Positions 1 through 64,000 of a stretch of 64,000 nt of DNA are shown piece after piece. Position numbers and translations under genes: made by a program. This DNA comes from Halichondria panicea (Eukaryota; Porifera; Demospongiae; Suberitida; Halichondriidae): assembly GCF_963675165.1 (NCBI RefSeq), contig NC_087377.1, positions 2,340,824-2,404,823 on the forward strand. Reading direction: 5' to 3'. How positions within the stretch are numbered: the stretch's first letter is position 1; each line of letters opens with the position of its first letter. The notes below the pieces were generated by a model. The model saw only the letters and a list, made by a program, of their open reading frames with translations. It was not told the DNA's origin and searched no databases.

Positions 1-237
1 TATGGGATAGGGCTATTGAATGATACTTGATACTCTAAAATGGATGCTTTGTACAATAAATTATGTAACTAGTGAAATGCTTCCTCACACACAAACAGTG
101 GAGCCACTCTTAATGACCTCATCTGAAGAAAGGTTAACTGCAGGCTATGAGGTCCCAAATGAATAGTTTTTGTTATACATGCAGCCAAAATGTTGTTCCC
201 TAAACGTGTCTGTTATAAATAGTTCAATTGTACATAC

Positions 238-376
238 CTTGAGGTCGCGATGTATGATGGGTTTTGTCCGATGGTGTAGCCTAGCAACGGCCTTAGCAAC
301 GTCAGAGAAGATATGCAACACTTCACGTTGTCTCAGTCGAGTGCCCGCTGATTCAGCAAATCTATCACCGAAGTAC
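238..376 (-). CDS. Protein-kinase exon with HRDLK catalytic loop (AAK1/GAK type), partial gene
   Basis: One internal exon of a serine/threonine kinase on the minus strand. It is bounded by an acceptor (ttag before 376) and a donor (AAG then gtatgt below 238), giving 46 codons that start in phase 2 and end in phase 0. The protein contains EVLHIFSDVAKAVARLHHR followed by KPIIHRDLK, which is subdomain VIB. In the NAK kinases (AAK1, BMP2K, GAK) this stretch is nearly the same and holds the catalytic Asp. The rest of the kinase domain would lie left of base 1. A candidate upstream exon is noted at 904-955, but its phase does not join this one. NAK kinases phosphorylate clathrin adaptors at the plasma membrane and endosomes. 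Family call is firm; function in this organism is inference. Confidence 0.72.
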
Positions 377-603
377 CTAATAGAATAAATAATAATAATT
401 ATTATTAAAAGCTTAATTTATCACTAATTAGCTACATGCAGACAGTGTTTGTGATTCTCACTACTGTACATGATCAATGGTACCACTCCATTAGTATGAC
501 TAAGCAATAGACTACCATCATGCACGCAGGTACACTACCACCCACTCCACTCATCACACACCCACTCCATTAGTATGAGTACGCAATGGAGGACCATACA
601 TTA

Positions 604-823
604 TGCACCTATCAATGTGTCGCCCCACTCCCCCCAGGAGGGAGGTAGTGGGGCAACACCAGAGGAGGTCCGACATGCGTGCACGAATCACTATAAGTTC
701 AGTGCATTGTGGTAATTGGGGTCACGTGATATGTCCAGGCCAAATGTACTAGCATTTGTAGTGATTCGTGCACGCATGTCGGACCGGGCCTCCTCTGGGG
801 CAAAACATTGATGATAGGTGCAC
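604..823. mobile_element. 220 bp MITE with TA target duplication
   Basis: Ends are TGCACCTATCA and its inverse, with a second, inner inverted repeat (AGAGGAGG, then TCCGACATGCGTGCACGAAT, and inverse). TA flanks both sides (602-603, 824-825). A paralogous copy of the surrounding DNA at 41.77-41.88 kb lacks the element and has a single TA at 41860-41861, which is a direct empty site. Confidence 0.8.
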
Positions 824-825
824 TA

Positions 826-960
826 CAACAAAGGGAGCTAGAGAGCTAGTCTATAGATAGAGTATCTGGGTCCACTCAATAAAATCTGACACTGCGTACT
901 CACCCTAGCATTGTCCAGCTCCCTCTGCAGACTAGCCACCATATCCACCACCAGCAGCAA
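826..960 (-). repeat. Segment present three times, carrying an exon-like VVDMVASLQRELDNAR stretch
   Basis: Near-identical DNA occurs here, at 22985-23090 and at 41865-41990. Minus-strand reading gives VVDMVASLQRELDNAR ending at a good donor (AGG then gtgag at 904). The position upstream of a NAK-type kinase exon and the GGxVVDM-like sequence suggest kinase N-lobe/hinge coding, but no clear acceptor is visible and the phase does not fit the exon at 238-376. It could equally be a coiled-coil fragment. Confidence 0.45.
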
Positions 961-1383
961 TCAGTCAGGATACCTTGAGACAGTCACTCTCTGCTAGCTC
1001 CATCTCTCTCTACACTGCTTGTAGCCTCGTGAGCATGCCATGGAGCCATCTCATGTTAGCAACTGGAGCTATATATTATAGAGTAGATCTGTTTCAATGC
1101 TGCCTAGCTGTGAAGCTCTTAGTCTAGTCTATGGCAGAGTCTACGGTATAGGGTAGCCTCGGTCCCAGGCCGATTTTTTTTAATAGAACGAAGTTGAAAA
1201 ATACGGCCTGGTATTGATTGTATCTGGGCGTGACAGGAACCGGAAACAAAAGCAGTGATTCTTTACATTTTGTTTCCTGCTTTTTTTCTGTAATACTAAA
1301 GGTGTACGTAGAGGCATTTTACTCCCGTAAAAGTTACAGTAATTTAGCTCCGTGTCATGTTCTCAATTTATAGCTAGCTAGCT
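961..1383. other. Non-coding, with one copy of a short repeat (1150-1235)
   Basis: No supported gene. Bases 1150-1235 form a short element (CCTCGGTCCCAGGCCG ... CGGCCTGGTATTGATTGTAT) that recurs inverted at 1858-1950. Confidence 0.5.
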
Positions 1384-1850
1384 ATGGCATGCAACTCGTT
1401 GTCTTGTTTGAAGCAAGATGGCCTCACTCTCATGGCAGAACAGGCCCAGGCTCTCAAGCTCCTGTTTGAGGGAAGGGACGTGTTTATCTGGTTCCCAAAG
1501 GGGTATGGCAAGTCTCTCTGCTATATCAGTTGCTACCCTTTTTAATGGACTACAAGCTAGGTAGGACCAAGGCTCCTCCTGTTGACAAAAGTGTTCTTGT
1601 TAATTGTCTCTCCCCTTGTATCTCTCATCATGAGACTCATGATTGACCAGATCAGGAGTCTAAACAATAGAGGTGTTTCTGCTGCCATCCTCAGTAGCAA
1701 TAAAGGAATTGACAAAGATTTGGTTGCCACTGCCAAAGAAGTGTCTTCTGGGAAGTATTTCCTGCTGTATACTGCCCCAGAGGCTGTTGTTGAAGACCAC
1801 TGTTGGAGGATTCATTTTTTGTTGTACCACGAGTCAATTTGTTTTATGTA
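1384..1850 (+). pseudogene. RecQ-like helicase fragment, decayed
   Basis: Conceptual reading in pieces gives EGRDVFIWFPKGYGKSLCY (Walker A, motif I of RecQ-type superfamily 2 helicases), then LLPFLMDYK-like text, then VSPLVSL and MIDQIRSLNNRGVSAAILSS (motif Ia region), then LLYTAPEAVVED. The pieces sit in different frames. An extra AT near 1530 and another single-base shift near 1600 break the frame, and the sequence ends in a stop at about 1853 without DEAH or later motifs. RecQ helicases unwind DNA 3' to 5'; this fragment cannot make an active enzyme. It is flanked on both sides by inverted copies of the same short repeat (1150-1235 and 1858-1950), which hints at capture or at a foldback element. 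Confidence 0.7.
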
Positions 1851-1857
1851 TTAAAAA

Positions 1858-1950
1858 ACCACGCCCAGATCACACCCAAATACAATCAATACCAGGCCTA
1901 GTAGGCGACCTAGCGTTCAATTGGAGACGGATCGGCCGGGGGTCGAGGCT
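1858..1950. repeat. Inverted partner of the short repeat at 1150-1235
   Basis: CACGCCCAGAT...ATACAATCAATACCAGGCC is the reverse complement of 1204-1232. A direct copy of CTACGGTATAGGGTAG lies next to both repeats (1141 and 1951). It belongs to the dispersed CCTCGA-CCAG family noted elsewhere. Confidence 0.55.
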
Positions 1951-1980
1951 ACGGTATAGGGTAGCTAGCTCAGTAGGCCG

Positions 1981-2691
1981 TAGACTGGAAACCACGCCCC
2001 TTTCTTTAGGGAAAGAGACTGGCCAGTGACTATCAACGACTTGTCCCAACGGAATGCTTGGAATGTAGAATGCGTGGGAGATATCTAAACCACAATATTG
2101 CACACTAAGCAATACATTTTATTATAATTGATTTTATGTGAGTATTAGCTGTACAGTTGCAATAAATGTTATGTCTACCTAGCTAGCTGTTTGGATATAA
2201 GTTATCTATCAGTACTTCTCCAATGAAGCAATTCTAAAGTTGCTATAACCTGGCTGGCTACAAGGCCACTGCAAAAATAACAGACAGAAGTAGCAGAGAT
2301 GCAGAGATATATTTGTCTCTCTGCCAACTGGTTTATGGAAAGTCCCTTTGCTTTGCCCTATTGCCAGCAACATTTGAGTTTCTATTACAGCGGTATCATT
2401 GCCACAGACAGGACAAGAACTAGGTACATCCAGGTGACAGCTAGCTCCAGACTTGGACATAGTTTTGCAGCAGTTGACTTGTGATTGAAATTAAGTTTGG
2501 TAGGTGGCTGAGCTAGCTAGCTTGCTAGAGTACAGTAGATCTAGCCAAGTATACTAAACCGCAACACTGGTGACCACACCCTTTTCCCTGAACCACTTCC
2601 GCAAAATTCAGTACGCAATGAAGACAAGTCGTCGTTGATAGTCACCTGGCCAGTCTCTTTCCCTAAATAAAGGGGCGTGGTTTCCAGTCTA
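1981..2691. mobile_element. Mutator-like (MULE) non-autonomous element 1, about 70 bp TIRs, 9 bp target duplication
   Basis: Starts TAGACTGGAAACCACGCCCC and ends with the inverse. The inverted repeats run about 70 bp with few changes. The 9-mer AGTAGGCCG stands directly outside both ends (1972-1980 and 2692-2700). Long TIRs plus a 9 bp duplication are the marks of Mutator-like elements. A second member with matching end structure is at 61218-61980. No transposase is present; the interior carries a helicase relic (2290-2435). Confidence 0.78.
2290..2435 (+). pseudogene. Second RecQ-like Walker A relic inside the MULE-like element
   Basis: One frame reads DIFVSLPTG and, after a one-base insertion (GGTTTATGG), the next reads YGKSLCFALLPATFEFLLQ. 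Together this is the start of a RecQ-type helicase core. It differs from the relic at 1384-1850, so it is not a simple copy of it. Only this exon-sized piece is visible. Confidence 0.6.
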
Positions 2692-2697
2692 AGTAGG

Positions 2698-3338
2698 CCG
2701 GTGTCATAAAATTTTGGGCCCCCGGGCCTAGAATGTTAACAGTTTAGGCCCCCCAGGGGGTCCAAAATGTTAACATTCTGGGCCCCCACTGTGAGATTAG
2801 GCCCCCCTCTTCTGCTTTTCTGCACGATCGTACGATAGAAGGAAGTCAAAGAGATATAGGTAAGGTTAGCTCTATTAGTTGACAAAGCATCAAAGAGACT
2901 GCATGCATGCAAAGACTCTGTATCAAACTAGCAAAAATGTTTGCATTATTATTCTATCATGGAATTATAAAAGTGAAGGAAGATTTACCTTTCAAGTTAC
3001 TCATGCTTTACCTATAAGGCCACTCCAAGTGATACTCTGGTTTCTGGTCCTGAAGTTTTTCTAATTGCAAGCGGGCGGGCGGCTTTTCTCATTATGTCAT
3101 TATCAATTTCACCTTATGAATCTCATTATTTTTCAAATGAATATCATTATCACACTATTTTGTACCGCATGGACCATTCTGCGCATGCGCAGTAGAAATA
3201 ATGAGATAGAAATCCAATAATGAGATAGAAATCCAAGAATAAAATCTGATGCGGGCGGTGGACCAGAAACCAGAGTATTACTTGGAGTGGCCTAAGAGTT
3301 AAATGCTTTGATGCAGCTCTGCAATGTTGGATCTGCCT
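2698..3338. mobile_element. Left half of a 1 kb TIR element (copy 1), split by later insertions
   Basis: Begins CCGGTGTCATAAAATTTTGG and runs parallel to the intact copy at 17772-18797 up to GGATCTGCCT. The right half resumes at 13438. Between them sits the 10.1 kb composite; a 275 bp MITE also sits inside this half. Differences from copy 2 show that the copies are not recent. Confidence 0.8.
3018..3292. mobile_element. 275 bp MITE, 3 bp TAA target duplication, PIF/Harbinger-like
   Basis: Terminal repeats of about 34 bp begin GGCCACTCCAAGTGATACTC. TAA flanks both sides (3015-3017, 3293-3295). Copy 2 of the host element (about 18115) has one uninterrupted CTATAAGAGTT, the empty site. A 3 bp TWA duplication is typical of PIF/Harbinger; the superfamily call is inference. 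Confidence 0.8.
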
Positions 3339-3342
3339 ATAA

Positions 3343-4282
3343 CCCTTTCCTTGCCATTCGTGAAATCTGGAACAGGAGCGTCTTTAGGTCGATCAATTAG
3401 TGTGGATCCGGCCTCACCACGCCTCCAAGTCATTCTATTAGTCTAGATCCGGCTAGCAATTCTAGCTGGGACTCCCAGTTCTAGCTCCTTTTGTTTAGCG
3501 TGTCAGAGACTGGGAGAAGATGATTGGCACTCCCTGGCTCCTTTGGATGTACAGCTGTCCAGATCCCTAGAACATACCCTCCATTCTGACGAGTTATCAG
3601 TGCATAGGGTGCTTACTAGATTCTTGCCAGCCAGTACAGTTCAAGCTACACACAGCACCGCTCAACTATTCTCTACCCCATTATCTAGCTAAATCTGGTC
3701 CAACTAGACAGCAGACACAGCTAGTTAATTCAGTAAAGCCAGGGGTAGCCCTACTTCTACGGTTGTTCAGTACCCACGGTAACAATTCCTCTGGGCTGGG
3801 CTAACTAGTTGAGCCACGCCTCCCAATTCTCAAGGCTAGGTACATGTCTCTGTCTAGCTGCTTCTTCAGCTTCTTGCTCAGTTTTGTGGCTTAGAGAAAG
3901 GCCAGCTACTCAGGGGGAAGAGTCCAGATGAAAGTCTGGCAGCCAGGTGACGTCCAAACGGTCAGTTATTCTTTCCACCAACTTTTTAATCTAGTCTAGT
4001 CCTGCTTGCACTGCTACTACTACTGCTGCCTACTGCTGCTACTCTTCCTAGCTAGTCAAAGGTTTCTTTTTTTTTTTTTTTTTTTTTATAACTACATATG
4101 CACAAAGAGACATCAAAGCTTACATCAAAGGACACAGATTTTTAGCCTACTTGACTGATAAGGCGGTTACCTAGACTACAGTTTGTTTGTCAGGGAGGAG
4201 CTCACATACAACTTCATCTAATTCATCATAACGATTCCTTACCCATTGTTGTAATTTCTACAACAGATTGCCAAGGAAAGAG
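3343..4282. repeat. Unit A, left copy (940 bp) with piggyBac-like TIRs
   Basis: Left end CCCTTTCCTTGCCA, right end TTGCCAAGGAAAGAG: an imperfect inverted repeat of about 13 bp. It is flanked by ATAA on both sides. It has no open frame of note, and ends with a T-tract (about 4067-4087). Length equals the right copy at 12498-13437 exactly. Confidence 0.8.
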
Positions 4283-4448
4283 ATAATTACAACAGAATTT
4301 ACAACAGAGTGGGTTAGGGCCTCTCATATACAACTGAATTCTTTATCACAATTTTATTAATCATTGAAATAATACCCCTTTCCTCCCCTCTCCAAGGCCA
4401 ATTTAGACCAGGAGAGTACCATCTAACAAAAATCAGTCACACAGCACA

Positions 4449-7400
4449 TTAGCTAGCACATGTGTGTCCGATAACAGAGTGTCCTTTGCATATTCTTATG
4501 CGACAGTGGGGACATGCCATTGCAGTGTGTTGCTGCTCTCTGCTAGGGATCTTCTCCCGAACACACACTTGACAGCGCCCACGAGACACTCCGACACTAT
4601 TTGCACTCACACGTGCGCCCTGTGATGGGGGGAAAACGATATTTAGACTGGCCAGACCTGAGGCACTGCTACGAGTACGTGGCACACCCAATAGACTATG
4701 AATTAGTTCCAATCGAAACCCTTTCAAAGGCATGGCCTTTGAACCCACCCTGACACAGTTGTGCCTGTATAGAATGTATGCATTATTCACACTAACGTCA
4801 AGGAATTGAAAGAAAATCCTGAACCAATACCGCCGACACTTTCTATCGTACCCATAGGTTTTCCTCATACGCCCTGTATTGTCAACTCCTCCCATGTACA
4901 TGTTATATGCAGGGAGACAGGGGGGGACACTCTGAGAGCGTAGGGTACCGTCTTTGTGCATTCGCATTACAGTGTGGGGCATATGGTCAGGGAACACATT
5001 TGTTGCAAAGGACACAACTCTACGGTCGTTAAACATAGAGTAAGAAATATCACCAACAGTCATGGACGTATAGTCACCTTTGTCGAGTACCACATCCTTA
5101 AGACTTGCTGGGAAACCAGCAGCATTCTTCAAAATTGTGCCGACAGTAAACACATTTTGCTTAGCCAACTCTTCTATCAATGGACCGGACGTGTAAAAGT
5201 TGTCCATGTACACAACATGCTGATGACCATAAAAAGGAGTGAGTAAACGATGGACTACATTTTTCACAAGCCCTTTCACAGCTATCTTTTTCCCAGAGGA
5301 ATCGGTGAGCTTACCACTGTATACATCAAACACACAGAGATACCCACAGCATGAACATGAGCAGCACCATACCTTGAACCCCAGTTTAACAGGCTTCTTG
5401 GGCATATGAATTTTCCCGCTTTTACGACCCTTGTACTTTATCATCATCTCATCAACGGAAAGCTCCTGACTGGGATTATACCTCATGAAGTAGTTGGCTT
5501 TAAGAGTCTCTAAAACAGTTTTTAGCTTGCTAGTTACCTTACGTGCATCAGTGATGGACGTATTGTCCTCACAGTGCAGATACCGCCATAAACTTTGGAA
5601 CCTTTTGAGCGACATTACATTGCTCACACATTGTACACCTAAAAGGGGATCCTTGGACCAGTAGTCCGTAATTTCAGGGAGCCTATGAATGCCCATCTCT
5701 AGTACAATCCCCAAAAACACCCACAATTCGGCACTGTTTGTAGCTGACCAACCCTTAGCACCACACTGCCTAGCGTACAGGTTGGTCTGTTCGGCTATGT
5801 ACTCACACAAACTATCGGGCCAAAGTAACTTAACAAAATCTAGGCATGGAGTTACAGACGGATCAAGTTGATCGACAGGACCGACCACACCGCCAAAGAC
5901 GGGGTATCTTCCTGTGGACTTAGCTTTTTGGAGTCCATTGTCCCTCGCCAGCTTCCTCCGTTTGGGAGTCGGAGCCATGCCATCGACCATTTCGTCATCA
6001 TCCTCCACTGCAGCATCTGCACGGAAACAAAGCATGAATATCATTAGAGTACCACAAGAGTGCTCGCCAGTGCAGGTGGGGGACAGGCTATGAATGTCAT
6101 TATGTGGGCGTACCACACGCTAGTGGTGCTATGAATATCATTAACTACTGGGGGGGTTAGGGCGCATAGGTACAGTACAGCAGAGGAAAAGGCTCGTCCA
6201 CATCAAAGGCTCGTGGGAGGAGCCCAACAAACCACAACAACCATGAATGTCATTAGTGGGCGTACCACACGCTAGTGGTGCTATGAATATCATTAACTAC
6301 TGGGGGGGGGGGGGGGTTAGGGCGCATAGGTACAGTACAGCAGAGGAAAAGGCTCGTCCCCATCAAAGGCTCGTGGGAGGATCCCAACAAACCACAACAA
6401 CCATGAATGTCATTACGTGGGCGTACCGCACGCTAGTGGTGCTATGAATATAATTAACTACTGGGGGGGGGGGGGGTTAGGGCACATAGGTACAGTACAG
6501 CAGAGGAAAAGGCTCGTCCCCATCAAAGGCTCGTGGGAGGATCCCAACAAACCACAACAACCATGAATGTCATTATGTGGGCGTACCGCACGCTAGTGGT
6601 GCTATGAATATCATTAACTACTGGGGGGGGGGGGTTAGGGCACATAGGTACAGTACAGCAGAGGAAAAGGCTCGTCCACATCAAAGGCTCGTGGGAGGAG
6701 CCCAACAAACCACAACAACCATGAATGTCATTACGTGGGTGTACCACACGCTAGTGGTGCTATGAATATCATTAACAACTGGGGGGTGGGGTTAGGGCAC
6801 ATAGGTACAGTACAGCAGAGGAAAAGGCTCGTCCCCATCAAAGGCTCGTGGGAGGAGCCCAACAAACCACAACAACCATGAATGTCATTATGTGGGCGTA
6901 CCACACGCTAGTGGTGCTATGAATATCATTAACTACTGGGGGGGGGGGGGGGGGGGTTAGGGCACATAGGTACAGTACAGCAGAGGAAAAGGCTCGTCCA
7001 CATCAAAGGCTCGTGGGAGGAGCCCAACAAACCACAACAACCATGAATGTCATTACGTGGGCGTACCGCACGCTAGTGGTGCTATGAATATCATTAACTA
7101 CTGGGGGGGGGGGGGTTAGGGCACATAGGTACAGTACAGCAGAGGAAAAGGCTCGTCCACATCAAAGGCTCGTGGGAGGAGCCCAACAAACCACAACAAC
7201 CATGAATGTCATTACGTGGGTGTACCACACGCTAGTGGTGCTATGAATATCATTAACAACTGGGGGGTGGGGTTAGGGCACATAGGTACAGTACAGCAGA
7301 GGAAAAGGCTCGTCCCCATCAAAGGCTCGTGGGAGGAGCCCAACAAACCACAACAACCATGAATGTCATTACGTGGGTGTACCACACGCTAGTGGTGCTA

Positions 7401-8367
7401 TGAATATCATTAACTACTGGGGGGGGGGGGGTTAGGGCACATAGGTACAGTACAGCAGAGGAAAAGGCTCGTCCACATCAAAGGCTCGTGGGAGGAGCCC
7501 AACAAACCACAACAACCATGAATGTCATTACGTGGGCGTACCACACGCTAGTGGTGCTATGAATATCATTAACTACTGGGGGGGGGGGGGTTAGGGCACA
7601 TAGGTACAGTACAGCAGAGGAAAAGGCTCGTCCCCATCAAAGGCTCGTGGGAGGAGCCCAACAAACCACAACAACCATGAATGTCATTACGTGGGCGTAC
7701 CACACGCTAGTGGTGCTATGAATATCATTAACTACTGGGGGGGGGGGGGGTTAGGGCACATAGGTACAGTACAGCAGAGGAAAAGGCTCGTCCACATCAA
7801 AGGCTCGTGGGAGGAGCCCAACAAACCACAACAACCATGAATGTCATTATGTGGGCGTACCGCACGCTAGTGGTGCTATGAATATAATTAACTACTGGGG
7901 GGGGTTAGGGCACATAGGTACAGTACAGCAGAGGAAAAGGCTCGTCCACATCAAAGGCTCGTGGGAGGAGCCCAACAAACCACAACAACCATGAATATCA
8001 ATATGTGTGCGTAATGCACGCGTGTGGTGCTATGAATATCATTAACAACTGGGGGTTAGGGTACAGTACAGTACTGCAGTCAAGGCGACGCCAAAAAGAG
8101 GCTCACACAATGTAGGAGGAGCCACAAAAGGCATGCACATGACGCCTCCGCCAAAAAGAGGCCACATATCGTTAGGGCATCACAATGCTGCCTCCCCAAC
8201 CACTATTTAATGGTGCAATGACACAAACCTGAATCACTCTCCAGATCTGTCTCAAAATCGTCATCACTGGGCTCGTCATGGTCATAACAGACTTCCTGGT
8301 CCTCCTCAAGCTCTCTGACAGTGTGCTCAAGCTCGCTGACAGTGTCAAGGAGTCCAATCAGCTCCAT
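4449..8367 (-). CDS. PiggyBac-family transposase, two exons, copy 1 (568 aa)
   Basis: DDE transposase of the piggyBac/PGBD family (DDE_Tnp_1_7), which cuts and pastes DNA at 4 bp TTAA-type sites. Exon 1 is 8229-8367: the start codon at 8367 gives MELIGLLDTVSELEHTVREL and an acidic stretch, ending GATTCAG before gtttgtgt. Exon 2 is 6016-4449, after the acceptor tttccgtgcag. The junction is phase 1 and the total of 1707 nt is in frame. Exon 2 alone stays open to 6116, but that extension reads into intron minisatellite and is probably not coding. Likely catalytic Asp are in LSVDEMMIKYKGR, YMDNFYTSGPL and GGVDNTGRMR. The C-terminus is a Cys/His-rich zinc-binding domain (CQVC ... CPHC ... CKGH). 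The frame is fully open, so the enzyme may be active or only recently silenced. The 2.2 kb intron is mostly minisatellite. Confidence 0.9.
6088..8040. repeat. 160 bp-unit minisatellite with poly-G and GGGTTAGGG, about 12 units (copy 1)
   Basis: Each unit carries GAATGTCATTACGTGGGCGT, CACGCTAGTGGTGCTATGAA, a G-run of 7 to 19, then TTAGGGCACATAGG and GCTCGTGGGAGGAGCC. It lies within the transposase intron; the G-rich strand is the one complementary to the transcript. Confidence 0.9.
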
Positions 8368-8555
8368 TTGGATTCAAAAGTTTTGAAAAATAATTACAAC
8401 AGAATTTACAACAGAGTGGGTTAGGGCCTCTCATATACAACTGAATTCTTTATCACAATTTTATTAATCATTGAAATAATACCCCTTTCCTCCCCTCTCC
8501 AAGGCCAATTTAGACCAGGAGAGTACCATCTAACAAAAATCAGTCACACAGCACA

Positions 8556-11500
8556 TTAGCTAGCACATGTGTGTCCGATAACAGAGTGTCCTTTGCATAT
8601 TCTTATGCGACAGTGGGGACATGCCATTGCAGTGTGTTGCTGCTCTCTGCTAGGGATCTTCTCCCGAACACACACTTGACAGCGCCCACGAGACACTCCG
8701 ACACTATTTGCACTCACACGTGCGCCCTGTGATGGGGGGAAAACGATATTTAGACTGGCCAGACCTGAGGCACTGCTACGAGTACGTGGCACACCCAATA
8801 GACTATGAATTAGTTCCAATCGAAACCCTTTCAAAGGCATGGCCTTTGAACCCACCCTGACACAGTTGTGCCTGTATAGAATGTATGCATTATTCACACT
8901 AACGTCAAGGAATTGAAAGAAAATCCTGAACCAATACCGCCGACACTTTCTATCGTACCCATAGGTTTTCCTCATACGCCCTGTATTGTCAACTCCTCCC
9001 ATGTACATGTTATATGCAGGGAGACAGGGGGGGACACTCTGAGAGCGTAGGGTACCGTCTTTGTGCATTCGCATTACAGTGTGGGGCATATGGTCAGGGA
9101 ACACATTTGTTGCAAAGGACACAACTCTACGGTCGTTAAACATAGAGTAAGAAATATCACCAACAGTCATGGACGTATAGTCACCTTTGTCGAGTACCAC
9201 ATCCTTAAGACTTGCTGGGAAACCAGCAGCATTCTTCAAAATTGTGCCGACAGTAAACACATTTTGCTTAGCCAACTCTTCTATCAATGGACCGGACGTG
9301 TAAAAGTTGTCCATGTACACAACATGCTGATGACCATAAAAAGGAGTGAGTAAACGATGGACTACATTTTTCACAAGCCCTTTCACAGCTATCTTTTTCC
9401 CAGAGGAATCGGTGAGCTTACCACTGTATACATCAAACACACAGAGATACCCACAGCATGAACATGAGCAGCACCATACCTTGAACCCCAGTTTAACAGG
9501 CTTCTTGGGCATATGAATTTTCCCGCTTTTACGACCCTTGTACTTTATCATCATCTCATCAACGGAAAGCTCCTGACTGGGATTATACCTCATGAAGTAG
9601 TTGGCTTTAAGAGTCTCTAAAACAGTTTTTAGCTTGCTAGTTACCTTACGTGCATCAGTGATGGACGTATTGTCCTCACAGTGCAGATACCGCCATAAAC
9701 TTTGGAACCTTTTGAGCGACATTACATTGCTCACACATTGTACACCTAAAAGGGGATCCTTGGACCAGTAGTCCGTAATTTCAGGGAGCCTATGAATGCC
9801 CATCTCTAGTACAATCCCCAAAAACACCCACAATTCGGCACTGTTTGTAGCTGACCAACCCTTAGCACCACACTGCCTAGCGTACAGGTTGGTCTGTTCG
9901 GCTATGTACTCACACAAACTATCGGGCCAAAGTAACTTAACAAAATCTAGGCATGGAGTTACAGACGGATCAAGTTGATCGACAGGACCGACCACACCGC
10001 CAAAGACGGGGTATCTTCCTGTGGACTTAGCTTTTTGGAGTCCATTGTCCCTCGCCAGCTTCCTCCGTTTGGGAGTCGGAGCCATGCCATCGACCATTTC
10101 GTCATCATCCTCCACTGCAGCATCTGCACGGAAACAAAGCATGAATATCATTAGAGTACCACAAGAGTGCTCGCCAGTGCAGGTGGGGGACAGGCTATGA
10201 ATGTCATTATGTGGGCGTACCACACGCTAGTGGTGCTATGAATATCATTAACTACTGGGGGGGTTAGGGCGCATAGGTACAGTACAGCAGAGGAAAAGGC
10301 TCGTCCACATCAAAGGCTCGTGGGAGGAGCCCAACAAACCACAACAACCATGAATGTCATTAGTGGGCGTACCACACGCTAGTGGTGCTATGAATATCAT
10401 TAACTACTGGGGGGGGGGGGGGTTAGGGCGCATAGGTACAGTACAGCAGAGGAAAAGGCTCGTCCCCATCAAAGGCTCGTGGGAGGATCCCAACAAACCA
10501 CAACAACCATGAATGTCATTACGTGGGCGTACCGCACGCTAGTGGTGCTATGAATATAATTAACTACTGGGGGGGGGGGGGTTAGGGCACATAGGTACAG
10601 TACAGCAGAGGAAAAGGCTCGTCCCCATCAAAGGCTCGTGGGAGGATCCCAACAAACCACAACAACCATGAATGTCATTATGTGGGCGTACCGCACGCTA
10701 GTGGTGCTATGAATATCATTAACTACTGGGGGGGGGGGGTTAGGGCACATAGGTACAGTACAGCAGAGGAAAAGGCTCGTCCACATCAAAGGCTCGTGGG
10801 AGGAGCCCAACAAACCACAACAACCATGAATGTCATTACGTGGGTGTACCACACGCTAGTGGTGCTATGAATATCATTAACAACTGGGGGGTGGGGTTAG
10901 GGCACATAGGTACAGTACAGCAGAGGAAAAGGCTCGTCCCCATCAAAGGCTCGTGGGAGGAGCCCAACAAACCACAACAACCATGAATGTCATTATGTGG
11001 GCGTACCACACGCTAGTGGTGCTATGAATATCATTAACTACTGGGGGGGGGGGGGGGGGGGTTAGGGCACATAGGTACAGTACAGCAGAGGAAAAGGCTC
11101 GTCCACATCAAAGGCTCGTGGGAGGAGCCCAACAAACCACAACAACCATGAATGTCATTACGTGGGCGTACCGCACGCTAGTGGTGCTATGAATATCATT
11201 AACTACTGGGGGGGGGGGGGTTAGGGCACATAGGTACAGTACAGCAGAGGAAAAGGCTCGTCCACATCAAAGGCTCGTGGGAGGAGCCCAACAAACCACA
11301 ACAACCATGAATGTCATTACGTGGGTGTACCACACGCTAGTGGTGCTATGAATATCATTAACAACTGGGGGGTGGGGTTAGGGCACATAGGTACAGTACA
11401 GCAGAGGAAAAGGCTCGTCCCCATCAAAGGCTCGTGGGAGGAGCCCAACAAACCACAACAACCATGAATGTCATTACGTGGGTGTACCACACGCTAGTGG

Positions 11501-12471
11501 TGCTATGAATATCATTAACTACTGGGGGGGGGGGGTTAGGGCACATAGGTACAGTACAGCAGAGGAAAAGGCTCGTCCACATCAAAGGCTCGTGGGAGGA
11601 GCCCAACAAACCACAACAACCATGAATGTCATTACGTGGGCGTACCACACGCTAGTGGTGCTATGAATATCATTAACTACTGGGGGGGGGGGGGTTAGGG
11701 CACATAGGTACAGTACAGCAGAGGAAAAGGCTCGTCCCCATCAAAGGCTCGTGGGAGGAGCCCAACAAACCACAACAACCATGAATGTCATTACGTGGGC
11801 GTACCACACGCTAGTGGTGCTATGAATATCATTAACTACTGGGGGGGGGGGGGGTTAGGGCACATAGGTACAGTACAGCAGAGGAAAAGGCTCGTCCACA
11901 TCAAAGGCTCGTGGGAGGAGCCCAACAAACCACAACAACCATGAATGTCATTATGTGGGCGTACCGCACGCTAGTGGTGCTATGAATATAATTAACTACT
12001 GGGGGGGGTTAGGGCACATAGGTACAGTACAGCAGAGGAAAAGGCTCGTCCACATCAAAGGCTCGTGGGAGGAGCCCAACAAACCACAACAACCATGAAT
12101 ATCAATATGTGTGCGTAATGCACGCGTGTGGTGCTATGAATATCATTAACAACTGGGGGTTAGGGTACAGTACAGTACTGCAGTCAAGGCGACGCCAAAA
12201 AGAGGCTCACACAATGTAGGAGGAGCCACAAAAGGCATGCACATGACGCCTCCGCCAAAAAGAGGCCACATATCGTTAGGGCATCACAATGCTGCCTCCC
12301 CAACCACTATTTAATGGTGCAATGACACAAACCTGAATCACTCTCCAGATCTGTCTCAAAATCGTCATCACTGGGCTCGTCATGGTCATAACAGACTTCC
12401 TGGTCCTCCTCAAGCTCTCTGACAGTGTGCTCAAGCTCGCTGACAGTGTCAAGGAGTCCAATCAGCTCCAT
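8556..12471 (-). CDS. PiggyBac-family transposase, two exons, copy 2 (568 aa)
   Basis: Same two-exon gene as in copy 1: exon 1 at 12333-12471, exon 2 at 8556-10123, phase 1 junction. The exon 2 protein is identical residue for residue to copy 1 across the whole reading frame. Two identical coding copies in tandem with drift only in G-runs mean either a very recent duplication or a false duplication in the assembly. Function and motifs are as in copy 1. Confidence 0.88.
10195..12144. repeat. 160 bp-unit poly-G minisatellite (copy 2)
   Basis: Unit for unit the same order of variants as 6088-8040 (including the two GGGGGGTGGGG units), apart from G-run lengths. Confidence 0.9.
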
Positions 12472-12497
12472 TTGGATTCAAAAGTTTTGAAAAATAA

Positions 12498-13437
12498 CCC
12501 TTTCCTTGCCATTCGTGAAATCTGGAACAGGAGCGTCTTTAGGTCGATCAATTAGTGTGGATCCGGCCTCACCACGCCTCCAAGTCATTCTATTAGTCTA
12601 GATCCGGCTAGCAATTCTAGCTGGGACTCCCAGTTCTAGCTCCTTTTGTTTAGCGTGTCAGAGACTGGGAGAAGATGATTGGCACTCCCTGGCTCCTTTG
12701 GATGTACAGCTGTCCAGATCCCTAGAACATACCCTCCATTCTGACGAGTTATCAGTGCATAGGGTGCTTACTAGATTCTTGCCAGCCAGTACAGTTCAAG
12801 CTACACACAGCACCGCTCAACTATTCTCTACCCCATTATCTAGCTAAATCTGGTCCAACTAGACAGCAGACACAGCTAGTTAATTCAGTAAAGCCAGGGG
12901 TAGCCCTACTTCTACGGTTGTTCAGTACCCACGGTAACAATTCCTCTGGGCTGGGCTAACTAGTTGAGCCACGCCTCCCAATTCTCAAGGCTAGGTACAT
13001 GTCTCTGTCTAGCTGCTTCTTCAGCTTCTTGCTCAGTTTTGTGGCTTAGAGAAAGGCCAGCTACTCAGGGGGAAGAGTCCAGATGAAAGTCTGGCAGCCA
13101 GGTGACGTCCAAACGGTCAGTTATTCTTTCCACCAACTTTTTAATCTAGTCTAGTCCTGCTTGCACTGCTACTACTACTGCTGCCTACTGCTGCTACTCT
13201 TCCTAGCTAGTCAAAGGTTTCTTTTTTTTTTTTTTTTTTTTTATAACTACATATGCACAAAGAGACATCAAAGCTTACATCAAAGGACACAGATTTTTAG
13301 CCTACTTGACTGATAAGGCGGTTACCTAGACTACAGTTTGTTTGTCAGGGAGGAGCTCACATACAACTTCATCTAATTCATCATAACGATTCCTTACCCA
13401 TTGTTGTAATTTCTACAACAGATTGCCAAGGAAAGAG
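12498..13437. repeat. Unit A, right copy (940 bp)
   Basis: Same orientation, length and ends as 3343-4282; left flank ATAA, right flank GTAA. Confidence 0.8.
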
Positions 13438-13717
13438 GTAAGACAATCGATGTTGTTGCATAGCTATCGCCATATTTGCAACTTCGTGCTTACTTTCTTA
13501 GTCAAATTTCAGGACAAAAAAGTATAAAACACACAATTTCAGTGCAAAGACAACAATTCATATCTTCCTCCTATGTTTTCCTATATAGAAGATGTAAATT
13601 GTTGTGGGGGTGCTCTAATAGCATCACTGGCTCAGCTCTCAAGTAATGTGGAATCATAGATAGAAGTCAAGAGAGAAACTGTTGTATCATGGTGGAATCA
13701 CAATAGCAGTTTCCTTT
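13438..13717. mobile_element. Right part of the split 1 kb TIR element (copy 1), truncated
   Basis: GTAAGACAATCGATGTTGTT onward matches 18162-18448. Similarity ends after GCAGTTTCCTTT, so the right TIR of this copy is missing. Confidence 0.75.
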
Positions 13718-14700
13718 TTTTATTTTTATAAAAGAGCAGATTCACAGAGGCTTACTTTGTTTTCAAATTGGCATTGTGGGTGGAGCTAAATCTACAAATA
13801 GGGGAGGCGCTACAATCAAAATAAATTTGGTAAAGGTCGACACAGTAACACTTAAAAGTGTCTTTTCATTACACCAACCATTGTAAAATTAATGTTCAAT
13901 AATGTTTGTATGTTCATTATCATAATTATCGTTCAGTTTGCAGTGCTCTTGCACACCAGAGAGAGAGAGAGAGAGAGAGAGTCCTCCCTCCATGCAGAGA
14001 GAGAGTCCTCCCTCCATGCAGTGTGACAGCCAGCACCGTCGCGAGTATGTGGCACTGCATCGCTGGCCCCCCGCCCATCCACCCATGGGACCATCTGGGA
14101 TATCTGTAGCAAATGGTTGTGATATCTCAATTGAATACAGTTAAGACAGCAATAACCAACCTAGAGGCTGTCCCAGTCCAGGTTATTAGAAGGTAGTCTG
14201 GCCACGAGACTAATTAGTTACATCCAGGTGGTTAGAATTTGCTATCCAATGGAGATTCTCATGTAAGAGTTGCTGTTGCCTACAGGGACAAAGCATCGTG
14301 TACATACATGTAGGGTATCATACGCACACCCACCTAACATGAGGGTGTGGCCATCATGTGGGTGTGGCCACAGTTGTAGTAGATGTGGTCTGACCACTCC
14401 CCCTCCACAGAACGAGTTCATTTTTCATTTACAGTATGACAAACGAAAAGGAAATGAAAAATGATGGGGCGCCCCAAAAGTATGATTGTGATGAGTTATG
14501 TATGATGGTTCATTGCAGCAGCTATATAGCTGTGGGTACAAGGGAGAGGGGTTAGCAACATGCATCATAATATTATATATACACAAAGGGACAATAAGAA
14601 GTTAGCAACTGCTGCCTCCTACAGATCAAGACACACAGCTATCTATAAGGAAGGACAGATTACACACTCACTCGTGGTTGAGGAGGACATTGTTGCTTAT
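13718..14700. other. Non-coding, with a GA microsatellite (13959-13980)
   Basis: No supported gene. A short (GA)n tract is followed by an 18 bp duplication (CTCCCTCCATGCAG). Short open frames here are composed of these repeats. Confidence 0.5.
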
Positions 14701-16480
14701 TCCATCAGTGTTTGTGGGATTTGGTGATGTACATCAGTAGATATATGTTCCATGCTTGACTTCAGTATGTGACGTGGTGGATACTCCCTCCAGTGCAGTA
14801 GGTCCCCCGGAGCCAGAACCATGTAGTGTGAAGGGTAGGGTTAGGACACATACGTAGTACTACCTCATACATGGAATTACACTACACAAGGCTTGAACTG
14901 TATAATTATATATAAAAGCTTAGAATTAATCATCAGACCACCACAACCGATACGTACATGTCACCAGCAGTCCCTCTACTGTCAGATGTAATATGGAGTT
15001 TTTTCTCTATATAGAAATTCCGCCAGTTGTCCTCCAGAGCAAGAACCATGTAGTGGGAGAAATAGATTATTAGGGGGTACATGCATGCATGGGGTTAGGT
15101 ACTCATGTCATGTAACACACAAGGCTTGTTACTGTATAAGGCTCAAATAAGAATAATTGTCAGACCACAACCGATATGTAGATTCTTGATAGTGAAATGC
15201 CAGTGTGTCGAATAAAAACGAGTTCTTTCTAGAGATTCTGCCAGTTGGTCCCCATAAGAGCCAGCTAGAACACTATAATGCATGTATGACACCAGGGGTA
15301 GAGGTTAGGACACAGAGCACACACATGTACACAAGGCTTGCTACGTAACTATAGCTGTATATAAGGCTCAATATTATTTTAAACTTGTTAGACCACAACC
15401 GATATGTAGATTCTTGTTTGAAATGCTGTCGATCCAGTGTCGGATATAAACGAGTCTTTTATAGAAGTTCCGCCAGTTGTGTCATCTAGAGCTAGAACCA
15501 TGTAGTGGGAGAAATAGATTATTAGAGGGTACATGCATGCATGGGGTTAGGTACTCATGTCATGTAACACACAAGGCTTGTTACTGTATAAGGCTCAAAT
15601 AAGAATAATTATTATTTAGAATAATTGTCAGACCACCACAAGCGACATGTAGATTCTTGATAGTGAAATGCCACAAGTAGTTCGTCCAGCGTGTCGAATA
15701 AACGAGTCTTTCTAGAAATTCTGCCGGTTGGTCCTCCAGAGCTAGAACCATGTAGTGGGAGAATTTGGTTAGAATAGGGTTATAGGAAGTATACTATAGG
15801 TACGTCTGAAGCACACAATACATGCAGCTGGTGAGTGGTTCTACAGGGATGCAAGGTTTGAAAGAGACAGACTATAGTAAAGCAGTTGGTTGTTGGGGTA
15901 GGACACATCAGTAGTAATCATACATGTACGAATATACACAAGGCTTGATAGAATGGTGTAAGGCTCAATATAATTATTAATCGTTAGACCACAACCGATA
16001 TGTAGGTTCTCGATATGCTGCCAGTATCCAGTATGTCGGACATAAAAGAGTCTTTTCTATAGAAATTCCGCCAGTTGGTCCCCTCCAGAGCAAGAACCAT
16101 GTAGTGTAAGAAATAGATTAGGACTCATCAATATAGTACCAGGAGTGCCTGATAGTACTCATACATGCCAATATACCAGGCTTGATTGATAACTATCTAA
16201 TGCCAAACTACAACCCATAATTATAATAATCATGTAGATTCTTGAAATGTCACCATCTGCAGTGCAGTGTGTCAGATCTGCCAGTTGGTCCCCCAGAGCA
16301 AGAACTATGCAGTGAAAGAAATAGATTATTAGGGGGTAGACATTAGTAGACACGATTTAAGGCTTGATAACAGTACGTATAAGGCTCGTTATAACTATCA
16401 GACCACAACCAGCCTGTGCGTGAGTACCACCATCTGCAGTGTTGATAGCCATTGATAGCCAGTGTCAGTGTCAGTGATGT
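14700..16480. repeat. Diverged tandem repeat, about 7 units of 200-260 bp
   Basis: The landmark CGCCAGTTG...CCAGAGC(A/T)AGAACCATGTAGTG recurs near 14805, 15023, 15238, 15468, 15720, 16069 and 16268. Each is preceded by a copy of AGACCACAACCGATATGTAG and followed by ACACAAGGCTTG. Units are old: many indels, no open frame. No coding role is visible. Confidence 0.75.
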
Positions 16481-16693
16481 TAGTAGAAATGTTCCAGACT
16501 TGACTTCATAAGTAGTGGATAGACTTCAGTACTTCAATATAGTTCAGATAGACTTCATTAGTTCACAATAGTTCAGTAGTAGATAGACTTGACTTCAATA
16601 TTCCACCCAGTGGTCTCGTGTTGTCAGATCTGTAGAAATAAATCAGCATGTATTATTGAAAAGTCGCACAAGACAGCTCACATATAGACACAC

Positions 16694-17771
<1,078 letters not shown>

Positions 17772-18797
17772 CCGGTGTCATAAAATTTTGGGCCCCCCCC
17801 TGTTTAGCCCACCCGGCCTAGAATTTTAAAATTTTGGACCCCCGGGCCTAAAATGTTACCAGGGGGTCCAAACTGTTAACATTCTAGGCCCCCCACTGTG
17901 AAATAGGCCCCCCTCTTCTGCTATCCTTTTCTGCATGATAGAACAAAGTCAAAGAGATATTATAATTATGGTAAGGTTAGCTCTATTAGTTGACAAAGCA
18001 TCAAAGAGACGCATGCATGCAAAGACTCTGTATCAAAGTAGCAAAAATATTCGCATTATTATTCTATCATGGAATTCAAAGTGTTACCTTTCAAGTTACT
18101 CATGCTTTACCTATAAGAGTTAAATGCTTTGATGCAGCTCTGCAATGTTGGATCTGCCTGTAAGACAATCGATGTTGTTGCATAGCTATCACCATAATTA
18201 TTTGCAACTTCGTGCTTACTTTCTTAGTCAAATTTCAGGACAAAAAAGTATAAAACATACAATTTCAGTGCAAATTAAGACAACAATTCATATCTTCCTC
18301 CATGTTTTCCTATACATAGAAGATGTAAATTGTTGTGGGGATGCTCCAATAGCATCACTGGCTCAGCTCTCAAGTAATGTGGAATCACAGATAGAAGTCA
18401 AGAGAGAAACTGTTGTATCATGGTGGAATCACAATAGCAGTTTCCTTTCGGGACAAGGGTAATATTGGAAAGTCCGGACCAATTCGGGACAGTTGGCACC
18501 TATGTGCTTCGTGCTGCATGAGGCCTGATTCATAGAATGACATGGTGCAGTGTGATGGCTGTGAGACCAGTGGTATACTACTGTACATGCATGAAATGTG
18601 TGTGTGTGAGGAGAGCTGCATTCAGTAACTGGCACTGCATAAACTGTGAAGACCATAGAAGACTGTATTGGTGTATTTTGAGAATGCACTGTCACATAAT
18701 GTTACCGCTGTTGCGCTGTTAATGGGGGGCCTAAAATGTTAAAATTCTAGGCCCGGGGGGGCCCAATCTCATGGGGCCTAAAATTTTATGACACCGG
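17772..18797. mobile_element. Intact 1 kb TIR element (copy 2), empty-site reference
   Basis: Ends CCGGTGTCATAAAATTTTGG and the inverse ending GACACCGG. Subterminal GGCCCCC blocks are also inverted. It encodes no transposase, only a PHD-finger relic near the right end. No clear target duplication is visible, so the superfamily is open. Confidence 0.75.
18503..18650 (+). pseudogene. PHD zinc-finger relic within the TIR element
   Basis: Frames combined read CASC, then MVQCDGCET, then YYCTCMKC and finally NWHCINC. This is the spacing of a C4HC3 PHD finger, which reads histone tails. A stop (after MRPDS) and a two-base insertion break it. It may be captured host coding DNA or the remains of a transposase-linked PHD domain. 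Confidence 0.5.
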
Positions 18798-21700
18798 TAC
18801 CACCAAAATGTTAATGATATCCGCTGCTTAAGTATTGCAACACTCTTGCGACCGTATAGTTAATGGACAAAATGTAAGCTTTAAAGCACCAGAAAACACA
18901 TACATAGGAGAATATAAAACCAGTTATGGTAGGTAGGATTTGAAGGATACCCTTGCTGGCATACATAGAAGGGATAATGATGAGACAACAGGCAGGCTTT
19001 AATCAACCTCAGTAGATAGCAAACACATTAAAATCAAGACAGCAATCAAAATCCATGGCATATGCAATTACCGCGCCAATTTTTGTAACCTATTTATCAA
19101 TTGAAAACAACGTTGTCAAGTATACTATGCATATTGTATAGCGGGTGATGTGGTGTAAAATATTCGTTATTATCGTGGGAAAGCTTCATGGCCTACACGA
19201 AATTTTCCCCCACGAAAACGTAGGTATGCTTACAGTTACGCATACTAACGAAATGTATACTCGCGAAAATCACCATTTCCCATTCAGTTAAACGAATCTC
19301 ACGAAAATTTACCCACTATAATTACACGGTAGTAAGATCTAGACTTTTGCTCAGACGTAGAGATACACACACCTGTTCACATTTCTTAAGCTCAGATGGC
19401 ACCAATGCAAAACTGTGAAAATACTTTCAATGTAAGTACAACCAGAAGTCTCGAGGTCAGCTGTGCGTTTACCTCCTCGAGAGAAGGCCACACACAGATT
19501 GAAGTTAGTACAAGAGCACTGACTTATACTTGTACCTCTGCTTCAGATCAAAATGAGCAAAAATAAAATTGCTTCTCCTCCAAACACTCTGCTTATTCCA
19601 ATTAACTAGTCCGCCAATTCTTAATTTCATAAGCTAAATGAAAACATTCTCCCTTAGGTATTACAATAGATATAATATTATAATAATACAGTCCTACACT
19701 TTGCCCACTTTATGTGTTACCTCATTGAAATCAATTTAGCATTATTATAAATTAGGTATGGGCAAAGTGTAGTATCTGTTTTAATTTGTTTCACCTTATA
19801 ATTATCACGGTGCTCAGACAATGGATGATACCAGACTTGAGTTTCATTCTGATTTCTGTCACAGATCTTGATCCTTTGATTTCGTAGAAACGGGACTTGC
19901 ACGCATGCAGCAGTAATTCAGTCTGCAGATGTGATGCATGTGTAGTCAGTGGGAATCAAAGTGATAAGAACACATGCATGTTCAATGCTGTTAACAAGGT
20001 AGCCATATCATTGTGCAACAGAGAATTTCCTAACAGCAAAACCACAATAGATAATGATTTCTTAAGCCTAAACTTGCACTAAGCAAGAGTACTCTTGTGT
20101 ATAAATAAAACAGCCCCTATAAAGGCCACCTCTGTATAATGGCCAAAACATTGCTCCACAAATGTGTTCATTGCAAGCATTCTTCATGCAGATAAAGGTA
20201 CATACTTTAAGCCTTTCAACACTGCTATCACAGGTTTGGTTTGGCCCTAACGATATACTACATGGTACTTTTCTTTTGCAAGTGAAAGTCTAGTTCACTT
20301 TCCAATAAAGTTATAATTATGTTCCCAAGGCTGTTTTAGAGCTATTGGAACATGTAACATGTAAGCGTGCTGGTTATGACTACTATACAATAGGTATAGA
20401 CCTTGAAATATAAGTGAGTTGCACGGACTAAGCATGCACAGTTACTTAATTGTAGTTTATTATGCACTGGGTGTAGAAATAGATATTGTTGTGATGGCCT
20501 CAATTAAACCGCAGCATAGCGCGGATGTTACTCGAGATACCAACGTTTCCTATTCTATAACTCTTCAATCTATGGTTCAACTAACACTAAAAGTATTTTG
20601 ATCATATCTAACAATCTAATAGTGGTTTTGCTGTGGCATGCACTCTGTTGCAAGTCACTGTATACATTTCCCACTCTGCACAAAACCCACAAGTGTGTGA
20701 CTGAGGCAAAACAGTTGGTAAACCACAGACATAAGACACACAACTCCAAGGCATGGGGGTCTGGGTAACAACTGTATAGCTATAGAATAGAGGACTGCAA
20801 GTCTATCTGTACCAGCAAGCCTCTGTACCAGCTATCCTTGATATTGTAAGCAACCTACACTAGGTTTGTGAGCTGTATACTAGGAGCTATAAGAGAGAAA
20901 ATGTCTCCTCAGCGTCGGGGAAAGATACTTTAGATAGTTCTATATACTATTAGTTTTTTACATGTATAGTACTGGAAGATACACTCTAGACCTACTTTGA
21001 GTGTAACCAGTAATATATTCCCCATACACTCAGCAATACTATGCTCACCTGATGGGATGTTGTGGGGGGGGGGGGTCTGCATGGGGTAACTGGATTAAGA
21101 CTCTCATGCAGGGGGGGGTCTTGTACACCCTTGCAGCTGGAAGGCCTTGGAGAGAAAAAAAGGATAGTCACTTATATACTTAATAATTATTATGTTCCTC
21201 ACTTGCCTAATTGTGTGTTTGCTTCCAACATGCTGCACTGTTCAGTCCATCACCATAATTATACCGTCAGTGACACTCTCGCTGCACGGTTCGTGTAGAG
21301 TTGAAAGATTGAAGACATCAGCTGCAAAACCACAATAATTGTTAGCAAATAATTAAATTATTGGCTATTATATTTTCCCTCACTTCTCTATTTGAGAGCT
21401 TGCTTCCAACATAATTTATACTGCACTGTTCAGACCATCACTCGATCACTTAGCCTCGATTCCAGGCCGCCTTGTTGAGGCCTTGTGAAGGAGGCTCTAT
21501 CGATCACTGCTCGTCTCCCTGCATGATGCATGCCTTCAGAAAACCACTCTGAAAAGCACTCGACGTGTGCATGCTAGAAGGTCACAAGGAAGTTTTAAAA
21601 CCAAGTTGTCACTTAGAGTTGAAATGTGAAGACATCTGCAGAACAACAATATCACATTGATAGCATGCATGGTTGCTGAATACACTGTATAGTCTTAATA

Positions 21701-22984
21701 ATAAAATACTGAATAAAGTCCTCACTAGTGTAGTGCCTCCATGATATGCAGCCAGTCAGTGACATCAATCTCGCTCGCTGGTTTGAGTTGTCACTAAGAG
21801 TTGAGTCATCTCAAAACAGGCAATAATTGTTAGCTGGTTGCAGAATACAAACTGCAGAATTATTAATGCACAGAATAATAATTTATTATTGTGACAATGA
21901 CCTAACAGCAAAACTCATGCTTGCGCTTACTAGTTACATATACACAACTATAGGATTTTTATATTATACACAGCAATCCACTTACCAGTGCAGTTGCTTG
22001 GGTGGTTGGAAAGACACCATTTTCCTCTGGTGAGTTTCTTCATCCCCACGAGGAGGTTGCGCAATCAGATCTACGCATGTGCAGAAATAGTGAGCCCCAC
22101 CCCCCTTCTTGTTTTTGCACACATGGACTGTTTCCCATGTTAAATATAGCTTAGGCAGCTAGCTGTGGGCCTCAAGGATCCCACTTCTGTACATGCAAGC
22201 GAACTCCTGGAAGGAGGAGTAGGTATAATGTTTGACTCCCAAGTTTATTTTCAATAACATTGCTGCTAAATAATATTTAGCAAGAGAGGGTGCATGTGAT
22301 ACACAACTGTTACTAGACTAATAGTTGATGGTTTCAAAATTAATGTTCAAGACTATGGACTTTAGAGAACTGATTTCTCGTTCCCTCGTGACATCCCAGC
22401 AACTGGCTATCTTGTTAACTGCGACTTCTCTTTAGTTCACCTAAGAGAGAGAGAAAGAGAGAGAGAGGTTACCATGCAAACAATGTAGGAGGAGGGTGTA
22501 ATGTGTATAGAAATAAGTAAATTATCAATTTTCAAAAGGTATTGACTAAATATTGACCAGGTGCATGCTTCCTTTACCTTGTGAGGGACGGTATCACAAC
22601 TCTTTGAAATCGGATGTTCGTAGCACAACCTCAAATTTAGCTATAAAATTCTGAAAAGTACATGCACCCATTTATAATAATTATAATTATAGCCCAAGCT
22701 ATGGACAATTTGGGCCTGAAATAAATCACGGATCTAAAAACACCATTATTGGACGTTCCAAACACATTTAAAGCAGACAAGAGTAATATACTGTGTTTGG
22801 TCCTGCTTGGTCTAAATACAGTTACCATAAGACCTCAATTTAAAGTGACACTTTTAAGACCTCTGCCAGAGCTAGGTTGCTTTTTTTTGGAGGTGAAAAA
22901 TTATTCGCATTTAATTGGAGGTAGGTACACCTACTGTGGTTCTTTTGTGTGAAAGGGGGGTTCCATTAATTATCCATAAGATAA
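18798..22984. other. 4.2 kb without a supported gene
   Basis: AT-rich DNA with a MITE at about 19135-19325 (TATAGCGGGTGATG ... TTACCCACTATAATTACACGGTA), a diverged three-unit repeat at 21160-21840 (GTTGAAA...GAAGACATC...AATAATTGTTAGC), two G-runs near 21064 and 21109, and a (GA)n tract at 22444-22466. Open frames are short, lack splice signals and match nothing that I recognise. Confidence 0.5.
19135..19325. mobile_element. MITE of the CCGTATAGCGGG family, diverged
   Basis: Left end TATAGCGGGTGATG and right end CCCACTATAATTACACGGTA are inverse to each other; the interior repeats ACGAAAATTT and TCGTGGGA motifs as in the copies at 36187, 45052 and 60046. Confidence 0.55.
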
Positions 22985-23540
22985 AGAGAGTATCTGGGTC
23001 CACTCAATAAGACCTGACACTATATACTCACCCTAGCATTGTCCAGCTCCCTCTGCAGACTAGCCACCATATCCACCACCATTAATACTGGACTGCAATG
23101 CATGGTCCTTCAGCTCTCATGCCTTGAGACACTCTAGCTCTCTCTTAGCCTCCTTCACAAGGCCTCAGCCTCTCTTCTAGGAAGAGCGGCCTGGGATCGA
23201 GGCTAGCTCTCTCTGATCATGAGGTCATGTGGTTAACAAGAAGCAACTGAAGTGATCCCATACCCAACAAGAATGGTAAAGGGTCACTAGACTAGAAAAT
23301 TGGAAATGATAAAAATGTTATAAAATTAATAGAAGGTGATGGTATATATACATGTATGCACACACACACAGAACACAGAGCATTATAATAGTCAGTACTT
23401 ATAGTCAACACAGAGTTAGTTCTTTACTTAATATTCTTGCATGCTTCTTTACTTGACATCTTTATTCGTCCCTTTCAGTATCTGTATGAAAGCATGAGCA
23501 GCACAATCAACCAGAGTCTTCTAAGCTATAAGCAACATGA
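22985..23540. repeat. Segment duplicated at 41.87-42.40 kb, flanking the 3' end of the Roc-COR gene
   Basis: Holds the VVDMVASLQRELDNAR exon-like piece (about 23035-23085), then 3' flank DNA (AATAGAAGGTGATGGTATAT ... CTTTATTCGTCCCTTTCA) shared with 42.2-42.36 kb. Confidence 0.7.
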
Positions 23541-23595
23541 CATAAGATTAGACTACTTAAATTACAAACACACGTACCTTGTCAGGTTCTCATGA

Positions 23596-37915
<14,320 letters not shown>

Positions 37916-38010
37916 CTGCATGTACAATAGTGTGTGCATGTGTGTGTGGGTATAGGTACATTTTGTAGGTAGGTGTGCGTGTGTGACATGCAATTCAACA
38001 AATTGCTTAC

Positions 38011-38400
38011 GTGGGTGTATCTGGTTCAGTTTCCAGTCTCCTGTGTGATGTGTGTAGGTGTGTGTGGGTGGGTGTGTGTGTGTGTGTGCATGTGTGTGTA
38101 GGTAGGTGTGTGTGTGGGACATGCAATTCAACAAATTGCTTACCTGGGTGTATCTGGTTCAGTTTCCAGTCTCCTGTGTGATGTGTGTAGGTGTGTGTGT
38201 GTGGGTGTGTGTGCATGTGTGTGTGGGTGTGTGTGTGGGTGTGTGTGGGACATGCAATTCAACAAATTGCTTACCTGAGTGTATCTGGTTCAGTTTCCAG
38301 TCTCCTGTGTGATGTGTGTAGGTGTGTGTGTGTGGGTGGGTGTGTGTGTGGGACATGCAATTCACCTTACCTGGGTGTATCTGGCACAGTGTCCAGCCTC
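38011..38400 (-). CDS. Tandem array of four 30 nt microexons
   Basis: Exons 38400-38371, 38304-38275, 38173-38144 and 38040-38011, each 30 nt, each after a cacacacag acceptor and before gtaagc or gtaagg. In phase 2-2 they read RLETEPDTP (the first copy reads RLDTVPDTP) and join in phase to the ankyrin exon at 37915. Each sits in a 96-133 bp repeat with GT-rich intron and the tail GCAATTTGTTGAATTGCATG. Likely a flexible acidic spacer whose length may vary by exon number. Translation is inference from phase. Confidence 0.55.
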
Positions 38401-38835
38401 CTGTGTGCATGTGTGTGGGTGTGTGTGTGTGTGTGTATGTGCATGTGTGTGTGGGTGTGCATGTGTGTGTGTGTGTGTGTGTGTATGTGTGTCCATGTAC
38501 GTATACTATGTACATTAATAAGCTCTTGTTAGCATTTATAAGCTCCACACTACAACAATCAGGTGGTGTCATTAAGGATTTAGTATAGAGGGGGAAATAA
38601 GGCGTGCTTTTGAAAAGTAACCAGAACATTAATTTGTCTGAAAAAGGTCAACTGTTATTTCAATACCCTGTTTTAGTATGTAACACTGCCAGCTATGGTC
38701 ACTCAGTCATACAACTAGTACCTGAATGCAAATTTTAGGGGGGGGGGGGAAATTGGAGCCAGAGGGCCCTGACAATGATTAGCTATAATAATAGCCTGTT
38801 AAAATTAATTGCAAGCTAATCTGTACTTTGCTCAC

Positions 38836-40468
38836 GTTCTTCTCTCTGGGGTCTTGAAACCGAGTTTCTTGCGAATCCACGGCACTAACCTGATGTGTGT
38901 GTGTTAGGGGGTCAAGTTTGTGTACGGACAATTATAATAATTATTACAATCAAAGTACTTCTTGATGCATGGTGGTATATGCAAGTTACTAGCTAGAGTA
39001 ACACAACATGCAGAGCTTCCATTGATGAGCTCCAATTCTGATGAGGTGATTCCAATGGAATGATCCTCTCTCCATGCAATCACAAGGTGGCACTCTAGTC
39101 TACATGTTCACTCACCCTGAGTCTTCTCCAGTAGCCATCGAAGTTTTGTTCAACACTCGCCTCTTAATGATCTTATTTAATTTCTCAGTAAACATAACAA
39201 AGCAAAGTGCCGCACCCTCTTTCTGGGGCCTTCCCCTACTAATTAAACTGATCTATTTTTAGATACATAATTATAATTATTTGAGTGGGTGTTGATAATG
39301 ATTCACAGCCACCACACTATAAACAATAGCACATTAATGGTGGTGACCTAGGTAACTAGTAACTACACAGTTCTCTAGTGAGCAGCTCTTGAAATCCTCC
39401 AGCTCTTTGAAAGGACAGACATCCAGTTTAGCTCTCATATATACCTACAGTGGGAAAACAAGAGAGTCTCAAGTGGAATATTGTACTCTTGTGTGTGTGT
39501 GTGTGTGGGGGGGGAGTAGGTGGGTGGATATAAATATAAGGTGGGTGAATTTTTGTCCACCGTTCGTGTTACTAGCTCAAACGAAATGCTCACTTAAATA
39601 TACAGCCAACCTCAAAGTCTCCATTATAGACCTGTGCTAGCAGGCCACCCTCTATAATACAGCCGGCCTCAAAGTCCCTATAGCATGTGTTTGGACCTGT
39701 GTTAGCAGGCCACCCTCTATAATACAGCCAGGTTAATGGGCCTCAAAGTCTCCATAGCATGTGTTTGGACCTGTGTTAGCAGGCCACCCTCTATAATACA
39801 GCCAGGTTAATGGGCCTCAAAGTCTCCATACCATGTGTTTGGACCTGTGTTAGCAGGCCACCCTCTATAATACAGCCACTGTTGGTCTACCGACCACTAT
39901 ACATAAGGTTATACTAATAGTAAGGTACTCACAAAGACATTAGTGACATGGTTGGTGGTTCCTGTGATCCTGGACACCACCTCACACACTTGCCAGATAC
40001 TGGGACGCAGCTCAGGGTCAGAGGTCAACAGGTAGCCTACAAGGGAGGGGGAGAATACACGTATCATTAGAGTAATACACTTAAGGATGGCAGAGTATCA
40101 TAGCACCTGTAGCTAGTGTGTGTTCTTAAATAATTATAATTAGCTCTGAAAAAACAGGTCCAGTTCACAAAGAAAAAACCCCACTATTACAATAGTCTTA
40201 AACTAGATTTTATACGTATACCCAGTGGTACTGACTATAAGATGTGTGTGTGTGTGTGTGTGTGTGTGAGGGGATGGAGGGTGTGAGGGGGTGGAGGGTG
40301 TGTGTGTGTGTGTGTGTGTGTGTACATGTACCTCTCAAGTTATGCAGCTGGGTCTTGTGTGTAGGGAGAGTCTTCAGGAATGCTGTACTGAGCACTGACT
40401 ATGGCTAGAGGGTTGTCACCAAATGGAGTATCCATGAAGCACAGCTTGAACAGTAGTACGCCCAGTGC
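38836..40468 (-). pseudogene. AAK1/GAK-type kinase C-lobe fragment with one frameshift
   Basis: Exon 40468-40332 reads ALGVLLFKLCFMDTPFGDNP, then AQYSIPEDSPYTQD, then after one extra C (GACCCAG) LHNLRG. Exon 40036-39933 continues GYLLTSDPELRPSIWQVCEV. This is the end of the kinase domain (subdomains IX to XI) as in AAK1/BMP2K/GAK, where WALGCLLYKL and PDPxKRPxIxQV are typical. Likely further exons are 39444-39367 (VYMRAKLDVCPFKELEDF), about 39170-39116 (RRVLNKTSMATGEDSG) and 38889-38836 (VSAVDSQETRFQDPREKN). The catalytic loop and activation segment are not found between 40.5 and 45 kb, so only the C-terminal part is here. The exon at 238-376 is from another copy. Gene fragment or interrupted gene. 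Confidence 0.65.
39590..39885. repeat. Tandem repeat, 4 units of 65-85 bp
   Basis: CTCAAAGTCTCCAT ... GACCTGTGTTAGCAGGCCAC ... CTCTATAATACAGCC, in a kinase intron. Confidence 0.8.
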
Positions 40469-40499
40469 CTGTGTGTGGGCAGGTGTGTGTTGTGTGAGG

Positions 40500-41756
40500 G
40501 TGTGATGATAATTATGGGTATTCAGTGTTCATTGAGAGCTTTCAAATGACTACCACTTAACATGGTTCAGTAAACGTGATTCAAGGAAATTCTCCACTCA
40601 TCCCCACATTCCACAGTCTTACACAGACAGACCACATTCACAAAATGCAAACCTTATTACAAAAAACATAAGTCAACCACTAGCTACAGTGTACACAGTG
40701 GGGACCACACATAAAGAGGAATTTCGCCCCTTTTAGCCTTGTTTCCCAGTAAACATAATCATTGCTCAGATCCTCCCCCTTTTCAGAGAGGTGTCACATT
40801 CCACCCCTTTCACAGTACACAAAGCAATTTGGTTGAATGTCATTGAAAGGTCATAATTAGTGAAAGGTCACCTCCAATAGTACTGCCACATGTCCATCCA
40901 TACATGCATGGATAAATAATTACACCATACTGTAGTTTAAAATACAATGACAAATGAAACCTCTCAGCCCATGCCAACTCAGCTAGCATATGGTTGCTCA
41001 ATATTGACCTCCCTCCACCAAAGGTCTAATACATTGGTACAAGTCATCAACCATCTTTACCTGCACTTCCAGAGTTGAGCCAGCCTCCAGCTCATCAGTG
41101 TATGCATGGACTAACACACTAGAGCAATATCAGCAATCCCATCAAACTGCAGTCTGAAGGTGTACTCCATGCAGTGTATAGTTGCCCTCGTGCAGGGGTA
41201 GGCTGTAGAGTGGTCCCAGCTGGCAGTCCATCCACCAATATCACATTGATACTGCCCTTGTCATGAGTACACCAGTACAGCCTCTGGACCATAGATGAGA
41301 GGAGGGAAGTTAGCTGTATAGGTAAAGTTGACATGCAGTTAGCAATTGCAATAAGTATATACCCAAGTGGACTAAGTGGTGGTTTTAGAGGGCAGTACCT
41401 TGACCTTGTATAAGCCCTTATACCTGCACATACTCTTTCCTCAGATCAGGACATGAATTCTTGTGTACCATTGGGTACATTGCTAAACCTCACATGAACA
41501 ATCTCCTACAACTGAGATAAGCTAATTGCAAACCACATTAGTTATTATACACGTACTTGTATTATAGCCGACAATAACACACATAATTATACGTATCTTC
41601 ACAGCCCAACACTGCGTATACACTCTACGTATATGGAACAGATAACGAACATGCAAGCCTCTTATCAAACTTTATATTTCTCACAAGTTATGATGCAGGA
41701 TGATGCTGCCCACCCGGGGTACCTGTGTAGGGCTGAGGAATTGATGGACACAATAA
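40500..41756. other. No supported gene; one exon-like stretch near 41050-41330
   Basis: Minus-strand pieces (ANFPPLIYGPEAVLVYS, CDIGGWTASWDHSTAYPC, VLVHAYTDELEAGSTLEVQ before a gtaaag donor at about 41061) look protein-like but contain stops and match no family that I recognise. Confidence 0.35.
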
Positions 41757-43180
41757 AGACAATAGACTACCATCATGCACGCAGGTACACTACCACCCAC
41801 TCCACTCATCACACACCACCCACTACATTAGTATGAGTACGCAATGGGGGACCATACATTACAACAAAGGGAGCTAGAGAGCTAGTCCATAGATAAAGTA
41901 TCTGGGTCCACTCAATAAGACCTGACACTACTCACCCTAGCATTGTCCAGCTCCCTCTGCAGACTAGCCACCATATCCACCAACATTAATCAGGACTGCA
42001 ATGCATGATCCTCCATCGTTCGCGCTCTAGCCTCGAGACCAGCCGTTTGTTATAAGGAAAGGTTGGTCTCGAGGCTACTCGCGCTCATGCCTGCCTTCTC
42101 TGATCGAGGCTATGTGGTTAACAAGAAGCTGCAACTGAAGTGATCCCGTACCCAACAACAATCACTAAACTAGAAAGCTGAAATGAAATTTTGCCAAAAA
42201 AGTATAAAAATAGAAGGTGATGGTATATATACATGTATACACACACACACAGGACACAGAGCATTATAATAGTCAGTACTTATAGTCAACACAGAGTCAG
42301 TTCTTTACTTGACATTCTTGCATGCTTCTTTACTTGACATCTTTATTCGTCCCTTTCAAGTAGCTCCAGTATCTGTATGAAAGCATGAGCACAGCACAAT
42401 AAACTAGAGCCTTATAAGCAAAACATTGCAATAAAACACTGTGTGCAATGAAAATAGGGATCAGATTTATGAATATTCCAGTAATAATCTGTTTAAAAAC
42501 ATGAGTGCATGATTTAGGAGCCCTCAGGGCTAGTAGAACCATCAAGTACTTAGAATGCTGTATACTATTATGGCATGGCACAACTGCATGACGAGCAAGT
42601 TCACAAAGTTAATAAGGTAACTCACGTGTATCCTTGACACAGGCCTTGTGAATGCTGCGAACTGCCTCTCCGTCCTCAATCTCTGAGGCAATTTCCACTA
42701 ATCGACCGTAAGTAGCTGTTGAATTCAATGGATTGAATTGGAGAATATTTTTACTCTTCCACTTCTTTAGAGCAGCGAGGAATTTCCCTGGAATACCAAC
42801 AAATGTGTGATCGATAGCACCAATCTCAGCATCACTGAGGCCCAGCCTGTGCTTGTATCTGTCATAGCCAGCAATCTCGGTAGACAACTGGAGAAGAGCA
42901 TCATCCCAGCACTCACTACTCAACTGAGCTGCAGTCGCTGTCACTATCGTCTTATGTGGCTGAACTGTACAGATCACATTATTTCCAATGATATACAACG
43001 CTATACTCTGAAATGTACACCAAATACTTTATCACTGTCACATGAGACCCCATACACAATACAACTGTCAAGGCTATAATTGAAGATTGCTTCAATTTAG
43101 ATTGCTATACTTGTACAACAATGATGTCATGAATAATTATAGTGATCACATTAATTCCCAAGTTGTTCCCTTAATTAGCT
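41757..43180. repeat. Mosaic duplicated segment: kinase-exon piece, 3' flank and hybrid Death exon
   Basis: 41757-41865 matches 510-602 plus 826-840; 41865-42400 matches 22985-23540; 42540-42640 matches 27395-27490; 42700-43160 matches 26790-27260. Four sources in one stretch, in the order of their present position. Confidence 0.75.
42626..42964 (-). CDS. Isolated Death-domain exon (113 codons)
   Basis: Open, phase 1-1, with good acceptor (actgtacag) and donor (gtgagt). Its 3' end and intron (ACACGTGAGTTACCTTATTA) are those of the exon at 27475; its body and 5' intron are those of 26720-27058. No partner exons surround it, so it may be an orphan, or a cassette used by a neighbour. Confidence 0.65.
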
Positions 43181-43529
43181 TATTACCAATGCATATGATT
43201 TAATTAGATCTCACTTTTCATTGGCTAACTAGAGCTATGTGTACAGAGGACTTCTGCCAACCAACCTGAAATCCTCTGTACATGTATATGTAGAGAAGTA
43301 CATTTGTATCCTCAAGCAAACTATAGTTTGGGCAGAATATTGGCAGTACATGGAATGCTGTGGTGAACCCATACAAATGTTATTATTGCTTTCACTTCAT
43401 TTGAAATGCAAACCTTAATTATTAAAGTCACCACTAGCTATTTGCATTGTCCTAATACAAATCTATTTTGTAGCTCTTTATTAAAATATGTGTTTAAATT
43501 AGCGATCTATCACACTATAGGCTCTGTAC

Positions 43530-44265
43530 GCTAGCTACAGTGCACACAGTGAGACCACACTATAGGCTCTGTACACTAGTCTACAGTGCACACAGTGGGA
43601 CCACACTATAGGCTCTGTACACCAGCTACAGTGCACACAGTGGGACCACACTATAGGCTCTGTACACTAGCTACAGTGCACACAGTGGGACCACACTATA
43701 AGCTCTGTACACTAGCTACAGTGCACACAGTGGGACCACACTATAGGCTCTATACACCAGCTACAGTGCACACAGTGGGACCACACTATAGGCTCTGTAC
43801 ACTAGCTACAGTGCACACAGTGGGACCACACTATAGGCTCTATACACCAGCTACAGTGCACACAGTGGGACCACACTATAGGCTCTGTACACTAGCTACA
43901 GTGCACACAGTGGGACCACACTATAGGCTCTATACACCAGCTACAGTGCACACAGTGGGACCACACTATAGGCTCTATACACCAGCAACAGTGCACACAG
44001 TGGGACCACACTATATAGGCTCTATACACCAGCTACAGTGCACACAGTGGGACCACACTATAGGCTCTGTACACCAGCTACAGTGCACACAGTGGGACCA
44101 CACTATAGTCTCTGTACACTAGCTACAGTGCACACAGTGGGACCACACTATAGGCTCTATACACCAGCTACAGTGCACACAGTGGGACCACACTATAGGC
44201 TCTGTACACCAGCTACAGTGCACACAGTGGGACCACACTATAGGCTCTGTACACTAGTCTACACA
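43530..44265. repeat. 45 bp minisatellite, about 16 units
   Basis: Unit: CACACTATAGGCTCTGTACA ... AGCTACAGTGCACACAGTGG. Because 45 is a multiple of 3, a 178-codon frame stays open (HTVGPHYRLCTPATV repeated). I do not regard it as a gene: no start context, no homology. Confidence 0.9.
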
Positions 44266-44392
44266 CTGCATGTCAATTAGAGTAGCATTTCTGCAAACAA
44301 GGTGAAAATGGTTTTTAGTGGAACAGCTGTCTACCCCTGGGCCCATACACGCAGACATTCTACTTTTCAAAGGACTATAGAATATTAGCATA

Positions 44393-44812
44393 TGTGACAG
44401 GCTCTAGGAAAACCAGACTATTGGAGCAGACTAAAATTTTGGTGATTAATGTACCAAGTGATAGAGCAGAGCATTGCCTACACAATGATATGCTTAGTTT
44501 TCACATACCTAGTTTCATACCCGAGTTATGCGCGTTGGAAACTCGAAGCCGTAAAATGTAGTATCGAGAAAAACGGCTCTCAAAGATTGCTTAATTAGGA
44601 AAAATAAGGTAATAGCGAAAGTTTGGACGAAGCGTTTCGATGGAAAGAGTTGGATTTAGAGCATCAGATTTTACAGAGAGGTAGTAGAAGGGCTGTAGAT
44701 ACTTATACATCAATAACATTTTATATGAGATTTTATACTGTAGGCATAAATTTAGCTGTAGCTCAATAATAAATTCTGCTCCAATAGTCTGGTTTTCCCA
44801 GAGCCTGTCACA
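44393..44812. mobile_element. 420 bp MITE, TA flanks, TIR TGTGACAGGCTCT
   Basis: About 40 bp terminal repeats (TGTGACAGGCTCTAGGAAAA and inverse). TA on both sides (44391-44392, 44813-44814), as for Tc1/mariner-type elements. Confidence 0.78.
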
Positions 44813-44979
44813 TATACACTAAATTGGAATTCCATGTAGTGGGACAAGACAACAGTCTGGCTAGGCTACCGATCAAAATTATCTCCGTAAAAATACAATT
44901 ATTGGGGTCACAGACGTCACAGCTGAATGGAGAGTGGTGTGGGAGGGCTAGCTGAATGAATGTGAGGGATGATGGGATC

Positions 44980-45375
44980 ATTGTGACAGGGCAATGGACC
45001 GCTACTAAACCCTAGTTATCAGTCAACAGCTGGAGCTTTATTTCCTACAATGCATAGCGGGAAATTTTTGCGGGTGCAATTTGGCTCCAGAGCCCTCAGC
45101 AGAAAGTTACGTGGGTTCTAATATTCGCGGTTCAATGCCAGGAAACCACACCCACCAATAGCATTGCATGTGAAATACCGGTGCATGGGAGTTTATCCCA
45201 GTTTTAAATGCTCTGCCCTCGAAAAACGACGAAAATTTCCCGCTATACGGTACTTGTTATCAATACCCCATTTTTAATAATACATGTGCAATGTATGCTA
45301 GCTGTGACAAGGCAATGGACCGCTACTAAACCCCAGTAATCAGTCAACAGCTGGAGCTTAATTAATAATAATTAT
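44980..45375. repeat. Direct duplication with a CCGTATAGCGGG-type MITE between (45052-45250)
   Basis: GCAATGGACCGCTACTAAAC ... CAGTCAACAGCTGGAGCTT occurs at 44988 and 45311. The MITE ends are GCATAGCGGGAAATTTTTGC and CCCGCTATACGGTA. Confidence 0.65.
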
Positions 45376-45552
45376 TATAATGAAGTTGATTGTTTCCCAG
45401 ATGCTTGTTATCAATAATTATCCCGTCTTTGCTATATATACAAAAGTACAGCTAGCATACATGTACATGTACATGTAGGTCCTAGGTGTGTTTTTTTACG
45501 TCAAAATCAGTACAGCTTAATTGCTTTTTTAATATTTATTTGTATGCTAGCT

Positions 45553-45606
45553 GTACGTTTGGATCGACGTCAAATGATATTTCGGTCTCCCTTATTCCAT
45601 TAAATA
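45553..45606 (-). pseudogene. Relic of CFAP299 exon 6
   Basis: CTGTACgTTTGGaTCgACgT and GATaTTTCgGTCTC parallel 46054-46102 base for base with changes; minus reading gives GDRNII then a stop. It lies 500 bp downstream of the good exon. Confidence 0.55.
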
Positions 45607-46058
45607 ACGTGTGAAAAATTGATTAACTATTATAGTGTGGGAAGTAGGGAGGAGGCACAGTGTACAATAATAATGCTTTTCTAACTCCCTAAAAATTCTA
45701 TTCACAAATTTTGAGACAGTTTGCTCAATATAATCTCAAAAGCCCAATGCTATGTCAACAGTTTATAACAAGAGAGCACAGTTAGCATACAAACAGCGTC
45801 AAATACAACAAATACAAGTTTTGCTGTTTTGGATGCTTCCATTAGAGGGAGTGTTAGCAAACGTGCTGTACAAAGTTCATTCTAATCTTCACTGTCAGCT
45901 TTGAATCTGAAGCCTCAATTCACTTATTAGTTCTACTGCACGCTATAGCTGTACCTTCATTTGTAATTATTTCCCCCCACACACACACAGCACACCCACA
46001 CACACACCCACACACACATACACACACCCCACACACACACACCCCACACAGCCTGTAC

Positions 46059-47934
46059 CTTTGGGTCAACATTAATAATCTTTCTGTCTCGTTTATTCTT
46101 AAACAGCAGACCTGAGGCGTTGTCTGCAATCACCTGTGTGTGCGTGCGTGGGGGGTGTGTGTGTGTGCGAGTTCGAGTTATATCAAACAAATACAAACAA
46201 AGTGTCCGTGTACAATAATCATGTCAACTAATTATGTACGACGAGACCAAAGGGAGCAACTGTATAATTGAGTAGTGCTATGGCGCCCTGCAGACTAGGA
46301 GGGCACTCACTACTGTAGTGTTCCAAACACACGTTATAGGCTATCAAACTTTGCTGTGAAAATAAATTATGTTCTGAAAAAACACACACTTTAATTATTA
46401 TAGCCCCACGCTTTCTTTTATAATTTGTGCTCGTTGATCTAAGTTATAGTTAGAACATGGGCATGAGGTATCTATGTGTTATAGTGTCCCAAAGCTCGAG
46501 GGCTTCTATTTAAACCTATTGGCTACTAGAAATGCACTAGCTTAGCAACAGTCAACCTATATAAACAGCCAACCTAGCAACTGCATCATTATTCTTTTGA
46601 AAACTAATATCTAAAGTTGACATCTCTGTGTCTCTACTAAATCTGTGGTCTCTATTCAAGTCAACCCTGTTCCTCCACCTCAGTTTGATGGACAAAATTA
46701 TAGTCCTAGCTCCACCCACAAAACGAAAACATCCAGCTCCTCCCCCACTTTTGCAGCAAACAAGCCCAGCACACTTCCCAAGAAACGAGCGACTCGTACT
46801 ACTCTCACAAAGCGAAAGGAAGACACCTATAAGCTATAATTTGCAGCAAACAAGCCCAGCAAACGAGCGGCTCCTACTCTTGAACAAAGCGAAAGGAACT
46901 TTAGGAGAAGAAGCCAAACCTAGAATCTCAGCACTTCCATACATCCAGCTCCTCCCCCATGCAGCCTTGCAGCAAAAAAGCACAGCACACTGCCCAAAAA
47001 ACGAGCGTCTCCTACTGCTTTCGAACAAAGCCAAAAAAAGAAACTAGAGCTTCTCTCTTTCATTCTAGTTCTGTTATTACAATTACTAGACAAAGCATCT
47101 ACATGTAGCTACAATAATTTTTACATGTGTATCTTCTTGTAAATCACAATACAATGTACAATGTTGTAGTTTGTAGCCCAGAGCAATCTATAGTACTGGT
47201 ACTATAGCTCATAGTTCCCTGCTAAATACACTCAAATGGAATCTAAGGACACCATAATATTATTGTAGCACTACCAAACAGCTACTAATAAAATAATTAG
47301 CTTTTTGAAATTGGACGTTCCCAACACAAGTTATAGCCCTTCAAAGAAAAACTACGAAAACATGACGACATGTAATTAATACATATTTTGGCAACCACCT
47401 CTTATATATTATACCCACGTACTTCATATTTCTCACACGTACCTGATAATTAGGAGTGGAGTTGGACGAGGAGAAGTTAGTGTCCCAGTTATAGAAGCTC
47501 AAGTCACTGTGTCTAGGGAGCAGCTTCTTCCGTGACGAGAATATGGGATCAAAATCATCCACCTACAATTATCATGTACATGTATAATACCTCATAGAAA
47601 GTTTTCGTATCAAACGAAAATTAAAACGACGGAATTATTCTACTGCAAGAGATTCAATGCGTCACTATCTAAGCTGTTGAGCTGTACTTAAAATACTAAA
47701 TTGGTAGTTACGAAAATTACCCGCTATACGGCAGTTAGATCATTGGGGTGAGGTATAATTTTATGTTATAAATACATGTTAGGATCAACCACCTTTATTA
47801 CTGGTAGTACCTTGAGTCGATGTGCGTAGTCAATGTATCCTGATATCTCCTGACCCTTGGTATTCCTGTCCCGAATAAATATAATTGACTGTGTGTGTGG
47901 TGTGTGTGTGTGTGTGTGTGTGTGGGGTGGTGGT

Positions 47935-47971
<37 letters not shown>

Positions 47972-49644
47972 GGGGATTGCTTATCATGTATTAAGAAGAC
48001 TTACTGAAATTTTCCCGTTTCTGTTAGTCTCTTCCCTCTGAGCCAGCCCCTCCAGGAACACTGATCCTTGCAGGTCCTTCCCAGCATTGCACAACACTCT
48101 GTACCATGGGGGGGGGGGACACTAGGTCAGCACAACACTCTGTACCACGGGGGGGACACTAGGTCAGCACAACACTCTGTACCATGGGGGGGACACTAGG
48201 TCAGCACAACACTCTGTACCATGGGGGGGACACTAGGTCAGCACAACACTCTGTACCATGGGGGGGACACTAGGTCAGCACAACACTCTGTACCATGGGG
48301 GACACTAGGTCAGCACAACACTCTGTACCATGGGGGGGACACTAGGTCAGCACAACACTCTGTACCATGGGGAGGACACTAGGTCAGCACAACACTCTGT
48401 ACCATGGGGGGGACACTAGGTCAGCACAACACTCTGTACCATGGGGGGACACTAGGTCAGCACAACACTCTGTACCATGGGGGGGACACTAGGTCAGCAC
48501 AACACTCTGTACCATGGGGGACACTAGGTCAGCACAACACTCTGTACCATGGGGGGGACACTAGGTCAGCACAACACTCTGTACCATGGGGGACACTAGG
48601 TCAGCACAACACTCTGTACCATGGGGGGGACACTAGGTCAGCACAACACTCTGTACCATGGGGGGGGGGACACTAGGTCAGCACAACACTCTGTACCATG
48701 GGGGACACTAGGTCAGCACAACACTCTGTACCATGGGGGGGACACTAGGTCAGCACAACACTCTGTACCACGGGGGGGACACTAGGTCAGCACAACACTC
48801 TGTACCATGGGGGGGACACTAGGTCAGCACAACACTCTGTACCATGGAGGGGACACTAGGTCAGCACAACACTCTGTACCATGGGGGGGGGGACACTAGG
48901 TCAGCAGCGATAAATTAATCTGTTTGCAATCGCATACTTACAATCAGTTCAGTATAATAGATTCTTTTGCAATCGCATATACAAACAAATCTTGTACAGT
49001 TCGTAGCTAAGAATCATTGCCAGTATACCTGAATTGTCCATAATAATTATTAGCAAAAGGGAGCGTTAATGTGACAAATACACACTCATCCCCCACACAC
49101 ACCACCCACACACCTCAGCTGGTCTCGACGTGCTAGCTTACTGGCTGCAGCCGCTTCTTTCCTGAGCTCAAAGTCTTCTCTCTTGAGCACTTCCCCTGAT
49201 CCACGATATCCTAGCTCTACTAGCTGACGTGCTAGTTCCTCGTCCTGTGTGTGTGTGTGTGTGTGTGGAGTGTGGTGTGTGAGTGTGGGTGGGTGGGTGT
49301 GTGTGTGTGTGTGGAGTGTGGTGTGTGAGTGTGGGTGGGTGGGTGTGTGTGTGTGTGTGTGTGAGGAGTGGAATGCAAACCACTAACTACGTAATACCGT
49401 AAAAATTACAAGCCACTGCAGATGTGTTTCTACTCGATATTTCATAATAAGTGTGTGGGGGTTGGAGAATCGTCACCCCCCACAGTCAATCAACCCTACC
49501 CCCCACCTCGAGCTATAACCTCACCTCCAGGTAGAACAGATCAGTTGGTGTTATTTGAGAGTCCAGGTAATCCTCATACGTGGCATACTCGGTGACTATA
49601 GTGTCTGCAGCGCTGTTACTAGCTTCCTCACCAGTAGCCGCCAT
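46059..49644 (-). CDS. CFAP299: CFAP299 (C4orf22 homolog), six exons found, 3' end not located
   Basis: Cilia- and flagella-associated protein. Exons: 49644-49525 (start [28 protein letters not shown]), 49244-49114 ([19 protein letters not shown]), 48098-48005 ([20 protein letters not shown]), 47888-47811 ([20 protein letters not shown]), 47562-47443 ([27 protein letters not shown]) and 46133-46059 ([18 protein letters not shown]). Total 618 nt, 206 codons, with all phases consistent. The vertebrate protein is about 233 residues, so one last exon of about 25-30 codons is missing; I could not find it. The domain is the C4orf22 family. In mammals it is linked to sperm flagella; exact function is poorly known. 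It starts 109 bp from the divergent gene at 49754. Exon 3 acceptor is multiplied in a minisatellite. Confidence 0.9.
46628..47047 (+). other. Open stretch in CFAP299 intron 5 with a threefold basic repeat
   Basis: A 139-codon frame is open, but the neighbouring frame shows the better pattern: [36 protein letters not shown] and [19 protein letters not shown], with stops between. Three diverged copies of a Lys-rich, NLS-like unit. Protein-coding status is doubtful; it may be a decayed gene or just repeat DNA. Confidence 0.3.
48099..48905. repeat. Minisatellite of about 37 bp made from the exon 3 splice acceptor, 22 copies
   Basis: On the gene strand each unit is CCCCCATGGTACAG then AGTGTTGTGC then TGACCTAGTGTCC. 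TACAG/AGTGTTGTGC is exactly the intron 2/exon 3 border at 48098. Variation is mainly in the C-run (3 to 9). Confidence 0.92.
49130..49400. repeat. GT-rich imperfect tandem (GTGTGGAGTGTGGTGTGTGA)
   Basis: Two near-identical halves of about 65 bp at 49248-49312 and 49313-49365 in CFAP299 intron 1, directly outside the exon 2 acceptor. Confidence 0.6.
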
Positions 49645-49753
49645 CTTTATACAGTTCAGAAAGCTGGCGTTGTCATAAGTGGTAAGGTGTGTGTTTGTAT
49701 CGGGTAAAGATCGGCAGATTAATAATTGCATTATTGACGTCCACTATAATTCA
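49645..49753. promoter_or_regulatory. Probable bidirectional promoter between CFAP299 and the secreted-protein gene
   Basis: Only 109 bp separate the two divergent start codons, so 5' UTRs and core promoter must share this stretch. No TATA box is obvious. The inference rests on spacing alone. Confidence 0.55.
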
Positions 49754-50483
49754 ATGGCCACCCGTACCCAGACCCAACAACTAGTACTGCTCCTGCTCTG
49801 TATTGTGGCTTCCCTGTTTAGCACAAGCACTGGTATAATAATAAAAAGTGTTGTGTCTGATATTATTCTGGAGCTGTAATGCATTCAATTTATATGCAAC
49901 GTTACAATGTTCGATAACAAACGTTTTATCGCTGCTTTCACCTTAATACGTGTTTTTTTGTACTGCAGGTAGCGATGACAACCATGTGTGGCTTCTCGGA
50001 GAGGACTCAGGTTACCATGACAACTACGATACTATCTACTCGTCATGTGACACAACTAGCATCGTAGCACTGACAAAGGTACGTCAGCTTGACTATTATT
50101 ATTATATATAAATCACCCGAACCCTAACTCATTACTAATATTTTAAATATACTCTTTAATATTAAATTTTGATAGGTCTTTCAAAGAGCTACAAAATGCA
50201 TTCTTTAGAATTGTAATTGGACAATTCTAACTCAAGTTATCGACCATCAAAGATCAAAGAAAAATATTATGTCTAGAAAATAATTGGGTATGAAGGAAAC
50301 CGTATGTATGACTAATTGTTCCCTTCATCTCAGGACAGACTACATGTTGACTACTACACTGCTGTGGAACAGCTGAGAATGATTAGATTCAACTTCCCTC
50401 TAGCGGTTGATTTTGTGGTCACTTGAATGATTAACGAGGAACAACAGGACGAAGTCTTCGTGGCCGTACATGAAGGTACGTAT

Positions 50484-50520
<37 letters not shown>

Positions 50521-51742
50521 TGAGATGTGTGTGGGTGTGTGAGGTGTGAGGTGTGAGATGTGTGTGGGTGTGTTGTGTGTGTTGTGTGTGTGAGGTGTGA
50601 GATGTGTGTGTGTGTGTGTTGTGTGTGTGCGATGTGGGTGTGTGTGTGCGGTGTGCGATGTGGGTGTGTGTGTAAAATATAGATTAATCATGGCTGTTCA
50701 AATAATTATTATGCTTTATTTAACACTGATGGGTCCTCTGTAATTTGATAGTAGAGTTTAGATTTTGTAAAAGCCATTCTCTAAATTTACTAACGGAACT
50801 AAAGTTATGGCCGTTCAAAGATGCATGCCTATAGTTAACGCTGTGATTTCCCACAAGTGTAGTTTTTTTTGGGGGGGGGGGGGGAAGTGTCCCCTTTAGT
50901 AGTACTGTCCCTACAATGCTCACACTAATCATTGTTGACCTCCCTAAACACACACACACACACTATCAATCCACACTCCCCACCACCCACACACACACAG
51001 GTTATATGAGCATCAACAGATTTGGCAACTTCACGATCTTCCCCATCTCCATGGGCAAATCCTCTAGCCTCATCATGATCTCCAACCTTACTTGTACCAC
51101 TCCCGCCCACACCACACACATACTCTGTGTCAATGTAATCAAAGGAACGCAAAAAATATGCAAGGACGATATTCCACCTGGTTCCCACGGTTACTCGGAC
51201 GTCCGCCCACGTTTGCAACTTGTTTATATAGTGACACCGGATCAAAAGACGATTTTGAAATTCAACGTTAGCGATGATTGTCTTGTATTGATATCTAAGA
51301 AGTCTGGAAATGACTACGGTAGTGACATGTGGTTTTCTTATAATAATGGCTCGACATTATTTCTGAGTAATGGACTGGCTTTGAATGCTGTTGATCTAGA
51401 GGCTGCTGGAACATTGGGTGGGGAAGATGTCGGCACTGTACACTATAGCTCTGTGTCACAACTATACAGTCAGGCAAGCCAGCTGGGAGGATCTAGCAAA
51501 CTACTTACATGGCCCGTCATGACCATACGAAATAATTTCATGAATAAAGTATTCTATTTCAAGTGGTCGGATTTATCTAGTAATGGTACAGAGACTATTC
51601 CAAGCCCGAATGGCTACAGTATCGTCCGTCCAATCAGCTTGCAGTATTGTCAGATGGACATTGCATATGCTTTAGTTACATACAAGAGGGAAAAGGACAA
51701 TTCCCTTAGAACAGGTGTCGCTTATATTAAGTCTTATTTTTG
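49754..51742 (+). CDS. Secreted or membrane-anchored protein of unknown family, signal peptide, one in-frame TGA
   Basis: Exons: 49754-49832 (MATRTQTQQLVLLLLCIVAS, a clear signal peptide), 49969-50078, 50334-50475 and 51001-51742. Phases 1, 0, 1 agree and all borders are GT-AG. Exon 2 reads NHVWLLGEDSGYHDNYDTIY, exon 4 reads NRFGNFTIFPISMGKSSSL and later YSIVRPISLQYCQMDIAYAL. Exon 3 has TGA at 50424-50426 (ACT TGA ATG); a CGA to TGA change would explain it. I recognise no domain. The last exon ends at TGA 51740-51742. Alternatively a weak donor (ACAG/gtgtcg near 51717) ends in phase 1, which is exactly the phase needed by the first SRCR exon at 54030, so this may be the N-terminal ectodomain of the SRCR receptor. 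Confidence 0.6.
50160..50290. repeat. Dispersed repeat also at 60915-61015
   Basis: TTTCAAAGAGCTACAAAATG and CATTCTTTAGAATTGTA followed by CTCAAGTTAT are shared. Weaker relatives (CTCAAGTTATGG...CATCA) at 47310, 50780 and 60510. Confidence 0.6.
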
Positions 51743-51794
51743 AATTTTGCTGTTCATTAATTTTGCTATAATTATGTACGTATGTTATTGCCCA

Positions 51795-51915
51795 GCCAGA
51801 GTGCAACATGCCATATTATGTTGCCGAGGGCATTATGTCATCCCATAGATACTATGAATTACTGTAATTTATAGTATCTATGGTCATCCAGTGCAATATA
51901 TGGCATGTTGCACGA
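51795..51915. mobile_element. Palindromic MITE of about 120 bp
   Basis: GTGCAACATGCCATAT and ATAGATACTAT at the left are inverted at the right (ATAGTATCTAT ... ATATGGCATGTTGCAC). Confidence 0.65.
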
Positions 51916-51959
51916 GGGCGCCTGCAATAACCCCAATGACTCGCAAATGGTTACTCTAG

Positions 51960-52260
51960 AATAGCCTCGAGACCAGCCCTTCCTTATCTGAAAGAACGCC
52001 TGGTCAAGTTCCAATGTAGCCTCGATCCCAGGCTAGTTCCAATGTAGCACTCGTCCAGCTGAGTCAGCTTTTATAGCATCATAATGATATTCATGGGTAA
52101 TACACCTTGGGCGGACCTTGTGCGGGCAATTACCGGTCCAACGAGTGCTACATTGGAAATTGACCAGGCTTTTCTTTCAGATAACGAACGGCTGGTCTCG
52201 AGGCTAACTCTAGAATAGCCTCGAGACCAGCCGTTCGTTATCTGGTCTCGAGGCTAACTC
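51960..52260. mobile_element. Cluster of CCTCGAGACCAGCC palindromic elements
   Basis: TAGCCTCGAGACCAGCC...TTATCTGAAAGA occurs three times in both orientations, with an inverted outer pair (GTTCCAATGTAGCACTCGT and inverse). Relatives at 1150, 21455, 23190, 42020 and 59614. Confidence 0.7.
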
Positions 52261-52326
52261 TAGAAGCGGCTCTTTTTGGTGTTACTAAGACAGTGGTGTT
52301 ATGTTGCTATGCCCTCAGGATATAAA

Positions 52327-52450
52327 CTAGTTATAACACGTCCACTCGGGATGTATGGCATATATTGCACTCAGCCCTCGGGGCTTACGCCCTCGTGCTT
52401 CAGTGCAATATATTCCATACATGTCATCCCTCGTGCCCGTGTTATAACTA
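52327..52450. mobile_element. Palindromic MITE, ends AGTTATAACACG
   Basis: AGTTATAACACG ... GGCATATATTGCACT inverted at AGTGCAATATATTCC ... CGTGTTATAACT. Its centre carries GCCCTCGGGGCTTACGCCCTCG. Confidence 0.75.
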
Positions 52451-52487
52451 TATATCTAACATATTCTGAAAGAAATACGTAAACAAG

Positions 52488-52768
52488 ATGCAGGCAAAGC
52501 TTTATGTTTTTGGTAAACAGTGCATTGAACCGACTTTTTGTGATAATCTGCATATTCCTCTAGCTGGCAGTATGCGGCCTGGAATCGAGGATATACTAGA
52601 CAAGATTAATTTTAACGCCCATGTGCAGTATAATTGCGAGAGCACGTATAAAAGTAGTGAATGTAGCCTAGGATACTTTCATACTGAGTTGCAAGAAGCA
52701 TTAGTCCATGATGAGTTGCTTACTGTGGAAATCAGTCACTGTCCTGAGCCTGGTTTCGGCTGTTGGAG
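52488..52768 (+). other. Candidate exon, cysteine-containing, unidentified
   Basis: Open from an ATG at 52488 (MQAKLYVFGKQCIEPTFCDN; later YNCESTYKSSECSLGYFHTE and ISHCPEPGFGCW) and ending at a good donor (TTGGAG/gtgagc, 52768) in phase 2. Its phase does not fit the SRCR exon at 54030. Composition is protein-like with six Cys; no known domain. Confidence 0.4.
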
Positions 52769-52789
52769 GTGAGCTGGCTATGCCTCTGG

Positions 52790-53365
52790 CATTACATAAT
52801 AATGTATCATAATTATAATGAAAGTAAAATAATAGAATTATAATAATTATTATTTCCCTTCCAATAATAATAATTATACTTCTATACATACTCTGTTATT
52901 AACTGTTTCTACTCTGTATGATCGATGATTGTTTCTGCATAGAGTTGGTTAGACATGTAGGTAGGAATTCAGTGAGCGAGAATCAACGTTTTCTGTTAAT
53001 AATTATTCTACTGCATGGTATTGTTGCTGTCCTGTTATGTTTGTGTCATTGCTATAATTATGTATCGCGAGTAATTTTCGTATAGACTTCGTATTCTACA
53101 GCTCAAGATAGTGACGTAGAACTGAGAATAATTTTCCATTTTAAATTTCGTATGACACTTTACAATACAAAAATACGCACCATGCGAAAGTAACTCGCTT
53201 AGCTAAAATAAAACAAAAGTGTTGTATAGCAGTTAGTAATGTCAATGAAGCTACTTATATTTATTTCAGCAGTTAAAACTTGAAAAAGCTTCTGATGTAC
53301 TAACATAATTATTTATCAATATATATACATGCAGGAACATACACATTCCATTAGTTTCCTATTAT
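52790..53365. other. AT-rich non-coding, with a CGTCACTATCTTGAGC-type MITE fragment near 53070-53220
   Basis: GCTCAAGATAGTGACG at 53100 and flanking TTCGTA motifs match MITEs at 47640 and 60046. No gene seen. Confidence 0.5.
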
Positions 53366-53805
53366 TAATAAAGCTATTGATTCCATGCTTTTCCTCTGAG
53401 TAATTGTAAGCTACCACAGTTATGTAGGTAGCATGTTTTTCAGTAATGGTGTGAGGGGGGAATAACTGACTGATTAATAAAGCTATTGATTCCATGCTTT
53501 TCCTCTGAGTAATTGTAAGCTACCACAGTTATGTATAGGTAGCATGTTTTTCAGTAATGGTGTGAGGGGGGAATAACTGACTGATTAATAAAGCTATTGA
53601 TTCCATGCTTTTCCTCTGAGTAATTGTAAGCTACCACAGTTATATATGTAGGTAGCATGTTTTTCAGTAATGGTGTGAGGGGGGAATAACTGACTGATTA
53701 ATAAAGCTATTGATTCCATGCTTTTCCTCTGAGTATTTGTAAGCTACCACAGTTATGTAGGTATCATGTTTTTCAGTAATGGTGTGAGGGGGGAATAACT
53801 GACTG
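53366..53805. repeat. Tandem repeat, 4 units of about 110 bp
   Basis: Unit: TTAATAAAGCTATTGATTCC ... AGCTACCACAGTTAT ... TTCAGTAATGGTGTGAGGGG. Very similar units, hence recent. They lie in the intron or spacer before the SRCR exons. Confidence 0.9.
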
Positions 53806-54029
53806 GCCTACTCATAATTAACTCACACCTTTCGTCCCTAATTGTTATAGTTACCACAGTTATGTGGGGAATACTGACTGGCCACTATTATGAGCCAATA
53901 TCAGCTGCACACTGACTAATAAGACATAATTATAACAAGCCAGCTGTGAGCTAGAGAATCAGAGACATCAATTAATATGTTATGGATTCTAGCCGTGAGT
54001 GGTAATAATTCTTCATTTCGTGCCCTCAG

Positions 54030-57623
<3,594 letters not shown>

Positions 57624-58118
57624 AAGTAGTAAACTTTTAATAAGAGACATTGCAAATTGCAATTGACTGTATATAGCTGTTAGTGATATAGCAAACTTCT
57701 ATTATTTTTAAGTTTAGACAATGAGAATTTTGTTCCTCATTTTTTCACAAAATTTAATTATTTTCAAAAGCAAACTCTTCGGCTGATTTTAATGAATGTA
57801 TATACAGCGCGTATTATGGTTTTAGCCAATAAACAATCGATTTCACACAATTTAAATGACATGTGCCATCGTAATAATACAAAATAATAGTTTATTCTAC
57901 TCTTCACACAAATAGAAATAATGTTCCCTATAATTATATTATTGCAACGAGTACTTGCACACCACGCCCTCGTCGAGCATATGCAGTATAATAGTCTTAC
58001 TGCCTAACAACGTACACGACCCAAATGTAGTTACTATGGAGCTATAGCATGGCCGGCCAACTGCACACAAACTTGGATGCTTGGTTCATAATAAACAGGG
58101 ACAATAATAATTATATTC
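57624..58118. other. 3' flank of the receptor gene, non-coding
   Basis: AT-rich; likely 3' UTR at first (TTTTAATAAGAG at about 57635, an AATAAG-type polyadenylation signal, and CAATAAACAATC at 57828). A short GCCCTCGTCGAGC motif at 57966 recalls the MITE core at 52375. Confidence 0.45.
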
Positions 58119-58512
58119 TGTAGGAGGAAGGGAGGTTACTAGTGTAAACATGACAGTATAATATTATACGCGGGAGGAAGGGAGGTTACTAGTGTAAGCA
58201 TGACAGTACGCGGGAGGAAGGGAGGTTACTAGTGTAAGCATGACAGTACGCGGGAGGAAGGGAGGTTACTAGTGTAAGCATGACAGTACGAGGGAGGAAG
58301 GGAGGTTACTAGTGTAAGCATGACAGCACGCGGGAGGAAGGGAGGTTACTAGTGTAAGCATGACAGTACGAGGGAGGAAGGGAGGTTACTAGTGTAAGCA
58401 TGACAGCACGCGGGAGGAAGGGAGGTTACTAGTGTAAGCATGACAGCACGCGGGAGGAAGGGAGGTTACTAGTGTAAGCATGACAGTACGCGGGAGGAAG
58501 GGAGATTACTAT
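58119..58512. repeat. 40 bp minisatellite, about 10 units
   Basis: GGGAGGAAGGGAGGTTACTA GTGTAAGCATGACAGTACGC with few variants. No open frame of interest. Confidence 0.93.
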
Positions 58513-60584
58513 TTGGACCAACAAACATAGATCTACAGTGCATGCTATTAATTAAGATTGCTTATACCTCCTCATTCTTCCAATCCTCCCCCCGTATACC
58601 ATTTGCTCGGACATCTGTTTAATATAGACTGTATCCTTCCCACACAAAAACTACTTAACACACAAGCATGTTAGATCCTTACTTCTGTTGCAGTCGGCCA
58701 CATTTACATTTGTGCTGTTACTGGGGCTTTGGAGCGAGAGGTAGATGGTCAGGACTCCGGCATGCACACATCTATATTATAATAACTTTTGTTTCTAAAG
58801 TTGTCGGCTGTATTGGTGCACTGGTCGGGACTCCGACTTAACTGGGACTCCAGTTACTGGCTAGGACTCTAGCTTGCGCAGAAGGTCAAGACTCCAGCTA
58901 TTTTTTGTTTACCTATTTTTTTACTTAATTAGTTTAATCATCACAGATAAAGAGAGGGAGCGAGAGATCTAGTGTTTATTTAATACCTATTTCTTGAGGT
59001 TTACGGAAAGTAATTTGCTTTCCGGCAATGCCTATATCTTTCGTTTCCAAAGTTCTCAGTAATAATACTGTAGTAGACTTGGGACTCCAGCCTGCACTTA
59101 GCTCATGGGACTCCATGCAGTTACCGCGTATACTGGCTGGGACTACAGCTCACGCAATTTGATACCGCGTACTGGCTAGGAACTCATAGCTGAGACACCA
59201 GTTAAAGGTCAGGACGCCAATTAAAGGTCAGGACGCCAGCTGAACTCCTTTTTTACTTTTAGTTGGACATCTAGAAACTATGTGTATTGCCAGCTCACGC
59301 AAATGTAGGAAAACAAGTATATAGCTGTTATACCTAATAAAGCAATTAATCCCTTCCCGGCCCTTTTGATACAATGCCTTGCCATCACTCGTAAATGTAT
59401 TTTTTTATTGTTGTGAAGTCCTATTGCTACAATGGTCTAACTAGGTAGATGGTTCAAGTATTGTTAAGGAAGTGCAAGCTATTAATTATTATAAGCAGCA
59501 GAATTCTTACACCGACAGTAAAACTTAAGGTTTGTCTTTCTGGTGATTATAGACATGCAAAGCTATGCATAGCAGACTATAATTATGCAAGCAAATTCAG
59601 CAGCCCTCCCCTTAGCCTCGAGGGGCTGGAGTCGAGGCTACCTGCCCTCAAATGTGTTTGTTTGGTAAAGATCATTAATCACACAGATGAATAATAATTA
59701 TGATAAATAATGTTTATTATAGCAACAAAGAAAGAGTCAATGACTTTTATGAGCAAAATGCATAATTATGGATTCGCTAGTTAAAGGTGAATTAGTCATT
59801 GCATGTGAGGGGGCGTTATCCCAACTCGTACTTCTTGTCCAGTGCGGCGTACGCCTACAGAGTATTGTGGAGCAGCTGGTCATAATATCTCAGATCCTTC
59901 ACAGAGGGAGGGAGTTTGGGAATGGTGGCCAACTTTGTTATAAATGTTCTGAGTTTGCAGCTTAGCTCTTGGTGAAACCCCCTCCTCATCTGTTAGCTGA
60001 TATCTGTACAATAATTATGAACAGTGATACGATCTTGTTAAAGTACCGTATATAGTGGGTTATTTTCGTACGGTAGGAATTTTCGTATCTTTCGTATTGA
60101 AAAGCATTATACGAAAATTGAAATTGCAATACATTCAACGTCACTATCTTGAGCTGAGTGTACGAATATAAAATACGAATGGGTATATAGTCTGTACGAA
60201 AATTTTGCACCAACAAAAATTACCTGCTATACGGTATGCAGCATATAATTATGGATCTAATTTCAACGATTTTGAAAGCTTAGAAAGAGACCTTTCAAAA
60301 TATGGTGCCATCAAAGTTCAGATAAAAGTATATGCCAATTTTCCCATACCATGGATAATAATAGCCCATGGGTCCAAGGGAGAAAAATGACAAATTATGG
60401 CCCCGACTAATAAAAATGTTGATATTGATACTCGAGTTACGGCTGTTTAGATATAATGTTCAACTACTAAAATAGTCTATATAATACTATTCAACCATAA
60501 TTTTAGATATTCCTAACTCAAGTTATGGACCATCACAATAATTAAGATAGCTACTAAAGCACTCCCTCCACACACACACTCACT
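58513..60584. other. 2 kb without a supported gene
   Basis: Contains loose repeats of GGGACTCCAG / GGTCAGGACTCC (58740-59240), a short CCTCGAGG palindrome at 59614-59640, and the MITE at 60046-60234. Open frames are short and unsupported. Confidence 0.5.
60046..60234. mobile_element. MITE of the CCGTATAGCGGG family, TA flanks
   Basis: CCGTATATAGTGGGTTATTT at the left, AAAATTACCTGCTATACGG at the right, TA on both sides (60044-60045, 60235-60236). The interior CGTCACTATCTTGAGC is shared with 47640 and 53100. Confidence 0.75.
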
Positions 60585-61141
60585 TTAGGCACAAACAGAA
60601 GATGATTTTTTCTCGTCATCAAACAAGAAATGGGAATGGAAGTCAGTGAGGCGGTCCTCATCCGTGGGAAACTTCTGTTCCCTTGTGAAGACATTATTCT
60701 GACACAGCTTCTCTACACGTGTGTGTTGAAACTGTGTGTGGGGGAGCATGTTTATAACATGCTCAACAATGGGAGATATTAAATCAAAAGCTTGTAATAG
60801 TGCATTCTGTAGCTATTGGAGAGGACTATAATTATATCACACGCCTGACAACTACACCACCACAATAATTATTACCTCACATTATAAATTAAAGCAATCG
60901 CTAATCTAAACACACCATTTGATAGGCCTTTCAAAGAGCTACAAAATGCATTCTTTAGAATTGTATAGGACAATCTCAACTCAAGTTATTGCCAATCAAA
61001 GATAGCTTCTGAAATAGTAATGTCTCGTATAATTATTTCATTAAATCACCTTTCCCCTGAGCTCAATGTCTGGTTCTAGACTGAGTGTGAGTAGTCGCTG
61101 GTCAATATTCTGTTCAGCGCTGGATATCTGACCACCGATAA
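60585..61141 (-). CDS. Last two exons of an unidentified gene
   Basis: Exon 61141-61050 (phase 1 to 0) reads GGQISSAEQNIDQRLLTLSL then EPDIELRGK; exon 60731-60585 continues FQHTRVEKLCQNNVFTRE then FPTDEDRLTDFHSHFLFDDE and stops at TAA (60585-60587). Both have good GT-AG signals and a charged, conserved-looking composition, so I take them as real. I do not recognise the family. Upstream exons would lie beyond the elements at 61.2-63.2 kb. Confidence 0.6.
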
Positions 61142-61217
61142 CTGTACGAGGAAAATAAATAAGACATTCTTTTATAGAGATGATTGATACTAGGTGCATG
61201 CAGAATACAATGGCTGG

Positions 61218-61980
61218 TAGACTCGCAAGCCACTCCCTTTTCTCTGATTGGACGGGGGCGGGAGAAAAGGGACTGGTGACTCTGGGACACATTTTGTGTC
61301 TCTACCAGAATTTGGGTAGAGATTATTCATTGATTTTTCCACGTGATCCAAAAATTGCGTGAGGTTAAGTAGAATTGCGTAGCCTGCAAAAGTGATCGCG
61401 GGCTTCTTAGCTACAGTTTAAGAATGGATGCTAGTGCTAGAAAAGAGAAGATGATGGAGTAATAACATCATCAGGCATTCAGCTAGGATATAGTCATCTA
61501 AGACACCAGCAGAGATTAGCTTGTTTTAGTTTTACGTGATGAGAACTGGCAGCCGAAAGTCATTGGTTGCCTAAAGCTTTTAATAACCTGTACAATACAA
61601 GACAGATAATGGCAGACGGCAGCAGTTGAATTGAGAGTAGTCAGACTTGTACAAGCTGTCTTAAATCGCTGCCACTCCTCGGTTCAAAGAAGGACTGCCA
61701 AGATTTCTATGTTCATCAGCTGTTCCATGCTAATCCACAAGTTGTGGCACAACAGACACTGGTACAAGGATCTATAAAATCAAAAGGCTGGCTAGATAGA
61801 TCTGTATACTTGTCTTCTGTGTGTCTTTAACTTTTGACGCATCAGAATAAATTGGATAATTTGCACGTGACATTAATATTTAATAGCATTCCTGATTTAC
61901 ACAAGCTGTAGCCCAGAGTCACCAGTCCCTTTTCTCCCGCCCCCGTCCAATCAGAGAAAAGGGAGTGGCTTGCGAGTCTA
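61218..61980. mobile_element. Mutator-like non-autonomous element 2, about 70 bp TIRs, 9 bp target duplication
   Basis: Begins TAGACTCGCAAGCCACTCCC, ends with the inverse. AATGGCTGG stands outside both ends (61209-61217, 61981-61989). Within the TIR, AAAAGGGACTGGTGACT parallels AAAGAGACTGGCCAGTGACT of the element at 1981, so both belong to one family. No coding potential seen. Confidence 0.82.
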
Positions 61981-62009
61981 AATGGCTGGTAGATCTAGAC
62001 CTTTCTGTA

Positions 62010-63246
62010 GTGCAACAACCAAAGAGAGTAGATTTTTTTTTATATTATTTTTTTTCACATTTTGTGGCATATCTTCTGAAGTAAAAGTGATATGATCTAT
62101 TTGAGTGCAGGTACTGAAAGTTCAATTATTGGCGCTTCCATTGGACCACCACCTGTTACATCATATGACATCATCACTATGAAATGGCTGTCTGAAGATG
62201 TGTACCTCCGAAAATATGTTAGGAATAGAAGTAGCTTACTTGTTTGAGTTAAGATCTGAAATTTATTGTGTATGTACCTGACTATATTGCTCATCTTTTG
62301 AGCTTCAACAGAAGTCTGGGCTACTAGTAAGTTCTGAGAAATACTGAATTTTGTTGTTTTTTGGTGGCAAATATGTTAGGAATACAACTTTCGATTTTAT
62401 GCTAGTTAAGGTCTGATTTTTGAGGAGCATGTACTACAATAGCATAGAATTCATCTGTACTAACTTACAGGAGCTAGACAAGTCTCATCTTTGCTAGAGC
62501 GGCCCTTCTTGTCAAAAATGGTGATTTTGCTCCGTTTTGCTACTTTTGCTGACGTATGCAATGATATTCATTGATTTGTGACATCACAAATCATCTTGTT
62601 GTTATTTGCTACATCCAAAGGTCATGTGATGTCTACCTGCAAATACACAGTTGGTGTTAGTCATTCTGTGTCACAGGGGCGTGGTAATTGAGCTTTCTAC
62701 GTAGCCAAATCGCCCCAAAAGTCATAAAAAGCACTGTTTTTGACAAGATGGGCCGCTCTAGCAAAGAAGAGGCTAGCCTAACTCCTGTAAGTTAGTACAG
62801 ATGAAAAGTACACTATTGTAGTACATGCTGCTCAAAAATCAGACCTTAACTAATATAAAATCGAAAGTTGTATTCCTAACATATTTGCCACCAAAAAACA
62901 ACAAAATGCAGTATTTCTCAGAACTTACTAGTAGCCCAGACTTCTGTTGAAGCTCAAAAGATGAGCAATATACTCAGGTACATGCACAACAAATTTCAGA
63001 TCTTAACTCAAACAAATAAGCTACTTCTATTCCTAACATATTTTCGGAAGTACACATCTTCAGACAGCCATTTTATACTGATGATGTCATGTGATGTAAC
63101 AGGTGGTGGTCCAATGGAAGCGCCAATAGTTAAACTTTCAGTACCTGCACTCAAATGGATCATATCACTTTTACTTTAGAAGATATGCCACAAAATGTAA
63201 AAAATGTGTACCAAAAAAAAAAATCTACTCTCTTTGGTTGTTGCAC
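62010..63246. mobile_element. 1237 bp foldback element, arms of about 520 bp
   Basis: The left arm (62010-62530) is the inverse of the right arm (62730-63246), with a 200 bp centre. Ends GTGCAACAACCAAAGAGAGT and inverse; TGTA on both sides (62006-62009, 63247-63250). No transposase. Confidence 0.85.
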
Positions 63247-63294
63247 TGTATGCATTAATTCCAACTGAAGGTAAACAAAAACAAATTAATTATT

Positions 63295-64000
63295 CTATTG
63301 CTGTGTATCTATTGAGTCAGTGTTTGGGTCAGAGTTCATTGGTTGCCTAGATGACTCTAACGGTATAATAGGTGAAGGGAAACGATAATTTGCTGGAGCA
63401 GGTGAAAATGGAAACATTGGGAAGGACACGGGATTCAAATTAAATCGTGATGACTGTCCCAGCATTGAGTTGTGTGAAGAAGGTCCAGTGAAATGGTTGG
63501 GGAGTGGTGTATTGAATGAACCACCCCCGGGTACAAAGGTTGATTGCCCTGTGCTCATTAAACCAGTAGCTGAGGGGTACATGTGTTGAGGGTACGCTTG
63601 TGATCCGTGAGTGGGCGGGGCTGACTGCATGGATTCCACTTGTTGGCGAAGAGAAGATATTGTATTCCAGAGTGGTGTCAAGAGTGGTGTCAAGTCACTA
63701 ATAGAGAGTGGAGCAGTAGAGCTTTGTGCTGTTTGTGATTGAGTATTGGGACCATTGCTGTCTTGAGATACATTGCTTTGATCATGTGACACTCCACTCG
63801 TATCATGTGATCTGTCCCCCTCCTGAGTGGTAGTATTAGTATTCGTTTGTACTCCTTTTTTCTTTCGTGGGTTAGTTTTGTTCTTGGATTTCTGAGCGTG
63901 TCCAGTTGAGGTCTTGTCAGAACTACAGAAATCTTTCCAACTGCCGTACACCAGAGGAGATTCAACAAAGCTCTCGGCCAGTCCGGAGGTGACAAACTTC
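63295..64000 (-). CDS. C-terminal part of a low-complexity protein, runs off the window
   Basis: Open from the right edge (KFVTSGLAESFVESPLVYGS, then WKDFCSSDKTSTGHA) to a stop at 63295. The sequence is Ser/Gln/Pro/Asn-rich (NTQSQTAQSSTAPLS), with a basic patch (NKTNPRKKKG) and a short helical stretch (WNTISSLRQQVESMQ). The absence of a splice and the nearby elements make a transposon-borne ORF or gag-like protein possible, but no catalytic or zinc-knuckle motif is visible. Not identified. Confidence 0.55.
   Translation of the reverse strand, partial: KFVTSGLAESFVESPLVYGSWKDFCSSDKTSTGHAQKSKNKTNPRKKKGVQTNTNTTTQEGDRSHDTSGVSHDQSNVSQDSNGPNTQSQTAQSSTAPLSISDLTPLLTPLWNTISSLRQQVESMQSAPPTHGSQAYPQHMYPSATGLMSTGQSTFVPGGGSFNTPLPNHFTGPSSHNSMLGQSSRFNLNPVSFPMFPFSPAPANYRFPSPIIPLESSRQPMNSDPNTDSIDTQQ

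Follow-up and report, generated by a model that had tools for sequence, protein, structure and literature searches.

A composite transposon family in the genome of Halichondria panicea is real and young. It is probably an A-B-A composite DNA transposon, in which B encodes a piggyBac-superfamily enzyme and A provides the ends; the full model is given below. The window, that is, the whole stretch of 64,000 nucleotides analysed, carries an A-B-B-A array of about 10.1 kb (3343-13437); four of its junctions read ATAA and the fifth reads GTAA. Its parts are the following.

3339..3342, no strand: left flank ATAA; three empty paralogs have GTAA at this place
3343..4282, plus strand: A1, a 940-bp non-coding, LTDR-like unit with imperfect TIRs
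4283..4286, no strand: A-B junction ATAA, one of 23 A-B junctions listed genome-wide
4287..8389, minus strand: B1, internal region with the transposase gene, TIRs not detected
4449..6016, minus strand: B1 transposase exon 2, piggyBac DDE domain PF13843 (splice site predicted from sequence)
6017..8228, minus strand: B1 intron, which contains a G-run minisatellite whose unit is about 158 bp as read off the sequence
8229..8367, minus strand: B1 transposase exon 1, acidic (predicted frame)
8390..8393, no strand: B-B junction reading ATAA once, the proposed trace of a precise A excision
8394..12493, minus strand: B2, second internal region, equal to B1 except for three single-G gaps
8556..10123, minus strand: B2 transposase exon 2, offsets as in B1
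12333..12471, minus strand: B2 transposase exon 1, offsets from the end as in B1
12494..12497, no strand: B-A junction ATAA
12498..13437, plus strand: A2, identical to A1
13438..13441, no strand: right flank GTAA, matching the empty paralogs
18114..18287, plus strand: paralogous empty site CCT-GTAA-GACAATCG, without the element; CCT-GTAA-GACAATCG is also found at L062 and L064

A preliminary description of this DNA had reported two equal 940-bp A units in direct orientation, two B units of about 4.1 kb between them, and the letters at each junction. All of these coordinates are confirmed. A1 and A2 are identical at 940 of 940 positions. B1 (4103 nt) and B2 (4100 nt) show 0 mismatches, and the three single-G gaps that separate them lie in G runs.

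The A unit ends in imperfect TIRs, CCCTTTCCTTG.. and CTCTTTCCTTG.. (local score 12, shuffle p 0.0015), and its termini are CCC on the left and CTC on the right. The termini of piggyBac start with CCC at both ends, and its target is TTAA. No ATG ORF of 40 aa or more is present in A. This unit is short and non-coding, with TIRs, a TSD and a high copy number (148 left ends genome-wide, by a pattern search allowing up to 3 mismatches), as MITEs are. The B unit was described as lacking ends of its own and carrying the transposase. We likewise detected no inverted ends in B (local score 5, shuffle p 0.85), and the transposase lies inside it. A search of 3300-8450 against Rfam gave no match at gathering scores.

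The B protein matches the transposase domain PF13843 (DDE_Tnp_1_7) with an E value of 7.4e-69; the values are 3.2e-34 for piggyBat and 1.3e-25 for piggyBac. No other Pfam domain appears at E up to 0.001, and no Kolobok transposase. Three D motifs (LSVDEMM, YMDNFYTS and MGGVD) align with the three D positions of piggyBac, which we take to be catalytic. By its sequence, the transposase belongs to the piggyBac superfamily, and we class the element as a variant. The composite plan with a piggyBac-type transposase stands after re-reading the layout, and the same junctions recur genome-wide. The exon limits of the gene are predicted from splice signals. Only 22 nt lie between the edge of B and the ATG that starts exon 1, and an in-frame TGA stands 9 nt upstream of that ATG. 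With so little room, the promoter should lie outside B, and A probably supplies it. B has no ORF of 90 aa or more besides the transposase frame and an antisense frame that overlaps it; short ORFs of 50-87 aa are also present.

Genome-wide, the domain has 122 matches, and 36 of them tie at the score of the window copies and have no stops. Over the exon-2 stretch, nine further B units show 0 nucleotide differences. When a relative from this genome is compared, dS is 1.23 and dN is 0.20. The family looks recently active. A candidate sister family (L147) has a transposase 69% identical, an upstream minisatellite, and a 3' flank with a high-copy 284-bp repeat.

Two other identities for the element were rejected. 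An LTR retrotransposon would have a reverse transcriptase between its repeats; none was found there, and the one long coding frame of B encodes a DDE transposase. An autonomous A with its own transposase was sought among eight long copies (L058-L065). They are A units split by foreign insertions, without a match to B.

The preliminary description proposed searching the genome for A alone, B alone, A-B-A and A-B-B-A, with their flanks. We searched 131 Mb in 39 contigs, and all four forms are present. There are 51 B starts: 23 after A, 19 after B and 9 after other DNA. Of the 48 B ends used, 19 are followed by B, 18 by A and 11 by other DNA. They come from 52 listed matches, from which four weak matches with 3 mismatches were dropped; three of these four resemble another repeat. 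The 60 internal junctions listed (23 A-B, 19 B-B, 18 B-A) are direct in every case, and all 60 carry ATAA.

These units form about 26 B loci (25 by grouping junctions, plus L076). A adjoins B at 17 of them, and at 10 it is present on both sides. The latter are arranged as A-B-A (two), A-B-B-A (two, including the window), A-B-A-B-A (two), A-B4-A (one) and mixed arrays (three), for example A-B-B-B-A-B-B-B-A. At six loci, A was seen at the left side only; two of these loci are multi-unit, and the right end of C12:6197379 is unmapped. One locus is B-A. At 9 of the roughly 26 loci, no A was seen: one B-B and eight single B units, three of these with an unmapped right end. The four diverged solo B units with mapped ends (L066, L067, L068 and L076) are all without A. 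L069 and L071 have no A seen either, yet their exon 2 is the same as in the arrays. Given these A-less loci, two of them sharing the array exon 2, B may be mobile by itself.

The flanks of solo B are TTAA/TTAA at L066, ATAA/ATAA at L069 and ATAA/ATAA at L071 (a B-B). Such NTAN flanks would be expected if A and B were independent transposons served by one transposase, B having non-TIR ends, that insert next to each other at a shared ATAA as Pokey and mPok do at TTAA. We consider this improbable. No A-A junction occurs among the 140 listed A left flanks, though 7 B units sit between two A copies. The internal junctions are uniformly ATAA, whereas the outer flanks of A vary widely. The listed B-start and B-end matches include no inverted joins, and B has no detectable TIR.

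The recurrence of the junctions also bears on an assembly artefact, in which collapsed or chimeric joins of a dispersed repeat would have produced the array. The identity of A1 and A2, and of B1 and B2 outside the G runs, is of a repeat type prone to misassembly. Nevertheless, the same exact junctions are found at many loci with locus-specific lengths, and the outer flanks of two arrays match empty paralogs. An artefact is therefore very improbable.

The lengths of B units differ more between loci than within them (compared in 11 multi-B loci, using the 34 units longer than 2 kb; 16 of 10,000 shuffles were as tight). Part of this variation between loci is accounted for by the intron minisatellite. 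Locus-specific lengths indicate that the arrays grew locally. The A copies of one array differ by 0 or 1 substitution in the five alignable array loci, and their lengths are equal in four of these (944 against 941 in the fifth). However, array A copies from different loci differ by 0-3 substitutions. They are nearly as close, so likeness within arrays is weak evidence when taken alone.

The 19 B-B junctions are spread over 9 loci. A B-B join needs an exact cut on both sides of A, and seamless excision of the piggyBac kind would suffice. Because there are 19 B-B junctions against 0 A-A among the 140 left flanks, we read the pattern as A excising and B not. Precise excision of an A is the reading that best fits the B-B junctions.

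To describe the target site, we used the flanks of solo A copies. There are 142 A copies (140 listed and two more); 129 have a right end and 13 have none, and 7 of the 129 right ends were taken as A-B. Of these 129 copies, 33 belong to arrays, and the other 96 are solo. Equal 4-bp flanks are present in 59 of the 96 (shuffle mean 19, maximum 31 of 1,000 shuffles). TA is central in 96/96 left and 95/96 right flanks, counts that the search patterns favoured, as they contained TA. In copies found without any condition on the flank, all 38 left flanks, from 36 distinct copies, have the TA core, and so do 54 of the 55 right flanks.

The 59 equal TSDs are ATAA/TTAT (34), ATAG/CTAT (8), ATAT (6), TTAA (4) and others (7). 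Relative to the NTAN tetramers counted over 50.5 kb of the window, the enrichment is 2.9-fold for ATAA/TTAT and 1.15-fold for TTAA. The target is NTAN, 4 bp with a TA core. The relaxed target that had been suggested is thus correct as to relaxation; its form is NTAN and not RTAA. With 4 TTAA among 59 equal TSDs, the family departs from the strict TTAA of the piggyBac superfamily. Choice of target guided by the overhang has no support (21 ATAA against 13 TTAT among equal TSDs, p 0.23).

Substitutions in the transposase suggest a candidate cause of this relaxation. Counting residues along the alignment with piggyBac, Y439 and N440 are kept, Y283 is replaced by H and R275 by K; the aligned residues of piggyBat are Y and R. 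In piggyBac, Y283 stacks on the target, according to the available part of PMC7351741. The H and the K at these positions are therefore candidates, judged from the alignment.

Empty sites were searched locally for 20, then 23 joined flanks, and genome-wide for 19, then 16, in overlapping sets. The genome-wide matches are at least those found among the 40 candidates scored per search. For the window array (ATAA on the left, GTAA on the right), the joined flanks match three paralogs, at 18114-18287, L062 and L064. All three read GTAA, which agrees with the single target proposed earlier for the whole 10.1 kb. For the A-B-B-A array at C1:10157386, one paralog gives the target ATAC. The empty paralogs of these two arrays indicate one target site per array and are consistent with the whole composite having transposed as one unit.

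The outer flanks would look just as they do after insertion of the whole composite if a solo A had acquired B through later recombination. Only A might then move between loci: an A-B circle would recombine into a solo A, unequal crossover would grow the array, and the 10.1 kb would never have moved whole. This scenario predicts unchanged outer flanks, as observed, and it accommodates both the locus-specific B lengths and the excess of solo A (96 with both flanks) over array loci (17). A circle model is also discussed and drawn for KolobokP in the part of PMC9587614 available. However, no circle was seen, solo B units with NTAN flanks require extra steps, and the data fit transposition of the whole composite equally. 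We regard movement of A alone as unlikely, and we retain transposition of the composite in the model.

Among the 36 unequal flank pairs of solo A (one TCCC pair was not counted), 28 show ATAA on one side (shuffle mean fraction 0.58; 0 of 5,000 shuffles as high). The 42 aligned A sequences, one copy being included twice, lie 0 to 1.5% from the consensus, and 33 of them at 0.22% or less. Because the A copies are nearly identical, point mutation is a poor explanation of these flanks.

Nine unequal insertions have usable empty paralogs: the solo A copies L003, L012, L019, L023, L030 and L059, and three composites (the window array, the C1:10157386 array and L075). The calls rest on one paralog each for L012 and the C1:10157386 array, and on one clean paralog for L059. 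ATAA is the newcomer in 8 of the 9, four times at the left flank and four times at the right. At L059, ATAA stands next to an equal TTAT as an addition. The ninth case, L030, is ambiguous, with a newcomer other than ATAA and a single paralog that reads GCAG. The paralogs of L069 vary at the joint, and the relatives of L078 span the site with too many indels for a call. A duplication of TA only, with one base carried on each side, was rejected: it does not fit the 59 of 96 equal 4-bp TSDs or the whole 4-mer newcomers at empty sites.

These observations suggest that four donor bases travel with the element, as they appear to do in the cases above. In the piggyBac reaction, the opening of the hairpin leaves a 4-nt overhang of donor flank (PMC7351741, available part). 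With a TTAA donor and a TTAA target, such an overhang is invisible. The inner A copies of the arrays have ATAA on both sides, which fits the arrays as donors; solo A copies flanked by ATAA could serve too. In the passages covered by our literature search, those of PMC12324416 among them, we found no report of donor-flap retention.

From these data, we propose the following mechanism. A would be a short non-coding element giving the ends to which the transposase binds, and probably the promoter too. B, which has no inverted ends, would be the internal region and encode a transposase of the piggyBac superfamily in two exons. This enzyme would cut A ends around the 4-bp NTAN, taking either the outer ends of the composite (A...A) or both ends of a single A. 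A-B-A-B-A would arise when A copies undergo unequal exchange. If an inner A is excised precisely and one ATAA stays behind, B-B would result and, in the window, A-B-B-A; we infer this source of B-B from the junctions. Loss of outer A copies would yield A-B, B-A and solo B. The excised end would carry four flanking donor bases, and one side of the new site would sometimes keep them, so ATAA from an array junction would mark new insertions.

In bacterial composite transposons, the brackets carry the transposase. Here the transposase is in the passenger B, and the A brackets are non-coding. The comparison of A units with flanking IS therefore holds for the bracket plan, and is the reverse of the bacterial case for the coding content. 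In both, two like mobile units bracket a passenger (PMC9587614, available part).

The nearest plan is that of the KolobokP composite-like transposons, described as LTDR-INT-LTDR in the part of Kojima and Bao 2022 (PMC9587614) available. Solo LTDRs, multimers, INT-INT joins, single-LTDR losses and solo INT are reported there. An INT-INT join of KolobokP-1_MeMe keeps one TATA, and the single-LTDR losses have 1-5 flanking bases deleted on one side (PMC9587614). The LTDR-INT-LTDR plan and the solo, multimer and INT-INT forms all occur in our family, with ATAA kept where TATA is kept in KolobokP. In contrast, KolobokP combines a Kolobok transposase with a His-Me homing endonuclease, and the sponge family has a piggyBac-superfamily transposase. 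Multimers are common here, and no endonuclease gene was seen among the ORFs of B of at least 90 aa. The preliminary description knew of no piggyBac element with this plan. Our literature search, including the available part of PMC3212995, likewise found no piggyBac A-B-A case (most subscription papers and Repbase reports were outside its scope); the plan itself had been printed for KolobokP.

With piggyBac and piggyBat (6x67, 9c0f), the family shares the transposase domain, the three D motifs, the CCC left end, a 4-bp TSD centred on TA and, as proposed here, seamless excision. It differs in having ends and transposase on separate units and in its rare TTAA. Pokey of Daphnia has 88% TTAA, and about 10% break the TTAA rule (PMC3849761). 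In the available part of that paper, Pokey and mPok resemble our family in superfamily, in some non-TTAA sites with a TA core, in MITE partners and in tandem copies at shared flanks, although no A-B-A composite is reported there. The PiggyMac enzyme of Paramecium, which acts on IES, is also piggyBac-derived and makes 4-base 5' overhangs centred on TA. Unlike our family, it is domesticated and acts in excision only, without a composite (PMC3077386, available part). By analogy, Pokey and PiggyMac are precedents for the TA core.

We tentatively suggest, at slightly less than even confidence, that a piggyBac-superfamily lineage independently evolved an LTR-like composite that lacks a homing endonuclease and divides its functions, the promoter and the ends lying in A and the enzyme in B. 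Its 4-nt donor flap would be kept with a relaxed NTAN target, so that unequal flanks record the site left and jump histories are reconstructable. The layout is a new version of the plan known from KolobokP, and the donor-memory flanks are the freshest part. The composite plan is here found in a second superfamily; if the family truly has no homing endonuclease, such multimers would not need one. The relaxed target would expose, in natural copies, a 4-nt piggyBac donor flap normally hidden by TTAA. The family also offers a natural variant for testing which residues set TTAA specificity. At many copies, the adjacent 4-mer seems to preserve the site from which the element came.

The intron of the transposase gene in the window consists of a minisatellite (about 6045-8020). 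Its units measure about 158 bp, and their G runs vary in length. A similar minisatellite array is present in a relative of this transposase, with 69% amino acid identity, at locus L147 of the same genome. Next to this relative, at L147:2356-2640, lies a repeat that measures about 284 bp and occurs in high copy number; of the 41 matches listed, 38 show 96-100% identity. Further matches to the piggyBac domain form clusters on two contigs (C7, 5.9-7.2 Mb; C1, 0.1-1.0 Mb), and many of them present in-frame stops.

To the left of the array, at about 3014-3294, the window holds a MITE-like element that is palindromic and spans about 280 bp. The array starts about 45 bp to its right. The arm of this element has matches at two other loci, L016 and L030.

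The A copies at C1:2937575 (+) and C1:2980205 (-) lie in opposite orientation and share 13 flanking bases on the left and 6 on the right. These shared flanks suggest an inverted segmental duplication.

At L069, a locus with a solo B, the right joint (L069:3433-3445) contains three more bases than two empty paralogs, related sequences without the element. The additional bases are possibly an excision footprint, but a third paralog is variable there.

The B unit lacks A on the right at six loci (in one, the right end is unmapped) and on the left at one. Likewise, the composite-like transposon KolobokP-4N1 is lopsided, 40 to 6 (PMC9587614).
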